Shown here: positions 1 to 57,358 of the stretch, piece by piece | How the letters are laid out: every line of letters starts with the position of its first letter | Numbering within the stretch: the stretch's first letter is position 1 | IMG/VR virus record: IMGVR_UViG_3300035698_021114 | Location: 1 to 57,358 of that record | DNA length: 57,358 nt | Direction: 5' to 3' (one strand) | Origin: a virus | Position numbers and translations under genes: made by a program | Notes under the pieces: model-generated | What the model was told of the DNA's origin: nothing | Seen by the model: only the letters and a program-made list of their open reading frames with translations | Database searches by the model: none

Positions 1-127
1 CTCACATTCTCTTTTTATACAAGTTTTACATATACTTGATTTTTTATCAAATCCACAACAAATATAATTTAACCCATTAACTCGTTTCACTATAGACATT
101 CATCTCACCATATGTTTATTAATTTCA
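1..127. repeat. End overlap, left copy (circular genome)
   Basis: These 127 bases are identical to 57232-57358. Short-read assemblers that use a 127-base k-mer leave exactly this overlap when a circular or circularly permuted molecule is written linearly (known behaviour). I infer a closed genome of 57,231 bp. The repeat lies inside coding sequence, covering the glycosyltransferase C-terminus and a Cys-rich mini-gene, which argues against a specialised virion terminus. Confidence 0.95.
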
Positions 128-909
128 TCTTTGTTATCTAAGACAAACTTTTTGAATGTTTCATCATCTATCCTTACAAGATCTAAATAATTAGGGGCTC
201 TACATCCTCCACTTGATGATCTTATATGGTATGCTATTGCATGAGTATGGCATCCAATTTTATATCCTTGCTTAATAGCTTCAAGAGACCAGATACTTTC
301 TTCTCTAAATCCCATCTTGCTAAGATTTGTTTTGTACTTAATCTTGATTTTTGATTTGTACATAGCATTAGTTCTGAAATGATGAGTTGGTAATATATCT
401 ACTTCATCATATTTATAGCCTAGATCATCTCCTACATATGTTAAGTTGCCCTCTGGAGTGATATCTATTCTGCTTATAATAGTTCCAACCTTTTCAATTT
501 CTCTGGTTATTGAGGGAGTATCTATGTTAGGAACCACACCTGTTGCAATGTCATATCCAGCATGTAAGGTTTCTTGTAATAAGATTAAATAATCTGGCTC
601 AATAATGCAATCATCATCAAGACGACAAATGAATTCATTGCCATAATCATCTTTCTCAATTAATTTATTTCTAGCAGGAGCAACTCCATTGCTAATTTGA
701 TTTGTTATAACTTTAATTCCATGATTTTCTAAAATCATTCTGCTTATTAACTTCATAAGAAATTCACAATTCAAAACTGGAGCACCAGATGCATCATCTA
801 ATATTAAGATATCAAAATCTTGATATGTTTGAGTCCTCAAGCTTTGTAATAATAAAGCTAATTCTGAATGTCTATCCTTTGTTGTAATGTGTATTGTTGT
901 TCTGTTCAT
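100..909 (-). CDS. Family 2 (GT-A) glycosyltransferase
   Basis: 269 residues. The N-terminus (HITTKDRHSELALLLQSL, then ILDDAS) is the nucleotide-sugar binding start of GT-A glycosyltransferases, and RLDDDC near residue 98 supplies the DXD metal-binding motif. It should transfer a sugar from an activated donor; donor and acceptor cannot be read from the sequence. No signal peptide or membrane segment, so cytosolic. It ends ATG-GTG-AGA-TGA, and that GGTGA is the ribosome site of the Cys-rich gene at position 99 (shown at 57226-57330). It belongs to the sugar module running from 56.1 kb across the circle junction to 6.6 kb. Confidence 0.85.
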   Translation of the reverse strand: MNRTTIHITTKDRHSELALLLQSLRTQTYQDFDILILDDASGAPVLNCEFLMKLISRMILENHGIKVITNQISNGVAPARNKLIEKDDYGNEFICRLDDDCIIEPDYLILLQETLHAGYDIATGVVPNIDTPSITREIEKVGTIISRIDITPEGNLTYVGDDLGYKYDEVDILPTHHFRTNAMYKSKIKIKYKTNLSKMGFREESIWSLEAIKQGYKIGCHTHAIAYHIRSSSGGCRAPNYLDLVRIDDETFKKFVLDNKDEINKHMVR

Positions 910-913
910 CTTC

Positions 914-1192
914 TCACCCTACATAATTAGTATCTGCAGCACTTGTTCTTTCAAAATCTGCATCAAAATAATCTTGTGCCTTCCTTGTTTGTAATAACTT
1001 GACATATTTTTTTTCTGTTTCAGCTGCATCAATCAATGCAAATCTATGCATCTTATCTTGAGGTATAAACATTGTTCCAAAATCACCAGCTATGATAGCA
1101 GAAATTTTTTCTTTTTTTAGAAAGTCAAAAATTCTTTCTATCTTCTCAACATGTTTTTTACTTGAAACATTAATTTTTCGTTTTGTTTTCAT
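914..1192 (-). CDS. Hypothetical protein, 92 aa
   Basis: I do not recognise this protein. It is basic at the N-terminus (MKTKRKINVSSKKHVEKIER) and has no membrane segment. The short predicted beta stretch ISAIIAGDFGTMFI is followed by an acidic, helical C-terminus. Its start overlaps the end of the ClpP-like gene by four bases and a glycosyltransferase follows, so it is co-translated within the sugar/protease operon. Function unknown. Confidence 0.6.
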   Translation of the reverse strand: MKTKRKINVSSKKHVEKIERIFDFLKKEKISAIIAGDFGTMFIPQDKMHRFALIDAAETEKKYVKLLQTRKAQDYFDADFERTSAADTNYVG

Positions 1193-1731
1193 TTCAACCT
1201 TCTCTTTATTTCTTTATCAGCAAACCAAAAATCTTCCCCATTCAGCATTCTATCAATTTCTTTTGATGTTAAAAAGTTTTTATAAACATTTTTTAAATAA
1301 TCATATGAATGTTTAATTATAAATTCTGTTTTAGATTTTAATTCATTACCTTTCCCATCAAATCCTCCTGAAAAATTATGACACAACATGATTCCAAACT
1401 CATTTACAATCCTTTCATCTCCTGACAAGAAAATCATTGAAGCTGCAGAGTGAGCTTTACATTCTAATATGGTAGTAGTGTTGGCCTTACAAGCTTTTAT
1501 AGCATTGATAATTTGTATTGCTGTATCAAAATATCCACCACCATTGTTTATGTGCATGAAAATCTTATCTAGTTTTGTTGCTTTCCGAAGTATTTCAAGT
1601 AGGCTATTGTAATTATGTGCATCATTAATCCAATCATTTAAATAACAATGATAATCAATTGATTTTTTTTCTATTTCAAAAACTTCAAAATTTTTATGCT
1701 TGTCTTCTATTTTTTCACTATTTTTTTTCAT
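1189..1731 (-). CDS. ClpP/SppA-like serine protease
   Basis: About 180 residues from the chosen start. The ClpP/crotonase fold is recognisable: INNGGG near residue 61 is the oxyanion-hole glycine turn, HSAAS puts the likely nucleophile at Ser98 (ClpP has AAS at this point), and LCHN gives the probable catalytic His118. I chose the ATG at 1731 because GGGAGAG precedes it; an in-frame ATG lies at 1746. Phage ClpP-like proteins often process proheads, but this gene sits in the sugar operon on the early-type arm, far from the capsid genes, so a role in turning over host or viral proteins is equally possible. It overlaps the cupin gene end. Confidence 0.75.
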   Translation of the reverse strand: MKKNSEKIEDKHKNFEVFEIEKKSIDYHCYLNDWINDAHNYNSLLEILRKATKLDKIFMHINNGGGYFDTAIQIINAIKACKANTTTILECKAHSAASMIFLSGDERIVNEFGIMLCHNFSGGFDGKGNELKSKTEFIIKHSYDYLKNVYKNFLTSKEIDRMLNGEDFWFADKEIKRRLK

Positions 1732-2083
1732 CCTTAGCTCTCCCATAGATGTCTTCTATTCTTTCATTGTCTTCTTCATCAAAAAATCCTGTTGAAATTT
1801 CTAAGATCTTAAGAACTTGTTGCTCTTTATTTTCTAATCTGTGAAGCTCTCCTTTTTTTATCTGGACAATGTCATTCTGTAGTAATATAATTTCTTTTTT
1901 ATCAATGGTTGCTCTCCCTACACCAGATAAGCATAGCCAGAGTTCATCTCTCATCTTATGTTTTTGTAAGCTTAGCATTTCATTAGGTTGAACTGTTAAA
2001 ATTTTAACTGTACACTTTTCATTTTTTGCATATGTATGAAATTTCCCCCATGGTCTAACATCTCTTTCAATTTTTTCTATCAT
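1718..2083 (-). CDS. Cupin, mannose-6-phosphate isomerase type II-like
   Basis: 121 residues, a single cupin barrel. RPWGKF at 10-15, SLQKHKMRDELW near 39-50, LSGVGRATI, and the end EISTGFF..EDNERIEDIYGR match the C-terminal isomerase domain of ManC/type II phosphomannose isomerases. The predicted reaction is interconversion of mannose-6-phosphate and fructose-6-phosphate, which would feed mannose to the neighbouring glycosyltransferases. The guanylyltransferase half of bifunctional ManC is absent, so it works alone or is a binding cupin. It overlaps both neighbours by a few codons. Confidence 0.8.
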   Translation of the reverse strand: MIEKIERDVRPWGKFHTYAKNEKCTVKILTVQPNEMLSLQKHKMRDELWLCLSGVGRATIDKKEIILLQNDIVQIKKGELHRLENKEQQVLKILEISTGFFDEEDNERIEDIYGRAKDEKK

Positions 2084-2348
2084 ATTGTCTCACCTTTTTC
2101 TTACCAATTCTAAATATTTTTTTCATAATAAGTTCTAATCTTTTAAGACTTGTTACTGCTCCTTCTGCATGCATAGGAGCTTCTTTGCTAGTGTATTCTA
2201 TAACAATTTCATCAGTCGGAAAATTGGTATAAATTGATTTCAACTTTGCATCTTTTGGAATTGGATATTTATTTTTAACACAAACAACATCCTCTTTAAA
2301 AAAATTAAGCAAGGCTTGTCCTGTAAAACTAACACATTCTTTTTTCAT
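2067..2348 (-). CDS. Hypothetical protein, 93 aa
   Basis: Unrecognised. The start follows AGGTGAAAAGAA, a good ribosome site. A mixed alpha/beta N-terminal part is followed by a basic tail (KKIFRIGKKKVRQYDRKN). It lies between the glycosyltransferase-methyltransferase fusion and the cupin with overlaps on both sides, so it belongs to the sugar module, but the sequence gives no catalytic hint. Confidence 0.6.
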   Translation of the reverse strand: MKKECVSFTGQALLNFFKEDVVCVKNKYPIPKDAKLKSIYTNFPTDEIVIEYTSKEAPMHAEGAVTSLKRLELIMKKIFRIGKKKVRQYDRKN

Positions 2349-3640
2349 TTCTTTTCACCTATTATTATTTGTTCTTTGTAATGGAAATAGTCTGGTGTCA
2401 TAAATAAATTAAAATGTTTAGATAATTTTTCTATCCACCATTCTTTATACTCTCTAATGATATGAGTTGGGTCTGCTGTTAAATTTGGATCTCCTATAAA
2501 TGGTATACTGAATAACACAAATTTGTTTGTTGCTCTTTCAATATTTTTCAAAGCACCCTCTAATTGATTGTGTTCTAGATGTTCCAGTATATCAATTACA
2601 GTAACAAGATCATATTTATTATCAGTTTTATATACTGTCAGATCTTGTCTGAAGATTTTATTCTTTAAATTATTGAAACAATGATCAACTGCATATTGGC
2701 TTATATCAAACCCACAAGCTTCAACTCCTAGATAATCCCACACATAAACATATGGTCCAATTCCACATCCAGCATCAATTACTGATTTTGGTTTGAAATG
2801 AGTATGCCATTGCTTTACCATCATGAAATGTTTTTGTTCAAGAGCTTCTCTTCCTCTAAAGTATAATTCATCTTCAAGTGCATCCAATGAAAAATAATCT
2901 CTAATAATTTTTGGATATTCTTTTGTATTAAACTTATCATTTTTAAACTCGTTAAGCAAATGACTGTTGTACCACTCCTTTAGAAACTGAGGTGTGTGTA
3001 TGTTTGATTTTTCTTTATGGTTAAGATATTTCTTTCTTAATCTAAATAGCTCTCTAGCATATGCAAAATGCCATAATAATAAAGCATTAGTATTTCCCTG
3101 TAATATTTTTAAATTTGATTGCAAGACTGGATGTTCTACTTCTTCATAGAATAAACCTTCTCTTATTCTAAAGAACCTTCCAAGACACCAATGCTCTTTC
3201 ATAGAAGTATCTTCTCTATCAATTGCATACATAATATGTCTCATTTGAGGATTTAAAATTTCAGCTTTTGATTCTTCTGCCTTTTTTAAAAGCTCTTGTT
3301 TATCATCTATGTTTATTTGTAGGACTTCATCTGCATCTATAACAAGACACCAGTCATTTTTAAAATATTTTTTTATATGTTTAAGATATACATTTCTTTG
3401 TTTTCCATTTGCTCCTTTATTGTCATGTTCATATTCTTTTTCAATTATTTTTAGTTTATTATGCTTATCTGTAATATTATATTGCTCTATAAAATCATGA
3501 AGAGGACAGGTATTGCAAACTCTACCACTCCATACAACAACTATCTTATCAACAAAATCATAAATGCTTTCATAACTTAATTTGAATACATCAGTGTCAT
3601 TCTCTAATATATATGCTGCAATTAATTTTTTATCTTCCAT
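2345..3640 (-). CDS. Glycosyltransferase-like / SAM methyltransferase fusion
   Basis: 431 residues with two domains. Residues 1 to about 230 resemble a GT-A glycosyltransferase (KLIAAYILENDTD at the start; VIDADE with D102 and D104 as the DXD-type motif). Residues about 265-431 are a class I methyltransferase: VIDAGCGIG at 287-295 binds S-adenosylmethionine, and DLVTVIDILEHLEH is the next conserved strand. I infer that one polypeptide transfers a sugar and methylates a sugar or nearby group. It overlaps the next gene by four bases. Confidence 0.8.
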   Translation of the reverse strand: MEDKKLIAAYILENDTDVFKLSYESIYDFVDKIVVVWSGRVCNTCPLHDFIEQYNITDKHNKLKIIEKEYEHDNKGANGKQRNVYLKHIKKYFKNDWCLVIDADEVLQINIDDKQELLKKAEESKAEILNPQMRHIMYAIDREDTSMKEHWCLGRFFRIREGLFYEEVEHPVLQSNLKILQGNTNALLLWHFAYARELFRLRKKYLNHKEKSNIHTPQFLKEWYNSHLLNEFKNDKFNTKEYPKIIRDYFSLDALEDELYFRGREALEQKHFMMVKQWHTHFKPKSVIDAGCGIGPYVYVWDYLGVEACGFDISQYAVDHCFNNLKNKIFRQDLTVYKTDNKYDLVTVIDILEHLEHNQLEGALKNIERATNKFVLFSIPFIGDPNLTADPTHIIREYKEWWIEKLSKHFNLFMTPDYFHYKEQIIIGEKK

Positions 3641-3951
3641 CAGAATCCCTCTCTTGTCCAGTTTTTCCCATCAAAACTTTTTTCATAATAATAAAGCGTA
3701 GCACCACATTTGCATTCAACATGCTGTCCTTCTTTATATTTTTTCTTATGGCCATTAATAGATTCAACATCTTCAGCCATTGCTGGAGTTCCTATGACAG
3801 CTTTGATTTTAGTTTTTATAACTATCTGTCCACAATCTCCACATCTAGTTCTCCAAAAGAATGCTACTGGTAATTCAGCAGCTGCATCCAGAGCCACATT
3901 TGGTTTTCTTTTTAACAGACTTCTTAACTTTTTTAATAGATTCTTTATCAT
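3640..3951 (-). CDS. Zinc-ribbon protein, 103 aa
   Basis: The chosen ATG at 3951 is preceded by GGTGAACAAA; two upstream in-frame ATGs lack a ribosome site. The N-terminus is strongly basic (IKNLLKKLRSLLKRK) and two knuckles follow, CGDCG and CKCG about 40 residues apart, forming one zinc ribbon. It ends one base into the glycosyltransferase-methyltransferase gene. Its role is unknown; nucleic acid or protein binding is the usual use of such ribbons. Confidence 0.65.
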   Translation of the reverse strand: MIKNLLKKLRSLLKRKPNVALDAAAELPVAFFWRTRCGDCGQIVIKTKIKAVIGTPAMAEDVESINGHKKKYKEGQHVECKCGATLYYYEKSFDGKNWTREGF

Positions 3952-4042
3952 TTTGTTCACCATCATTATAATTATAATTTAAATTGCTAAACCCTGCAAT
4001 TCTCATTTTGATTGCACTCCACAGACTTAATTTAACTTTCAT
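3875..4042 (-). CDS. Possible small Lys/Cys-rich protein overlapping the zinc-ribbon gene
   Basis: A 55-codon frame starting 12 bases after the radical SAM gene and ending CGSGCSC. It overlaps the zinc-ribbon gene by about 77 bases in another frame. No strong ribosome site precedes the ATG at 4042; an alternative ATG at 4006 has GGAG ten bases upstream. The tail KKVKKSVKKKTKCGSGCSC looks like a short metal-binding peptide but could be chance. Low confidence. Confidence 0.4.
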   Translation of the reverse strand: MKVKLSLWSAIKMRIAGFSNLNYNYNDGEQNDKESIKKVKKSVKKKTKCGSGCSC

Positions 4043-4053
4043 ATGTATAACAA

Positions 4054-5262
4054 CTACTTGTTCATTCTTTTTCTTTTGTACCATTCTTTTAATACCTCTA
4101 ACACTTCCCATTTTGGAAATTCTTCACTATCAATATTGACAAGATTTCCATTCCCAGCTTGGACATAACTAAAATCAGAATCTAATAATCTCATTCCTAA
4201 TTTTTTATAATGATCCCACAATGCACATCCTGGATATGCAGTTAAAGCATACATGTCAGCTGAGTCTAATTTATTTGTTTCTATCCATTCAATTGTTTTC
4301 ATTGCTGTTTCTTTAGTTGCTCCAGGAAGATTAACAATGAAAAATCCTTTCACTTTTATTCCTAAACTATAACACCAAGTAATAACTTGTTCATTCTGTT
4401 CTATGGTCATACCTTTACCAGCTTTCTTAAGCACATCATTATCGGCATGTTCAATTCCAAGACTAATTGTTTCAAGTCCTGCTCCTTTCATTACATGCAG
4501 CAAATCAAAATCAACACAATCAGCTCTTGTTGTTATTCTGAATTTAAGATTCATTGGCTTTATTAATCTACAAATTTCATAAACTCTTTTTTTGTCATAT
4601 GTAAACATATCATCTAAGAAATATAAGCTTTCATATTTATATTTGTACTGTAATATTGCACATTCATTTGCAACTCTTTCAGGTGAATTCATTCTGACTC
4701 CTTGCCCAAGAGATTTCCTAGAGCAATAAACACAATGACCTGAACATCCTCTTGAAGTTATTAATGTGGCAGTTCTCTTCCCATTTTGAATCATATTATA
4801 TTTAGTCATGTCAACTAAATATCTAGCTGGGAAAAGTAATTCATTTAGATCTTTTATTTGCTCTGCATATATTATTGGTTCTTGGCATTGTAGCAATTGT
4901 TCAAATCCTTTCTCTCCTTCACCAACAATAGTATGATTAAATTTATGTAAACAACTTTCTGGACTTGCAGATGCATGAGATCCACCAGCCACAGTTGAAT
5001 ATCCTAAACATTGTACCAGATATGAAAGTTCAACAGCTTCATCAAACAAAGGAGTTGTGAAACTAATTCCTACATAGGTGGGATTAAAGATCTTAAGATC
5101 ATCTAACATGTCAGACCAATGTATATGATTCCCATCATACACTTTAACTTCATGTCCTAATTTCTCTAGATAGGATGCTATGTATAAGTTGCCAAGAGGG
5201 GGTCTATCTCCTGCACAATCTAACATTTCTTTTTCATTTGGATTTGTTAAAGCTATTCGCAT
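4054..5262 (-). CDS. B12-binding radical SAM protein
   Basis: 402 residues. The first 150 form a cobalamin-binding-type Rossmann domain (NLYIASYLEKLGHEV, VGISFTTPL, VAGGSHASASP). RGCSGHCVYC places the [4Fe-4S] cysteines at C173, C177 and C180 in the CX3CX2C motif that defines radical SAM enzymes. Members with this architecture catalyse radical methylations or rearrangements; B12 is not always used. Among glycosyltransferases, modification of a sugar, lipid or nucleobase is plausible but unproven. Full length for the family. Confidence 0.9.
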   Translation of the reverse strand: MRIALTNPNEKEMLDCAGDRPPLGNLYIASYLEKLGHEVKVYDGNHIHWSDMLDDLKIFNPTYVGISFTTPLFDEAVELSYLVQCLGYSTVAGGSHASASPESCLHKFNHTIVGEGEKGFEQLLQCQEPIIYAEQIKDLNELLFPARYLVDMTKYNMIQNGKRTATLITSRGCSGHCVYCSRKSLGQGVRMNSPERVANECAILQYKYKYESLYFLDDMFTYDKKRVYEICRLIKPMNLKFRITTRADCVDFDLLHVMKGAGLETISLGIEHADNDVLKKAGKGMTIEQNEQVITWCYSLGIKVKGFFIVNLPGATKETAMKTIEWIETNKLDSADMYALTAYPGCALWDHYKKLGMRLLDSDFSYVQAGNGNLVNIDSEEFPKWEVLEVLKEWYKRKRMNK

Positions 5263-5282
5263 TCTTAACTATTTAAGTTCAA

Positions 5283-5459
5283 TCACTCAAACATTTCTTT
5301 GATATCATTAGCTGCTTTTGTAACAACTGTTAATGTATGTTTTGTAGTTCTTTCTAAAACATCTTCATATGCTTTTATAACTTTTTCATATCTTTCTGGT
5401 TCATCTATTTTCATCTTTGCTAATTCTAATAGTGGACTAGCATCTATTTGTTCGCTCAT
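5283..5459 (-). CDS. Hypothetical protein, 58 aa
   Basis: Start chosen at the ATG (5459) that overlaps the stop of the upstream glycosyltransferase as ATGA; GGAG lies about 11 bases before it. The protein is mostly helical (LLELAKMKIDEPERYEKVIK) and has no cysteines or membrane segment. Not recognised. Confidence 0.6.
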   Translation of the reverse strand: MSEQIDASPLLELAKMKIDEPERYEKVIKAYEDVLERTTKHTLTVVTKAANDIKEMFE

Positions 5460-6622
5460 TTTATCATCTTCTCCATTAATTTTTCCCATTGTGGAATTAC
5501 TTTTTCCCAAGTGTAATACTTTTGTACTTTCTTGACTCCTGCTTCCCCAAGTGTTCTTCTAAGTTTAGCATCACTATACAATTTTTTCATTTGCATTACA
5601 CAATCATCTATGTCCATGATAGCTCTTTCCACCATCCATGATCCAGTTATTTCTGTTTGAGTCTTGGCAGGTAGCCCACATTTACCATCATCTAAGAGCA
5701 GTTCTTTTGTAGTGGTATAATCTGTAACAATAGAAGGGATACCACAAGCAGCAGCCTCTATTGTTGGCACTCCAAATCCTTCTCCAGAGGTTGTCAATAG
5801 ATGTACATCCATTAGATTATAGACTTCATTCATTTGTTTATAATCAAATCCTTCAAAGGCTTGCATGCCACTGAACACTACTCTATTTTGAATGTTATAA
5901 GATCTACACAAATCAAGTATTGGGAAGATTGCTGCACTGTCTGTTGGATCACTATGCATAAATAATACTGCATCAGGATGCTCAGGTGCAAACTTAGCAA
6001 ATGCTTTTATAGTTCTATCAAGCATCTTTCTACCTTGATTCCTAGCTACTGTTCCAAATACAAACTTACCAGCAAGTCCATATTTAGCTTTTAATTTTTC
6101 TTTCTTATCCCATAATGGAAAATAATTTTTAGTATCTACAGCATGAGGAATATAAGCTGTCTTCAGGTTGTGAACTCTAAGACATTGCTCTTGTGCAAAT
6201 TTACTCATTGAAACTGGCACTGTAACTTTTTGCAATATACTTTCACACCCTAATGGCATTCCACCACCACCATCTGAAGGAAAATAAAATATTGAATGTG
6301 CTGGTGCAAAGTCTAAAGTATTGAACCAAGGATATACCATGAATGTATCTAATAAAACTACAAAGACATCTGGCTTATGTTTTCTTATTAACATTTCAAT
6401 TCTATCTTTCATGTATGGTTCACGACCTGATCCATGAATATTGAAATTGAATTTAGTTCCATCTTTAACCTGATTTCCAGGAGGCTGTTCTTGTCCTATA
6501 TAATTATGGGCAAGCAAATGACACTCATGTCCTTTTGCAGCTAGACCATTTAATATGTTCCAACTGATTGTGCTGTATCCTGTTACTGTAAAACAACTAT
6601 CACTTAACCACATAATTTTCAT
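5456..6622 (-). CDS. Family 4 (GT-B) glycosyltransferase
   Basis: 388 residues, the usual length for GT-B enzymes. N-terminal half: SCFTVTGYSTISWNILNGLAAKGHE, the glycine-rich acceptor-side loop. C-terminal half: FVFGTVARNQGRKMLDRTIKAF and EGFGVPTIEAAACGIPSIV, the EX7E donor-binding motif. A retaining glycosyl transfer is predicted; donor unknown. First gene after the AbrB-like regulator, overlapping it by one base, so probably transcribed from the promoter at 6841-6854. Confidence 0.9.
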   Translation of the reverse strand: MKIMWLSDSCFTVTGYSTISWNILNGLAAKGHECHLLAHNYIGQEQPPGNQVKDGTKFNFNIHGSGREPYMKDRIEMLIRKHKPDVFVVLLDTFMVYPWFNTLDFAPAHSIFYFPSDGGGGMPLGCESILQKVTVPVSMSKFAQEQCLRVHNLKTAYIPHAVDTKNYFPLWDKKEKLKAKYGLAGKFVFGTVARNQGRKMLDRTIKAFAKFAPEHPDAVLFMHSDPTDSAAIFPILDLCRSYNIQNRVVFSGMQAFEGFDYKQMNEVYNLMDVHLLTTSGEGFGVPTIEAAACGIPSIVTDYTTTKELLLDDGKCGLPAKTQTEITGSWMVERAIMDIDDCVMQMKKLYSDAKLRRTLGEAGVKKVQKYYTWEKVIPQWEKLMEKMIK

Positions 6623-6816
6623 TATAATACCTCAAACATTTTTGGTGCTTTATAAAATTGTGCACCTGATTTTAGAATAATAGATTCAGCTGTCTCTTCA
6701 ATATTGAAACAAACACCTGAGAAATTTTTAGCAATTTTATTTGGTATTGTTATACCATGGTAATTTTTATTTTGTTTTGAAGAAGTTAGTTTTCTGATTC
6801 TATATTTTTTAACCAT
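6622..6816 (-). CDS. AbrB/SpoVT-like DNA-binding regulator
   Basis: 64 residues. GITIPNKIAKNFSGVCFNIEETAESIILKSG matches the swapped-hairpin AbrB fold, which dimerises and binds AT-rich DNA. The N-terminus is basic (MVKKYRIRKLTSSKQNK). The gene starts about 28 bp from the centre of its TATA box, and the palindrome TTTTATATAAAA sits directly on its start (6816-6827), which suggests autorepression. The same palindrome lies before three plus-strand promoters. I infer this protein, or the product of the facing cassette, is the viral switch; nothing in the sequence proves which protein binds. Confidence 0.7.
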   Translation of the reverse strand: MVKKYRIRKLTSSKQNKNYHGITIPNKIAKNFSGVCFNIEETAESIILKSGAQFYKAPKMFEVL

Positions 6817-6827
6817 TTTATATAAAA
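6816..6827. promoter_or_regulatory. Palindromic operator on the AbrB-like gene start
   Basis: TTTTATATAAAA, a perfect 12-bp palindrome overlapping the start codon and predicted leaderless start site of the AbrB-like gene. Identical copies lie at 6870-6881, 33882-33893 and 44752-44763. Position at the start site suggests repression (inference). Confidence 0.55.
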
Positions 6828-6840
6828 TATAATTAACAAC

Positions 6841-6854
6841 TATTTAAACCTTTT
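6841..6854 (-). promoter_or_regulatory. Archaeal BRE/TATA promoter for the AbrB-like gene
   Basis: Read on the minus strand: AAAAGG then TTTAAATA. The box centre is about 28 bp before the ATG at 6816, the spacing of a leaderless archaeal transcript. Confidence 0.75.
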
Positions 6855-6869
6855 GTTTTTAGATAGAAT

Positions 6870-6881
6870 TTTTATATAAAA
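6870..6881. promoter_or_regulatory. Palindromic operator between divergent promoters
   Basis: TTTTATATAAAA again. Its first base is 23 bp before the first base of the plus-strand TATA box at 6893. The same 23-bp offset occurs at the 33.9 and 44.8 kb promoters. Confidence 0.55.
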
Positions 6882-6892
6882 AAACAATAAAG

Positions 6893-6900
6893 TATTTAAA
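6893..6900 (+). promoter_or_regulatory. TATA box of the plus-strand cassette
   Basis: TATTTAAA preceded by AATAAAG. Centre about 27 bp before the ATG at 6924, so the transcript is predicted to be leaderless. Confidence 0.7.
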
Positions 6901-6901
6901 T

Positions 6902-6923
6902 AAATATAATTATAATTATATTT
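6902..6923. promoter_or_regulatory. 22-bp AT palindrome, copy 1
   Basis: A perfect 22-bp palindrome made only of A and T, centred on TAATTATAATTA, filling the space between the TATA box and the ATG at 6924. An exact copy lies at 26036-26057. Covering the start site in this way suits a repressor site. A/T-only palindromes can arise by chance, but two exact 22-mers at promoter positions are unlikely. Confidence 0.6.
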
Positions 6924-7169
6924 ATGAAAGTTATTGATTTCAAAACTGGAAAAGAGAAAATAAATATACAAATTAAGCAATCACCACAAATAGCAGGAGA
7001 GAATTACAGCAAATCTTTGACCCTGTTAGGAATGAGTGTTGAGGAAGCCTTTAATAGAATACAGTTTATGTTTGAACAACTTTCAAAAAATAATTCTAAT
7101 GTAGTTATCAAACATTATAAAATAAATAGGAGTGATATGAATGACAAAAATGAGAACTTTAAACAATGA
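6924..7169 (+). CDS. Hypothetical protein, 81 aa (cassette gene 1)
   Basis: First gene of the short plus-strand cassette inside the minus arm, predicted leaderless. It begins MKVIDFKTGKEKINIQI and has a helical middle (GMSVEEAFNRIQFMFEQL). Not recognised. It faces the AbrB-like gene, an arrangement like two opposed regulators, but no DNA-binding fold is clear. The next gene begins before it ends. Confidence 0.6.
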   Translation: MKVIDFKTGKEKINIQIKQSPQIAGENYSKSLTLLGMSVEEAFNRIQFMFEQLSKNNSNVVIKHYKINRSDMNDKNENFKQ

Positions 7170-7548
7170 AGAAAGAGCTTTTACAATTAAAAATATGGCA
7201 AGAGCTAAAGAAGAGAGAAGAAGAATAGAGGTTAAGATCCAAGGACTAACACATGCAATTGATGAAGGATTACGTGTTCAATTTTTAGATGGGTTAGATA
7301 AAACTAAAGCTATCAAAAGAACATTAGAAGAAAAACTTCCAGAGCTTCACTTTTTAATCAAAGAAACAGAGAAGCAACTTAGACATGGTGTTGAGGTCAA
7401 AGATCCACAGCCAGAAGTTCCAAAAGAGCAAGAAGTAACTGATGAAGAAGAAAAAGAAGTTGTTGAAAAAGCTGTTGAAGAAGTAAGTAAAGATGAACCA
7501 GCTGAAGAAGTGCCATGTGATTGTGAGGAAAAGAAAGAAAATGACTAA
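7141..7548 (+). CDS. Coiled-coil protein with acidic tail
   Basis: 135 residues. GGAGTGAT lies just upstream of the ATG at 7141. Residues 5-80 are charged and helical, consistent with a coiled coil. Residues 85-135 are a Glu/Asp-rich, Pro-containing tail with CDCEE near the end. It overlaps the genes on both sides. Function unknown; the acidic tail could be a protein-interaction arm or a DNA mimic (speculation). Confidence 0.6.
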   Translation: MTKMRTLNNEERAFTIKNMARAKEERRRIEVKIQGLTHAIDEGLRVQFLDGLDKTKAIKRTLEEKLPELHFLIKETEKQLRHGVEVKDPQPEVPKEQEVTDEEEKEVVEKAVEEVSKDEPAEEVPCDCEEKKEND

Positions 7549-8074
7549 TACAATTACTAGAGAATTATCTGAAGAAGAAAAAAAGAAGGTAAAAAAGCTT
7601 GCAGGAAAGAATAGCTTTGATGGATTTAAAGCTAAAGTTGCATTAGCTGTGCAAGAACACCAGCACAGATATGAACCTTATTGTCTGCAATGTGCATTGA
7701 CTGATTATAAAATTGAAGCTCAAAGAATAAGAACTGAAATTGAATTACAGGGTGGAGCTATTTCTGATGAAAAAATTTATGATCAAATCAAATTAGATGT
7801 TCAGAAGTATAGTGGACATAAGCTATTTGATAAGATAGATGAGTCAGAAGCAAGAGAACATATTTTGATTGGTACTTCTAAAGTCAATAAGAAAATTGGT
7901 ATACATAGAAATTATCAATGTAAAAGAAGAAATCATGGTTTAGCAATCTTCCTTCCTAATAAAAGATTAAGAGAAGAAGCTGAAGAAAAACCAAAGGTGG
8001 AGAAGAAAGATGCTAAAGATCAAACTAAATCTTCAACATCAAGTACAGCACCACAACCACCTGTACAGCGATAA
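7541..8074 (+). CDS. Hypothetical protein with Cys/His cluster, 177 aa
   Basis: The ATG at 7541 (GAGGAAAAGAAAGAAA upstream) is preferred over an earlier in-frame start deep in the previous gene. HQHRYEPYCLQC and NYQCKRRNHG could form a Cys/His zinc site. The C-terminus is a basic, low-complexity tail rich in Ser, Thr and Pro. The last 55 bases overlap, tail to tail, a zinc-ribbon gene on the other strand. Not recognised. Confidence 0.6.
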   Translation: MTNTITRELSEEEKKKVKKLAGKNSFDGFKAKVALAVQEHQHRYEPYCLQCALTDYKIEAQRIRTEIELQGGAISDEKIYDQIKLDVQKYSGHKLFDKIDESEAREHILIGTSKVNKKIGIHRNYQCKRRNHGLAIFLPNKRLREEAEEKPKVEKKDAKDQTKSSTSSTAPQPPVQR

Positions 8075-8145
8075 ATAGTTTCAAGACCCTCATCTGGATA
8101 ACATTTTTTTAAACAATGAGGACATTTATTTTTTTCTTTTTCCAT
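8020..8145 (-). CDS. Mini zinc-ribbon protein, 41 aa (antisense overlap)
   Basis: A 41-codon gene with two knuckles, CPHC at residues 8-11 and CTGGC at 27-31, plus C15: a textbook minimal zinc ribbon. It starts inside the end of the upstream minus gene (20-bp overlap) and its last 55 bases are antisense to the plus-strand gene ending at 8074. The spaced cysteines in such a short frame make chance unlikely. Function unknown. Confidence 0.6.
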   Translation of the reverse strand: MEKEKNKCPHCLKKCYPDEGLETIYRCTGGCGAVLDVEDLV

Positions 8146-8407
8146 TTTCTGATATTAAACTAACCATCCTAATCATTTTCTTTCCATTGAATGTATGTCT
8201 CTCTTTTATCTTAGGATCTTTCTGTTTCAGCATATTAACTATGCAAGTATTCATAGAATTAATGCAACTACTAAGAGGATGTTTAGTCATAACTCCTCTC
8301 CAAATTTCCCTTATTGTGTACCATTTTGGTTTGTTATGTTCAAGAGGATTGTATTCAAAATTTAAAAATTCAATCACCTTATCTCTAAGTTCATGTCTAG
8401 TATTCAT
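8126..8407 (-). CDS. Hypothetical, possibly winged-helix, protein, 93 aa
   Basis: RHELRDKVIEFLNFEYNP, then a helical region (YTIREIWRGVMTKHPLSSC) and a basic hairpin-like segment (KIKERHTFNGKKMIRMVSL) resemble the order of a winged-helix domain, but the match is weak. Its ATG overlaps the stop of the upstream mini gene as ATGA, and GGTGAAACAAAA precedes it. Confidence 0.55.
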   Translation of the reverse strand: MNTRHELRDKVIEFLNFEYNPLEHNKPKWYTIREIWRGVMTKHPLSSCINSMNTCIVNMLKQKDPKIKERHTFNGKKMIRMVSLISENGKRKK

Positions 8408-8532
8408 TTTTGTTTCACCTTTTTAGTTGTACTTTCCCAAAAGCAAGTGCAATCAAATTTAAGCTTACCACATATCTCACATATCCTTCCTTCTTTTTTA
8501 TACTTAGCATATTGCAAAACATTTGTAAACAT
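8404..8532 (-). CDS. Mini zinc-finger protein, 42 aa
   Basis: AAGGAGTGATTTG, a strong ribosome site, precedes the ATG at 8532. Residues 18-30 hold CEIC and CTC knuckles (C18, C21, C28, C30). It overlaps the next gene by ATGA. One of about fifteen very small cysteine-cluster proteins in this genome; role unknown. Confidence 0.65.
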   Translation of the reverse strand: MFTNVLQYAKYKKEGRICEICGKLKFDCTCFWESTTKKVKQK

Positions 8533-8537
8533 TCAAA

Positions 8538-8696
8538 TCACTCCTTCAGTATTTTATAATTAGCTAATTTAATAAGTTGATTATTTGAAAACTCACTAAT
8601 ATATCTACCATGATATTGTTTGCCAGTGTTCTTCTCCTTGATATTTTGAACTCGTCTTTTCCTCTTTCCTTCATTCTTTATTTTTATTTTTTCCAT
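8538..8696 (-). CDS. Small basic protein, 52 aa
   Basis: AAAGGTGATACAG stands directly before the ATG at 8696. The first 25 residues are very basic (KRKRRVQNIKEK), the rest helical. Its start lies within the last 26 bases of the ERCC4 nuclease gene. Probably nucleic-acid binding given the charge; not recognised. Confidence 0.6.
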   Translation of the reverse strand: MEKIKIKNEGKRKRRVQNIKEKNTGKQYHGRYISEFSNNQLIKLANYKILKE

Positions 8697-9093
8697 CTGT
8701 ATCACCTTTCTTATTTAATTTACTACAAAAATTTTTAATAAAATATGCAAGATGTTGATCATTATCAAACCATACCACATGCATCCTATGATGTAATATT
8801 AGTGATGTTAATTGTCCTATAAGGGAATGAATATGGATGTGTGAAGTTATATCATTTAAGCTTCCAACAATGGCTACAATCCTATACTTATGGTCTTGCA
8901 TGTTCTTTACTTGTCTATGCAATCTGCCATCCATAATACTACCAGCAAAATCATTGGTTGTCTTCCGTTCAATAATAACATCCCCACAAATAATATCTCC
9001 TTTCTTTAATCTCTTTCTTACAACATCAAAATTATAATATTTAAAAAAAGAAAATAAAGATTTTGGTTCTCTATCATCAACATATACTTTCAT
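8671..9093 (-). CDS. ERCC4/XPF-family nuclease
   Basis: 140 residues, one nuclease domain. VDDRE at 5-9, GD at 32-33 and IIERKTTNDF with ERK at 42-44 and D48 are the GDX(n)ERKXXXD active site of the XPF/Mus81/Hef family. These cut branched DNA such as flaps and forks. The helicase and helix-hairpin-helix parts of cellular Hef/XPF are missing, as in other stand-alone viral versions. It sits in the recombination/replication arm and overlaps its neighbour by four bases. Likely role: processing fork or recombination intermediates. Confidence 0.9.
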   Translation of the reverse strand: MKVYVDDREPKSLFSFFKYYNFDVVRKRLKKGDIICGDVIIERKTTNDFAGSIMDGRLHRQVKNMQDHKYRIVAIVGSLNDITSHIHIHSLIGQLTSLILHHRMHVVWFDNDQHLAYFIKNFCSKLNKKGDTDGKNKNKE

Positions 9094-9533
9094 CTTCCAA
9101 ACACAATATTTTCTATTATTTTTTTTGCAACATAAAAGCTCATCTTTTTTTCATGGTACATTTTTTTGAATTCTTTAAGAGTCATGTTTGAAAAATTGTC
9201 TTTTTGTTTAAGTTCAGTTTTCACTTTTTTAATTCGTAATCTTTTTGCATAATCTGCTTCAGCTTCTTCCCATTCAACTCTTAGCTTTTCAATCTTTTCT
9301 TTATCTTCTATCATTTTTGGACCAGCAGTTTTATCATCTTTTTTTTCAAAAATTGCTTTGTGTGAAAAGGTTTTACCCTTATCATTTATTTCATGTATTG
9401 CTCCTACAATTGCCCAATCTAATTTCCCTTTAAAACTTATGTTATCAAGACCTGTTTCACAATCAAAAAGAACATGAAGAAGACCAGCATTTCCTAGTCT
9501 TTTCCCTGCATAATAATATTCTTTTTTAACCAT
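9090..9533 (-). CDS. Hypothetical protein, 147 aa
   Basis: AAGGTGAAGTAA immediately precedes the ATG. A beta-rich N-terminal half (residues 10-65, LLHVLFDCETGLDNISFKGKLDWAIVGAIHE) is followed by a long charged helix (about 75-135). Not recognised. Its place between the ERCC4 nuclease and the DUF932-like gene suggests a DNA-metabolism accessory role (inference from context only). Confidence 0.6.
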   Translation of the reverse strand: MVKKEYYYAGKRLGNAGLLHVLFDCETGLDNISFKGKLDWAIVGAIHEINDKGKTFSHKAIFEKKDDKTAGPKMIEDKEKIEKLRVEWEEAEADYAKRLRIKKVKTELKQKDNFSNMTLKEFKKMYHEKKMSFYVAKKIIENIVFGR

Positions 9534-10763
9534 TTACTTCACCTTAGCAAGTAAAACCTCATATCCTCTTTCACTTAATGAGTAAGCAACTCCCTGTGGA
9601 ATCTTTTCTTCACTTACTGTTCGTTTCTTTTCCTTACCTGTTCCCTCAACACTAATGATTGATTTAGAACCATGAGTTGCTACCCATGTAATTGCTTGGC
9701 TGACTCCCCAAAGTGTCTTAGGCTCTTTATTTAATTGGTTAAGTGTTTGAATTTCAATATACTTTTGAAGTTTCATTCCACTGATAAGTTCAATTTGTTT
9801 CCCTCTAGTCATTTCAGTCTTCATAGCATCAGCAAGATTAGCTTGAAAGTTTTCTGCTTTAACAACCACTTCAACTTCTTCAACAGCCCTAGCAATAGGA
9901 TCTGATTTAGCAGAGCCATGAAGGAATCTGTGAGAGTTAACATCATGTCCACTTTCATATAAGAAATTCATACAGCTCATTACTTGTCCATGCAAAGCTA
10001 TTTTGATTGATTGCTCTCCATCATTCTTACCAATTCTGAAAGTAACATTTTGCTTTATTATTTCCTCTCCTACTTTAAGTTTTGTTCCAAGTGCATAGGT
10101 AACATGCATGCTTCCAGATCTTTTAATTTTTTGAACTCTCTTAGCATCATACTTTTGTTTCATATGCTTATCAAGTTTAATAATTGATTCATCAGATGGT
10201 ATAATTTTGTAAGTTGGTTTAGCCATTAAATAACAAAACATTCCAGCTTCAAATGATTTTTCTCTCAGACATCTGAATAAAAATTGTTTACCTTTAAGCA
10301 TTTTAGTTAAGATGTGTGAAACTGTTTTATGTTTTTCTTCTATGAATTCATCATATGATAATTTTTGTCTTAAAGCTTCTGCATTAATAGTAACACCAGT
10401 TGCTTGATGATAAAATTTTCTCATCCTACCATAGTCAACACCAATTTTTAATTTTGTTCCTCTAGTTTTAACTACATCAATTGTATTATTTTTGATGTCA
10501 ACAGATTGAACTGTTCCATTAAAGTCTAATCCTTCTTTGAATCTTGGTTTGTCTTGAAGATCAAATTTAGGTCTTTGCTGAGCAGGAGACCATTTGTTTG
10601 CAACTGTAACAACTTTTCCTTTTTTGATCTCTGAAATTTCACTATCAATATCACAGATCTTAAGAGAAATTTCATCTTTGGTTTCTCCTCTAGCTTTGTC
10701 TTCTTTTCGAATTAGATTTTGCCTTTCTTTCATTAGTTCATTTATTCTTTCATTTGTTTTCAT
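9534..10763 (-). CDS. DUF932-like phage/plasmid protein, 409 aa
   Basis: The ATG at 10763 follows AAGGTGAGACAA; frames upstream lack a site. Residues 1-60 are a charged coiled coil. The middle (VTFRIGKNDGEQSIKIALHGQVMSCMNFLYESG) and the C-terminal region (ETLNQL..KTLWGVSQAITWVATH-like) resemble DUF932/TIGR03299 proteins, common beside recombination genes in phages and plasmids. Biochemical role unknown; possibly ssDNA-related. The family match is by pattern only. Confidence 0.55.
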   Translation of the reverse strand: MKTNERINELMKERQNLIRKEDKARGETKDEISLKICDIDSEISEIKKGKVVTVANKWSPAQQRPKFDLQDKPRFKEGLDFNGTVQSVDIKNNTIDVVKTRGTKLKIGVDYGRMRKFYHQATGVTINAEALRQKLSYDEFIEEKHKTVSHILTKMLKGKQFLFRCLREKSFEAGMFCYLMAKPTYKIIPSDESIIKLDKHMKQKYDAKRVQKIKRSGSMHVTYALGTKLKVGEEIIKQNVTFRIGKNDGEQSIKIALHGQVMSCMNFLYESGHDVNSHRFLHGSAKSDPIARAVEEVEVVVKAENFQANLADAMKTEMTRGKQIELISGMKLQKYIEIQTLNQLNKEPKTLWGVSQAITWVATHGSKSIISVEGTGKEKKRTVSEEKIPQGVAYSLSERGYEVLLAKVK

Positions 10764-10768
10764 TTGTC

Positions 10769-10972
10769 TCACCTTATTGGTATTCTTATATAATCTCCAA
10801 ATATTTTTCTTACAATCCAATTAATTATTAATGCTACAAAGATAGGATAAGCTCCTACAAATACAAATGCTGCTGCTGTATTCATCTTTGTAAATTTGCT
10901 TGTCTTAATTTTTTTGACTAATCCATAGCCTTGTGAATTCCAAAATGCGGATTCAAAAAGTGTATCTGACAT
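10769..10972 (-). CDS. Small membrane protein, 67 aa
   Basis: Start chosen at the ATG (10972) with GGAGAAGAAACTT upstream. A single hydrophobic helix (AAAFVFVGAYPIFVALIINWIV) is followed by a basic tail (RKIFGDYIRIPIR), consistent with one transmembrane segment. Its first 20 bases overlap the mini-gene upstream. Function unknown. Confidence 0.6.
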   Translation of the reverse strand: MSDTLFESAFWNSQGYGLVKKIKTSKFTKMNTAAAFVFVGAYPIFVALIINWIVRKIFGDYIRIPIR

Positions 10973-11096
10973 AAGTTTCTTCTCCAAATTGTTTAATTGA
11001 TAATACTGTATCTGTAAAAAATAAAACATCTAAAAAATTTTTTGTAGCATCAATTTGCTGCTGTGTAATTATTTTGCCTTTCATTAAAAATTCCAT
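10953..11096 (-). CDS. Hypothetical protein, 47 aa
   Basis: Starts directly after the TAA of the acidic gene upstream (TAAATG), with GAGG eight bases before. It ends 20 bases into the next gene, whose ribosome site it contains. Sequence KGKIITQQQIDATKNFLDVLFF; not recognised. Confidence 0.5.
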   Translation of the reverse strand: MEFLMKGKIITQQQIDATKNFLDVLFFTDTVLSIKQFGEETYVRYTF

Positions 11097-11342
11097 TTAT
11101 AATTCCTCACAAAACAATTTGAACTTATCATGATGTTGATCCATAAAATCTGGCATGTCATCATCAAGTGGTTGTTCTTCTGGAGGAAATGATCCTATGA
11201 ACTGTGCTTTTTCTGGATCATTAATCTGAATACCCCAACTTTCTGGATTTCTACAATCTGAATCTGGGTAGTCTTCTGATATAACATATTCAGGAGTTTT
11301 CATATTCTTATAAAATTCTAATTCTTCTTCTGTCATTTTCAT
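11097..11342 (-). CDS. Acidic hypothetical protein, 81 aa
   Basis: AAAAAGGTGATACAA precedes the ATG at 11342; an in-frame ATG at 11363 falls about where a leaderless transcript from the promoter at 11386-11400 would begin, so either may be used. The protein is strongly acidic (ISEDYPDSDC, PEEQPLDDDMPDFMDQ) with a net negative charge. First gene of a transcription unit. Not recognised; strongly acidic small viral proteins sometimes mimic DNA, but nothing here shows that. Confidence 0.6.
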   Translation of the reverse strand: MKMTEEELEFYKNMKTPEYVISEDYPDSDCRNPESWGIQINDPEKAQFIGSFPPEEQPLDDDMPDFMDQHHDKFKLFCEEL

Positions 11343-11385
11343 TTGTATCACCTTTTTGTTCATAAAGACTATTAAGCCATTGGAC

Positions 11386-11400
11386 TATATAAATGTTTCG
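11386..11400 (-). promoter_or_regulatory. Archaeal BRE/TATA promoter
   Basis: Minus strand: CGAAACA then TTTATATA. Centre about 27 bp before the ATG at 11363. Same consensus as the boxes at 25.7 and 30.1 kb. Confidence 0.75.
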
Positions 11401-11441
11401 TTTTTTTCACAGATTAATATACAAAAAAGGTAGTTTAATGC

Positions 11442-12713
11442 TCACTTTTCTACAATTTTCCATATTTTCTTACCATTTTTCCAAGTTTCAGTGGTCTTAA
11501 TTTTAGATTCAAATATTTTAAGACGGGCATTGACTGTAGGGAGGGAGACTTGCCAACTCTTTTTGAGAGTCTTAACAAGATTCGACTTTAAAACATATCC
11601 CATGTTATCAGGTTTCATCTTAGCATATATTGATTGCACAACTACAGTGTGTCTCTTCTCATCCTTCTCTTCTCCTAAGATTGGTTCATCTTCTAGCCAA
11701 CTTAATAGATGCTGGAAAGTTTTAAGCATTAATTCAGTGCTATACTTGGCATCTGCTGGTTCTACTAATTGTCGTCCATGTATAATTGCATGATGAACTG
11801 CTAATAAATAACTCATAGGAACATATCTACTGATAAAACTCCCCATAATTTCTTTGATTCTTGTTGTACTTGTCTTAGTATAGAGCCAAAATTTCTTCTG
11901 TTGATTTTTAAATACAGTCTTGGCATCCTTAGAAAAGCCAAAGCTTCTAGTTTTTGCATACTTCACTTGTAGTTCCTTTATAAACTTTACAACATCTGAT
12001 ATGTTGGACTCATTAGCTGTCTCTGTTCCTAACAAATTTATTTCTTCCTCTTGATTTTTGATTCGATCTTCTTCAGATACTTTCTTTGGGAACAGGATTA
12101 CTCTCTGAAAAAAACCTTTTGTCATGATGTAATCAATTACATCTTTAGGAGTATAACTTAGAAAAATTCCAGAACAAGTTGGTGCTACAGTAATTGCAGA
12201 TCCATGAGCTAACTTTTTGATTATTAAATTATTAGGAGATCCAATTGGGTTGAATGCTTGCTGGAAATATGTTAGTGTACTTTGAATATGAGTCTTCTTA
12301 GGATTGAATAAGATCTCTGATTCATCCATAAAAAATACATCAGTTTCTTGCAATAATCCAGGAACAGATTGCCATCTCTCAACCTCTGGATTGGTGACAT
12401 GATGCCAATCAGGATTTTCCTCAATAGTGCCTAATAAAGCAGCATCAGTTATCTCAGTCACTTGAGTAACATGCATTTGTAGTCTTTGCATAATAGTATT
12501 TAATATTGGATATCCTCTTGACTTACCAGTTCCTGATGGCATAAGTAACATCAAGTGAGTTCTTATGTCAAAATAATAACCCCCACAATGAACTTCAATA
12601 TGTTTTAATGCTTGACCAATCAATACATGAAATGCTAACCTACCATATGTCCTATTATTCCTACTATGCTTATCAAATTCCTCTAAAAATTTTTCAATTA
12701 TCTCTTTTCCCAT
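11442..12713 (-). CDS. AAA+ ATPase, putative replicative helicase (DUF3987-like)
   Basis: 423 residues from the ATG at 12713 (AAGGTG upstream). Walker A MPSGTGKS at 59-66 and Walker B VFFMDESE near 126-133; SGIFLSYTPKDVIDYI and a following arginine-rich part fit an AAA+ core. The last 80 residues (LKSNLVKTLKKSWQVSLPTVNARLKIFESK) look like a winged helix. The architecture resembles DUF3987/MCM-type helicases found beside viral primases. It directly follows the primase gene and overlaps it by 20 bp, so a primase-helicase partnership is likely. Confidence 0.7.
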   Translation of the reverse strand: MGKEIIEKFLEEFDKHSRNNRTYGRLAFHVLIGQALKHIEVHCGGYYFDIRTHLMLLMPSGTGKSRGYPILNTIMQRLQMHVTQVTEITDAALLGTIEENPDWHHVTNPEVERWQSVPGLLQETDVFFMDESEILFNPKKTHIQSTLTYFQQAFNPIGSPNNLIIKKLAHGSAITVAPTCSGIFLSYTPKDVIDYIMTKGFFQRVILFPKKVSEEDRIKNQEEEINLLGTETANESNISDVVKFIKELQVKYAKTRSFGFSKDAKTVFKNQQKKFWLYTKTSTTRIKEIMGSFISRYVPMSYLLAVHHAIIHGRQLVEPADAKYSTELMLKTFQHLLSWLEDEPILGEEKDEKRHTVVVQSIYAKMKPDNMGYVLKSNLVKTLKKSWQVSLPTVNARLKIFESKIKTTETWKNGKKIWKIVEK

Positions 12714-13698
12714 CAAAGTACACCTTGTTATATTGTTTGCATTTCCCTAAGCATAGCATTTCCATGTTTAAAGTTTCACAAGAAGGGAAAACATATCTTC
12801 CTTCTTCATCACTGTATAGATAATTTAAATGTCTGTCATGTCTCATGTAATGGTCAAAGTCATTTGCATAACCATCACTCCTTTTATTAACTAGATGTTT
12901 TTTCATTACCTCTTTTGTTTCTTCTTTTGAATATCCTTGTTCTCTCATCCATAGAGTTGTATACCACCATTGTTTCCATCCACCTGATTCAAGCCAACCT
13001 TTAACACAAGGTGGAAATTCAGAATCATTAATAACAATCTTTGTTGCTAATGGTTTCATATCAATTACTGGGGGCTTATAATCATACTTACTTAGATCTA
13101 ATAATTTTTTACCATAAACATAAATTTTAGTTCTTTGATTATTTCCTAATTCTTTTATTTGATTATGGTTTAAATTTAGTATTTCAAAATCTTTCAGAGA
13201 TAGACAGAACCTTTTCCGTTTGGTACTATAAGATCCAGGAATTCTTGTCACACGTGCTACATCACCTATGACATGTCTATCTAATCCATTAAGAGTATTT
13301 TGATCAGTTCCTTCACATCCTGCCATTTGTATTAGATCTATTTGTGCATTTCTAATTACAAATTTAGGATGAGCATAATCTTTTTCTACAGTAAATATAT
13401 AAACATGATATCCTCCTCCTGAAAATATACAAGCAAACTTTATATTTTCTTCTAAACAATAATGAACTAATCTCCTTGTATTATTATTTGGATTGAAAGT
13501 ATCAAAATCAAAAAAAAGTTTATTTATTTTTGCAGTATGATAATTAGGAAGCCAATCTCCAACTTCTTTAAAAGAATATACAGTGGTGTACAAATTAGTT
13601 TTACCATTGTACTTGTTTATAGCTTCCAAAAATTGTTTTTGATTTTTTATAATCCTTCTTTTTGGGGTAGCTATCTCTCTTGGGAATCTTAAAAACAT
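12694..13698 (-). CDS. Fused archaeo-eukaryotic primase (PriS catalytic + PriL Fe-S domain)
   Basis: 334 residues from the ATG at 13698, one base after the previous stop. The N-terminal catalytic part has FFDFD (D64, D66), SGGGYHVYIF (H98) and GDVARVTRIPGS, the three motifs of archaeo-eukaryotic primases. The C-terminal part has FPPC (C231), then FPSC (C307), C316 and C320 (MLCLGKC), the four-cysteine pattern of the [4Fe-4S] domain of PriL. Both subunits therefore appear merged in one short chain, a state known from Nanoarchaeum (family knowledge). It would make primers for the polymerase encoded 2 kb further along the operon. Confidence 0.8.
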   Translation of the reverse strand: MFLRFPREIATPKRRIIKNQKQFLEAINKYNGKTNLYTTVYSFKEVGDWLPNYHTAKINKLFFDFDTFNPNNNTRRLVHYCLEENIKFACIFSGGGYHVYIFTVEKDYAHPKFVIRNAQIDLIQMAGCEGTDQNTLNGLDRHVIGDVARVTRIPGSYSTKRKRFCLSLKDFEILNLNHNQIKELGNNQRTKIYVYGKKLLDLSKYDYKPPVIDMKPLATKIVINDSEFPPCVKGWLESGGWKQWWYTTLWMREQGYSKEETKEVMKKHLVNKRSDGYANDFDHYMRHDRHLNYLYSDEEGRYVFPSCETLNMEMLCLGKCKQYNKVYFDGKRDN

Positions 13699-13699
13699 T

Positions 13700-14356
13700 T
13701 TAATAGAGTGGGCAATACTCACTTGTTGCATAACCACACCAATGACATTGCATTCCTGATTTACATTTGAAATCTCCTTTCTTTATTAATTCTTTGGCAT
13801 TTGCAATATCTTCATGCACCATGTCTATATATTTTTGCTCTGGTTCATAGCTGTGAAGGTTATTATTTTTTGTGAAATACATTTGCCATTTTTTAATTGG
13901 TAATGGAAATAATTTTGGGTGGGCTTCAATCAATACATGGTAATATGCAAGTTCTTTCATCACTTGATCTTTCCATTTCTCATTTCCTGTCTTCCAATCC
14001 ATAATCATATAGCCAGTCATGTCATCTGTTAAGAATAATGAATCAAAATATCCAACAAGATCTTCTGTTTCTAATAATAGCTCTTGAGATATTGGCTTGA
14101 ATGTTTTTTCTGGATGTGGAAGTAAAGCTTTCCTTTCTTCTTGGAATTCTAAAAATGTTAGAAAATGTTCTGTAGCTTCCATAATATCAATTTCTTTATC
14201 CTCAAAAAAATCTTGAATTTCTTTATGTACTGTTGTACCAAGATCTGTTAGATGTTGAAATTGAGTTGGCGGTTCTTTAATCTTATCTATCTTAGCTAGT
14301 TTAAATTTCCAAGGACAAGAGTCCAAAGTTTGCATGCTGCTTTTACTGAACTTCAT
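13700..14356 (-). CDS. Cas4/RecB-like PD-(D/E)XK exonuclease with Fe-S cysteines
   Basis: 218 residues; the ATG at 14356 is preceded by AAGGTGAAACAT, while upstream in-frame ATGs lie inside the previous gene. The early cysteine (SMQTLDSCPWKFKLAK), a catalytic core DLVGYFDSLF..MDWKTGNEKW (D, then D-W-K) and the end CHWCGYATSEYC give one plus three cysteines around a RecB nuclease core, as in Cas4/AddB. Predicted ssDNA end-processing nuclease for recombination or replication. No cas genes nearby, so not a CRISPR component. Confidence 0.85.
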   Translation of the reverse strand: MKFSKSSMQTLDSCPWKFKLAKIDKIKEPPTQFQHLTDLGTTVHKEIQDFFEDKEIDIMEATEHFLTFLEFQEERKALLPHPEKTFKPISQELLLETEDLVGYFDSLFLTDDMTGYMIMDWKTGNEKWKDQVMKELAYYHVLIEAHPKLFPLPIKKWQMYFTKNNNLHSYEPEQKYIDMVHEDIANAKELIKKGDFKCKSGMQCHWCGYATSEYCPLY

Positions 14357-14582
14357 ATGTTTCACCTTCAGTATTTTCATAAAATTTTTTAGAGTCTTCT
14401 GCTTTCTTTCGTGCTGACACATCATCTCCATCATAAGCAATGTGTCTACCCATTACCATTTGAGTTTTGTTATCAACAACCTCATAACAGTTGTGTATTT
14501 TTATAGAATATCTTTCTTGTGTTTTATTTTTTTTATTGACTGGATTATTAAATCCAAATTTTCCTAATTTTTCTTCTTCCAT
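14343..14582 (-). CDS. Hypothetical protein, 79 aa
   Basis: GGTGATTTGCA precedes the ATG. Charged N-terminus, then a short beta-like region (SIKIHNCYEVVDNKTQMVMGRHIAYDGDD). Not recognised. It overlaps the Cas4-like gene start and follows ThyX by six bases. Confidence 0.55.
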   Translation of the reverse strand: MEEEKLGKFGFNNPVNKKNKTQERYSIKIHNCYEVVDNKTQMVMGRHIAYDGDDVSARKKAEDSKKFYENTEGETYEVQ

Positions 14583-14588
14583 TGCAAA

Positions 14589-15365
14589 TCACCCTTTACA
14601 AAATTTTTTCACGAAGATGGGACAAGTGTGGTCTGTATTTTGTTCCCCTTCTAATTGTTTGTTATCATATTGTATTTGATTTTCTCCTTCCATCATGCAC
14701 TTACCTTGATCACATGGTCTTTTGAAAAAACTTTTTAATCTATTATCCAACTCACAAACTTGTGTTACAATCTGAGCTGCTACTTCCCTAAATTCACCTT
14801 GTGTTTTATTACACAATCTTTTAGATACCATACCAACTAAAGCTCTAAGATTACAACTAAATGTTATTGTACTATGTATATTCATTGGCAATAATCCTCT
14901 AGCATCTTGTGTTGGCATGTCTCCTGATAAAGCATTTGTATATACCACTTGTATTACTTCCATATAGTTTTGATATATCCAATATTTTTCACTATCTGCT
15001 TTATAAGGATTATAGTATGCACCATCTTTTGCAAAGTTAGGAATATCTACACATCTTAAACTTTGAATTGAATAACTAAATCCAATTCTATGTCTAGTAA
15101 GTTGCTGTTGTAATGCTCTTGATACATTTTCAAGTTTGAATGTAACAGTTACATATTCCAAAAATGTTGGCATCCTATCTTTCAATAAAACTTTATTGAA
15201 ATATTCATGTACACTCATGCCAAGATAGTTTTCACCATTACCAAATCCATTAAAATGGTGTATGCTATCAGGAACAGGAGCATGCATAACTCGTCTTGCC
15301 CAACACATTGTTTCAACTGGTTTTGGTGTACTATTGACTAATTTAACTTTTGCTTTTTTTGTCAT
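14589..15365 (-). CDS. thyX: Flavin-dependent thymidylate synthase
   Basis: 258 residues. RHRIGFSYSIQSLR is the ThyX signature (RHR, then S and R); VTFKLENVSRALQQQLTRHR before it is the typical flavin-site context, and SCNLRALVGMVSKRL is conserved near the C-terminus. The enzyme methylates dUMP to dTMP using FAD, NADPH and methylene-tetrahydrofolate. AAGGAGATAAAA precedes the start. A cysteine-rich tail (C-X4-C, THTCPIF) extends beyond the usual end. It supplies dTMP to a very AT-rich genome. Confidence 0.93.
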   Translation of the reverse strand: MTKKAKVKLVNSTPKPVETMCWARRVMHAPVPDSIHHFNGFGNGENYLGMSVHEYFNKVLLKDRMPTFLEYVTVTFKLENVSRALQQQLTRHRIGFSYSIQSLRCVDIPNFAKDGAYYNPYKADSEKYWIYQNYMEVIQVVYTNALSGDMPTQDARGLLPMNIHSTITFSCNLRALVGMVSKRLCNKTQGEFREVAAQIVTQVCELDNRLKSFFKRPCDQGKCMMEGENQIQYDNKQLEGEQNTDHTCPIFVKKFCKG

Positions 15366-15699
15366 TTTTATCTCCTTCTAATTTTTCAATTGCAGTTTCT
15401 AAAGCTTCTTCAAAACAACATCCCCCATTATAATATGAAACAATATAACTAATACTTCCATCCTTATTTAAATTAGCTTCAAAAATGTCATCATCAGAAA
15501 TATCATTTTTCTCTTGTAATTCCCAAAATTGTTTATTAACATAAACTAAATCTTTGGATTCAACATATTCATCTTCAATATCATAATCAATTATGGTATA
15601 TTGACCAACTTTTTTAATCCAAATAATAACTTCTTTAAAAGACATTTCTCCTGTTAAAATTTTTTTTATTTTACCTTTAAATTTTACTGTTTCACTCAT
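15343..15699 (-). CDS. Hypothetical protein, 118 aa
   Basis: Beta-rich start (MSETVKFKGKIKKILTGEMSFKEVIIWI), acidic middle, and an NGGCCFEEALETAIEKL end. Not recognised. Located between the polymerase and thyX with short overlaps on both sides (4 and 23 bases). Confidence 0.6.
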   Translation of the reverse strand: MSETVKFKGKIKKILTGEMSFKEVIIWIKKVGQYTIIDYDIEDEYVESKDLVYVNKQFWELQEKNDISDDDIFEANLNKDGSISYIVSYYNGGCCFEEALETAIEKLEGDKNDKKSKS

Positions 15700-18600
15700 T
15701 TTTTAATCAACCCCAATATTTTTTGTTCAAATGGTTCAAGTGGTAATTTATGTTTTATTTTTTCTCTCAATTCATCTAGATCTATAAGCAAGTCACAATA
15801 TATTTTTGGATATCCTGCTTTAATTCTTCCTTGTATTAATATTGGAGTTCCAAATCCTTTTTCAATAGTCTTTAAATGTTTTTTATACATTTTAGGTTTC
15901 AATTGAATTATAGCATAATCATTGCTTGGATCATCCATATTAAAAAAGCAATATCTTGCACCCATTCCTCTACTTTCTAATTCTTTTTTATTGCCAAAAT
16001 TTGAAATGTCTTCCCCTTCTCGTTTAAAATTAATGTCAAGTACACATCCTGCTAAAAATACTTTTCTATCTGTGGAAAAGTCAAGTGATATTATCTCACT
16101 AATTTTTACAACTTTTTTGCTTCTGTCTAAGATATCATTGTAATAATTAATGATATGTTTTTCAGGTGGAATTGGCAATACTTCAAGTTGTTTCTTAACA
16201 TCCTCTTCTTCATTTCCTGTCTTCATTGACATGCCAAGAGATTCTAAAGCACCAGCTTGATTAAGGTGAGCAACAACTCTTTTATTAACAACTCTTTTGT
16301 AAACTTTATCTTGGAAGTCTTCAAAACTTTTGAATGGTTGTACCTTAATTATTTCATCAGCTGCTTTTTGGCCAACTTGTTTTATTGCAGATAATCCTAC
16401 TACAATTTTACCATCATGAACTGACCATCCATCTTTACTAATATTAATGTCTGGGAATTGTAGTGGAATTCCTCTTGTTCTCATATCCTTAATTACTTCT
16501 TGAATTTTATCATCAAAGTGAGTATTTTTCAATACAGCATAATAAAATTCAGTTGGATAATAATGTTTAAGCCACATACACCAATAACTAATTGCTGAAT
16601 AAGCTGCACTATGAGATTTATTGAAACCATATGAACCAAACTGACAAATTGTATCAAATAAATCCTTAGCAACATCTAAACTAATTCCATTGTCAGAGCA
16701 ACCCTGAAGGAATTCTTGCCTTTGAGTTTCCATTGCTTCAAGCCCTTGTGACTTAGCCATTAACTTTCTAGCAATCTCAGTGTGAGCCCATGGCATGTTC
16801 CCTAATTTATTCATAAGCATCATCACTTGCTCTTGATACAAAATACAACCATGTGTGTCTTGTGTTATTTCAATATAATCTTTAATGTGATTAAATCTCT
16901 CATCTGGTTTTTCCATGCCATGTTTTATTCTAGTATAAAGTGCAGTTGTTCCAGATCGTAAAGCTCCAGGACGATACAATGCATTTGCAGCAACTAACTC
17001 TTCAAAGTTTTCAGGTTGCAGTTGTCTAAGCATTCTTATCATTCCTTTAGTTTCAAATTGAAAAACACCAACTGTATTTCCTAATTGGAATTCTTTATAT
17101 ATTTCTTTATCAGTAAATTCTTTTGGTAATGTTATATATTCTTTTATTTCTTCTAATGCTGTTTTGACAATTGATAAAGTTCTAAGTCCAAGTACATCTA
17201 ATTTCAAAAGACCTAATTTCTCACAATCTTTACCATCATAACATGCAGCTACAACACCACTAATTTTCTCTAATGCTAAGAAATTAACCAATGGTTCTTT
17301 ACCAACTACAACTCCAGCTGCATGGATACCTTTCTGTCTTGTCTGTCCTTCTAATTTCTCTGCATGTTCTATGACTTTAGGATAATTTTTCTTATAAAGT
17401 CTACAGGCTGGGAAAGCATCGAAGCTATCTTGAATTGTGAAGTTAACTCTCTGGTCTCCTCCTGATCTCTGAATAATTAATCCAGAAACTTTATTTGTTT
17501 CCCACATTGGTACATCAAATACTCTAGCACAATCTCTTATTGCTTGTTTTGATTTTAAAGTACCAAATGTTGAAATTGAAGCAACACAATCTTGTCCATA
17601 TTTTTCAATAAGATATTGTTTGACTTCTTTTCGTCTAGCATCTTCAAAATCCATATCAATATCTGGCATGTCTGTTCTTACTTCACTAATGAATCTATCA
17701 AAAAGCAATTTATGCTCTATTGGATCAAGACCTGTAACATCAATCAAATAACAAACTAAAGATCCTGCTACACTTCCTCTTCCAAGACCATACATGATGT
17801 TTTTCTTTTTACAGAATTCATAAATGTCCCAAACTAATAAGATATATTCAACAAATCCTTTCTCAACAAATCGACCCATTTCAAGGATTATTCTTTGTCT
17901 ATAAACTTCTCTTTCTTTTTTAGGTAATTTATCAATTTCTTTTCCTTTCCATCCTTCCTTAACAAGTGAAAATAAAAATTGAGCAGCTTTACCTTTATAT
18001 TGTTTTGGCAAATCAATAGTTGGTAAAACATCTTTTGCTATGTTAGGTTTTGATTTACACATTAGAGCAATTGTATTTGTTTGAGCAAAAGCTTCTCTTA
18101 TAGTTTTTTCTCCAAGCTCAGGAAATCGCTCCATCATTTCTTCATAAGCTTCATCATATGTATGGAACCAAAAATCTCTAGTATCAAATTTAAATCTTCT
18201 TGGGTTGTTCCATTTCTGTTTTGTATTTATTGCCAGTAATACTTCTTGACTTTCTGCATCTTCCTTTTCTATATAATGAGCATCAACTGCAATTGTTAAA
18301 TCAATATCTAAATCAATACCAATTTTTTTCAATACATAATTAACTTTTCTTTGATCTTCAGTATTGAATGTGTGAAGCTCTAAAAAGAATTTATCACCAA
18401 ATACTTTTTTCCACCAATTAGCTTCATTGAGTGCTGCTTGGTATCCTTCTTTAAGATATTCTTGAGCAACTATCCCACCAATACAAGCACTTGTGCAAAT
18501 GATTCCTTCATTGTATTGTAAGAACCATTCTTTTTTCATTATTGGTCTTCTTTTGAAATTCTCAAGACAAGCTTTTGTTGTAAGCTTTAAAATATTTTGA

Positions 18601-18863
18601 TATCCTTTTTGATTTTGTGCTAATAATATAGCATGTCTATATCTACCATCATATTCAACATATACTTCTGTACCAAGAATAGGCTTAATCCCTTCTTTTT
18701 TGCAAAGGTTATAGAATTTAATCCAGCCATACACATTACCATGATCTGTAATTGCTAGTGAATGCATTCCAAGCTTTTTAGCTTTTGCTATTATATCTCC
18801 AAGCTTCCCAAATCCATCTAAGATAGAGAATTCAGTGTGGTGATGTAGGCTGGTATAATTCAT
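15696..18863 (-). CDS. dnaE: DNA polymerase III alpha subunit (C-family, DnaE-like)
   Basis: 1055 residues. The N-terminal PHP domain keeps all nine metal ligands (H7, H9, D16, H41, E66, H77, C127, D194, H196), so proofreading exonuclease activity is likely. The polymerase core has GRGSVAGSL and MPDIDMDFEDARR (two catalytic Asp) and KLDVLGLRTL (third Asp). It continues with a helix-hairpin-helix (IKQVGQKAADEII) and an OB fold near residues 930-1030. No clear clamp-binding motif at the end and no sliding clamp gene seen. C-family polymerases are bacterial; finding one beside a PriS-PriL primase and archaeal promoters is unusual. GGTGACAGCAA precedes the ATG. Confidence 0.95.
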   Translation of the reverse strand: MNYTSLHHHTEFSILDGFGKLGDIIAKAKKLGMHSLAITDHGNVYGWIKFYNLCKKEGIKPILGTEVYVEYDGRYRHAILLAQNQKGYQNILKLTTKACLENFKRRPIMKKEWFLQYNEGIICTSACIGGIVAQEYLKEGYQAALNEANWWKKVFGDKFFLELHTFNTEDQRKVNYVLKKIGIDLDIDLTIAVDAHYIEKEDAESQEVLLAINTKQKWNNPRRFKFDTRDFWFHTYDEAYEEMMERFPELGEKTIREAFAQTNTIALMCKSKPNIAKDVLPTIDLPKQYKGKAAQFLFSLVKEGWKGKEIDKLPKKEREVYRQRIILEMGRFVEKGFVEYILLVWDIYEFCKKKNIMYGLGRGSVAGSLVCYLIDVTGLDPIEHKLLFDRFISEVRTDMPDIDMDFEDARRKEVKQYLIEKYGQDCVASISTFGTLKSKQAIRDCARVFDVPMWETNKVSGLIIQRSGGDQRVNFTIQDSFDAFPACRLYKKNYPKVIEHAEKLEGQTRQKGIHAAGVVVGKEPLVNFLALEKISGVVAACYDGKDCEKLGLLKLDVLGLRTLSIVKTALEEIKEYITLPKEFTDKEIYKEFQLGNTVGVFQFETKGMIRMLRQLQPENFEELVAANALYRPGALRSGTTALYTRIKHGMEKPDERFNHIKDYIEITQDTHGCILYQEQVMMLMNKLGNMPWAHTEIARKLMAKSQGLEAMETQRQEFLQGCSDNGISLDVAKDLFDTICQFGSYGFNKSHSAAYSAISYWCMWLKHYYPTEFYYAVLKNTHFDDKIQEVIKDMRTRGIPLQFPDINISKDGWSVHDGKIVVGLSAIKQVGQKAADEIIKVQPFKSFEDFQDKVYKRVVNKRVVAHLNQAGALESLGMSMKTGNEEEDVKKQLEVLPIPPEKHIINYYNDILDRSKKVVKISEIISLDFSTDRKVFLAGCVLDINFKREGEDISNFGNKKELESRGMGARYCFFNMDDPSNDYAIIQLKPKMYKKHLKTIEKGFGTPILIQGRIKAGYPKIYCDLLIDLDELREKIKHKLPLEPFEQKILGLIKK

Positions 18864-19093
18864 TTGCTGTCACCAATATTTTTTTTAATCTCATTGACAA
18901 AACCTTGCATTCGTTTCAGTGGAAATCCAATCCTATCTATAATTCTATCATATAAGAATTTTTTAATTTTATTATATTTTGGAATACATCGTGTGCATAT
19001 ATAACCAAATGGGAAAGATAACCATTTAGAATAAACTGTAGGATAATAATTAGCTTTTTTCTTACACAAATAACAATGTCTTGTTTTTTTCAT
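18860..19093 (-). CDS. Zinc-binding protein, 77 aa
   Basis: CYLC at 7-10 and CTRC at 33-36 form a four-cysteine zinc site, followed by a basic helical tail (KYNKIKKFLYDRIIDRIGFPLKRM). It overlaps the polymerase start by four bases (ATGA-type coupling). Possibly a nucleic-acid or polymerase accessory; not recognised. Confidence 0.65.
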   Translation of the reverse strand: MKKTRHCYLCKKKANYYPTVYSKWLSFPFGYICTRCIPKYNKIKKFLYDRIIDRIGFPLKRMQGFVNEIKKNIGDSK

Positions 19094-19374
19094 TTTTTCC
19101 TTTCCTCAATACAAATAACTCCATACATTGCATAGTTTGCTAAATCAATTAGAGTGTCTTTAACATTTTCAATAGTGATTTCTGTTCCTGTTTCTGAAAA
19201 TCTTTTCATCCTTTGCATTTTCCTTTTAAGATTAGTGTATAGATCTAACATTTTAGGATCTTTTATATTTTCTTGAAAAAATTCATCACCATAGGCTTCA
19301 TTCTTTTTTTCAAATACATCAAAGCATTCTTCCATAACTCCTCTTAATTGCTGTCCTCTTTCATTCATTTCCAT
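19090..19374 (-). CDS. Nmad1-like protein (DUF1599, nucleotide-modification associated)
   Basis: 94 residues. FEKKNEAYGDEFF and VKDTLIDLANYAMYGVI match the short helical DUF1599 / nucleotide modification associated domain 1 family, often found near modified-base genes in phages. Role within the family is unsettled. Neighbours include ThyX and an HAD phosphatase, so a nucleotide-pool role is plausible. Confidence 0.7.
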   Translation of the reverse strand: MEMNERGQQLRGVMEECFDVFEKKNEAYGDEFFQENIKDPKMLDLYTNLKRKMQRMKRFSETGTEITIENVKDTLIDLANYAMYGVICIEERKK

Positions 19375-19922
19375 TGTTCTTCAACCTCACTTAATTTTGT
19401 AATTCTAACTACATTTTTATTTAATTTGTATCTATTGTATTTGTTGTCCATTAGATAAACTTTGTATCCTAACTTTGCAACTTTGTTAGCTATCAAATGA
19501 TTATCTTCAATCATAAATTCTAATTCTTCAAAATATTTCTGAACTTGAATGTGTTTATTTTTACCCCAAAATAATAAATCATATGGTATGCTATGTTTCT
19601 TCAGCCATTTGATAGTTGTGTACATCAACTCCTTGTATTTATAGAATGGTCTTGCTGTTAGCAACACAACCATAAATCCTTGCTTCTTTAAATTGTGTAC
19701 TAATGCAGAAGCTCCTGCCAAAGCTTTAAGATTTATTTTAGCACCAGACTTTCTATATTGTGTTTTAAGTCTTCTATAAATATTGTATGGTACCAATTCT
19801 TTTAATGTCAGTAAATCATCTGCTTGCATTGTAGGTGGCAAATACTTCTTAGCATATTCAATCCATCCTTTAGGATATTCAGCCAACACTCCATCAATAT
19901 CAATTGCTACTATTTTGTCCAT
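19365..19922 (-). CDS. HAD-family phosphatase (5'-nucleotidase-like)
   Basis: 185 residues. Motif I VAIDIDGVLAEYP with D8 and D10; motif II VVLLTARP; motif III lysine in FWGKNKHIQ; motif IV FMIEDN. A complete HAD core with a helical cap insert (residues 20-75). Predicted to remove phosphate from small substrates such as nucleotides. Lies in the nucleotide gene cluster; substrate cannot be read from sequence. Confidence 0.8.
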   Translation of the reverse strand: MDKIVAIDIDGVLAEYPKGWIEYAKKYLPPTMQADDLLTLKELVPYNIYRRLKTQYRKSGAKINLKALAGASALVHNLKKQGFMVVLLTARPFYKYKELMYTTIKWLKKHSIPYDLLFWGKNKHIQVQKYFEELEFMIEDNHLIANKVAKLGYKVYLMDNKYNRYKLNKNVVRITKLSEVEEQWK

Positions 19923-20188
19923 GCTTTATCACCATTTATAATTCTACTTAGATTGTGTCCATATAAAATGCTTAACAATTGTTCTGCACCAATTCTTTTC
20001 CCTTTTAATCTAACATTGCTAAGAGTTGAATAAGTTTGGTATGTGTATCCTTTCATTGAGATCTTTCTAAGCTTACATATTAATTGTCCACCAAGATGAT
20101 CATCTGGTTCCCAGCAGACCTCTGTGACCCTACCAATTGTGCCATTCTTGAACAAAACAAAATCATTTTCTTTAATTGCTTTTACCAT
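19910..20188 (-). CDS. Hypothetical beta-rich protein, 92 aa
   Basis: Residues 1-55 (IKENDFVLFKNGTIGRVTEVCWE) look like a small SH3/KOW-type barrel as used for nucleic-acid or protein contacts. The C-terminus is helical. Overlaps both neighbouring genes. Family not assigned. Confidence 0.55.
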   Translation of the reverse strand: MVKAIKENDFVLFKNGTIGRVTEVCWEPDDHLGGQLICKLRKISMKGYTYQTYSTLSNVRLKGKRIGAEQLLSILYGHNLSRIINGDKAWTK

Positions 20189-21060
20189 TCTTGAGCCCTC
20201 TTGACAACATCATGAAATCTTACTCCATGTTTCCATTCACCATATCTACCTAAAAATTTAGTGTTTATTATTTTGAGTGTCCTTGCTGTATCAATCACTT
20301 GAGTTCGTAATGTGACATGATCTAATACTGTTTCTTTGAAAATTTCTTTGAGCCTCTGTGGTTCAATTTGTCCTATGAACTCAACTGTTAAATATTCTCC
20401 ATGGTCACTAACTCTATGAAATTGATATCCTGATCCACAATAAACATAATCAAAATCTTCAGTGTACATAAATTCTTTTTCCACTTTAACAAATGTAACT
20501 GATTTTGAATAATGTGCAGCAGATCCAAACCCTCTCATCCTAAGAAATGCAGGTTTAGGAATTGTGTTGACAATCCTTTCATAATTATAATCTGCATTTC
20601 TACCAAAAATTGTCTCATGATTCACTCTTTTGATTTTATCCAAGATAAGTCTTTCGCCAAGTGCTAATGCTAATTTATTGATCACAAGTTTAATATTACA
20701 ATCTAAAACTCGAATGGTTGTTTTGTTATCAGACATTACACTTTTAGGAACTGCAGCATCATTTGGCAATCCTCTACTTTTCCTGTAGTAATGAGTTCTG
20801 AACCATCTTGGTGGAACATCTGAAAGCATTTTAATCTGATGATCAAACCAGCAGTAACCTACTTTTTTAATTGTTGGTGTAAAGGATACTCCTAAATCAG
20901 AAAGCAACTTTCTAGTTTCTGGGGTGTCATGGATGTGTCTAGCTCCTAGATTAAATTTGAAGCCAAATTGACCCCCAATTCTATCTGTGATGACAGTGTA
21001 TTGTTGATTGTAAAAAGCTAAAACTAATCCAGTCATCCCTCCTCCTATTATGTATTTCAT
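20182..21060 (-). CDS. FAD-dependent oxidoreductase, UDP-galactopyranose mutase-like
   Basis: 292 residues. MKYIIGGGMTGLVLAFY is the dinucleotide-binding GXGXXG strand; GGQFGFKFNLGARHIHDTPE follows as in UDP-galactopyranose mutase and protoporphyrinogen-oxidase-like flavoproteins, and the end FLGRYGEWKHGVRFHDVVKRA matches the C-terminal FAD-contact motif. Redox or sugar-ring reaction uncertain; shorter than typical UGM (about 370). Related genes turn up in phages with sugar or modified-base pathways. Confidence 0.7.
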   Translation of the reverse strand: MKYIIGGGMTGLVLAFYNQQYTVITDRIGGQFGFKFNLGARHIHDTPETRKLLSDLGVSFTPTIKKVGYCWFDHQIKMLSDVPPRWFRTHYYRKSRGLPNDAAVPKSVMSDNKTTIRVLDCNIKLVINKLALALGERLILDKIKRVNHETIFGRNADYNYERIVNTIPKPAFLRMRGFGSAAHYSKSVTFVKVEKEFMYTEDFDYVYCGSGYQFHRVSDHGEYLTVEFIGQIEPQRLKEIFKETVLDHVTLRTQVIDTARTLKIINTKFLGRYGEWKHGVRFHDVVKRAQEW

Positions 21061-21479
21061 TTTAACAGCTCAGAATTTTTATGAATATTTCCAACAACTT
21101 CTAAATAATTATTTCTTATTGGAGAGATCATATCATTAAAGTACCATTCTTCATCTTCCAAGGATAATCTTTCAATGTCATGCTGAATATACCATCCAAT
21201 CATGTGTCTTGGGCAATCTCGTTTTGATTGCTGCTTAGTTATAAATTGGCCAAATTTTACTTCTCCCAATATTGTGCCACATCTCCCTTTTACAATATCT
21301 CCTTCATAAATTTCTATACCATTTTTATCTTTCAGTCCTGTATATTGCATCACTGGGACATCTGGAAGTCCTACACATTGGGGAGTATTTACTTCATGAA
21401 AATAATTTCCCCAACAATTTAAGCAGATAGGCATAACTATTTTATTTTCATACCATACTCTGAATTTAATTTCCCTCAT
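21057..21479 (-). CDS. YopX family protein
   Basis: 140 residues from the ATG at 21479 (AAGGTGTCTGATA upstream; it overlaps the ATPase gene end). MREIKFRVWYENK, VMQYTGLKDKNGIEIYEGDIVKG and YLEVVGNIHKN are the hallmarks of YopX proteins, common in phages and of unknown function. Full length for the family. Confidence 0.88.
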   Translation of the reverse strand: MREIKFRVWYENKIVMPICLNCWGNYFHEVNTPQCVGLPDVPVMQYTGLKDKNGIEIYEGDIVKGRCGTILGEVKFGQFITKQQSKRDCPRHMIGWYIQHDIERLSLEDEEWYFNDMISPIRNNYLEVVGNIHKNSELLK

Positions 21480-22191
21480 TATCAGACACCTTTTTCTTTT
21501 TAGGATTGAAGAATTTATCCCAATCCACCCCAATTGCAGTCCTTCCTTGATAACTTTGAATGTCTGCTCCTCTAGCTTTCTCAACATATAATTTGAAACC
21601 AGTTTCATCTTGCATTGCATTTAGAATACAGTCTACCATAAATCCAGATTCTTTCATCCATCTTGGTTGAAGAATTCCAGTTGGTTGTCCGCCTTTAGTA
21701 TATTGCTCACCACACCTTGCAGTAAAGACAACATTACATCCTAATGCTTTCACCCTCAATAAAAGTTTTCTGTATTCAGTATTAATCTTACCCCAATCAA
21801 ATTGAAATTTTAATCTGTCTGTAGGTTTTAGTTTGAATACTTTAACTTTGCAATAGGATTGACAGTACTGCCATAGATCTGTTACTGAATCTAAAATAAT
21901 AGTACCACCTTTAATATCCTCTGGCTTAATACTTTCAATTGCTTTATTGATCTGTTCCCAGTATGAAACTTCAATTTCTTCAGAATCACCATCATGTGAA
22001 ATTGGAACATATATATTAATTTTCTTTCCTTTATGATTATCTTTCAATGGAGCAGTTCCATTCTCAGTATCAATTACAAATATAGGTTCAGGTGCTGACA
22101 AAGCAAAACTACTTTTACCAGTTCCATAATCTCCCCAGATTGCAACTAATCTACCTCTATGTGCTGCTACTTTTTCAATTGGTTCAAACAT
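21466..22191 (-). CDS. Sak4-like RecA-fold ATPase
   Basis: 241 residues. Walker A IWGDYGTGKSS at 19-28, Walker B GGTIILDSVTDLW, and QPRWMKESGFMVDCIL match the compact RecA-like core of phage Sak4 single-strand annealing/recombination ATPases. GGAGTGATTAAAA precedes the start. Lies one gene from the ssDNA-binding protein and close to DUF932-like and Cas4-like genes, together a phage-type homologous recombination set. Confidence 0.85.
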   Translation of the reverse strand: MFEPIEKVAAHRGRLVAIWGDYGTGKSSFALSAPEPIFVIDTENGTAPLKDNHKGKKINIYVPISHDGDSEEIEVSYWEQINKAIESIKPEDIKGGTIILDSVTDLWQYCQSYCKVKVFKLKPTDRLKFQFDWGKINTEYRKLLLRVKALGCNVVFTARCGEQYTKGGQPTGILQPRWMKESGFMVDCILNAMQDETGFKLYVEKARGADIQSYQGRTAIGVDWDKFFNPKKKKVSDNEGN

Positions 22192-22197
22192 TTTTAA

Positions 22198-22632
22198 TCA
22201 CTCCAAAATTTTATGGTCTTTAATTATATTGTTCCAAATTTCTTGAGCTTTTTCCTTATTACCAAGTGCCATATGCTTCTCAGCTAATTGTAATTGCCCT
22301 TGCTCAAGTGAGAAACAGTTACAATCTACATCAGGACATACTGAATCTTTATTCTCAAGCCCATAATCTTGAACTTTATGCTGATTAAGATAACATCCTA
22401 ATTCTTTTGCTATTTTTTCTGAATCAGACCATAATTCTCTTTTCTTTTTTTCAAGTTCTTTTATGTCTCTTCTTATTCTCAAATAATTATTCACAGCACT
22501 TACTAATCTTCGATTTTTTTTAAGTTTTGGAATTCTTTCTTTAATTTTATTAGCCTTCTTAATCATAATCATTTCTAATATTTTTTGACTTTTTGACATT
22601 CCACTATAAGTTTGTATCCTATCACATTTCAT
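22198..22632 (-). CDS. Coiled-coil hypothetical protein, 144 aa
   Basis: GGAGGAAACAAAA decides the ATG at 22632 over the ATG 15 bases earlier, which is itself part of the ribosome site. The first 85 residues are a charged helical coiled coil; CPDVDCNC near residue 100 may bind metal; the last 45 look like one helical (TPR-like) hairpin: LQLAEKHMALGNKEKAQEIW. Not recognised. Confidence 0.6.
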   Translation of the reverse strand: MKCDRIQTYSGMSKSQKILEMIMIKKANKIKERIPKLKKNRRLVSAVNNYLRIRRDIKELEKKKRELWSDSEKIAKELGCYLNQHKVQDYGLENKDSVCPDVDCNCFSLEQGQLQLAEKHMALGNKEKAQEIWNNIIKDHKILE

Positions 22633-22718
22633 TTTTGTTTCCTCCATAATAATAATGAAGTGAAAAAGGAATGCAATGCATCCTTAATCTTGCTTCATCA
22701 CACCAAGTATTACTTGGA

Positions 22719-23957
22719 TTATTCAACATCCCAAGGGCTGTCTGCCTTTTCTTTAGGAATGTCCTCAGTAGGTTTGGTGGGGGTTTTATCTTCAACTTCA
22801 ACTTCAGATTCCTCTTCAGAGACATCATCATCAGTTTTCAGATCTGATTCATCCAAATTAACCACTTGGGGTTTAGTACACCATGCTGATGGTGCATATA
22901 TGCTATTTGCTTGCATCATCACTTTTGGCTCATCTTCATCTCCTTCTCTCTTCTTGAATTTCATTAGCTGTCCACCAATATAGATGGTGCTATATTCACC
23001 AAAGCAAGGATCAATATGTTTAGGGATGAAACACAATAGACTAGAATCAATATCATCATCAATCCCAAGTTCAGACTTTTCAACCACTAATGATTTATTA
23101 CCAGTGATTGGATTTTCTTCTAGATTAATAGAACTCACTTCACCTTTAAGCAATACAAAATGATTTCTATTATCTTTGTGCATTTCAAATGCATCTTCAA
23201 GAGCATCAAAGTCAACAATGAAGTCATTCATATGCTTCTCAATGAATTCTTGCATGTCAACTTTATACCCATCAACCTTTTGAAATCCATAATCCTCAGA
23301 AGCTTTTCTCCATAATAAATCCAAGTTACTTTTTGTGTAATCTTTACATGCTAATTTAAAGCTAGTCCATGTCCAAGCAGGAACTTCCATATCAGCTGCA
23401 GGTCCATTAATGGTTGTTCTAAAAAACTTAAATGTTGAAGCATCTTTAAATGTTACACCAAACAAATTTCTAAGAAGATTACTTGGGGGCAATGGTTTCC
23501 CAAATCTGAAGTTTTTCTTTTGATTCTCCTTACCAACATTCCAATATTCTCTAGTTTCAATTGGAAGACCTTGTGAGTTTGCTAATGGAACACCATCTTC
23601 ATTCACAGGAATACCAGCTGCATTAACTAATTTCTGATTTAAAGCTTTTGATGGATTCTCTTTATAGATCTTAAGAATTGCATCAGCCTTTTCTTTTTGT
23701 TTACCATACATAATTGCACCAATGTCAACAACACCAGAATCTCCAATGATCAAACCTTTCCATTCAATTGCATCAGTTCGTGCTTGTTTCCTAAAATAAA
23801 TAAGAAGTCGGTTTTGAGCTCTTTTAATTTGCTGATCTTCTGCCAGTGAGCTATGTGCTGTTTTGATTGCCTCAAGCACTTTGTCATATTCTTTGTTCAC
23901 AATCTCTTCAGTCATCTTAAATTTGACTGCTACTTGTTTAATAAATTTTTCATCCAT
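22719..23957 (-). CDS. RPA-like ssDNA-binding protein, 412 aa
   Basis: Start at the ATG 23957, nine bases after GGAG. Residues 60-330 are beta-rich and consistent with one or more OB folds (AIEWKGLIIGDSGVVDIGA; FVLLKGEVSSINLEENPITGNKSLVV; STIYIGGQLMKF). A long acidic linker leads to SPWDVE, an end like the acidic tip by which SSB-type proteins hold partners. A similar short hairpin (CCAAG, five-base loop, CTTGG) lies just after the gene. RPA function is inferred from fold pattern, tail and context. Confidence 0.6.
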   Translation of the reverse strand: MDEKFIKQVAVKFKMTEEIVNKEYDKVLEAIKTAHSSLAEDQQIKRAQNRLLIYFRKQARTDAIEWKGLIIGDSGVVDIGAIMYGKQKEKADAILKIYKENPSKALNQKLVNAAGIPVNEDGVPLANSQGLPIETREYWNVGKENQKKNFRFGKPLPPSNLLRNLFGVTFKDASTFKFFRTTINGPAADMEVPAWTWTSFKLACKDYTKSNLDLLWRKASEDYGFQKVDGYKVDMQEFIEKHMNDFIVDFDALEDAFEMHKDNRNHFVLLKGEVSSINLEENPITGNKSLVVEKSELGIDDDIDSSLLCFIPKHIDPCFGEYSTIYIGGQLMKFKKREGDEDEPKVMMQANSIYAPSAWCTKPQVVNLDESDLKTDDDVSEEESEVEVEDKTPTKPTEDIPKEKADSPWDVE

Positions 23958-24378
23958 TATTCTCATCTCCTAAAATTATTTTTTTTGGAAAGGTTACTGT
24001 GATCCTTTCTTTAATTTCTACAAATCCAATTGTATCTGTCTTAGCTACTTTTTCAAATGTTTTGACATCTAACATTAAAAACATGTCTTTATCCTTAGCA
24101 AACTCCAAAGCGGTCTTTGGATTATATTTAAGATATTCAGAAACTCTTATTCCAATTCCACCAAGTTTGCTTTTAATTTCATCTTTTAAGTATTCTGCTT
24201 TAGCTTCTATTGTTAGTTCACCTTTACAAACAGATATAGAATTGTTAGCAGTTTTTATTTGTAAAATTAAATCTTTGTTTTCATCTTCAAATTTCTTTCT
24301 AACTTCAGCCATTGTATCAGTTAATATTTCCAAATGATCTGTCCACTTTTGTAGATTTAATACTTTGTCTTTATCCAT
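23950..24378 (-). CDS. Hypothetical protein, 142 aa, coiled-coil N-terminus
   Basis: Start at the ATG 24378 in the sequence GAGATGAGAATGATGGAT, nearly the same junction that starts the next gene (GAGATGAGAATAATGGAT), so both are coupled to the preceding stop. Helical, charged residues 1-60; then a mixed region ending ITVTFPKKIILGDENNG. Possibly a partner of the ssDNA-binding protein; not recognised. Confidence 0.6.
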   Translation of the reverse strand: MDKDKVLNLQKWTDHLEILTDTMAEVRKKFEDENKDLILQIKTANNSISVCKGELTIEAKAEYLKDEIKSKLGGIGIRVSEYLKYNPKTALEFAKDKDMFLMLDVKTFEKVAKTDTIGFVEIKERITVTFPKKIILGDENNG

Positions 24379-24664
24379 CATTCTCATCTCTGAATGTTCC
24401 TTTCTTAACTCTTCTAATATTAACTCCCCGATCTCCAATGTTACAGCCATAATAGTCATATCTGGAACATCCAATAGGTAATTTTTCATAGTCATTACTT
24501 TCAAATAAATATGTTGATGCTCTGTCAATAGACCTGAAATTAGTTTGTAATATTGGTTTAAAACTCTCAGCTCTTATTTCAACTATATCACAAGTAATGT
24601 CTGTTTTTTTTCTTTTCTCAATATACTTTTCAATCTGTTCAGTACTCATATTATCAATTTCCAT
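24371..24664 (-). CDS. Hypothetical protein, 97 aa
   Basis: AAGGAGACCCAAG precedes the ATG at 24664. Helical start (MEIDNMSTEQIEKYIEKRKK) then a region with scattered Cys and Tyr (GCSRYDYYGCNIGDRG). Not recognised. Overlaps the next gene. Confidence 0.55.
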   Translation of the reverse strand: MEIDNMSTEQIEKYIEKRKKTDITCDIVEIRAESFKPILQTNFRSIDRASTYLFESNDYEKLPIGCSRYDYYGCNIGDRGVNIRRVKKGTFRDENDG

Positions 24665-24851
24665 CTTGGGTCTCCTTTTCAATCAATTTAGCATGTTCAT
24701 TTGCAATAGTTGATATTACTTCTGCACCTGCTAATGTCCACAGATGTCTTATTGCATCAGATAGACTTGCATTTTGTCCTTGTTTCTTTAGATGATTCCT
24801 CACAGCCTTAACTTTTCTATGGGCATCATCATCATATGTATTTGTTGGCAT
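24654..24851 (-). CDS. Possible ribbon-helix-helix protein, 65 aa
   Basis: CGGAGGAATAAAG before the start is one of the best ribosome sites in this arm. KVKAVRNHLKKQGQNASLSDAIRHLWTLAG resembles the two helices of CopG/Arc-type ribbon-helix-helix domains (S-D-A-I-R-H-L). If so, it is a DNA-binding regulator near the origin. Confidence 0.5.
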   Translation of the reverse strand: MPTNTYDDDAHRKVKAVRNHLKKQGQNASLSDAIRHLWTLAGAEVISTIANEHAKLIEKETQDGN

Positions 24852-24854
24852 TCT

Positions 24855-25073
24855 TTATTCCTCCGATTGTTTTTCATTTCTATATATAGTATGTGAATTC
24901 AAATCAAAATTCTCATAAATATAATACTTGTAATTTTTAGATATACACTTTAGCTCTACAATTTGTTTTTCTCTAAGATTGATATCAGTTGTGTGCCAAA
25001 GTCCATCATGATCAAGAAATTCTTTCAAATTGATTGTAGACTCTTCATCTTCTTTAATTTTCAAATATTTCAT
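24855..25073 (-). CDS. Hypothetical protein, 72 aa
   Basis: MKYLKIKEDEESTINLKEFL, beta-rich and acidic. Its ATG overlaps the stop of the upstream mini-gene as ATGA. Not recognised. Confidence 0.55.
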   Translation of the reverse strand: MKYLKIKEDEESTINLKEFLDHDGLWHTTDINLREKQIVELKCISKNYKYYIYENFDLNSHTIYRNEKQSEE

Positions 25074-25210
25074 TTCCCAACCTCAGGCTCATTTGTATTA
25101 TCAAGTAAAGCTCTCATCACTTTATTATTACCATCTGTGTCAATTATATTTGCTTCTTGCATCTCTTGTAACAAGTTTTGAAAAACTCCTAACATTCTTT
25201 CTCTATTCAT
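25070..25210 (-). CDS. Hypothetical protein, 46 aa, first gene of the minus arm
   Basis: MNRERMLGVFQNLLQEMQEANI, a helical start; ends with the ATGA overlap that begins the next gene. GTGAGACAAA precedes the ATG, the same spacing as at 10763. It is the first gene after the likely origin on this strand. The best upstream promoter (25329-25342) would leave a leader of about 95 bases. Not recognised. Confidence 0.5.
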   Translation of the reverse strand: MNRERMLGVFQNLLQEMQEANIIDTDGNNKVMRALLDNTNEPEVGK

Positions 25211-25328
25211 TTTGTCTCACAACCATTTTTCTTTAAAAGTGCTTTTCTTAAAATACAGTACTTGTGTTATGCATAAATAACTTTTGCTTTCCACAAGCTT
25301 CTGATATCAATATTAAAAACTGTACATC

Positions 25329-25342
25329 TATATAAACCTTTT
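25329..25342 (-). promoter_or_regulatory. Archaeal BRE/TATA promoter, start of the minus arm
   Basis: Minus strand: AAAAGG then TTTATATA. Predicted start site near 25305, leaving a leader of about 95 bases before the first gene at 25210. Weaker TATA-like sequences lie closer (about 25231-25240). Confidence 0.6.
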
Positions 25343-25398
25343 GTTTTTACAAGTGTTTTCACAAGTGTGAATACAAAGTTGGCTTGTGAAATGCATGT

Positions 25399-25668
25399 GT
25401 TGTAAAGCTGTTTTAAAGCCACTTTAAAAGTCTAGAGATGTAGAATTTAAGCAGTACAGAGGCTATATGGCAGTTGTAAAGTTTTAAAATAAAAGCCTAA
25501 TGTTATTGTGTGTAAGTGTGTATGTGATATATTGGTATTATTATTATATATATATATTATATATATTATTTTATATCTTTAATACATAAGTATAGACTCC
25601 CTCCTCCCCAAATTTTGACAGCTCATGGTTTTAAAGTCTCTTTATAAGTGCTTTACAACCTTTACAAC
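25399..25668. repeat. Iteron-like 9-mers, two in each orientation
   Basis: GTTGTAAAG at 25399-25407 and 25473-25481; reverse complement CTTTACAAC as a tandem pair at 25651-25659 and 25660-25668. Near-matches GTTTTAAAG lie at 25410-25418 and 25628-25636. I did not notice the exact 9-mer elsewhere, but no full search was possible. Confidence 0.6.
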
Positions 25669-25708
25669 CCAGTAGAATACACACAGAGATGTGAAATTAC
25701 TCTAAAAA

Positions 25709-25724
25709 GCGAAAGGTTTAAATA
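25709..25724 (+). promoter_or_regulatory. Archaeal BRE/TATA promoter, start of the plus arm
   Basis: GCGAAAGG then TTTAAATA; centre 26-27 bp before the ATG at 25747. A near-ideal archaeal promoter for a leaderless transcript. Confidence 0.85.
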
Positions 25725-25746
25725 GTTTATGTGCTTAGTTTATTGA

Positions 25747-26037
25747 ATGGGAAGAAATTATGTTGGAGTTAGGATCTTTAAAGCTCTAAAAGAAAAGCTC
25801 AAGCAGTATCTAGATGATGAGTATCCTGGTAATGTTATTAAATGGCATAAGGATTCAGAGTTTGCTGTACTAGATCAGGAAGGAGTTGTCATTATTATTT
25901 ATCGACCAGTAGTAAAACTACACAACAAATGGATGGTCAATTATGATGTTAAATATGTATTGCCTTATTATGAAGAGATTAATTATGGCAAGAAAGATAA
26001 CATTTTATACTTAAAAGTAGACAAAGTGTTGTTATAA
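25747..26037 (+). CDS. Hypothetical protein, 96 aa, first gene of the plus arm
   Basis: Predicted leaderless start. A helical N-terminus (VGVRIFKALKEKLKQYLDDEYPG) is followed by beta strands (SEFAVLDQEGVVIIIYRPVV). Not recognised. Being the first gene expressed from the strongest promoter next to the origin, it may be an early regulator or host-takeover protein (inference). Confidence 0.65.
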   Translation: MGRNYVGVRIFKALKEKLKQYLDDEYPGNVIKWHKDSEFAVLDQEGVVIIIYRPVVKLHNKWMVNYDVKYVLPYYEEINYGKKDNILYLKVDKVLL

Positions 26038-26057
26038 ATATAATTATAATTATATTT
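26036..26057. promoter_or_regulatory. 22-bp AT palindrome, copy 2, overlapping a TATA box
   Basis: Exact copy of the palindrome at 6902-6923. It overlaps a TATA-like TTATAAATA at 26032-26040 and ends 21 bases before the ATG at 26079, covering the expected start site. Confidence 0.6.
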
Positions 26058-26078
26058 TTGTACAAGAAGGTTAGAAGT

Positions 26079-26510
26079 ATGGACAGCAAGGTAGAGAATT
26101 TAATAGATATATCAACAAGACCTAATTTTAAGGAATTAGCAGCCAAAGGTGGCAGAGTAAGATCAGACAAGAAGAAGGCAGCAGCCAAACAGGCTTGGAT
26201 CATGAAGAAGTTGAAGGGAACTGGTCCTGGAAAGTTAAAGCCTGATGATGTGAAGTGGTTGGTTGAGAGAGTTAAGAATCGTGAAGTGTTAGGAGCTGAT
26301 ATGCTTAAGAAGATCGAGGATGTCTTTGAAACTTGTCATCCTATGCAAAAGACAGCTGCATTGAATACTATGAAAGAGATTGCCAAGTTCATCCACGGTG
26401 AGAAGATCCAAACTGAGAATCTTAATGTGAATGTACATACAATGGCTGAGGATGTTGTTGAGCGGATAATGAAATTTAAGGAAAGTCAGAAGGAGGGACA
26501 AGGTGAGTGA
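26079..26510 (+). CDS. Small basic DNA-binding protein, possible terminase small subunit
   Basis: 143 residues from the ATG at 26079 (AAGGTTAGAAGT upstream). A basic N-terminus (FKELAAKGGRVRSDKKKAAAKQAW) is followed by helical segments (DDVKWLVERVKNREV; AALNTMKEIAKFIHGEK; DVVERIMKFKESQ). This plan, basic start plus helical oligomerisation region, is common in terminase small subunits, but it is 6 kb from the large subunit and no family motif is certain. Confidence 0.45.
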   Translation: MDSKVENLIDISTRPNFKELAAKGGRVRSDKKKAAAKQAWIMKKLKGTGPGKLKPDDVKWLVERVKNREVLGADMLKKIEDVFETCHPMQKTAALNTMKEIAKFIHGEKIQTENLNVNVHTMAEDVVERIMKFKESQKEGQGE

Positions 26511-26688
26511 TCCATTAATTAAAGAATTAAAAAATATTAGGGTGAGACTTACTAGGATTTACATGAAATTGGGTAATCCAAAAGATTGTGCAGCAGACAT
26601 GATCTTAAGAGATGATATTTCAAAATTTAAGAAAAAGCAAGAAAAGGTGAAGAAGGATGGACAGCATACCACAGAAAGTACTAGATGA
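26503..26688 (+). CDS. Hypothetical protein, 61 aa (GTG start)
   Basis: GTG start eight bases after GGAGGG, overlapping the end of the previous gene. Basic, helical (IKELKNIRVRLTRIYMKLGN). Not recognised. Confidence 0.5.
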   Translation: MSDPLIKELKNIRVRLTRIYMKLGNPKDCAADMILRDDISKFKKKQEKVKKDGQHTTESTR

Positions 26689-26800
26689 AGAATGTCATTA
26701 TTGTAAGAATAAATTGTGGAAGCCTTTACCATATGAAGAAGGAAAGCCACCTAGATATAAATGCATGACACCAACATGCCATGGATCAATTAAGATGTGA
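26657..26800 (+). CDS. Mini zinc-ribbon protein, 47 aa
   Basis: AAAGGTGAAGAAGG precedes the ATG at 26657. ECHYC at residues 12-16 and CMTPTC near 36-41 make a zinc ribbon. Overlaps genes on both sides. Function unknown. Confidence 0.65.
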   Translation: MDSIPQKVLDEECHYCKNKLWKPLPYEEGKPPRYKCMTPTCHGSIKM

Positions 26801-26802
26801 AA

Positions 26803-27069
26803 ATGAAAAAGACTTTCAGAGATTATGCTGAAAAGAAGTTAAATCATTTGAGGAAGATATATGGTCCAAATATATGGATGTCTCATCCACGGTTTGTTCC
26901 TCCAAAAGTAGATATGTTTCATGTTTTACAAGTGCATGGGGCAATTGCAGGTATACCAACTAAATATTCCCTTTATTCATATAGCAAGAAACCATTTCCT
27001 AAAGTTCCTGATAAAGAACAACTTTATGATACAAGTACAGAATTATATTTTAGAATTACGGGGGTGTGA
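26803..27069 (+). CDS. Hypothetical protein, 88 aa
   Basis: ATG at 26803 chosen; an in-frame GTG at 26797 overlaps the previous stop. Basic start (KKTFRDYAEKKLNHLRKIYG), then a Pro/Tyr-rich stretch (MSHPRFVPPKVDMFHVLQVHG). Not recognised. Confidence 0.5.
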   Translation: MKKTFRDYAEKKLNHLRKIYGPNIWMSHPRFVPPKVDMFHVLQVHGAIAGIPTKYSLYSYSKKPFPKVPDKEQLYDTSTELYFRITGV

Positions 27070-27071
27070 AA

Positions 27072-27182
27072 ATGACTATTTGTTATGAGATTAACAAAAA
27101 CACATTGCCTGAGTATTCAGCTAAGAGATTAGAGGAAGACAAAGAGAATAATAGAATCAAAGGAAGGATTGACAAATGGTAG
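27072..27182 (+). CDS. Hypothetical protein, 36 aa
   Basis: GGGGTGTGAAA precedes the ATG. MTICYEINKNTLPEYSAKR, then a charged helix. It overlaps the next zinc-ribbon gene by seven bases. Supported only by packing and the ribosome site. Confidence 0.45.
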   Translation: MTICYEINKNTLPEYSAKRLEEDKENNRIKGRIDKW

Positions 27183-27322
27183 TTGAGAATCATGTGCATT
27201 GTCCAAATTGTAATATGGTAGCTCAAATGGTTGATTCCCACAATTACTTCCCATTGACATTAGTCTGTCCACACTGTAAACATGTATTTTCAGTAGGACA
27301 TGAATTGTCAGGAAATTATTAA
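27176..27322 (+). CDS. Mini zinc-ribbon protein, 48 aa
   Basis: CPNC at 9-12 and CPHC at 34-37 with hydrophobic strands between: a canonical zinc ribbon like those of transcription and translation factors. GGAAGGATT lies upstream. Last gene before the structured RNA locus. Confidence 0.65.
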   Translation: MVVENHVHCPNCNMVAQMVDSHNYFPLTLVCPHCKHVFSVGHELSGNY

Positions 27323-27347
27323 TAGAGAGAGTTAAAGGCACCAATTT

Positions 27348-27474
27348 GCCCCTATGGCCAAGTTTGCTAAGGCACCTGTGAAATTTAAGCAGTGTTCATG
27401 GCATTGCTGCTCAGGAATGATGATTCCACGAGTAATTAAACAGAAAATCGTTGGTTGAAATCCAACTGGGGGCT
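27348..27474 (+). ncRNA. tRNA-like RNA with a branched domain replacing the anticodon arm
   Basis: No gene fits here. Helices: 27348-27354 GCCCCTA with 27467-27473 TGGGGGC (7-bp acceptor-like stem); 27357-27359 GCC with 27371-27373 GGC (D-arm, loop AAGTTTGCTAA); 27450-27454 GTTGG with 27462-27466 CCAAC (T-arm, loop TTGAAAT). The usual elbow pair G19-C56 would be C19-G56 here. In place of an anticodon arm, CTGT+TTAA (27376-27379, 27385-27388) pairs with TTAA+ACAG (27436-27443), enclosing hairpins GCAGTG/CATTGC (loop TTCATGG, 27389-27407) and GGAAT/ATTCC (27414-27427). No U33-type anticodon loop in the expected place and no encoded CCA, so I do not call a working tRNA. Folding was done by eye. 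Confidence 0.5.
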
Positions 27475-27482
27475 GCTTTAAC

Positions 27483-27529
27483 TGTAGGTCAGAAATGACT
27501 GAACAACGAGGTGTCAGTGCACGCCTACA
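27483..27529 (+). ncRNA. Compact structured RNA element
   Basis: TGTAGG (27483-27488) pairs with CCTACA (27524-27529). Inside it lie GTCA-GAAA-TGAC, a GAAA tetraloop hairpin (27488-27499), and CTGA/TCAG (27499-27502 with 27514-27517). It lies between two tRNA-like units and may be part of the same transcript. GCCTACA at 27523-27529 could alternatively pair with TGCAGGC at 27636-27642. Confidence 0.4.
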
Positions 27530-27643
27530 ACTATTAATAATTTGCTTGTTTCCATTTTGATTGAATCAATGGAGGAAGGATATTGCTAGATACCATGGCA
27601 GACTAGGAATATTTAAGTGAGTGTTCAATCCACTCTGCAGGCA
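27523..27643 (+). ncRNA. Second tRNA-like unit with a clear T-arm
   Basis: 27619-27635 is a textbook T-arm (GAGTG, loop TTCAATC, CACTC) followed by TGCAGGC-A, an acceptor 3' strand with discriminator. GCCTACA at 27523-27529 pairs with it at six of seven positions. In between lies a strong hairpin (CCATT-TTGAT...ATCAA-TGG, about 27551-27572) but no normal D or anticodon arm. A run of eight T follows (27646-27653). Possibly a decayed, intron-bearing or purpose-modified tRNA. Confidence 0.4.
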
Positions 27644-27645
27644 CG

Positions 27646-27653
27646 TTTTTTTT
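27646..27653 (+). terminator. T8 terminator of the RNA locus
   Basis: Eight T directly after the tRNA-like unit (CACG-T8-CAGG). Poly-T tracts end transcription in archaea without needing a hairpin. Confidence 0.5.
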
Positions 27654-27655
27654 CA

Positions 27656-27693
27656 GGTCTATAGTGACAACTGGTAGAACACTGCCCTTGCTA
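27656..27693 (+). other. tRNA 5'-half-like sequence
   Basis: GGTCTATAGTGACAACTGG then TAGAACACTGCCCTTGC reads like the 5' half of a tRNA: GTG/CAC D-stem and a TGGTAGAA D-loop. No matching anticodon or T-arm follows before the gene at 27716. It may be a tRNA remnant or half gene. Low confidence. Confidence 0.3.
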
Positions 27694-27715
27694 TTCATCA
27701 AATTGAGGTGCATTC

Positions 27716-27904
27716 ATGAAATACAAGACATATTTTAGGAGTATAGATGAGATTTGCAACCATACCAATCAAACATATCAGCAAGCAATTGATACTGTTT
27801 ATAAGAAATTGGTGAAAGAGAATACAATATATGGCATTAAACCCATATATGTTAAAGAATTAAATAAATATTATTTGGAGCTAGGGAAAAATGGGACATC
27901 ATAA
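27716..27904 (+). CDS. Hypothetical protein, 62 aa
   Basis: GAGGTGCATTC precedes the ATG. MKYKTYFRSIDEICNHTNQT followed by a helix (QQAIDTVYKKLVKEN): possibly a small helix-turn-helix, but too short to be sure. Overlaps the next gene. Confidence 0.55.
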   Translation: MKYKTYFRSIDEICNHTNQTYQQAIDTVYKKLVKENTIYGIKPIYVKELNKYYLELGKNGTS

Positions 27905-28085
27905 TTACACAGCATTTATCACAAAGACACAGAAATATGCTTTGATTGATGAAGATGGTGATATAAGAGGAACTGCACCTGAGTTTGAAGGAGCTGTATT
28001 GCTGAAAAATAAATATGGTTGGGGAAACATTAGAAAGATGAAGTTTGATGGGAAGACATTGAAGATTGGGAAGGTTGTAGGATGA
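27891..28085 (+). CDS. Hypothetical beta-rich protein, 64 aa
   Basis: MGHHNYTAFITKTQKYALIDEDGDIRGTA with repeated short strands; lysine-rich C-terminus. Not recognised. Overlaps both neighbours. Confidence 0.5.
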   Translation: MGHHNYTAFITKTQKYALIDEDGDIRGTAPEFEGAVLLKNKYGWGNIRKMKFDGKTLKIGKVVG

Positions 28086-28195
28086 GTTTAAAGAAAGCAT
28101 TTGAAATGGCAACTAATTATTCAAAAGAATATACTGAGATTAGTGATGAAAAAGTTAAAAAGTGTTGCCCACATTGTGGATGTGAAATAGAATGA
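28082..28195 (+). CDS. Mini zinc-knuckle protein, 37 aa
   Basis: A helix (LKKAFEMATNYSKEYTEI) then KKCCPHCGCEIE, a single cysteine cluster at the C-terminus. Overlaps neighbours by four bases on each side (ATGA type), which supports translation. Function unknown. Confidence 0.6.
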   Translation: MSLKKAFEMATNYSKEYTEISDEKVKKCCPHCGCEIE

Positions 28196-28830
28196 AACCA
28201 ATTGAGATGTTATTCAAGCATTGTGAGTTTGAGAATCCTTACATTGTATATGTGTTATTGGCAGTCAGTAGAAAGAAAGATACTCCTGAGATTACCAATA
28301 CACAAGAGATTGTATTTCGTGAAGTTATTAAGAATGAACGAGATATTGCCAGAAAGTATAATAGACTTAAAGCACAGATCCTTCACTATGAAGATGAGTC
28401 TGGCAAGAAGTTCCCATTTTATCTTTATGTTAGTTTGAATCCTAGAGATAGTTTGAAAGCTACATTCTCACTGATTGGTAGTATCAATCATTGGCTTCAA
28501 GAAGAGATAAGAGGTGTTGATAATTCTAAGATGTTTAAGAAGATATATGGACATTTCTATTCAGCTTTAATGAAGAAGGAATCACGAGCCAAATCACCTA
28601 GATACTTCATGCTTGACTATGATCAGAAGGATAAATTGGATGAATTTGATTTGTTATTGAAAGCATTTGACATTGAGACAGTCATGAGGGTTGAAACTAG
28701 GAATGGATATCACTATAAGGTGAAACCTTATGATAGGAGTGCATTTCCAGATCCTAAGAACAAAGATAATTTTAATTTTGAGAGTAAGATAGATGCAAAC
28801 TTGTTTGTGGAGTATTTTAAGAATGAATAA
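28192..28830 (+). CDS. Possible mini archaeo-eukaryotic primase-like protein, 212 aa
   Basis: RYFMLDYDQKDK supplies a hhhDXD strand and VMRVETRNGYHYKVKPYD an S/T-X-H-like strand, in the order and spacing of motifs I and II of archaeo-eukaryotic primases. Upstream, PFYLYVSLNPRDSLKATF is conserved-looking. Similar phage hypotheticals exist from memory, but a polymerase activity is not established. Starts with an ATGA overlap. A second primase-like gene, in the other arm from the PriS-PriL fusion. Confidence 0.5.
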   Translation: MKPIEMLFKHCEFENPYIVYVLLAVSRKKDTPEITNTQEIVFREVIKNERDIARKYNRLKAQILHYEDESGKKFPFYLYVSLNPRDSLKATFSLIGSINHWLQEEIRGVDNSKMFKKIYGHFYSALMKKESRAKSPRYFMLDYDQKDKLDEFDLLLKAFDIETVMRVETRNGYHYKVKPYDRSAFPDPKNKDNFNFESKIDANLFVEYFKNE

Positions 28831-28877
28831 CTGTTATTATGATGAAAAAACTAAATTGTTTTGGCTGAGGTGTTACT

Positions 28878-29108
28878 ATGTACAACATGACTGAGAAGAA
28901 AAGAAAGAAGTTTTATGAGAATGCTTTTAGAGATCATTACAGAAGACATGAACAAGAACATTATTTTAAACCAATGCAGAAGTTAGTGGAAGATAAGTTT
29001 GTTAAATATTATATGAGTAACGTAGAGCATCCAAGATTATTCCATGAAATTACAATTGAAGAGAGAGATCGAAGCTGGAAAGGAATTGAAGCTAAGGTTG
29101 ATGAATGA
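28878..29108 (+). CDS. Hypothetical charged protein, 76 aa
   Basis: GAGGTGTTACT precedes the ATG. Very charged, helical (KKRKKFYENAFRDHYRRHEQEHYF), His- and Arg-rich. Not recognised. Ends in an ATGATG overlap with the next mini-gene. Confidence 0.55.
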   Translation: MYNMTEKKRKKFYENAFRDHYRRHEQEHYFKPMQKLVEDKFVKYYMSNVEHPRLFHEITIEERDRSWKGIEAKVDE

Positions 29109-29224
29109 TGGAAAGATTGGAAAGATCGAAAAAAGCACATATAATGTCAATATGTAGTAAATGTAAAACAATAACACCACATGATCCTAAATGCAGATCT
29201 TGTAAAAATAAAACGAGGAATTAA
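29105..29224 (+). CDS. Mini zinc-ribbon protein, 39 aa
   Basis: Basic start (MMERLERSKKAHIM), then CSKC and CRSC knuckles 13 residues apart. Its ATG overlaps the previous stop. Contains GAGG that serves as ribosome site for the following GTG-started gene. Confidence 0.6.
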   Translation: MMERLERSKKAHIMSICSKCKTITPHDPKCRSCKNKTRN

Positions 29225-29225
29225 A

Positions 29226-29408
29226 GTGAAATGTAATAGATGTAAAGAAGAAATTACTCATGAAGTACATGCTTCAGGGTATGACTCAGATGGTCCAGCA
29301 CCACCTTTTTATTGTTCAGAAGGGTGTTATGCTAATAAGGGATTGTTATATAAATTGTATTGGAAAGTTGTAAAATACTTAAAACAGAAATTAGAATGTT
29401 ATGGTTAA
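29226..29408 (+). CDS. Zinc-finger protein, 60 aa (GTG start)
   Basis: GTG at 29226 eight bases after GAGG, one base after the previous stop. CNRC at residues 3-6 and CSEGC near 30-34 form a treble-clef-like zinc site, with a basic helix at the end. The upstream ATG at 29181 lies inside the previous gene and lacks a site. Confidence 0.6.
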   Translation: MKCNRCKEEITHEVHASGYDSDGPAPPFYCSEGCYANKGLLYKLYWKVVKYLKQKLECYG

Positions 29409-29411
29409 AGA

Positions 29412-29570
29412 ATGGTAGAGGTAATTAAACCAAAAGAAGAATGGGTTGTTCATATAAGCTATGATACCTTTAATGAAAATTGTCCAAATTTACATTATCC
29501 TGGAAACAGATATGAATGTAAAGTTTGTAATAAATTATGTGAAAAAGAAAACTGTCCTTATGTAAAATGA
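29412..29570 (+). CDS. Mini Cys-rich protein, 52 aa
   Basis: Cysteines at residues 24, 36, 39, 43 and 48 (ECKVCNKLCEKENC), so at least one zinc site. The gene ends in an ATGA overlap with the next. Not recognised. Confidence 0.6.
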   Translation: MVEVIKPKEEWVVHISYDTFNENCPNLHYPGNRYECKVCNKLCEKENCPYVK

Positions 29571-29875
29571 CAATAGATAAATATATGCAAGAGAGTCATA
29601 GAATGTGTAGAGCTATTGGTTCTTATGAAGCTTTCCAAACTACTAAAGATTTTGTTTGGATACTTGATGATGTTAAAAATAGATCTAAGATGGAACAGAA
29701 CTATTTTAGAAAATTAAGTAACCAGAACAGAGCTATATATACGCCATTAACAAAAGATCCAATTGAGAATGAATGTAGGATATATAATTGTGCTTATGAA
29801 TCATTACTAAACACAAACAAGAAACCATTGTGGCAAATGATTAAAACATACTTTAACGCTTGGAGGACAAAATGA
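29567..29875 (+). CDS. Hypothetical helical protein, 102 aa
   Basis: ATGA overlap at both ends. MTIDKYMQESHRMCRAIGSYEAF and KPLWQMIKTYFNAWRTK; helical, no domain recognised. Confidence 0.55.
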   Translation: MTIDKYMQESHRMCRAIGSYEAFQTTKDFVWILDDVKNRSKMEQNYFRKLSNQNRAIYTPLTKDPIENECRIYNCAYESLLNTNKKPLWQMIKTYFNAWRTK

Positions 29876-29964
29876 AAAAATTCATATCAAAACCATGGAT
29901 TCCATTAGGAATTCCACAAGCTGATATCATAGGTTGGTTAGAAGATGGACTGTCTTTGTTGTAA
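29872..29964 (+). CDS. Possible micro-protein, 30 aa
   Basis: GGAGGACAAA before the ATG is a strong ribosome site. FISKPWIPLGIPQADIIGWL; contains no known motif. It overlaps the next mini-gene. Confidence 0.4.
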   Translation: MKKFISKPWIPLGIPQADIIGWLEDGLSLL

Positions 29965-30073
29965 GTTTAATAGGGAGAATATTTGCACAATTCATAGATT
30001 GCCATGTGTAGAGTTAATACATTGTGAGTTTGGTGAGTACAATAATAAGTCAAGAAAGATGAAATTGTACTAA
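29945..30073 (+). CDS. Mini Cys-rich protein, 42 aa
   Basis: Seven cysteines in 42 residues (CLCC, then C14, C21, C27): metal-binding or disulfide-rich. AGGTTGGTTAGAAG upstream. Last gene before the promoter at 30077. Confidence 0.55.
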   Translation: MDCLCCKFNRENICTIHRLPCVELIHCEFGEYNNKSRKMKLY

Positions 30074-30076
30074 AAT

Positions 30077-30092
30077 CCGAAACATTTAAATA
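30077..30092 (+). promoter_or_regulatory. Archaeal BRE/TATA promoter
   Basis: CCGAAACA then TTTAAATA; centre about 30 bp before the ATG at 30119, a near-leaderless transcript. Nearly identical to the 25.7 kb promoter core. Confidence 0.85.
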
Positions 30093-30118
30093 GATATTGT
30101 ACTTTAATATATTTTAAG

Positions 30119-30460
30119 ATGGAGATCCCAAAAAATATAGAACAGATTATGGTGAAATTGCTTACTAATAAATTTGAAGCTTATGTTATAGGGGGTGCTG
30201 TCAGAGATTTCTTTTTAGGGTTAGAACCTAATGATTATGATATTTTCACCAATGCTAGTGGCAGACAAATTCTTAAACTTTTCCCAGAAGGAAAGGTTGT
30301 TGGTGGAGAAGAAAGACAAAAGAAGATATTGACTGTATTGGTTGAAGGAGTTGAAGGAACTGCTTTCATGAAGCCAGTTGCTGTTCTTAAGATAGGTAAA
30401 CAGGCTGCTAAATTTTTTGAGAAGTTTTTTGGTAAAGGAGAAAAGGCGGTGATTGGATGA
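30119..30460 (+). CDS. Truncated tRNA nucleotidyltransferase / poly(A) polymerase head domain
   Basis: 113 residues. AYVIGGAVRDFFLG at 21-34 and NDYDIFTNA with D39 and D41 are the head-domain motifs of class II CCA-adding enzymes and bacterial poly(A) polymerases. The neck and body domains that bind tRNA (normally another 250 or more residues) are missing, and cellular archaea use class I enzymes, so this is of bacterial type. It has its own promoter. It might act on the tRNA-like RNA 2.7 kb upstream, which lacks an encoded CCA (inference). Confidence 0.8.
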   Translation: MEIPKNIEQIMVKLLTNKFEAYVIGGAVRDFFLGLEPNDYDIFTNASGRQILKLFPEGKVVGGEERQKKILTVLVEGVEGTAFMKPVAVLKIGKQAAKFFEKFFGKGEKAVIG

Positions 30461-30681
30461 TGGAAGAAAAAAACTTAATTGATGCTTGGGACAAAATAGG
30501 TGGAGATCATAATTTTTCACCAAGGGAGATTGAATCTTGGTTAATTAATGATATGGCTCCTGCAATTAAAGAACTTAAAAATAAATATAATTATGGGATC
30601 AGAACTAAACATAGTAAAAATTGTTTATGTGATTATTGTTGTAATGTTAGATTAATCAAACAAAGAAAAAATAAGAGTTAA
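30457..30681 (+). CDS. Hypothetical protein with Cys cluster, 74 aa
   Basis: Begins in the stop of the nucleotidyltransferase gene (ATGATG), so translationally coupled. NCLCDYCCN near the C-terminus gives a cysteine cluster, followed by a basic end. A partner of the nucleotidyltransferase is possible from coupling alone. Confidence 0.55.
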   Translation: MMEEKNLIDAWDKIGGDHNFSPREIESWLINDMAPAIKELKNKYNYGIRTKHSKNCLCDYCCNVRLIKQRKNKS

Positions 30682-30698
30682 AGGTTGATGGTAGAACG

Positions 30699-30962
30699 AT
30701 GAGCATTGATAATAAATTAAATGATTGGCAGATGCCAATAGTGTCTGTTGGTAAAGTAAGATACAATCCAGATGCATTATATTTTATTCAATTGAAAGCT
30801 GACATGAGCTATGTTTATCATCAGTTGAAAGTAGCAGAGAAACAAGGTTCTGTTGATATTTCTAAGATGGATGTGTTCAAGAAGATGGCATATCATTATG
30901 ACTTAACTTTGAATGAGATGTATCAGAATATGATGCAATATAGGAAGAGTGAGAGACAATGA
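30699..30962 (+). CDS. Hypothetical protein, 87 aa
   Basis: Beta start (MPIVSVGKVRYNPDALYFIQLK) then helices. Not recognised. Ends in an ATGA-type overlap. Confidence 0.55.
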   Translation: MSIDNKLNDWQMPIVSVGKVRYNPDALYFIQLKADMSYVYHQLKVAEKQGSVDISKMDVFKKMAYHYDLTLNEMYQNMMQYRKSERQ

Positions 30963-31042
30963 AACCAGATATGATAGATTGGGATGAGCCACCTAAACAA
31001 GAGCTTATGTATAAGAAATTGGATAAAAGGAGAATTCAATGA
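30959..31042 (+). CDS. Possible micro-protein, 27 aa
   Basis: Linked to both neighbours by four-base overlaps, which is its main support. MKPDMIDWDEPPKQEL then a basic end. Contains GGAG before the next start. Confidence 0.4.
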   Translation: MKPDMIDWDEPPKQELMYKKLDKRRIQ

Positions 31043-31383
31043 CTGGCAAGACACATGATTTTTATTTGGACAAATTAGCAGATAATCTTGGTCAAGTTGG
31101 GATTAATAGGAATGACATTGAGTACATTATGAAAGATGGGATTTGGCTACTGCCAGAGTCTAAACAAAGGATTAGTTTGTGTGATTTGATTATTGTTAAT
31201 TATGACGGGACAGCAATAGCAGCAGAGTTGAAAGGGAGTTATGCAAAAAGAAACAAAGCAACTGATCAAATTAATTATGGCAGGAGATTTATAGAAGATA
31301 CGTTGGAGAAGAAACCATTGTATGGATTATTCATAGTATATAAAAATTGTAAGTATCCTTTTGAGAGGATACAATTCAGGTGA
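31039..31383 (+). CDS. PD-(D/E)XK-type nuclease, 114 aa
   Basis: CDLIIVNYDGTAIAAELKG has the Asp then E-X-K arrangement (D49; E63, K65) of PD-(D/E)XK nucleases, followed by the usual helix (ATDQINYGRRFIED) and a final strand (PLYGLFIVYK). Compact, similar in size to Holliday-junction resolvases and VRR-type nucleases. Sits just ahead of the packaging genes, so DNA debranching before packaging is plausible. Confidence 0.65.
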   Translation: MTGKTHDFYLDKLADNLGQVGINRNDIEYIMKDGIWLLPESKQRISLCDLIIVNYDGTAIAAELKGSYAKRNKATDQINYGRRFIEDTLEKKPLYGLFIVYKNCKYPFERIQFR

Positions 31384-31388
31384 GGAAA

Positions 31389-32168
31389 ATGATAAAGAAA
31401 TTTGCAAGATGGATATTGACAGAGGAATTCACTAGACATGATACACAAATTGAAGGATTGAACATGAAGATCCAGTCACAAAGAATTGAGTTTGGCAAAA
31501 CAACAGATTATTTCCAAGAAAAAATTGATGGATTGATTGCTGACTGTACTGTTTATTCAGAAAAGGTTGAGAAATTTAAAAATTGGATAGATGATAAAGT
31601 AGAAATAGAAAGGCTTGAGAACTTTCACAACAACAAACAACCTAAGAAAGATATTTTATATTCAGCTAGGAATGGAGAGTATATGGATGTAAGGAGATTC
31701 TTCACACCATGGGATTCATCAATACCAGTAATGGAAGGGGTTGACAATGATCAGATAGCGAATGACATCTTGAAGTATGGTCATGAAAATTATACATATG
31801 TTAATGAGAGCAAAGAGAATTGGCAATATGCAGCTGAGACAATTCAACGAGGAAAAGGAGATTGTGAAGATGTTGCAATTCTTATGGGTAACATGATGAT
31901 CAAGTCAGGTATTCCATATTGGAGAGTTCGGATTAATGCAGGACCAGTTAAAGCTGGAGATAAAAAAACAGGACATGCTTATTTAGAATATTTAAGAGAG
32001 CTTGACAATGAATGGTATACAATGGATTGGTGTTATTGGTATACTGAATCAGTTAATTTCAAAAAGAAGTGGAATGATTCTCATAAATATTTTGGTGTTT
32101 GGTTCAGTTGGAACATGAAGTATATGTTTGGTGATTTCCCTAAAGACGAGTTGATTACAAGTGCATGA
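31389..32168 (+). CDS. Transglutaminase-like cysteine protease/transferase
   Basis: 259 residues from the ATG at 31389 (AGGTGAGGAAA upstream). The N-terminal 90 residues form a coiled coil; GKGDCEDVAILMG, GHAYLEY and WYTMDWC give the Cys-His-Asp triad (C159, H196, D213) of the transglutaminase-like fold. Possible roles are cutting or cross-linking host envelope or virion proteins. No other lysis enzyme was recognised, so it is a candidate. Confidence 0.8.
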   Translation: MIKKFARWILTEEFTRHDTQIEGLNMKIQSQRIEFGKTTDYFQEKIDGLIADCTVYSEKVEKFKNWIDDKVEIERLENFHNNKQPKKDILYSARNGEYMDVRRFFTPWDSSIPVMEGVDNDQIANDILKYGHENYTYVNESKENWQYAAETIQRGKGDCEDVAILMGNMMIKSGIPYWRVRINAGPVKAGDKKTGHAYLEYLRELDNEWYTMDWCYWYTESVNFKKKWNDSHKYFGVWFSWNMKYMFGDFPKDELITSA

Positions 32169-32184
32169 TTATCAATGGTATTTA

Positions 32185-32277
32185 ATGTTTATTATAATAG
32201 TTTTTTGGTTAGTTTGGATTGCAAGAGATCAAAATAGACAGTTGGAGATTATGAAAGAATGGAAGGGAAAACATTAA
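32185..32277 (+). CDS. Mini membrane protein, 30 aa
   Basis: MFIIIVFWLVWIARDQNRQ: one transmembrane helix at the very N-terminus and a charged tail. It overlaps the next mini membrane gene in another frame. Possible holin-like or accessory membrane protein. Confidence 0.45.
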   Translation: MFIIIVFWLVWIARDQNRQLEIMKEWKGKH

Positions 32278-32390
32278 TACAGATTAAGAATATATTGCTT
32301 TGGCATCTAACTATTTTTATATTTTGGATGATATGTAAAGCAATTCACTATTTGGATGAAGTTAATGGGCATATATTTTTGAAAGGATAA
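32259..32390 (+). CDS. Mini membrane protein, 43 aa
   Basis: ILLWHLTIFIFWMICKAI is a single hydrophobic helix flanked by charged ends. Paired with the mini membrane gene before it and directly upstream of terminase. Function unknown. Confidence 0.45.
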   Translation: MEGKTLIQIKNILLWHLTIFIFWMICKAIHYLDEVNGHIFLKG

Positions 32391-32403
32391 TTTGTGTAGA
32401 GAC

Positions 32404-33204
32404 ATGGAGATTACAGAAGAGGAACTAAGAGATCCAGTGTTATTCCAAGTTGGATTTTTAAACACTGTGCCTTTTGGGAAGCAAGTTGAAGTATTGAGGA
32501 GCAAAGCAAAACATAAAGTGCTATGCTGTGGAAGAAGAGGTGGCAAGACTAGGTTGGTTGCTGGTGAAATAATTAGAGGTAGCTTTTTCTCAATCTATAA
32601 AAAACAATTAGTGGTTTGTCCTGTTTATCGGAATATCAAACCTATCTTTAATCAGATTGAAGCTTATTTGCAAGAGTCTGGAATCATTAATGACATAGTT
32701 AAGATAAGAAGATCATCACCACAATTTATTCAATTTAAAAATGGTTGTATAATAGACTTTGGATCTGTAGATAAGCCACATTCTTTAAGAGGAGATACAT
32801 ATGACAGGATCTTTAAGGATGAATCTGGCTTTATTAAGCGAGAGGCTGACTTAGTATTAAGACCGATGTTGTTTGATACAGATGCAGACCTTTGGGACAC
32901 TAGCACCCCATGGAGTAAAGATACTACTTTCTATGAGAATTATGAGAAAGGATTAAAAGGACATGACAGAATTAAAAGTTTCCACTGGACATCAAGAGAC
33001 AACCCACACTTGAGACAGGAGATGATTGATTCTGAGATTAAGGATTATGGAGAGAACAGTTTCTATGTACAAGCAGAAATCTTAGGGAATTTTATTGATG
33101 ATGTAGATAGTTATTTTAAGCAAGCACTGATCAGGTCTTGTGTAGATGAAGATGAGGATTATAAAGTAATGGATGAAGACTTTTTATTGGCAATGTGTGT
33201 ATGA
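32404..33204 (+). CDS. Terminase large subunit, ATPase part
   Basis: 266 residues. Walker A CCGRRGGKT, the adenine-side region KQVEVLRSKAKHK and Walker B DRIFKDES identify the packaging motor ATPase; LWDTSTPWSKDTTFYENYEKG follows as the coupling motif. The frame ends at TGA 33202-33204, just before the nuclease half, which continues in the next frame. See the split described at 33188-33284. It pumps viral DNA into proheads through the portal. Confidence 0.9.
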   Translation: MEITEEELRDPVLFQVGFLNTVPFGKQVEVLRSKAKHKVLCCGRRGGKTRLVAGEIIRGSFFSIYKKQLVVCPVYRNIKPIFNQIEAYLQESGIINDIVKIRRSSPQFIQFKNGCIIDFGSVDKPHSLRGDTYDRIFKDESGFIKREADLVLRPMLFDTDADLWDTSTPWSKDTTFYENYEKGLKGHDRIKSFHWTSRDNPHLRQEMIDSEIKDYGENSFYVQAEILGNFIDDVDSYFKQALIRSCVDEDEDYKVMDEDFLLAMCV

Positions 33205-33284
33205 GAAAGGATAGGAATTTTCCCCTGTGTCTCCACCCCTACAGTTCTTAACAGGTTTTTTTCCTGTCCCTCAAACTATGGCAA
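33188..33284 (+). other. Segment splitting the terminase gene
   Basis: TGGCAA occurs at 33188-33193 and 33279-33284, 91 bases apart. Removing one unit joins GCA to GCA and fuses the ATPase and nuclease halves in one frame. The segment is C-rich compared with its surroundings (CCCCTG, CCACCCC) and holds a hairpin ACAGG-T7-CCTGT. Candidate explanations are an intron, ribosome bypassing, an insertion, or two separate proteins. Confidence 0.5.
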
Positions 33285-33880
33285 ACAAACCAAGCGGAGT
33301 AATCCACCCAAAAGCAACATACATTTTGGGAGTGGATCTGGCAAGATTAGGTCAGGATAGTAGTGTGTTCTTAGTACTTGAAAAACCATTTGACAGTGAT
33401 GAGATATATGTTGTTTTTATTAAAGAAATGGAAACAAATCTTATGAATGAAGCTGTTAACTATATCAAATTCTTAGATAAGAGATTTCATTTCACTAAAA
33501 TATATATGGATACAACAGGACTTGGTTCTGGACCATATGATTTCTTAATAGTTGATCAATCATTCAAGTATAGAACTGAAGATTGTACATTCAACAAATC
33601 ATTAGATGGTAAGCCTTTGAAAGAAATTGCTTACACCAATATGAAAATGTTACTTGAAAGGAAAAGCAGAGGAGTCAAAGGGGGATTGCATTTGCCAGAC
33701 AATAAAAAACTTCTTTATCAATTGATAGATCTGAGATATGAACTCAAGACTAATGGTGGGTTAAAGATACATCATAGTGAACGGGGTCATGATGATTATC
33801 CAGATGCATTAGCAATAGCTTGTCTATATTTTAGACCAACAAACCAAGTGGATATGTCAGGATCTTTTGCAATAGGTTAA
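33227..33880 (+). CDS. Terminase large subunit, nuclease part
   Basis: 217 residues from a GTG at 33227 (AGGATAGG upstream); an ATG at 33278 is an alternative. YILGVDLARLGQDSSVF is the first acidic strand of the RNase H-like nuclease; IYMDTTGLG holds the second Asp and HDDYPDALAIA the last acidic motif. It cuts concatemers during packaging. If made separately it must assemble with the ATPase part; otherwise it is the C-terminal half of a spliced or recoded protein. Confidence 0.85.
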   Translation: MSPPLQFLTGFFPVPQTMANKPSGVIHPKATYILGVDLARLGQDSSVFLVLEKPFDSDEIYVVFIKEMETNLMNEAVNYIKFLDKRFHFTKIYMDTTGLGSGPYDFLIVDQSFKYRTEDCTFNKSLDGKPLKEIAYTNMKMLLERKSRGVKGGLHLPDNKKLLYQLIDLRYELKTNGGLKIHHSERGHDDYPDALAIACLYFRPTNQVDMSGSFAIG

Positions 33881-33881
33881 C

Positions 33882-33913
33882 TTTTATATAAAAACTACAA
33901 AAGCTTTTTAAAG
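33882..33913 (+). promoter_or_regulatory. Late-type promoter with palindromic operator
   Basis: Palindrome TTTTATATAAAA at 33882-33893 and TATA-like TTTTTAAAG from 33905, 23 bp apart start to start. The whole 50-bp block (33882-33931) is about 80% identical without gaps to 44752-44801. Drives the portal gene at 33967 after a short leader. Confidence 0.65.
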
Positions 33914-33966
33914 ATGAAAAATATAAAGTTATCTATTCACAAGGACTAAGTGTCCGTTTCATTATC

Positions 33967-35925
33967 ATGGGATTTTTCAATTGGTTATCAGGTAAGACAA
34001 CAGAAGAGGCTAAAGGTCCATTGTCAGCAGGTAGATATAGTTCTCTAGATAATATTGATGAGCTTATTTGTTCAACAGATATTTTTGAAGAAGCTGACAA
34101 GAACTCTATTATTGAAGAGTTAAAAGGTAAAGTATTCCAAGTGAATGCTAAGGAAGAGAAGGGATTAGGTGTTCCAAAAAGATTCTCTGGAGCAGTAACA
34201 CAGGCTCTTTATGACAGTTTTGGTCTTGTAACAGCAGCTGTTGACAAGCATATTGATTTTGTTGTTGGTCCAGGAGTTTGGGTCACAAGTGAAGATCCAC
34301 GTGCTGAGAAAATCATAACAACATGGATGACAGATACAGGATTTACTTCTCTTATGAGACTCTGGCTGAAAGAAGCTCTTGTTAAAGGAACAGGTTTTAT
34401 AGAGACAGCAGAAGAAGAAGGCAAAAATCTTAGTGTTAAAATATTAGATTCTAAATTTATGTGGATTAGACGAGATTCTAAAGGGAAAATTATTGGATAC
34501 AATCAGTATTTTGGTGACACTAATAGAATTGATAAAGATAAAATTACTCCATTTTCACCAGAAGAAGCAACACATTTCTCATTTAATTTATCAGGAGACA
34601 ATCCATATGGTCTTGGCATTGTTGATCCCAACAGAGGAGTCATAAACAGTTATCTTGGTAGTGATAAAGAATCACATAAATTATTAGCAAGGAAAGCAAA
34701 TTCTCCATTATGGGCTAAGTTAGGAACCACAGAGCATAGACCTACTTCATCAGTAGTAACTGGGTTTGGTAAGAAATTAGAAATAATGAGTAATAAGACT
34801 GAGTTTGCTACTGGTCCAGATGTTGAGATGAAAGTATTAGATTTTGGTAATGTAGGAGATAAATTCACAACACAACTTGATGCTGATTTAAATAATATGG
34901 CATTTGGTTTTCAAATACCTATTGTTATTTATGGTGCAGGAGCTGTCCCAGAAGGATTAGCAAAAGTTCAACTTGATGTTTGGGAAAGAAGAATTAGAAG
35001 TATCCAAGAAGAATTTGAGAAGATTGTTGAGAAAAATATATTCACAAAAGTATTAAAAGCAAATGGTTTGCAAGCACATGTTGAGTTGCATTGGGGAGAA
35101 CCAAGCACTATACAGAGAGATCAGAAGTTAACTAGATTAGGTGAATTTTTAAAGAACACAGCTTTGAGTCCAGCTCTTAAAAAAAGAATGGAGAAAGATG
35201 TTGCTGTAACTCTTAAGTATGAAGATGATGTATTGAAGACTATGGAAGAGGAGAAGGAAGAAGAAGAAAATTCACCTCAACCAAATGTACCAGCACAAAA
35301 TAATGCAAGTGAAAATGTACATACTGATGAACAGAGTTGTGGCTGTAGTGAATGTGTAGAAGAGAGCAAGGATTATACTGTTCAAGAATGGTTGGGATTT
35401 AATTATCAAGAATATTTGCAGGACATTATTGAGTTTGTTAGGACTTATGACTTTAAGGATATTCGAGCAATAACAAAAGAAGACATTAAAGCTGGTAGAC
35501 TGACAACAAGACAAGTTGAGAAATTGAGAGGAGTATTGGAAGAAGGCTATACAGATAATGCTTCACTTCGAGATATGTCAGATGAAATAACAAATAAAGT
35601 TAAGCCAACTGATTTATACCAGATGAAAGATGGTAGGATTAAACTTAATAAAGCAGGCAATCCAATCTTAGCTTTGAGTGCAGCTAAGAGAGGAATGGCA
35701 TTGGCAAGGAATGAAACTACTAGAGCTGCTGCTCAAGGATCTATTAAGAATTATGAAAAAGGTGGGGTTGAGAAAGTTTCTTTTGTAGCAGCAACAGGAG
35801 GAAGAACTTGCCCAACTTGTGAAGGTTTGTATGGTAAAACTTTTACATTAAGAGAAAGCTGGGGAATGATACCTGTACATCCAAGATGTAGATGTTCATG
35901 GAAACCAGTTGTGGAGATTGAATAG
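33967..35925 (+). CDS. Portal protein fused to MuF-type minor head protein
   Basis: 652 residues. Residues 1-430 are the portal: long helical stem region, VVGPGVWVTSEDP, DNPYGLGI, VIYGAGAVPEG. After an acidic linker (EEEKEEEENSPQPN) with CGCSEC, residues about 480-652 are an SPP1 gp7/MuF domain: ARNETTRAAAQGS, GGRTCPTCEGLYGKTF and PVHPRCRCSW. In most phages these are two genes; fusion is uncommon but known. It forms the dodecameric DNA gate with an attached head-morphogenesis arm. Confidence 0.88.
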   Translation: MGFFNWLSGKTTEEAKGPLSAGRYSSLDNIDELICSTDIFEEADKNSIIEELKGKVFQVNAKEEKGLGVPKRFSGAVTQALYDSFGLVTAAVDKHIDFVVGPGVWVTSEDPRAEKIITTWMTDTGFTSLMRLWLKEALVKGTGFIETAEEEGKNLSVKILDSKFMWIRRDSKGKIIGYNQYFGDTNRIDKDKITPFSPEEATHFSFNLSGDNPYGLGIVDPNRGVINSYLGSDKESHKLLARKANSPLWAKLGTTEHRPTSSVVTGFGKKLEIMSNKTEFATGPDVEMKVLDFGNVGDKFTTQLDADLNNMAFGFQIPIVIYGAGAVPEGLAKVQLDVWERRIRSIQEEFEKIVEKNIFTKVLKANGLQAHVELHWGEPSTIQRDQKLTRLGEFLKNTALSPALKKRMEKDVAVTLKYEDDVLKTMEEEKEEEENSPQPNVPAQNNASENVHTDEQSCGCSECVEESKDYTVQEWLGFNYQEYLQDIIEFVRTYDFKDIRAITKEDIKAGRLTTRQVEKLRGVLEEGYTDNASLRDMSDEITNKVKPTDLYQMKDGRIKLNKAGNPILALSAAKRGMALARNETTRAAAQGSIKNYEKGGVEKVSFVAATGGRTCPTCEGLYGKTFTLRESWGMIPVHPRCRCSWKPVVEIE

Positions 35926-35926
35926 A

Positions 35927-36151
35927 ATGAAATTACCAAATGTAAATAAATTAGGGAATTGTCAGATTAAAGACTGTCAGGAAAGACCATTTGGATATAT
36001 AAATGGACTATGGGTCTGTCAGGCTTGTTATTTGAAATGGACACAAGAAGCTCAAAAATTACAAGAACAGAATGATAAGAAAATGCAGTATATGATGCAA
36101 GAAGCATTAAAGAAAGGTGATGATGATGAAAACAATAAGTCAAATGAGTAA
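35927..36151 (+). CDS. Zinc-binding protein, 74 aa
   Basis: ATG two bases after the portal stop. CQIKDC and CQAC form a zinc site (residues 12-33) followed by a Gln/Lys/Met-rich helix (KLQEQNDKKMQYMMQEALKK). Not recognised; head module position. Confidence 0.6.
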   Translation: MKLPNVNKLGNCQIKDCQERPFGYINGLWVCQACYLKWTQEAQKLQEQNDKKMQYMMQEALKKGDDDENNKSNE

Positions 36152-36434
36152 GAAGGAATTAGAGAATTATGCATTGGATAAGTTCAAGGTTGATATCGAC
36201 AGACGAGATAGTTTGAAAAAGTTACAAGCACAAGTAAGAGATCTTGAAGAGAAGTTTGATAATAAAGAAGAACTTGAAGAAGAAGCTGATAAAGAAACAA
36301 CAGATTCTCAATCATGTATTTGTGGTGGGATAATGGATGAAACTGAATATGTACCAAAGCATCCTGGAGGACCATATAGAAATTACAAATGTGATGAGTG
36401 TGGAAGAGGCAGGACAGTATTTCTTGATGAATAA
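36126..36434 (+). CDS. Coiled-coil plus zinc-ribbon protein, 102 aa
   Basis: AAAGGTGATG decides the ATG at 36126 among several in-frame ATGs. Helical residues 1-60 (LENYALDKFKVDIDRRDSLKKL) resemble the short domains of head-completion proteins; the end has CICGG and CDEC, a zinc ribbon. Overlaps the previous gene by 26 bp. Confidence 0.6.
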   Translation: MKTISQMSKKELENYALDKFKVDIDRRDSLKKLQAQVRDLEEKFDNKEELEEEADKETTDSQSCICGGIMDETEYVPKHPGGPYRNYKCDECGRGRTVFLDE

Positions 36435-36436
36435 AC

Positions 36437-36796
36437 ATGGTTATTATTACTTGTCCAAATTGCAATAGAACGATTTCAGTTGCTGAACATAGTGGTGACT
36501 TTGTACATGATTGTGATAGTGGCAATGATTCATTAGATTTTGAAGATGTACCATTAGTTGGTAAGTGGGAAGATTACAGTGGATCAGGTGGACAAGCAGT
36601 AGTATCTAAACAAGGTGCTGAGAATAAAATATTTGGAACTAAAGCTGAACAATTAGGAGCACCATCAGTTCATGAAGTGACAAATAGAGGCAACAGAAAG
36701 TCTACAACAAGAACAAGACGGAAGTTGACTTATATGATTATTGATAATGTAGATTTAATCAACAATAGACGAGGAGGAAGAAAATATGACAGATGA
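36437..36796 (+). CDS. Zinc-ribbon protein, 119 aa
   Basis: CPNC at residues 6-9 and a later Cys/His pair (HSGDFVHDC) at the N-terminus; a Gly/Ser-rich middle; a basic C-terminus (RKSTTRTRRKLTYM). Third zinc protein in a row after the portal. Its ATG lies two bases after the previous stop. Confidence 0.6.
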   Translation: MVIITCPNCNRTISVAEHSGDFVHDCDSGNDSLDFEDVPLVGKWEDYSGSGGQAVVSKQGAENKIFGTKAEQLGAPSVHEVTNRGNRKSTTRTRRKLTYMIIDNVDLINNRRGGRKYDR

Positions 36797-37142
36797 TATT
36801 ATTGTACAACGGGGAGATTCAAAAAATATTGTTGTAACATATACAGATAAATGCACTGGAGATCCAATTAATTTGTCAGGAGCTACAGTTTATGTCACAG
36901 CAAAACCTGATAAAGATAATACAGATTATGATGATTCAACTGCTATTTTCCAAAAAAAAATCACATCACATTCTATTCCAGAAAGTGGACAAACTGTCTT
37001 TTCATTAGGAAGTGTCGACACAGGATCAGTAGGAGTATATTATTGGGATACTCAAGTTATTACAGCAGGAAATGATGTATTATCAACAGCTCCTGGAAAA
37101 TTTATTGTTAATAATGATATTACTAAGGTGGCAGTGAAATGA
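36786..37142 (+). CDS. BppU-like baseplate/fibre N-terminal domain protein
   Basis: 118 residues: VQRGDSKNIVVTYTDKCTGDPINLSGATVYVTA, then VFSLGSVDTG, YYWDTQV and GKFIVNNDIT are the beta-sandwich pattern of phage baseplate upper protein N-terminal domains (BppU/DUF2479). It probably anchors the adhesins that follow. Confidence 0.7.
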   Translation: MTDDIIVQRGDSKNIVVTYTDKCTGDPINLSGATVYVTAKPDKDNTDYDDSTAIFQKKITSHSIPESGQTVFSLGSVDTGSVGVYYWDTQVITAGNDVLSTAPGKFIVNNDITKVAVK

Positions 37143-37348
37143 GTGATTGCCAAATTAATGCAACAGTTTCAGAAAACTGTGAAATCAATACAGAGATTGG
37201 TGGATGCTCATCAACTAAAAATTGGGTTAATGCAGGCACTCCTTTTTATTTAAATGGTCAAAATGGAGATACTTATTTTGTTTATAATTCAACAACTAAT
37301 ATGTTAGAATTATGGGTTAATGGTTCAAAGGTGTTACAATGGGATTGA
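37139..37348 (+). CDS. Small adhesin-module protein, 69 aa
   Basis: NGDTYFVYNSTTNMLELWVNG resembles the short fibre-attachment repeats seen again at 54613 and 54803 (TGLMIWNGSTANFEYYNG). Four cysteines in the first 25 residues. Coupled by overlap to genes on both sides; likely a tail or fibre component. Confidence 0.55.
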   Translation: MSDCQINATVSENCEINTEIGGCSSTKNWVNAGTPFYLNGQNGDTYFVYNSTTNMLELWVNGSKVLQWD

Positions 37349-40300
37349 AAAAAATAATTATATTTATTATGATCATATGTTTATCTTTGCAAGCATATGG
37401 TAAAACTACATATTTTTTCACTGATATAGATTTAACAGGAAACATAACAGTACAAGGTAATCATCTATGTGATGATTCAGTTTGTTATTTAATATCTGAT
37501 TTGAATTCATCTAGTGGTGGTGGTTCAGGAACTGTTGAATGGGTATCTGGTGATGGAACTTATGTAACAGGAAACATTACAAAAACAGGATCTTTAGGAT
37601 TTAGTGAGGCTAATCTTAACACAACTATTTATACAATTGGTGATTTTAACTATTTAAAATTGAATGGAACTAATGTAATGACAGGAAATCTTGATATGGA
37701 TTCAAATATAATCACTAATGTAGATGAGATCAATGTAGTTACAGTTGACGCAACAGTTTTAGAAGGTACTTTACAATGGACAGAGTTAGATGGTTACCCA
37801 ACAGGATGTAGTGGAGCTACTCCAAATGTACAAACAATAGGTGACACTTTAACTTGTAGAGCTGATGATAATACTATTTATACTTATGATGATTGGCAAT
37901 TACTAAACAGATCTCTTTATACAGACCTTTCTAATTTTACAAATGATCCAGGTTATATTACTAATGATACTGCGAACTTTACAGTCGACACTGATACACT
38001 TTATACAGCAAGTGGAACTCTATTAGAATTAATTGGAACAGCATTTAATGTTAAAGAAGCATTTTTAACAAATAATGGTGGATGTTGGTATTCAACTGCA
38101 CTCGGATTAGTTTGTAATGCAAATTATCTAGATACAATAACAGCAAACGAACAATATTTGAGAATAGACCAAGCTAATGGCCCAGTAACAGGAAACCTAA
38201 GTATGGGTAATAATATTATTACAAGTGTAAATGATATTCAATCTGAGAGATTTAGATTTATTTCAGACACGAGTAATGCTAGTTATATAAAAATCAATGA
38301 TGGTGACTGGATTGGAATTAATGAGTCAATTGTTGTTGGAAATAATCTGGCATCTACAGGAACAGGACAAATTGTTATGTTAGTTTATACTCAAGAAAAT
38401 GTTACTAATATGTGGGTTCAATCAGGACAAAACAATTCATATGGTGGTTGGGGAAACAGCTTTGGTTTAATTCCTAATACACTCGGAATAAATAACTTTT
38501 CTGAGGGTGGTAAAGTTAATATGACTAAGCTTAGTAATTATTTAGAGATATGTGATTTTTATGATATGGATTGTCAATATAATGCAGACACTTTAACAGA
38601 AGGACCTTTATTATTTTCAATGGGACCACTTGAAATACGTAGAGGTGCAGCTATCCATGAACTAGCCACTTTATTTGGAGGAATATTATCACATAACCCA
38701 GTCAGTTTTATTATGAATGGTGACCAAGCAAATGTACTTAATGGTAGTATTCACATAGCAACACCAGTTACTTATGAAACTAGTTTTGTACAAGGAGATT
38801 TAGCTAAATTATTGGGTGCAACATTTCCAGGTGCATTAACACCATTTAGTAATGAAGATAATCCAGTTGATGATTGGAGAATTACCAGTAGTGCATTATG
38901 TGAGGAGAGCCCATGTGCAATTGCTTCAAGTACGTTAGGTGTTAATGCAGCAGTAATTAATATGTCTACAGGATTTAGTACAATCAATTTCAATGAAACA
39001 TATTTGACATTTATTTATAGTAACAATAACTTAAAAGATGCTGATGAAGATATTACTGTTGAGATTAATAATGGTTCTGGGTGGGTAGAGATATTCAGTG
39101 ACAACACAAAAAATGTAGTGTTACAGCTTGAAAATATTAGTCTAGGAGAATCATACTCAGATTTATCTAATGTTGATTTAAGATTCCAATGTAACTCAGG
39201 AAAAAACAACAGATACTGTTATGTTGATGATGTTTTTGTTTGGGGAACAGCAACAACAACTACACTAGCAAATCAATCAGGATTTGATAGTAATTATTGT
39301 ACAAGTGATGGAAGTACAGATATAAATGGTCAGTGTAATAGTGGACTTGTTTTTGATGCAGCTACACAAACACACATAACAAAAGGAGTATGGAATATAA
39401 CAGGAACAGTGATTGGAGGAGTAACTGGAACAGGAACTGCAAACACTATATCTAAATGGACAGGTATAAATTCACAAGGTAATTCAAATATATTAGATGA
39501 TGGTTTAGATATAACTCTTGGAGTTGACACAGGTGTAACAGGTGATATTACTGCAACTAATTTTATAGATGGTGGAGTAAACCTACTCACAGAAATTAAT
39601 CTTAAATCAGACTTTGATGATTGTCCATCTGGTGAGTTTGTACAGAACACAACAGTAAATGGGGTGGAATGTGCAGCAGTTTCAGGAGCTGGAACAGTAA
39701 CCCAAGTAACAGTTGTAGGACCTTATTTAATACCAGAAGTAATAACTGCTTCAGGGAATGTAGAAGTTAATGAAACTAAGTTAAATGAAATAATTGATGC
39801 AAGAGATACAGGCATTTTATGGTCAACACCAGTTGACAATAGTATTATACCTGATACAAATGATGCATACGATTTAGGAGCACCTAGTTTTGCTTTTGAA
39901 GATGGATATATATCTGACTATCTTTATCTTGATAGACTTGTCGGAATTGATGATACAAATACTTATTTTAATTTTAATGATAATAATGTTGTTTCATTCT
40001 TTTCAAATGGTGTTAAAGCAATGGACTTAGCAGGTACATTAACTTTATCAAGTGGTACAGGTGTTAGTGAATTTAGTACAGATGGTACACTAGCAGGGAA
40101 TAGTGATATAGCAGTTCCAACAGAACAAGCAGTAAAGACTTATGCTGACACAAAAGCAGCAATTGGAGATTGTGGTGTAGGTACAGTTATGCAGAATAGC
40201 ACAACGTCAGGTGTTGAATGTATAGTTATGGCTTCTGGAGGCTTTACTTATTCAGATTACTTTGACCAAGGACTTAATACCACATCAGATGTAGCTCATG

Positions 40301-40818
40301 CAAGCATGGATTTAGTATCTTCATTGAATAGTGATACAGATGCTGTACTGTTTGTAAATAATACATATATAGGAGCTACAGATACAATAGCTATCCACGG
40401 AAATGCATATCCACAGGATAGTTCATGGGGAATTGGAGTTAAAGGAACAGCAGGATGGCACGCAATACATGGAGAGGCAGAAGTAAATGGAGTAGGTGGT
40501 GTACCAGTTGGAATTTATGGTATTGCAAAAGACAATGGGAATGAGGCAACAGTTTATGGTGGTCAATTCTTAGCAGTAACAACTAACGCAGCATCAGATG
40601 CATATGGTATTAAAGCTATAGGAGACGCAACTTCAACCGTTAGTTATGCAGGATATTTTAATGCAGCAGGTAGTGGAGCTACTCAATACGCAGTATATGG
40701 TGATGGGCAAATTTATTCAAATCTAAAAGTTGAAGCACCAACAATTAGTGCAGCAACAACATTAGAGATAGCAAGTTCAACATTTGTATCAAATGGTACA
40801 CATATAATTTGGGATTAG
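37339..40818 (+). CDS. Giant secreted adhesin / tail fibre, 1159 aa
   Basis: AAAGGTGTTACA before the ATG. MGLKKIIIFIMIICLSLQAYGK is a plausible Sec signal peptide, odd for a virion protein assembled in the cytosol. The rest is Thr/Asn/Ser/Gly-rich beta structure with many N-X-S/T sequons (at least 20). Two related Cys units recur: FDDCPSGEFVQNTTVNGVEC and GDCGVGTVMQNSTTSGVEC. The C-terminal 200 residues (IAIHGNAYPQDSSWGIGVKG..YGIKAIGDA) resemble fibre tip domains of phage and collagen-like proteins. Function by likeness: host attachment. Confidence 0.7.
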   Translation: MGLKKIIIFIMIICLSLQAYGKTTYFFTDIDLTGNITVQGNHLCDDSVCYLISDLNSSSGGGSGTVEWVSGDGTYVTGNITKTGSLGFSEANLNTTIYTIGDFNYLKLNGTNVMTGNLDMDSNIITNVDEINVVTVDATVLEGTLQWTELDGYPTGCSGATPNVQTIGDTLTCRADDNTIYTYDDWQLLNRSLYTDLSNFTNDPGYITNDTANFTVDTDTLYTASGTLLELIGTAFNVKEAFLTNNGGCWYSTALGLVCNANYLDTITANEQYLRIDQANGPVTGNLSMGNNIITSVNDIQSERFRFISDTSNASYIKINDGDWIGINESIVVGNNLASTGTGQIVMLVYTQENVTNMWVQSGQNNSYGGWGNSFGLIPNTLGINNFSEGGKVNMTKLSNYLEICDFYDMDCQYNADTLTEGPLLFSMGPLEIRRGAAIHELATLFGGILSHNPVSFIMNGDQANVLNGSIHIATPVTYETSFVQGDLAKLLGATFPGALTPFSNEDNPVDDWRITSSALCEESPCAIASSTLGVNAAVINMSTGFSTINFNETYLTFIYSNNNLKDADEDITVEINNGSGWVEIFSDNTKNVVLQLENISLGESYSDLSNVDLRFQCNSGKNNRYCYVDDVFVWGTATTTTLANQSGFDSNYCTSDGSTDINGQCNSGLVFDAATQTHITKGVWNITGTVIGGVTGTGTANTISKWTGINSQGNSNILDDGLDITLGVDTGVTGDITATNFIDGGVNLLTEINLKSDFDDCPSGEFVQNTTVNGVECAAVSGAGTVTQVTVVGPYLIPEVITASGNVEVNETKLNEIIDARDTGILWSTPVDNSIIPDTNDAYDLGAPSFAFEDGYISDYLYLDRLVGIDDTNTYFNFNDNNVVSFFSNGVKAMDLAGTLTLSSGTGVSEFSTDGTLAGNSDIAVPTEQAVKTYADTKAAIGDCGVGTVMQNSTTSGVECIVMASGGFTYSDYFDQGLNTTSDVAHASMDLVSSLNSDTDAVLFVNNTYIGATDTIAIHGNAYPQDSSWGIGVKGTAGWHAIHGEAEVNGVGGVPVGIYGIAKDNGNEATVYGGQFLAVTTNAASDAYGIKAIGDATSTVSYAGYFNAAGSGATQYAVYGDGQIYSNLKVEAPTISAATTLEIASSTFVSNGTHIIWD

Positions 40819-40821
40819 AAA

Positions 40822-43800
40822 ATGGGAAACAAAACATGGATACAAGTAGCTGGAATTTTAACACTTATTCTAGTTAGTGGAGGGATTATTACATACACAG
40901 ATTTATTTGGTGCTTTATTTAATCTAAAAGGGATTGAATATACTTACACAGGTGATATTAATTGTAGTGATACTTGTGAGAGTTATATTAATCTAACTAC
41001 TTCTTATTGGAGAGTTTGTTTTGCTGGATATGATGATACTAAATATGAAGATGAAACTCTTTTTAAGAAACAATCTAGATCAAGGACATTACATGTAAAC
41101 ACTGATAATATAGAAAATATAATTTCTACTGACATACCAATTCAAGTTGATTGGATGGTACCAGCTAGAGGAAAAGATAACTGGAGACCTATTAAAGATG
41201 GGGATTGCTGGGAACGTGGTAAGATTAATAAGATCAAATTAGTGGCTCACAAAGAACCATGGCAAACGGTTAAGTGGACATTTAAGACAGGAGAGTATGT
41301 AGACATAGATCCTTTATGGAAAGGTAAACCACAGAGATTACAAGTAGAAGAATTTGAAAGAATAGATGAAAAAGGTGAATATGTTTACATCACTAAGTAT
41401 TATTGGTTATATGAAAACTCAGAAGTTAAATTAAAAGTTCCTGATAATCCAGTTTGTTTATGGGATGCTTCTAAAGACCTGCGTAATTGTTATATGGATA
41501 TAGGTGTTGAATATAAAAGTACAGATAAAAAAAGTAAGTTAGAAGCTAGTCCTAAATTAATAATGAAACAAAGTAAAGAGAAAAATTTTAAGTATAGTCT
41601 ATTAGATAAAAAGGAATTTAGTAAAGCTGATAATTATACTATGAGATATGAATTTGAATACCCTCCTAACACAGAAGAGAAGTTTGATATTGAATTGTTT
41701 GGGATTACAATTGATCCAGTTGTGTCTGCTTGTTCAACTTTAACTTCCGCAGGATTATATGAAATGAATCAATCAATATTAAATTCAGCAACTGGAGGGT
41801 GTATAACTATACAAGATGGAGTTGAGGATGTATTATTTGATTGTAAGGGTTTTATTTTTCAAGGTAACAATGGAGCTGACTATGGGTTTCGTGTTGATCA
41901 ATCAACTGAAAATGATAATTTAAACATAACTATTCAGAATTGTAATATCCAAGATTGGGATTCAGCAGCAATTATATTTGCTAAGTCTGGTGGATCTTAT
42001 TTTTATAATCTATTTTCCACTGCACATATAGATGATTTTTTTTCAGCTAGTCATTCTGATAATTTGTATTTTAATAATGTAACATTTAATTCATCATTAA
42101 TAAATACGGGTAGTGATTATGGGGCAGACATATATTCAAGCACTGGATTGGTAATTAATAATTCTCATTTTTACCAAGGGGGATCTGGTTTTGGATTTAA
42201 TTATGGTGGTGGTACATTTTATAATAGTATATTTGAGGCTTATTTAGTTAATCCAATTAATCCAGCAGCAATAGATGGTCCTTTTGATGTAATTAATTGT
42301 ACAGGTAGAACTTTAACAACTGATACATTTAGACCAATATTTGTTTCCACAAGTGAATCAGATAAAATTTATTCAGGTTGGAATAGTAATTTTTCTTCTT
42401 TTTATGTTTATAATAGTACTAACATTACAGTTAGAGATATGATTTATAATGGGTCAAATGGAGTAGTAGAAGGAGCAGCAGGTGGTTTCTTTTTTGTTGA
42501 TACTGTTACTAGAAATTATTTTATTAATAACACTATTAGACGAGGAGAAAATGGTATTTATTCAAGTGATATTTCACAAGTAAATGTAATTAACAATACA
42601 ATTCTAGAACCAGATAGTCATGGGTTATATTATTATAATACTTTCAATGATGATATTACAAGTGGTAATTATATTGAAGTGGGTGATTTTTTATCAAGTA
42701 CTTATAATATATATATTGAATCAGGGAATACAGATGAAGGTTTTATTTTTGATAATATCATGCAATCTTCTCCTGATAAAACTACAAATGAAAATTTATA
42801 CATGGTTGGTGGAGTTAATGATATGACAATATATAATAATATTTTCAATAGAACATCAAATGGAGGAGATTATGTATTTGTTGAAGTATGGAGTACAGGA
42901 GTAGTATTCAATATTGATACTGAAGCAGGAGATAGAATTTGGCAAGGTGAAGATGGTAATGCCTCAACAATAAGTGGAAATGCATGGATCCATGCAGATG
43001 GAGGAGGAGATTCTCAAACTTGTGCAGACAGCAATAGAGATGGATTTTGTGATACTACAGTTAATTGTGGAACAACTTGTACAGACAATAACCCTTACTC
43101 AGCATTATATATAGATAACACTCCCCCTTACTGGAGTGAAGCAAGTACTAATACAACACTTAATTTAAGTGAGACAGTTACATTTTCAGTATTTTGGGAG
43201 AAGGATTCTATTGATACATCTAATTTGTCTATTTGTACATTTGAAATGTTCAATGGAACTAACTGGACTAAAACAGAACAAACAGATAATTTAGAAACAG
43301 GATCTGAATCTTTTACAGGTGCTATTACTCCTGGAACTCCTGCAGTAGTAGTTAATGATACTTTCACAGGAGAAGTGAGTACTGTTAATTTAGCAGATCA
43401 CACACCTACACCAACAGGGACCACTTGGACTTTAGATAGTTCAACAGGTGGTGCTACAACTCAGGTAACTTCAGCAGGAATAGCTACATTCACAAACATA
43501 TATAATAACTATGCTATTAATATTATATCAGATGATCTTGCTACAAATGAATATAATGTAAGTATAGATGTTACAACTACCGCATTTTCTGATGATAGAT
43601 TATTGTTATTTGGTAGATATGAAAATGATGAAAATAATTATCATGTTAGTATGACTTCAGCCTCCACAGAATGTCATATATATAAAATGGTGAGTGGGAT
43701 TAGAACTACTTTAGTTACGGCAAGCAGTGGTCTTGTAGATGGAGATAATATTACGTTTTCAATAACTAGTGTTGCTAAAACAGTTTATAAGAATGGTGTT

Positions 43801-44751
43801 TCGTGGATGACTACTTCTGATAATTCAGTTACTAATATTGGTAATGCAGGAATTGGTTGTGGAGATTATGAAGGAGATGGTAATGAGGATTGTAGAAGTT
43901 CTTGGGTACTTGATAATTTCAGAGTTGAACAAGTAGGTGGTGAAGATGGTCCAGACAATAATGCAGACAAAGAACAAGTACCTTATGGTGCAAATGGATT
44001 AGATACTTACACAGATGTAACTGCTATTAATGTAACAGTTGAGGTGACTACATATAATACTTCAGGATCTTCTACAACAGGAAATGCAAATCCTGCTTTA
44101 TGGTTATATGCCAGTACAAATGGAGGGGATTCGTATTTAGGAATAGGAAACTTCAATGTAACAGGAGAAGGTAATTTTACAGCATCAATAACTAATAGCT
44201 CTATATTATCTGCTTGGATTTCTGAAGAAGATCGTAATTTTACTGTGAGAGCTAGATATATGGATTATAATACATCTGCTTTATTTGATAATATTACTTG
44301 GGATGGAGTTTGGGCAGATGTTAATAGCAGACAAGAATTCTTTAATTTAACAGTTGTTAATTTTACTGGATGTAGTGCTACAACTAAAAATTGCTGGTGT
44401 AATGTTACTTATCCAATATCATCAATTAATCAGTCTACCATTAAATGGAGACAATATGTAGAAGATACTTATACTGTTGAGAATGTAACTACTTTATTTA
44501 AATTTACAATTGGAGGAGGAGTAACTCCACCAACAACTCCTTGCACTGAGTCAGGTGATTGTACTTTAGATTGTTCAGAAAATTATAATATTGTTGATGA
44601 TATTGATATTGGTTCTAATAGGTTAACCCTAAATGGAGTAGGAGATTTTTTTATTAATGCAGTTATTAAGTTAGGAAGTTTAGCAAAACAAATTGGGTGT
44701 AGGATCATAAATGCTCCAGATGATGGGAATTCTATCATCAATGAGATCTGA
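40822..44751 (+). CDS. Giant beta-helix surface protein, DPANN-like, 1309 aa
   Basis: A membrane or signal segment lies at 8-28 (VAGILTLILVSGGIITYTDL). Residues about 30-310 are a beta domain ending GITIDPVVSACSTL. About 310-720 is a right-handed beta-helix with Asn-ladder repeats (NNTIRRGENGIYSSDISQ; VINNTILEPDSHGLYYY) opening with DVLFDCKGFIFQGN. Then follow DSNRDGFCD (Ca-binding-like), an Ig-like segment beginning DNTPPYWSEAS, and a LamG-like jelly roll (about 850-1000). This domain order is typical of DPANN cell-surface proteins as I know them, suggesting capture from the host. Sequon-rich, so probably N-glycosylated. Virion adhesin or surface-displayed exclusion protein. Confidence 0.7.
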   Translation: MGNKTWIQVAGILTLILVSGGIITYTDLFGALFNLKGIEYTYTGDINCSDTCESYINLTTSYWRVCFAGYDDTKYEDETLFKKQSRSRTLHVNTDNIENIISTDIPIQVDWMVPARGKDNWRPIKDGDCWERGKINKIKLVAHKEPWQTVKWTFKTGEYVDIDPLWKGKPQRLQVEEFERIDEKGEYVYITKYYWLYENSEVKLKVPDNPVCLWDASKDLRNCYMDIGVEYKSTDKKSKLEASPKLIMKQSKEKNFKYSLLDKKEFSKADNYTMRYEFEYPPNTEEKFDIELFGITIDPVVSACSTLTSAGLYEMNQSILNSATGGCITIQDGVEDVLFDCKGFIFQGNNGADYGFRVDQSTENDNLNITIQNCNIQDWDSAAIIFAKSGGSYFYNLFSTAHIDDFFSASHSDNLYFNNVTFNSSLINTGSDYGADIYSSTGLVINNSHFYQGGSGFGFNYGGGTFYNSIFEAYLVNPINPAAIDGPFDVINCTGRTLTTDTFRPIFVSTSESDKIYSGWNSNFSSFYVYNSTNITVRDMIYNGSNGVVEGAAGGFFFVDTVTRNYFINNTIRRGENGIYSSDISQVNVINNTILEPDSHGLYYYNTFNDDITSGNYIEVGDFLSSTYNIYIESGNTDEGFIFDNIMQSSPDKTTNENLYMVGGVNDMTIYNNIFNRTSNGGDYVFVEVWSTGVVFNIDTEAGDRIWQGEDGNASTISGNAWIHADGGGDSQTCADSNRDGFCDTTVNCGTTCTDNNPYSALYIDNTPPYWSEASTNTTLNLSETVTFSVFWEKDSIDTSNLSICTFEMFNGTNWTKTEQTDNLETGSESFTGAITPGTPAVVVNDTFTGEVSTVNLADHTPTPTGTTWTLDSSTGGATTQVTSAGIATFTNIYNNYAINIISDDLATNEYNVSIDVTTTAFSDDRLLLFGRYENDENNYHVSMTSASTECHIYKMVSGIRTTLVTASSGLVDGDNITFSITSVAKTVYKNGVSWMTTSDNSVTNIGNAGIGCGDYEGDGNEDCRSSWVLDNFRVEQVGGEDGPDNNADKEQVPYGANGLDTYTDVTAINVTVEVTTYNTSGSSTTGNANPALWLYASTNGGDSYLGIGNFNVTGEGNFTASITNSSILSAWISEEDRNFTVRARYMDYNTSALFDNITWDGVWADVNSRQEFFNLTVVNFTGCSATTKNCWCNVTYPISSINQSTIKWRQYVEDTYTVENVTTLFKFTIGGGVTPPTTPCTESGDCTLDCSENYNIVDDIDIGSNRLTLNGVGDFFINAVIKLGSLAKQIGCRIINAPDDGNSIINEI

Positions 44752-44783
44752 TTTTATATAAAAATCACATAAGATTTATAAAG
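44752..44783 (+). promoter_or_regulatory. Late-type promoter with palindromic operator
   Basis: TTTTATATAAAA at 44752-44763, TATA-like TTTATAAAG from 44775 (offset 23 bp). Closely matches the block at 33882. The ATG at 44819 has GAGGTGAAAAT before it, so this transcript has a leader of about 15 bases. Confidence 0.65.
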
Positions 44784-44818
44784 TCAAAAAATATAAAATG
44801 ACACATTGAGGTGAAAAT

Positions 44819-45049
44819 ATGCATAAGATAACCCCTAAATTCAGAGAGACCAAAGAAGATTTTTTAATAAGAAGTATTTCTGAATTGAAGAAAGATAATT
44901 CTGATTTAACTAATGAGCAGTTGAAAGAGGAGTGTAATGACTCTTGGAACAGACGATTTGAAAATGCAAAAAGAGATGAGGACGGAAAGGTTATAGTTGG
45001 TGAGAATGTGAAATTTATATTTACATCAACAATTGGACCAGTTGAGTAA
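44819..45049 (+). CDS. Hypothetical protein, 76 aa, head module
   Basis: First gene of the capsid operon. ITPKFRETKEDFLIRSISELKKDN, then NEQLKEECNDSWNRRF: a helical protein with a short beta end. Resembles nothing I can name. The stop abuts the start of the protease gene. Confidence 0.6.
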   Translation: MHKITPKFRETKEDFLIRSISELKKDNSDLTNEQLKEECNDSWNRRFENAKRDEDGKVIVGENVKFIFTSTIGPVE

Positions 45050-45050
45050 G

Positions 45051-45992
45051 ATGGTAGAAAAAATGAGAGTGGCTGGAACTGCAATTGTTGCAGGTATTAG
45101 CAGAAACAATGTTAAATATTTACCAGAAGAACTTAAGAAGTTTTCACCAACTTTGGCATCAAGACCAATACTTAAAGATCATGTAGCATCAACAGACAAT
45201 ACAATTGGATTAGTAGAAAAAACTAAATTTGCAAATAATGATACTGTTCTTTATGAAGGTTGGATCAAAGAAGAAAAGACGCAAGAAAAAGTTGAAGATG
45301 GGAGAATTAAAGAAGTGAGCATTGGAGCAATAGCAGGGAAGGTTGTTATTGAAGATGAAGATGATCCAAATAGTCCATTAATAGTTAAAGATTTAGTTGG
45401 TATGGAATTAAGTACTACACCAACTCCAGGAGTTGTAGGAACATCAATACAACAAAGCATTAAAGGACTTACAGAAGCAAGGACTCAGCAAGAGGTTATG
45501 AAAGTAAAACCAGTTATGGAAAATGTTAATTTATTTGAAAGCATTGTAACTGGTGCTGCTGAAGATGATGACGAATCAAATTCAGGAAATCATTCTGAAA
45601 GTAAAAACAATAAATTTAAGGAGGATAAGATGGAAGACAACCAAGATATTGAAGCTCAAAAATTAAAAGAGCAAAATCAGAAGCTTGCAGATGAATTAGC
45701 AGATTATAAAGCTAAGGAAGCAAAGGAAGCTGAAGAAAAAAGAATTGATGAAGCAGTCAAAGTAAAGTATGATGCTAAAGTTAAGGAAGATGCAGATGCA
45801 GAAGTTGCTGCTAAAAAAGCAGAAGATGAGAAAGCTGAAGCTGACAAAAAAGCCCCAGAAGGAGAAGCTGACACTAAAGGTGGTGTAAGTGATGATGCTG
45901 ACGGTGATGACAATAAAACCAAAGAGCAATTTGATGGTTATAAAATTGAAAAATCAGAATCTGTTAAAGGTTTTGCTTTATGGAAGGAATAG
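45051..45992 (+). CDS. Prohead maturation protease fused to scaffold
   Basis: 313 residues. MVEKMRVAGTAIVAGISRNNVKYLPEEL, PILKDHV (probable catalytic His) and IKEVSIGAIAG (probable catalytic Ser) resemble phage head maturation proteases. Residues from about 195 to 290 are a Glu/Lys/Ala coiled coil, the scaffold, ending in an acidic and basic tip (QFDGYKIEKSESVKGFALWKE). A strong internal ribosome site makes the scaffold alone as well; see the nested entry. It guides capsid assembly, then cleaves head proteins. Confidence 0.8.
   Translation: MVEKMRVAGTAIVAGISRNNVKYLPEELKKFSPTLASRPILKDHVASTDNTIGLVEKTKFANNDTVLYEGWIKEEKTQEKVEDGRIKEVSIGAIAGKVVIEDEDDPNSPLIVKDLVGMELSTTPTPGVVGTSIQQSIKGLTEARTQQEVMKVKPVMENVNLFESIVTGAAEDDDESNSGNHSESKNNKFKEDKMEDNQDIEAQKLKEQNQKLADELADYKAKEAKEAEEKRIDEAVKVKYDAKVKEDADAEVAAKKAEDEKAEADKKAPEGEADTKGGVSDDADGDDNKTKEQFDGYKIEKSESVKGFALWKE
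45630..45992 (+). CDS. Nested scaffold protein (internal start)
   Basis: AAGGAGG at 45618-45624 with five-base spacing stands before an in-frame ATG at 45630, giving a 120-residue coiled-coil scaffold identical to the protease C-terminus. This is the arrangement of lambda C/Nu3 (family knowledge). AAGGAGG is far stronger than most sites in this genome. Confidence 0.65.
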   Translation: MEDNQDIEAQKLKEQNQKLADELADYKAKEAKEAEEKRIDEAVKVKYDAKVKEDADAEVAAKKAEDEKAEADKKAPEGEADTKGGVSDDADGDDNKTKEQFDGYKIEKSESVKGFALWKE

Positions 45993-46002
45993 GTGAATTA
46001 AG

Positions 46003-46449
46003 ATGGCACAAAATCCAGTAGGATATGTAAATGTCGCTGACGGTGGAGCACCTAGAATTATCTCAGGATATTCTAGACAAGCACTTTCAGGTGGACAGTT
46101 TGGATTCTCCTCAGGAGCAGCAGCAACTGCTTTAGTAAGTTCAGGACTTAACAGTTTTGAAACTGCAGATATTTTAGTTGCAGCACCAGCTTCAGGTGGA
46201 CAATTCACAGGAATAGTATTAAATGGAAATGTAGGTTCAAATGAACCAGTCGCATTAGCAACAAGAGGAATGTTTATCTTGAGAGCTGATGGTGATGTAG
46301 TTCCAGGACAAAAAGTAATGACACAAGGTGGTCATGCAGTAGCAGCTTTAGGATCTGTAGCAGGGAATTTAGCAGCAGCAAGATCAATGGGTAGAGCAGT
46401 TACAGGTGCAGGTTCAGAAGGATTCTGTATAGTAGACATTCATGGATAG
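46003..46449 (+). CDS. Capsid decoration protein (DUF2190-like)
   Basis: 148 residues, Gly/Ala/Ser-rich beta protein (ASGGQFTGIVLNGNVGSNEPVALATRGMFILRADGDV) placed between scaffold and major capsid protein, as decoration proteins usually are. AATAGGTGAATTAAG precedes the ATG. Stabilises the mature head; family assignment moderate. Confidence 0.7.
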   Translation: MAQNPVGYVNVADGGAPRIISGYSRQALSGGQFGFSSGAAATALVSSGLNSFETADILVAAPASGGQFTGIVLNGNVGSNEPVALATRGMFILRADGDVVPGQKVMTQGGHAVAALGSVAGNLAAARSMGRAVTGAGSEGFCIVDIHG

Positions 46450-46459
46450 GTGAAAAAAG

Positions 46460-47320
46460 ATGGCAGATAATAAATATATTAATGAGCTAATCTCTACAGG
46501 AACCGGAACAGAAGGATCTTTACTTATTGTAAAGAAAATCCATGACACTCTTATTGATGAAGTTGATAAAATGTTAATCCCTCAAAGTGAGGCAGCTTTT
46601 GCAGTTGGAGCATCAGAAGTTCCAGGATCAAGTTATGATGTAGATTTAGTAGTTGAGAATTCAGGTAGTATTAGAGTAATTGCAGAAGGTGGAGAAATCT
46701 ATCTAGATGATATTGAATATCTTTCATTCAATGTTAAACCATTGAAGTATGGTGTTGGTGTAAGGATTACTAGAGAAATGCTTGAAGATGGTAAGTGGAA
46801 TTTGTTAGAGCACAATATTAAAACATTGTCTAAAAGATTTGCTGAGAATGAAACAAAGTTAATTCTTGAGCAGCTAGATAATGCACAAAATACTGTAGCA
46901 GGTGGAGCAGCAATCACAATTTCAAATATTACAAGAGGAATGCAATATTTGGATGATGCAGATTATGAACCAACAACTTTGCTTATTGGTATGGAAGTTC
47001 TTAATGATTTAAGAAACATTGATACTTTCGTAGAGTTTAACAAGGTCGGAAATACTGATATGCTTAAAAAAGGATTTTTAGGAATCATTTATGGACTTAT
47101 GGTTATTAAGTTTTCAACAAATGCAGCTCCTTCAACTACATACACTAAGTACGCTTATGTATATGATAAAACACACGCTTTTATCAGAGTTGAAAAGAGA
47201 CCACTGACTGTTGAAGGATTTAACTTACCAGTTCATGACATGGAAGCAGCATCATTAACGCAGAGAATTGCTTATAGATATCTAAGGGCAAAAGCTACAA
47301 CTAAAATAACGACTACATAA
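46460..47320 (+). CDS. Major capsid protein, HK97 fold
   Basis: 286 residues. N-terminal helix (LIVKKIHDTLIDEVDKMLIPQ), then the beta/E-loop (SYDVDLVVENSGSIRVIAEGGEIYLDDIEY), spine helix region (GVGVRITREMLEDGKWNLLEHNIKTLSKRFAENETKLI in parts) and P-domain strands (LLIGMEVLNDLRNI; LMVIKFSTNAAPS; HAFIRVEKRPLTVEGF) are the standard order for HK97-type capsid proteins. It forms the icosahedral shell. Confidence 0.9.
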   Translation: MADNKYINELISTGTGTEGSLLIVKKIHDTLIDEVDKMLIPQSEAAFAVGASEVPGSSYDVDLVVENSGSIRVIAEGGEIYLDDIEYLSFNVKPLKYGVGVRITREMLEDGKWNLLEHNIKTLSKRFAENETKLILEQLDNAQNTVAGGAAITISNITRGMQYLDDADYEPTTLLIGMEVLNDLRNIDTFVEFNKVGNTDMLKKGFLGIIYGLMVIKFSTNAAPSTTYTKYAYVYDKTHAFIRVEKRPLTVEGFNLPVHDMEAASLTQRIAYRYLRAKATTKITTT

Positions 47321-47349
47321 GTAGTCAGTTATTCTAGTGAGGTATCAAA

Positions 47350-47631
47350 ATGGGTAATCCTTTAGAGGATGGATTAAATAAGCCTGACCAAGTGAGTGTC
47401 AATAGTCAAATTGTTGATGGTGGAGCAACTAAAGCAACTGATGTTGCAGTTGTTGTAACATTTAACAAGACTTTTGTATCAACACCAACAGTTTGTATAG
47501 GGCTAGGAGAATCTGGAGCAGCAGCAACTCAACCAGGAATGGTAATTGCAGCTAATGCAGGAAGTTTTAGTTTTTTAGGAACTTCAGGTCTAACACACAA
47601 TTGGAATGCAATTGGGTCAGGAAATCTTTAA
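47350..47631 (+). CDS. Small beta protein, possible H-type lectin/head-fibre domain
   Basis: 93 residues. VTFNKTFVSTPTVCIGLGESG and SFSFLGTSGLTHNWNAIGSG fit the short beta-sandwich used at tips of phage fibres (H-type lectin/gp53-like). Adjacent to the capsid protein, so perhaps a head-surface glycan-binding protein. A T-rich stretch (47633-47656) follows. Confidence 0.55.
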   Translation: MGNPLEDGLNKPDQVSVNSQIVDGGATKATDVAVVVTFNKTFVSTPTVCIGLGESGAAATQPGMVIAANAGSFSFLGTSGLTHNWNAIGSGNL

Positions 47632-47675
47632 ATTTTTTATTTTATTTTTTTTTATATTAAGATCAAGGAGGAAAA

Positions 47676-48053
47676 ATGGTTAGAGATTCAAGAATCAAAC
47701 AAATGATATTCAATAAGGTTATGGATGGTAATGTCAATACAGCATACCACTCAGATCAAGATGCTAATGATTCACATATTAATGGAGAAATATTATCAGT
47801 TGATACTAACTTTGACAGAACAGGTAGTATTGCTTTATCAATAAGTGGAATAGGAGTTGAATTTTATAGAAACAATGCTCCAAGTGGAGCAGCATGGACA
47901 CATACACAACCTAGAGAGTTTACACAAGCTGTTGCAGGAAGTATTGCCAATGCTGAACATGTACCATTTATAGCAAATGGACCAATCATATTAACTGCAG
48001 GAAGTATGGCTTCAGGAACAATTCCTTTACAAGTCAGTATAATGTATAGATAA
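47676..48053 (+). CDS. Hypothetical head-module beta protein, 125 aa
   Basis: AAGGAGGAAAA precedes the ATG, one of the strongest sites here. Sequence IKQMIFNKVMDGNVNTAYHS then beta strands (TGSIALSISGIGVEFYRN; ANGPIILTAGSMASGTIPLQVSIMYR). Not recognised; a second head decoration or fibre protein is likely from position. Confidence 0.55.
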   Translation: MVRDSRIKQMIFNKVMDGNVNTAYHSDQDANDSHINGEILSVDTNFDRTGSIALSISGIGVEFYRNNAPSGAAWTHTQPREFTQAVAGSIANAEHVPFIANGPIILTAGSMASGTIPLQVSIMYR

Positions 48054-48055
48054 AA

Positions 48056-48436
48056 ATGCCAAACTATAATGCTGGATCAATTGGTAGTATTGTTTATAAT
48101 GCAATAGATGATATGCCAGATAATGTAAGTGGACTTTTACCTACATATGTGAACCAATGTAGAATAAGTATTCAAAACTATACAGGTATTCCATTTAGCA
48201 GTGACAGCATTGAAGAAAAATATCAACCAGCAATGTTGGCATGTACATCTGCAAAAGCAGCAAACACTATGTCAATTCAAGGTTCAGATGTAGCTGAATA
48301 TAAATTAGATGGATTCGTTGTCAAGAAAGGCAAGGGATCTGCTATGGAAGATACAGCAACAAAATGGGCAGCTGAGTTTGAAAAAGAGAAAAGAGAGCTT
48401 GGAAGGAACTTAGATTTTTATCAAACATTCACATAG
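48056..48436 (+). CDS. Head-tail adaptor (gp6/gp15-like)
   Basis: 126 residues, helical: YVNQCRISIQNYTGIPFSSDSIEEKYQPAMLACTSAKAANTM, the pattern of connector proteins that sit under the portal. Located directly before stopper and tail-completion genes, as in HK97-like modules. Confidence 0.65.
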   Translation: MPNYNAGSIGSIVYNAIDDMPDNVSGLLPTYVNQCRISIQNYTGIPFSSDSIEEKYQPAMLACTSAKAANTMSIQGSDVAEYKLDGFVVKKGKGSAMEDTATKWAAEFEKEKRELGRNLDFYQTFT

Positions 48437-48459
48437 AATAAATATATGGAGAAAATTTT

Positions 48460-48897
48460 ATGACATTAACACCAGAGGATATAAGAAACGACTTCAAGAA
48501 ATTTGTTGGTCTATATGGAGAGGTTGTAAGAATAAGATATTTTACCCCATCAGGTGCAGATGCAAATTATGATGATGAAGTTACCCTTATAAGATCTGGG
48601 AATGATACATATACATCAGGAATAAGATACCCAATTAAAGCCACCAGAGGAAGCCATACAGCATTGTTATTAGAACAAGGACGAATACAACAAAGCGATA
48701 CTAAACTTTATATTCCAGGAGATATACAGACCTCAGGGATTGTTAGGGTTGGCTTTGGAGGAAATCCTCCTAATGGAACTAATGAATATTCAATTATTGA
48801 AGAAGGAGTTGAAGCTCCACCTTTAGTTGGAGGACAAACTCCATTCAATGGTATGTTTATTAGATATCTAACAACAGGAAGTTTGGCATATGAATAA
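48460..48897 (+). CDS. Head-tail stopper-like protein, 145 aa
   Basis: LYGEVVRIRYFTPSGADANYDDEVTL and LYIPGDIQTSGIVRVGF form a small beta barrel like head closure proteins (gp16/FII type). Position between adaptor and gp10-like gene agrees. Seals DNA in the filled head. Overlaps the next start by one base. Confidence 0.65.
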   Translation: MTLTPEDIRNDFKKFVGLYGEVVRIRYFTPSGADANYDDEVTLIRSGNDTYTSGIRYPIKATRGSHTALLLEQGRIQQSDTKLYIPGDIQTSGIVRVGFGGNPPNGTNEYSIIEEGVEAPPLVGGQTPFNGMFIRYLTTGSLAYE

Positions 48898-49268
48898 TGG
48901 TAAAAATTAAGATAAATGTAACTGGTTTGCTTAAGATAACTAAAAATACTAATAAAATTTTTAAGAGACATACAGATAAACTTAATAAAGCAATTCATGA
49001 TGCAGGATTTTTTTTAGAAGGAGAAGTCAAAGAGAGTATTGCAGGAAGAAGGGCTGAAAAGAAAAGTGTAGATACAGGAGAGTTTTTACAGAATGTATCA
49101 ACAAATAATAAAGAAAAATTAATATCAGATGTATTCAGTCCAACTAATCATGGTATATTCCTTGAGAAAGGAACTTCAAGGATTAAGCCAAGAAGACATT
49201 TTGGGAATAGTTTGAAAAGAAATAAATCAAGAATACTTAAAAAGATTAAAAAAGATATTGCAATGTAG
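48897..49268 (+). CDS. HK97 gp10-like tail completion protein
   Basis: 123 residues: basic helical start, FFLEGEVKESIAGRRAEKKSVDTGEF and NHGIFLEKGTSRIKPRRHFGNSL, the typical G-X-S-R-hX-P-R-X-F end of gp10 family proteins. Helps terminate or attach the tail. Confidence 0.85.
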   Translation: MVKIKINVTGLLKITKNTNKIFKRHTDKLNKAIHDAGFFLEGEVKESIAGRRAEKKSVDTGEFLQNVSTNNKEKLISDVFSPTNHGIFLEKGTSRIKPRRHFGNSLKRNKSRILKKIKKDIAM

Positions 49269-49270
49269 TT

Positions 49271-49304
49271 CCAAGCGAGGAATTACTTTTCCCACCAAGC
49301 GAGG
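49271..49304 (+). repeat. Direct repeat CCAAGCGAGG, two copies
   Basis: Copies at 49271-49280 and 49295-49304, 24 bases apart. The second forms the ribosome site (GAGGTGAACA) of the tail-terminator gene at 49311. Likely a small tandem duplication with a decoy ribosome site. The two copies hold CG dinucleotides, rare in this genome. Confidence 0.6.
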
Positions 49305-49310
49305 TGAACA

Positions 49311-49766
49311 ATGATAGAGACAAACAATTTTATTACAGATACAGTTAAATATGTTAGAGATACTCTAGCCTCTGGTCTAACTGATCCAATTTCTTCTTTA
49401 CGATCTGGTAGGGATAAATTTGTCATGACTTCTTATCCTGAAAGACCTGTAAAGTATCCTATCATTACTGTTATTGAAAATGGAACAGCAGATGATAGAC
49501 CAGCAGGAATGCAAAGCATAATTAATTTAGTTTCTATTCCAGTTGAAATTAGAGTCTGGGCAAAAGATATGAAAACAAAAGACAGATTAGCAACTCAAAC
49601 TTACAATTTATTAAGGAGTATTCAGTTTAGTGGTGCAAGTTTAGCCTCAACTGAAGCAGGACTCTATGACTTTAAACTTAACTCAATGGTTAATGTAGAT
49701 GAATCTGGCAAAGCTGGAATCAAAAGTAAAGTCATGGAAGTAGAATATTTATATATAACAACATAG
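49311..49766 (+). CDS. Tail terminator-like protein
   Basis: 151 residues. SYPERPVKYPIITVIENG, VEIRVWAKDMKTKDRLATQTYNLLRSI and YDFKLNSMVNVDESGKAGIKSKVMEVEY match the alpha/beta tail terminators (gpU-like) in order. Caps the growing tail tube. GTG/ATG start of the next gene overlaps its stop region. Confidence 0.7.
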   Translation: MIETNNFITDTVKYVRDTLASGLTDPISSLRSGRDKFVMTSYPERPVKYPIITVIENGTADDRPAGMQSIINLVSIPVEIRVWAKDMKTKDRLATQTYNLLRSIQFSGASLASTEAGLYDFKLNSMVNVDESGKAGIKSKVMEVEYLYITT

Positions 49767-49775
49767 GTGATAGAG

Positions 49776-50759
49776 ATGGGATTTTTAATAGCAGATAAAA
49801 ATAAAGTAGGTTGGAGATTTGAAAGTGGTACTTATGCAAATCCAACTGGAGCCAGTTTAGTTTGGCCAGGATTAATTCAAGATAGTACCCCAGATGATAA
49901 CCCAAATACAGTACAGCATAGATATGCTGGAGCTGGAACAAGAGATGTTAGTTTACACACTGATGGACCTCTTGATCATGCAGGAGTGTATAGTTTCTAT
50001 CCACAGAATTGGAAATTTTTACAGTTTGTAGCAGGAAGTATTGGAACAGCAAATGGTTCAGTACATACTTTTGTAGCAACTAATTCATGTGATGGCAACA
50101 ATTATACATCAGGTGAAAAATGTCCATTCATAAGTTTTTCATTAGAGGATGGTCAGCAATGTAATCCAGCAACAGGACAAAACTTCATAAGAACTTATAA
50201 TGGTTGTATGGTTAATAGTATGACTGTATCAACTTCACAAGGAGAGCCACTTACAGCTGAGATTAATTACATGGCAAAAGAAATGATTCAGAGTTCAGGA
50301 GCTACTACTCCAATGACAGCTGACAACACAACCATACCATATTTATGGAGTCATTCAAAACTTAATATTCCAAATGGAACTATTTATGATACATTAAAAT
50401 CATGGACATGGTCATGGAACAATAACATTGAAGCTCCTCATTATTGTAATGGTAGTAGAGAAGTGAGTCAACCTTATCCATTAAATAGAGATCATACATT
50501 TGAAGCTGTATTTGATGCAACTGCAGAAAAGGCTAAGATATTATATGAACAATATTTTATTGGTGGAAGTGAATTCAATGCAATGTTAGATGTTATCAAA
50601 TCAGGAAGTGAATTCTTAAATGTTGCTATGAGTGGTTGCAAGTTAACAGCTATGACAGCACCAACTGGAAAAGAAGGTATCAATGAACAAACAATAACAA
50701 TTGTACCAAAAACAGTACATCCAGTTGCAGTTGATGAAGTTGTTTACATAGGATTTTAA
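49776..50759 (+). CDS. Major tail tube protein
   Basis: 327 residues from the ATG at 49776 (AGGTGATAGAG upstream). KNKVGWRFESGTYANPTGASLVWPG, SLEDGQQC, GCMVNSMTVSTSQGEPLTAEINYMAKEM and SWTWSWNNNIEAPH are characteristic of tail tube proteins of long-tailed viruses. Its position before the assembly chaperones confirms it. Polymerises around the tape measure. Confidence 0.85.
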   Translation: MGFLIADKNKVGWRFESGTYANPTGASLVWPGLIQDSTPDDNPNTVQHRYAGAGTRDVSLHTDGPLDHAGVYSFYPQNWKFLQFVAGSIGTANGSVHTFVATNSCDGNNYTSGEKCPFISFSLEDGQQCNPATGQNFIRTYNGCMVNSMTVSTSQGEPLTAEINYMAKEMIQSSGATTPMTADNTTIPYLWSHSKLNIPNGTIYDTLKSWTWSWNNNIEAPHYCNGSREVSQPYPLNRDHTFEAVFDATAEKAKILYEQYFIGGSEFNAMLDVIKSGSEFLNVAMSGCKLTAMTAPTGKEGINEQTITIVPKTVHPVAVDEVVYIGF

Positions 50760-50769
50760 GGTGAAATAG

Positions 50770-51045
50770 ATGGAATTAAAGGAAAAAGAAATAACAATAA
50801 ATAATGTGCAATTCAAGTTGAGAGAACTAAGTTGGGACAGGATTATGACTTTATTAGATGAAGGACATTCCTGCAGGAGAGAGACTGAATTAACTATTAT
50901 TGATCCAAAGGATTTATCATTTTTAGATTCTTGGGATAAACACAAAGGAATGGAACTATGGGCTGCAATTAAAAAAATTAATTTAAGACCTATGGAGAAA
51001 GACAAAGCAGATTTTCAGCAGCAAGAGACTACAAAGACAAAATAG
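50770..51045 (+). CDS. Tail assembly chaperone, upstream frame (G-like)
   Basis: 91 residues. MELKEKEITINNVQFKLREL and SWDKHKGMELWAAIKKINLRP fit the small chaperones before the tape measure. It ends ACA-AAA-TAG. The -1 frame is open from 50982 to 51206, so a share of ribosomes could slip and make the long form, as in lambda G/GT. Bind and protect the tape measure during tail assembly. Confidence 0.75.
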   Translation: MELKEKEITINNVQFKLRELSWDRIMTLLDEGHSCRRETELTIIDPKDLSFLDSWDKHKGMELWAAIKKINLRPMEKDKADFQQQETTKTK

Positions 51046-51206
51046 AATGGTGGCTTGTCAGTACCTTTACATGGGCAACCCCGTGGAATGTTAGGAAACT
51101 TTCATTCCCATACATTCAATGGCTAATACAGAAATGGAATGCAGATCAGCTGAAAAAAAAGAACAAGAGTAATCAAACAAATAAATTGAAGATAAGGCAA
51201 TGGTAA
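51039..51206 (+). CDS. Tail assembly chaperone, frameshift extension (T-like)
   Basis: No start codon in this frame. Read in -1 from A-AAA-TAG (51039-51045) it gives KIEWWLVSTFTWATPWNVRK...LKIRQW, about 55 residues with the Trp/Pro-rich look of chaperone extensions. It ends one base before the tape-measure ATG. The slip of tRNA-Lys from AAA to AAA at a stop codon is my best site; slippage between 50982 and 51042 elsewhere is possible. Confidence 0.65.
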   Translation, partial: KIEWWLVSTFTWATPWNVRKLSFPYIQWLIQKWNADQLKKKNKSNQTNKLKIRQW

Positions 51207-51207
51207 A

Positions 51208-52695
51208 ATGGGACAGACTGTAGGAGAATTGATAGTTGTAATTAAAGCTGATAACAAACAGTTCAAAAAAGAGCTTGCAGAGATGAAGAAGTCTTTAAAA
51301 AATACTGAAAAATCTTTGTCTGGAATAGGTGGTGGTCTGAAAAATTTTATAGGAATTTTAGGAGCTGCAGGAATTGCTGGCACTGCTATTAATGGTATCA
51401 GGATATTTTCTCAGGAAGCAATTAATTTAGCTTTTCAAATGGAAGGACTTGAGAATGCATTCAATAAGATGGCAGGAGAATCTGCTCCTGAATTACTTGT
51501 TGCTATTCAGAAAGCATCTGCTGGTACAGTATCAGGAATTGATGCAATTGCAGCTGCCAACAAAGCAATGCTGTTAGGGATTGATCAAGAGTCTTTACCA
51601 CAGATGATGGAAATTGCTAGGGCTTCCGCTCAAGCTATGGGGACAAGTGTAACTGATGCCTTTAATGACATAGCTATTGGTCTGGGTAGACAGTCTAAAC
51701 TTATTCTTGATAACTTAGGTATTATTGTTAATGTAGAATCTTCATATGAAAAATATGCTGTACAGTTAGGAAAGACAGCTTCACAACTAACAGATGCTGA
51801 AAAGAAACAAGGTTTCATAAATGAAACTATGAGGATTGGAGCAAAGAATGTTGAGAATATGGGAGGAGCTTTAGACACTAATAGAGAAGCAGTCCAAAAG
51901 TTACAAGCTAGATGGAAAGATTTTCAAACGGATTTTGGAGAAAACCTGTCTGATAACATAGGTGGGATGGCACAATGGATAGAGAAATTTATATCAATTG
52001 ATGAGAACATGGATAACATTGTTAGGAATCTAGATGTATTAGAAGGCAAAGAAGAAAAAGCTTTTGGAAAAGGTATCCTTAGCAAGTTAGCAGATTTTGC
52101 AGAAGCTTTAGGTGTTGAAATTCCAGATGAGCTTAGGAATTTGCAAGGCACTATGGATGATATTAATGAAGCAACAGGACTTGCATCTGAAAAAACAGAG
52201 GAACTTGTTTCAGCTAAGCATCAAGAAACTGAAGCAGTTTCAGATCATGTTATGAAATTGATTATGGAGAAAAATCAATTTGGAGCTCTTAGTAAAGAAT
52301 ACAACAGGATCATTGCATCAACATCTATATATACAGAAGAAGTAAATGACAATTCAAAAGCAATAGCAAATGGTAATAAGCTATTACAAGAGAGGAAAGA
52401 GAGATTAGATTCAATTAGGAAAGCACAGACTAAACTTGTAGAAGCTTTTGGCTCTGCTAAAGATTTTGAAAAAGAAAAATCTCAAATTAGAAGAGGCAAA
52501 GTTGAAGCTAGTCCTGAAATTAGGAAATTATTTGGTCTTAATGATGGAGAGGTTTCTGGCTTAGACACCCCTGCCTCTGCAGTATCAAGTGGTGGCAATA
52601 CAGTCATTATGCAAATTGAAAATGTTAATGGTGGCAATGCTGAAGAATTAGCAGATGAATTACAAAGAGAATTGGAAGGAAAAATAACAACTTAA
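51208..52695 (+). CDS. Tape measure protein
   Basis: 495 residues. VGELIVVIKADNKQFKKELAEMKKSL is the classic start; GGLKNFIGILGAAGIAGTAING is the hydrophobic segment; long helices follow. At about 0.15 nm per residue (known relation) the tail would be roughly 70-75 nm, a short siphovirus tail. Sets tail length and may help DNA pass the envelope. Confidence 0.88.
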   Translation: MGQTVGELIVVIKADNKQFKKELAEMKKSLKNTEKSLSGIGGGLKNFIGILGAAGIAGTAINGIRIFSQEAINLAFQMEGLENAFNKMAGESAPELLVAIQKASAGTVSGIDAIAAANKAMLLGIDQESLPQMMEIARASAQAMGTSVTDAFNDIAIGLGRQSKLILDNLGIIVNVESSYEKYAVQLGKTASQLTDAEKKQGFINETMRIGAKNVENMGGALDTNREAVQKLQARWKDFQTDFGENLSDNIGGMAQWIEKFISIDENMDNIVRNLDVLEGKEEKAFGKGILSKLADFAEALGVEIPDELRNLQGTMDDINEATGLASEKTEELVSAKHQETEAVSDHVMKLIMEKNQFGALSKEYNRIIASTSIYTEEVNDNSKAIANGNKLLQERKERLDSIRKAQTKLVEAFGSAKDFEKEKSQIRRGKVEASPEIRKLFGLNDGEVSGLDTPASAVSSGGNTVIMQIENVNGGNAEELADELQRELEGKITT

Positions 52696-52696
52696 A

Positions 52697-54256
52697 ATGG
52701 CTACAGATGCAAATTATTGTGTAGTTGATATTGCAACAACTAGATATACAGATGTAAGAAGTGCAGAAGTTAGAGCTGCAACTGCTGACAACAATTCATC
52801 TAGTTTTTTTAAGGCTGTGTTTGATAATCAAAATGGTATTTATAATAATACATTTACTCTTAATGATGAAGTAATAATTCATTCAACTGACATCTCAAAT
52901 CCTTATGATGATTTAGGAGGATCATCTTGGGAGAACAAAATATTTTTAGGGGTTATTGAAGATATAAATTCAACAGAAGATTCAAAGGGAAGGGCTAGAC
53001 TTATATTGTCTGGCAGAGATTATTCAGCAATCTTGCAAGATATTACAGTTGAACCAACCATATATAATGATACTGAAATTTCAGAGATTGTAACAAATCT
53101 TATGGCTACATATGCACCACAGATTACAATTACCAATGTTAATGTTACAGCAGTAACACTTACTAATTTTAGAATAAATCAAAGAACTTTGTTTGATGTA
53201 TTACAAGAGCTTGCAGCATTAGCAGGATTTTTCTTTTATGTTAGTGTTGAGAAAGATCTACATTTTGAAGTTAAAGATTCCCAGAGTAGTGGACTAACTC
53301 TTGACAATACAAATGTTAAGAAAGCTATATTTAAAAAATCAGATAGAGAACTTTATAATAGAATTTGGGTTTATGGAGATCGAGTATTGACTAAATGGCA
53401 AAATGATTTCATATCAGATGGTGCTGGTAGTGAATTTGAATTAGAATTTAAACCACACAATACTCAAATTGCTGTGAATGGATCTATTCAACAAGGTGGT
53501 GTCTTTGAACAAGTTGAAGGAACTCCACCATCAGGTGTTCAGTATTTAGTCAATTTTGATAGACAAAAAGTTATATTTACATCAGGAGTAGATGCTGGAT
53601 TCAATTTACCAGGAAGTGGTACAGGAATTTCAGCAGTGTATGATAGAGATACTCCAATTATTAAATTTGCAGAAGACATAGACAGTCAGAATGAATTTGG
53701 AATTAAAAGTAAAGTTATTGTTGACAAAAGTATTAAAGATCCAATTTTTGCTAAAACAAAAGTGAAAAAGTTTTTAGCAGAACATAAAAATTTAAAAGTA
53801 ACTGGTGTATTAAATGATGTTAGAGGGATAACAGATGCTCTTCCAGGAAATACTGCACTGTGTAACTTCCCAAATCAAGACATCAATAGTGAAAACTATA
53901 AAATATTAGAAGTCAAATATAAATTTTCCAAGAAACAGAATTTAGCTTTTCAGAATTTAACAATTAAAGTATCTGAGAGGTCATCTGACTTGACAGACAC
54001 AGTGAAAGATATTTTATTAGAGTTAAGAAGATTACAAGCAACAGATTTATTAGACACAGATACATTCACAAGAATTCAAAGTGCAACTGGTAGTATAGGA
54101 TTGAAAGTAAAATCATGGAAAGTTGCAACAAGAGAAATTAATAATAGTTTTGTACTTGGTCACCCTATCAATGGTGTATTAGGCAGCAATGCAACAGGAC
54201 CAGTGATAGGAGATTTTAGGAGTGGACCAGTAATTATATATTCAGGAGGAGAATAA
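52697..54256 (+). CDS. Baseplate hub / tail protein
   Basis: 519 residues. An early domain (residues 15-100: VRSAEVRAATADNNSSSFFKAVFDNQNG, VIEDINSTEDSKGRARLILSGRDYSAIL) and INQRTLFDVLQELAALAGFFFYVSVEKDLHFE match gp27/gpD-like hub proteins; ends with a beta-rich tail. Starts two bases after the tape-measure stop. Forms the tail tip centre. Confidence 0.75.
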   Translation: MATDANYCVVDIATTRYTDVRSAEVRAATADNNSSSFFKAVFDNQNGIYNNTFTLNDEVIIHSTDISNPYDDLGGSSWENKIFLGVIEDINSTEDSKGRARLILSGRDYSAILQDITVEPTIYNDTEISEIVTNLMATYAPQITITNVNVTAVTLTNFRINQRTLFDVLQELAALAGFFFYVSVEKDLHFEVKDSQSSGLTLDNTNVKKAIFKKSDRELYNRIWVYGDRVLTKWQNDFISDGAGSEFELEFKPHNTQIAVNGSIQQGGVFEQVEGTPPSGVQYLVNFDRQKVIFTSGVDAGFNLPGSGTGISAVYDRDTPIIKFAEDIDSQNEFGIKSKVIVDKSIKDPIFAKTKVKKFLAEHKNLKVTGVLNDVRGITDALPGNTALCNFPNQDINSENYKILEVKYKFSKKQNLAFQNLTIKVSERSSDLTDTVKDILLELRRLQATDLLDTDTFTRIQSATGSIGLKVKSWKVATREINNSFVLGHPINGVLGSNATGPVIGDFRSGPVIIYSGGE

Positions 54257-54257
54257 G

Positions 54258-54611
54258 ATGGGAGTGACAGAAACAGGAAGATCAGGGAATGCATTGTTGC
54301 TTGGACCAAGTGGAACTATTCCTGGATATATGCTTTTAGGAAGTGGCAGTGGTGCATTCAATGTTAATCGAACAGGATTAATTGCAGAAACTAATAGGAA
54401 AGCATTTGATAATACAGATATTGCAACTGCTAAACAAATTGGTTGGGAAGCAGCATTCAGCAGTGTAACTATGAGTGGTACATTCCTTAGAGAAATAGGA
54501 GTTTCCAGTGAAGCATCAGGTGGAACTGTTTGGGATGTAGAAGCATTTCCAGCAATTGAATTTGATGGAACGATAGAATTAGAGGGGGAAATAGTTTTTG
54601 TAACATATTAA
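54258..54611 (+). CDS. Tail/adhesin beta protein, 117 aa
   Basis: Gly/Thr/Ser-rich beta protein (GNALLLGPSGTIPGYMLLGSGSGAFNVN; TMSGTFLREIGVSS). GGAGGAGAATAAG precedes the ATG. Tail-tip or fibre component by position; similar proteins occur in many siphoviruses before fibres. Confidence 0.6.
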   Translation: MGVTETGRSGNALLLGPSGTIPGYMLLGSGSGAFNVNRTGLIAETNRKAFDNTDIATAKQIGWEAAFSSVTMSGTFLREIGVSSEASGGTVWDVEAFPAIEFDGTIELEGEIVFVTY

Positions 54612-54612
54612 A

Positions 54613-54801
54613 ATGGTATTAACATATGTAGATAGTGAACCAATGACAGCTGCAAAGTTGTTAAATTCAAATATAAGATCTTGTACATTAGATGATGATA
54701 GTCAGAGACCTGTTTCTCCTACATCGGGTCTTATGATTTGGAATGGTAGCACTGCTAATTTTGAATATTATAATGGGACAGATTGGATACAGGTGATTTA
54801 A
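54613..54801 (+). CDS. Short fibre-attachment protein, 62 aa
   Basis: MVLTYVDSEPMTAAKLLNSN...TSGLMIWNGSTANFEYYNG is a shorter relative of the first 60 residues of the next gene (YTDGEVLTMGSLNN; TGLMYFDAGSGIIQYYNG), so the two probably arose by tandem duplication. Likely a tail fibre subunit. Confidence 0.6.
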   Translation: MVLTYVDSEPMTAAKLLNSNIRSCTLDDDSQRPVSPTSGLMIWNGSTANFEYYNGTDWIQVI

Positions 54802-54802
54802 A

Positions 54803-55558
54803 ATGAGTTATACAGATGGAGAAGTATTAACAATGGGAAGTTTAAACAACTTCAGACCAGAAACGATGGCACTAGAACCTTCAGGAGTTCCAGCTGTTTT
54901 GAAAACAGGATTAATGTATTTTGATGCTGGATCAGGAATTATTCAATACTACAATGGTGGTAGTTTAGTTCCTCTTGGTGGTGGTAATTTATTTTATTCA
55001 GATGCAAATTATTATGATGTGTTTGATAATTTTACAGGATTTATAGGTTCAGCTCCAGATGCAACGAAATGGTCAATTACAGATAATACTGCAGGACAAG
55101 GAGCTGCAATAGTTTCAAATTCATCAAATGCAGGTGGATCTGCTCCTGAATTAAGACTGTATATAGTTAGAACAACTGCTTCTCCAAGTTTAGAAGTTGA
55201 ATCAATAAATTTGCAATCAAACAGATTCACACATTGTACATTAGAATTAACTGGGAATAATACTAATATAGGAGTCAATCAACAACTTGAATTTGGTAAT
55301 GATACTGATGGTTGGTCTACAATTCTTAGTTGGATTGTTAAGATTGCAAGCTTTGTTGGAGATGAACAAATGGATATCACAGTAGTTCCTAAAGGATCTG
55401 ATGTGTATGATGTTTATCTGAATGGAATTCTAAGATTATCAGCAGTAACTAAAGCAAATGGAGCTCAGCTTAGATTCAGAATAGTTAATGGTGGCAGTAA
55501 TGCAACTCAAAATATTTATATAGATAATGTTTATCAATCAAAATGGTTCAGAATTTGA
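54803..55558 (+). CDS. Tail fibre / receptor-binding protein with LamG-like domain
   Basis: 251 residues. N-terminal attachment unit shared with the preceding gene (1-62), then a concanavalin/LamG-like jelly roll (about 70-250: NFTGFIGSAPDATKWSITDNT, FTHCTLELTGNNTNIGVNQQLEFGND, VYDVYLNGILRLSAV). The same fold occurs in the 1309-residue protein. Probably binds surface glycans. Confidence 0.65.
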   Translation: MSYTDGEVLTMGSLNNFRPETMALEPSGVPAVLKTGLMYFDAGSGIIQYYNGGSLVPLGGGNLFYSDANYYDVFDNFTGFIGSAPDATKWSITDNTAGQGAAIVSNSSNAGGSAPELRLYIVRTTASPSLEVESINLQSNRFTHCTLELTGNNTNIGVNQQLEFGNDTDGWSTILSWIVKIASFVGDEQMDITVVPKGSDVYDVYLNGILRLSAVTKANGAQLRFRIVNGGSNATQNIYIDNVYQSKWFRI

Positions 55559-55570
55559 AGAGGTTTAATC

Positions 55571-55873
55571 ATGACAATGAAAGTAGCAATTGCAAAGTTT
55601 GAAACACGTTTAGAAGAGCACATCAAACAACAAGACAAAGATATGCTGGAAATTAAAACTGCCATCAATGTAGGCAATAAAAATTCTGAAGATATCAAAT
55701 TGATGTTACAAACAGGACAAGGAAAGATAAAACGTAACCATATGCTTATATCTAATAATAAAACAGAAATTAAAGAGCACAAAACTAATCACTGGAAATT
55801 GATGACATTAAGTGTTAGTGTAGCTGGAGTTGTCGCTGTGATAATTTCAGCAGTCATTGCCTATTCAGGGTGA
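55571..55873 (+). CDS. XhlA-like coiled-coil membrane protein
   Basis: 100 residues: a coiled coil of about 75 residues (FETRLEEHIKQQDKDMLEIKTAINVG) and a C-terminal transmembrane helix (LSVSVAGVVAVIISAVIAYSG), the plan of haemolysin XhlA proteins encoded before phage holins. Coupled to the next gene. Likely part of lysis or exit. Confidence 0.7.
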   Translation: MTMKVAIAKFETRLEEHIKQQDKDMLEIKTAINVGNKNSEDIKLMLQTGQGKIKRNHMLISNNKTEIKEHKTNHWKLMTLSVSVAGVVAVIISAVIAYSG

Positions 55874-56127
55874 TGAAAATAAATTATAAACTATATGAGG
55901 TGTATAAATTGGAACAAGAAGATTTTTTATTTGAGAAATTATTTAAGGGTTTAGAAAGACCAGCAGTGTCTGTAATTACTATGGGATTAACATGGGTTGC
56001 AGGATATGATCAATGGGCATGGGTTGCAGGAATTAGTGCAGCAGGTATCTATGGAACAGCTAAATTTTATCTGAAACCTTACATAAAGAAAGCTTGGGAA
56101 TGGATTAAGAAAAAATTTAAAAAATAA
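55873..56127 (+). CDS. Holin-like small membrane protein
   Basis: 84 residues with two hydrophobic stretches (AVSVITMGLTWVAGY; WAWVAGISAAGIYGTAKFYL) and a very basic C-terminus (KKAWEWIKKKFKK), the features of small holins. Its ATG (55873) overlaps the previous stop. Last gene of the plus arm. Confidence 0.6.
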   Translation: MKINYKLYEVYKLEQEDFLFEKLFKGLERPAVSVITMGLTWVAGYDQWAWVAGISAAGIYGTAKFYLKPYIKKAWEWIKKKFKK

Positions 56128-56155
56128 ATTATTTCTTAATTATTTCTATTATTTT
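56104..56155. terminator. Convergent end of both transcription arms
   Basis: The plus gene stops at 56127 and the minus gene stops at 56129, one base apart. T-rich runs follow in each direction (CTATTATTTTTTTTG on plus; the complement of AAAAAATTTAAAAAAT on minus), enough for archaeal termination. Confidence 0.5.
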
Positions 56156-57220
56156 TTTTGCAGAATTATCCCAAGTAAAGTCCTTAATACTATTTTGACA
56201 TTTCTCACTCATACTTTTAATAATATGCTGATTCTCAAATGACCATCTTAAGATTTTTTTCAACTCATCATGGTCTGGAGTTGCCCATTTGATTCCTTCA
56301 TATTGCATGTCATGTTTAACTTCAACTAATTCATAACCAATGTCAAAACTATTACAAGGTTTCATATAATCTGTTTGTCCTCCAAATCCTGTTTGTATAA
56401 CAGGAAGACCACATGCTAAAGCTTCAAGTCCAGGAATGTTAAATGCTTCTGCTCTGGTGGGGCACACAAATACATCTCCTTGATTATAAAAATTAACTAA
56501 ACTTTCATATGGTACATTGTCTGCAGTTATCCTAATGTTGCCTTTTGGTTCAACCCCTAAATTGTTTACTGCTCCTTGAATATCTTGTGGTGCATATGCA
56601 GGATTTAATTTAATAACCAACTCAACTTTTTCATCTTTATCAAACTCTTCATTGAATGCTTTTAATAAATATTGAACTCCTCCTCTGTCTTCAGTATCTC
56701 CTCTCCATCCTTTGTTGCAAATGAATGTAAACTTTTCTTTTTTATTTTCAGACTCTTTCTTAAAGAAGTTTACAAAATCTACACCATGTGGGATGACATG
56801 AATTTTATTAATGTTGAAATCTCCAATTTCTTTATCCATTGTATTAAATATTGCATCTTTAGTGTGTTGACTTGGTACAAATATCTGATCAACTCTTTCA
56901 TCAAAAATATGATTAAGCCAATACTTAGGGATCTTATCTCCTTCCCAAACTAAAAACCCAATAAACTTCTTTGGATATTGCATGATACCTAATCTCCAAT
57001 ATTGAGGAGTTCCAATCATTATAGTTGTAGACTCTTTATCAAAGTCTTTGGTAAGCATATTTAACTCAGCATCATTGACTTGACTCTCCCATCCTACTTG
57101 TTTTGGTGTATCAATTCTTATGTCAGGAGTTAACTTATACAAAGCATTTGCTAGTTTCCTAGTGTGTATGCTGTAGCCATCTGTCCCAAAAATATTACCT
57201 ATGATATTTATTTTTTTCAT
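56129..57220 (-). CDS. Family 4 (GT-B) glycosyltransferase
   Basis: 363 residues. IGNIFGTDGYSIHTRKLANAL at the start, IPHGVDFVNFF in the linker and CPTRAEAFNIPGLEALACGLPVIQTGFGGQTD with the EX7E donor motif. GGTGAAGTAA precedes the ATG at 57220. In the circle it is the last gene of the sugar operon that continues from position 100, after the Cys-rich mini-gene. Confidence 0.9.
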   Translation of the reverse strand: MKKINIIGNIFGTDGYSIHTRKLANALYKLTPDIRIDTPKQVGWESQVNDAELNMLTKDFDKESTTIMIGTPQYWRLGIMQYPKKFIGFLVWEGDKIPKYWLNHIFDERVDQIFVPSQHTKDAIFNTMDKEIGDFNINKIHVIPHGVDFVNFFKKESENKKEKFTFICNKGWRGDTEDRGGVQYLLKAFNEEFDKDEKVELVIKLNPAYAPQDIQGAVNNLGVEPKGNIRITADNVPYESLVNFYNQGDVFVCPTRAEAFNIPGLEALACGLPVIQTGFGGQTDYMKPCNSFDIGYELVEVKHDMQYEGIKWATPDHDELKKILRWSFENQHIIKSMSEKCQNSIKDFTWDNSAKKIIEIIKK

Positions 57221-57225
57221 TTACT

Positions 57226-57330
57226 TCACCACTCACATTCTCTTTTTATACAAGTTTTACATATACTTGATTTTTTATCAAATCCACAACAAATATAATT
57301 TAACCCATTAACTCGTTTCACTATAGACAT
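57226..57330 (-). CDS. Mini Cys-rich protein, 34 aa, across the circle junction
   Basis: Sequence begins MSIVKRVNGLNYICCGFDK and carries CC, CKTC and C32: six spaced residues suited to zinc. GGTGAGATGA precedes the ATG. Its first 99 bases are repeated at positions 1-99, so only the circular view shows the gene whole. Ends GGTGA, the ribosome site of the glycosyltransferase. Confidence 0.55.
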   Translation of the reverse strand: MSIVKRVNGLNYICCGFDKKSSICKTCIKRECEW

Positions 57331-57358
57331 TCATCTCACCATATGTTTATTAATTTCA
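57232..57358. repeat. End overlap, right copy
   Basis: Identical to 1-127. Any annotation of the circle should count this sequence once. Confidence 0.95.

What the first reader, a model, noticed from the sequence alone, without database searches (positions are those of the whole stretch)
27348..27653. tRNA-like RNA locus with a branched domain in place of the anticodon arm
In a genome with almost no spacer, about 390 bases (27323-27715) hold no gene but fold into tRNA-like parts: a 7-bp acceptor-like stem, D-arm and T-arm with a swapped C19-G56 elbow pair, then a bulged helix carrying two hairpins (one with the 7-base loop TTCATGG) where the anticodon arm should be. A second unit ends in a perfect T-arm plus acceptor strand and T8. 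This could be a tRNA mimic, an intron-bearing or split tRNA (known in Nanoarchaeota), or a new viral RNA.
Basis: partly seen in the sequence, partly recalled or inferred. Interest (0 to 1): 0.8.

Follow-up and report, generated by a model that had tools for sequence, protein, structure and literature searches.

The report
Archaeal-virus tRNA-like RNA, remodelled anticodon arm
A virus of tiny archaea carries, in a rare gene-free gap, an RNA with a nearly textbook transfer-RNA body in which a 60-base branched piece replaces the part that reads the genetic code; it is probably not an ordinary tRNA or a normally spliced one, and what it does is unknown.

Summary
It has a 7-bp acceptor, T8, D-arm, G15-C48, a 5-nt variable loop and a T-arm. 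CTGT/ACAG and AATT/AATT helices carrying two hairpins replace the anticodon loop. Unit 2 keeps a perfect T-arm, an acceptor 3' strand and T8, but its 5' part is weak. No homolog was found, so covariation within the locus could not be tested. The elbow was checked another way: 55 of 55 virus/host tRNAs with T55C56 have GG in the D-loop, all 7 analysable variants have the complementary dinucleotide, and unit 1 (GC/TG) fits. The host is archaeal: a relative's tRNA-Met has a perfect bulge-helix-bulge (BHB) intron, another relative sits in a Pacearchaeota MAG, and BRE/TATA promoters are present. The intron reading was tested: all 11 host introns and the viral one resolve as BHB, but no BHB excision turns unit 1 or 2 into a tRNA. 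Relatives also carry tRNAs with an intact acceptor/T half and a missing or enlarged anticodon region. Best reading: a non-decoding, tRNA-shaped viral RNA (scaffold or decoy), function inferred. Main rivals: decaying tRNA genes, or a Met(CAT) tRNA matured by an unknown route.

The parts
27311..27324 (+). BRE/TATA-like element GGAAA-TTATTAATA, about 28 nt upstream of unit 1
   Evidence: sequence; inferred, weaker than the clear BRE/TATA sites at 25710 and 30078
27331..27337 (+). 5' strand of an outer 7-bp helix GTTAAAG, partner CTTTAAC 27476-27482
   Evidence: sequence; partly predicted
27348..27354 (+). unit 1 acceptor 5' strand GCCCCTA
   Evidence: pairing probability 0.75-0.92
27357..27373 (+). 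unit 1 D-arm, stem GCC/GGC, with G18-C19 read at 27366-27367
27376..27379 (+). CTGT, pairs with ACAG 27440-27443; base of the remodelled anticodon arm
   Evidence: probability about 0.8
27382..27385 (+). AATT, pairs with AATT 27434-27437 across a GA/AA internal loop
   Evidence: probability about 0.4-0.6
27388..27408 (+). hairpin 1 AGCAGTG-TTCATGG-CATTGCT; its 7-nt loop looks like a CAT anticodon loop with T33 and G37
   Evidence: 0.24% of shuffled inserts have such a CAT hairpin
27409..27433 (+). hairpin 2 (GCTC-A-GGAAT-GATG-ATTCC-AC-GAGT)
27445..27449 (+). 5-nt variable region AAATC ending in C48
   Evidence: sequence
27450..27466 (+). unit 1 T-arm GTTGG TTGAAAT CCAAC (G56)
27467..27474 (+). 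unit 1 acceptor 3' strand TGGGGGC and discriminator T
27544..27618 (+). unit 2 body: weak 5' acceptor GCTTGTT, hairpin CCATT..AATGG, long hairpin GATATTgCTAG..CTAGgAATATT
   Evidence: RNAfold only; no D-arm signature
27619..27643 (+). unit 2 T-arm GAGTG TTCAATC CACTC, acceptor 3' strand TGCAGGC, A73
27646..27653 (+). T8, probable archaeal U-tract terminator
   Evidence: sequence; function inferred
27655..27699 (+). possible third tRNA-like 5' half (AGGTCTA, TA, D-arm-like GTG..CAC) without a 3' half
   Evidence: shares AGGTCTATAGTGA with a viral tRNA-Arg in L173; tentative

Best explanation
The locus is a small non-coding transcription unit of a head-tailed virus of DPANN archaea. Its first unit is a tRNA-shaped RNA that no longer decodes. 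The acceptor, D-arm, T-arm and elbow are intact, so tRNA-maturation enzymes should be able to recognise it: RNase P at 27348, a 3' endonuclease after 27474, and CCA addition. That would give a stable RNA of about 127 nt. A bulged helix carrying two hairpins replaces the anticodon loop, so the RNA cannot enter the ribosome as a normal tRNA. It most likely works as a tRNA-shaped scaffold, or as a decoy for a tRNA-binding or tRNA-cutting protein of the host. Shown here: the anatomy, the lineage-type elbow pair, the archaeal context, and the absence of a BHB intron. Inferred: expression, processing, and the decoy or scaffold role.
For: Unit 1 is the best tRNA-body match in the window and is rarely or never matched in 1500 shuffled windows (0 of 1500 with elbow variants allowed, 18 of 1500 without). 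The unconstrained fold gives the tRNA form. The G18C19/T55G56 elbow obeys the compensation rule of related virus and host tRNAs: 55/55 GG with TC; A18G19 with G55C56 four times; G18T19 with T55A56 three times. No BHB excision yields a tRNA, while all positive controls do. Relatives carry several tRNAs with an intact acceptor/T half and a damaged, missing or enlarged anticodon region, not resolved as BHB-spliced tRNAs: L090 (54 nt), L091, L195 and two tandem units in L088. G+C is 0.41 against 0.32 for the genome, and a T8 follows directly.
Against: No homolog was found, so covariation in the stems is untested. Fold energy is not exceptional (z -1.5). Unit 2 is only a convincing 3' half and the third unit only a possible 5' half, which also fits decay of a tRNA array. 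There is no expression data. The promoter-like element is imperfect. The decoy or scaffold role has no direct support.
Confidence: 0.45

Rival explanations
1. Decaying tRNA genes. The locus is what is left of a viral tRNA array: unit 1 has suffered an insertion, unit 2 has lost its 5' half and unit 3 its 3' half.
For: A relative, L130/L173, carries a large tRNA array. Unit 2 and unit 3 look like half genes. The unit 1 acceptor and 5' flank share 16 nt with a viral tRNA-Glu in L173 (E 0.29, so not significant by itself). This virus has no intact tRNA.
Against: Drift should erode the unit 1 core, yet every core stem is fully paired and the elbow change is compensatory. The two inserted strands are complementary to each other. 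Several relatives keep tRNAs with altered anticodon regions and intact cores.
Confidence: 0.27
2. A decoding tRNA with a CAT anticodon (Met type) in the making. Hairpin 1 is its true anticodon arm, and the two complementary inserts at about 27375-27389 and 27407-27444 are removed by an unknown, non-BHB route.
For: Loop TTCATGG has T33, CAT and G37, as in the CAT tRNAs of the same virus group and host (TTCATGC in L052 after splicing, CTCATGC in L122 and L087, CTCATGA in L174 and L171). Only 0.24% of shuffled inserts hold such a hairpin. Joining the core to this arm gives a sequence that ARAGORN calls tRNA-Met.
Against: No BHB at either junction. Removing both strands of a helix would need four cuts and two joins, which the known EndA/RtcB pathway does not do.
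Confidence: 0.18
3. An integration site (attP) carrying tRNA 3' ends.
For: Unit 2 is a perfect tRNA 3' end without a matching 5' half.
Against: No tyrosine integrase in this or four related records; no matching tRNA end in 371 genomes of the host phylum; unit 1 also has its 5' half.
Confidence: 0.03
4. Chance resemblance in a gene-free, G+C-richer stretch.
For: Fold energy z-scores are modest; with strictly canonical scoring about 1% of shuffled windows match unit 1.
Against: Two T-arm/acceptor ends lie 170 nt apart and are the only ones in 57 kb; elbow rule met; best and third-best covariance-model hits in the window are the two halves of unit 1.
Confidence: 0.05

Closest known systems
Archaeal pre-tRNA with a bulge-helix-bulge intron (as in Pacearchaeota and in the related virus locus L052)
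   Same: tRNA body with extra sequence in the anticodon region; the same virus group and host use such introns
   Different: no BHB motif, no T33 at the stem junction, insert branched and about 60 nt
Virus-encoded tRNAs that evade tRNA-cutting defences (PMC11555353, which also cites anticodon-loop mutants of mycobacteriophage tRNAs)
   Same: viral tRNA-shaped RNA altered in the anticodon region
   Different: those remain decoding tRNAs with 7-nt loops (own knowledge for the loop length)
TMER RNAs of murine gammaherpesvirus 68 (PMC8223928)
   Same: viral RNA joining a tRNA-like structure and hairpins
   Different: TMER hairpins lie 3' of the tRNA-like part; eukaryotic virus; no homology tested or claimed
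tmRNA
   Same: tRNA-like acceptor/T domain with a larger domain instead of the anticodon arm
   Different: no Rfam tmRNA match, no tag reading frame or pseudoknots seen, complete D-arm present; archaea are not known to have tmRNA (own knowledge)

Membership tests
canonical elongator tRNA | 7-bp acceptor, D-arm, T-arm, T8-A14, 15-48 and 18/19-55/56 contacts | tested here: met
   (elbow in the C19-G56 variant)
canonical elongator tRNA | 5-bp anticodon stem closing a 7-nt loop with T33, attached directly to the core | tested here: not met
   the loop is replaced by a branched 60-nt domain
intron-bearing archaeal tRNA | BHB motif whose excision gives a tRNA | tested here: not met
   12 of 12 positive controls resolved
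split or trans-spliced tRNA | two half genes with complementary ends and a BHB at the junction | tested here: not met
   unit 1 halves are in cis; no convincing 5' half for unit 2 in the window
tmRNA | match to Rfam tmRNA models | tested here: not met
   ARAGORN finds no tmRNA
any Rfam family | score over the gathering threshold | tested here: not met
tRNA-like viral RNA (functional class) | processing by RNase P and a 3' endonuclease, CCA addition | not testable with these tools
   needs RNA from infected cells or in-vitro assays
structured RNA family | covariation across homologs | tested here: inconclusive
   no homologs found; only the elbow pair could be judged against other tRNAs

The most novel reading that the evidence does not exclude
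A viral tRNA whose CAT anticodon arm sits on an inserted helical spacer and is brought into place by a splicing route other than bulge-helix-bulge, or a new class of archaeal-virus tRNA mimics that keep the acceptor/T half and remodel the anticodon half.
Probability: 0.3. Interest if true: 0.75.

Novelty: new variant of a known kind. Interest (0 to 1): 0.52.

Why it matters
Viruses of DPANN archaea are little studied. A viral RNA with a fully kept tRNA body and a remodelled anticodon domain would point to tRNA mimicry or counter-defence in archaea, or to a maturation route beyond the standard intron motif. Several related viruses show altered tRNAs of the same general sort, so the idea can be tested in metatranscriptomes.

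Tried and rejected
Intron reading: rejected after BHB enumeration in strict, relaxed and sequential modes, with 12 positive controls. attP reading: no integrase, no host match. Known RNA family: none. Homolog searches by DNA, D-arm pattern, T-arm pattern and neighbouring proteins found no relative of the locus; five of the six one search hits lie in open reading frames by translation and the sixth, L180, looks like coding sequence by eye; the pattern hit (L225) was not examined. A C/D-box sRNA in hairpin 2 (ATGATGA plus a distant CTGA; weak SNORD52 match) was considered and not pursued. A covariance model cannot score long inserts well: it gives the true intron tRNA L052 only 12 bits. My descriptor was written after seeing the locus, so the strictly canonical score (18 of 1500) is reported beside the permissive one.

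Full report
Setting. The window is an IMG/VR virus record of 57,358 bases with a large terminase, portal, major capsid protein and a family C DNA polymerase. The best capsid-gene relatives reach 79% identity in viral contigs, and one relative (63%) lies in a Candidatus Pacearchaeota MAG. BRE/TATA promoters such as CGAAAGGTTTAAATA (25710) and CGAAACATTTAAATA (30078) are present. A capsid relative (L052) has a tRNA-Met with the textbook archaeal intron CTGGA|TTCA[TGT]GTTAGTAT~ATATTAAC|TGAA[AAC]TCCAG. The tRNA array near the end of a 27,810-base contig, the same length as the contig of the Pacearchaeota capsid relative and so taken to be it, holds an archaeal RNase P RNA (95 bits). The host is therefore an archaeon, most likely DPANN; this is inference from relatives.

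Observation. Unit 1 (27348-27474) has the full tertiary signature of a tRNA body: 7/7 acceptor pairs, T8 and A14, a D-stem, G15 and C48, a 5-nt variable region, and a 5-bp T-stem with a 7-nt loop. The minimum-energy fold shows it without constraint, though the energy is only 1.5 standard deviations below shuffles. In a descriptor scan it is the best hit of the window: 0 of 1500 two-strand shuffled windows reach it when an alternative elbow is allowed, 18 of 1500 when it is not. A covariance model from nine virus and host tRNAs ranks its two halves first and third in the window. Unit 2 (27619-27643) is a perfect T-arm and acceptor 3' strand followed by T8; its 5' part is weak. A possible third 5' half lies at 27655-27699.

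Elbow. Among 64 tRNAs of the host MAG and the viruses, with unit 1 counted in, all 55 with T55C56 have GG in the D-loop. The four with G55C56 have AG, the three with T55A56 have GT, and unit 1 with T55G56 has GC; one further tRNA was misparsed and left out. AG and GT also occur by chance in many D-loops, so each case alone is weak; the loss of GG together with the matching dinucleotide is what counts. This supports the swapped pair and selection for the folded elbow.

Not an ordinary spliced tRNA. With one rule (4-bp helix, two 3-nt bulges, outer stem of at least 3 bp) all 11 intron tRNAs of the host MAG and the viral L052 are recovered and called as tRNAs after excision, while unit 1, unit 2 and the odd tRNAs L090, L091, L195, L176 and L088 unit A give none; L088 unit B gives one implausible two-step product. 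The anticodon-side stem CCTGT/ACAGA is not followed by T33, and the few single deletions that ARAGORN accepts lack a BHB.

The CAT hairpin. Hairpin 1 has the loop TTCATGG. CAT tRNAs of this virus group and host share CAT followed by G37. Only 0.24% of shuffled inserts contain such a hairpin. Joining the core to this arm gives a sequence that ARAGORN calls tRNA-Met. The arm is held away from the core by two complementary strands, which no known archaeal splicing step would remove together. This keeps the unusual-maturation rival alive.

Pattern in relatives. Canonical tRNAs are common in the group, but L090 has lost the D and anticodon arms (54 nt, 33.5 bits), L091 and L195 have enlarged anticodon loops, and L088 has two tandem units with an intact acceptor/T half only. 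Acceptor/T halves are kept while the anticodon half varies. Near the window locus lie a truncated CCA-adding-type nucleotidyltransferase (30119-30460) and a 212-aa protein whose homolog in L002 sits beside an RNA ligase and a CCA-adding enzyme, so RNA repair may be part of the context; this is suggestive only.

Verdict. Best reading: a non-decoding, tRNA-shaped viral RNA, function inferred (0.45). Rivals: decaying tRNA genes (0.27), a CAT tRNA matured by an unknown route (0.18), chance (0.05), attP (0.03). No homolog of the locus was found, so stem covariation remains untested.

Noticed in passing
L173 358-581 (minus strand; G023:C14): Archaeal RNase P RNA (RF00373, 95 bits) inside a large tRNA array, apparently on the same contig as a capsid-gene relative of the window (matching contig length 27,810), i.e. 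apparently virus-encoded.
   Followed up: partly
L131-L179 and viral tRNAs: tRNA elbow compensation in this lineage: A18G19 with G55C56 and G18T19 with T55A56.
   Followed up: partly
L088 (G012), L090 (G011), L091 (G005), L195: tRNA-like genes with an intact acceptor/T half and an enlarged or missing anticodon region in related viruses.
   Followed up: partly
32392-33880: Large terminase split over two reading frames with a short interruption near 33190-33290; possible intron or frameshift.
   Followed up: no
30119-30460: Truncated class II CCA-adding-type nucleotidyltransferase head domain; in L002 the full enzyme is interrupted by an HNH-like reading frame (L002 4948-5451; HNH assignment by eye).
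   Followed up: partly
28192-28830: 212-aa protein of unknown family phrog_14949; its homolog in L002 is next to an RNA ligase and a CCA-adding enzyme.
   Followed up: partly
15696-18863: Family C (DnaE-type) DNA polymerase in a virus whose host appears to be an archaeon.
   Followed up: no
25237-25746: A second gene-free, AT-rich stretch at the divergent switch of gene direction and GC skew, with a clear BRE/TATA site at 25710.
   Followed up: no
L173, between the tRNA-Leu and tRNA-Asn genes (887-954, minus strand): Viral tRNA-Cys-like gene with a reduced D-arm.
   Followed up: no
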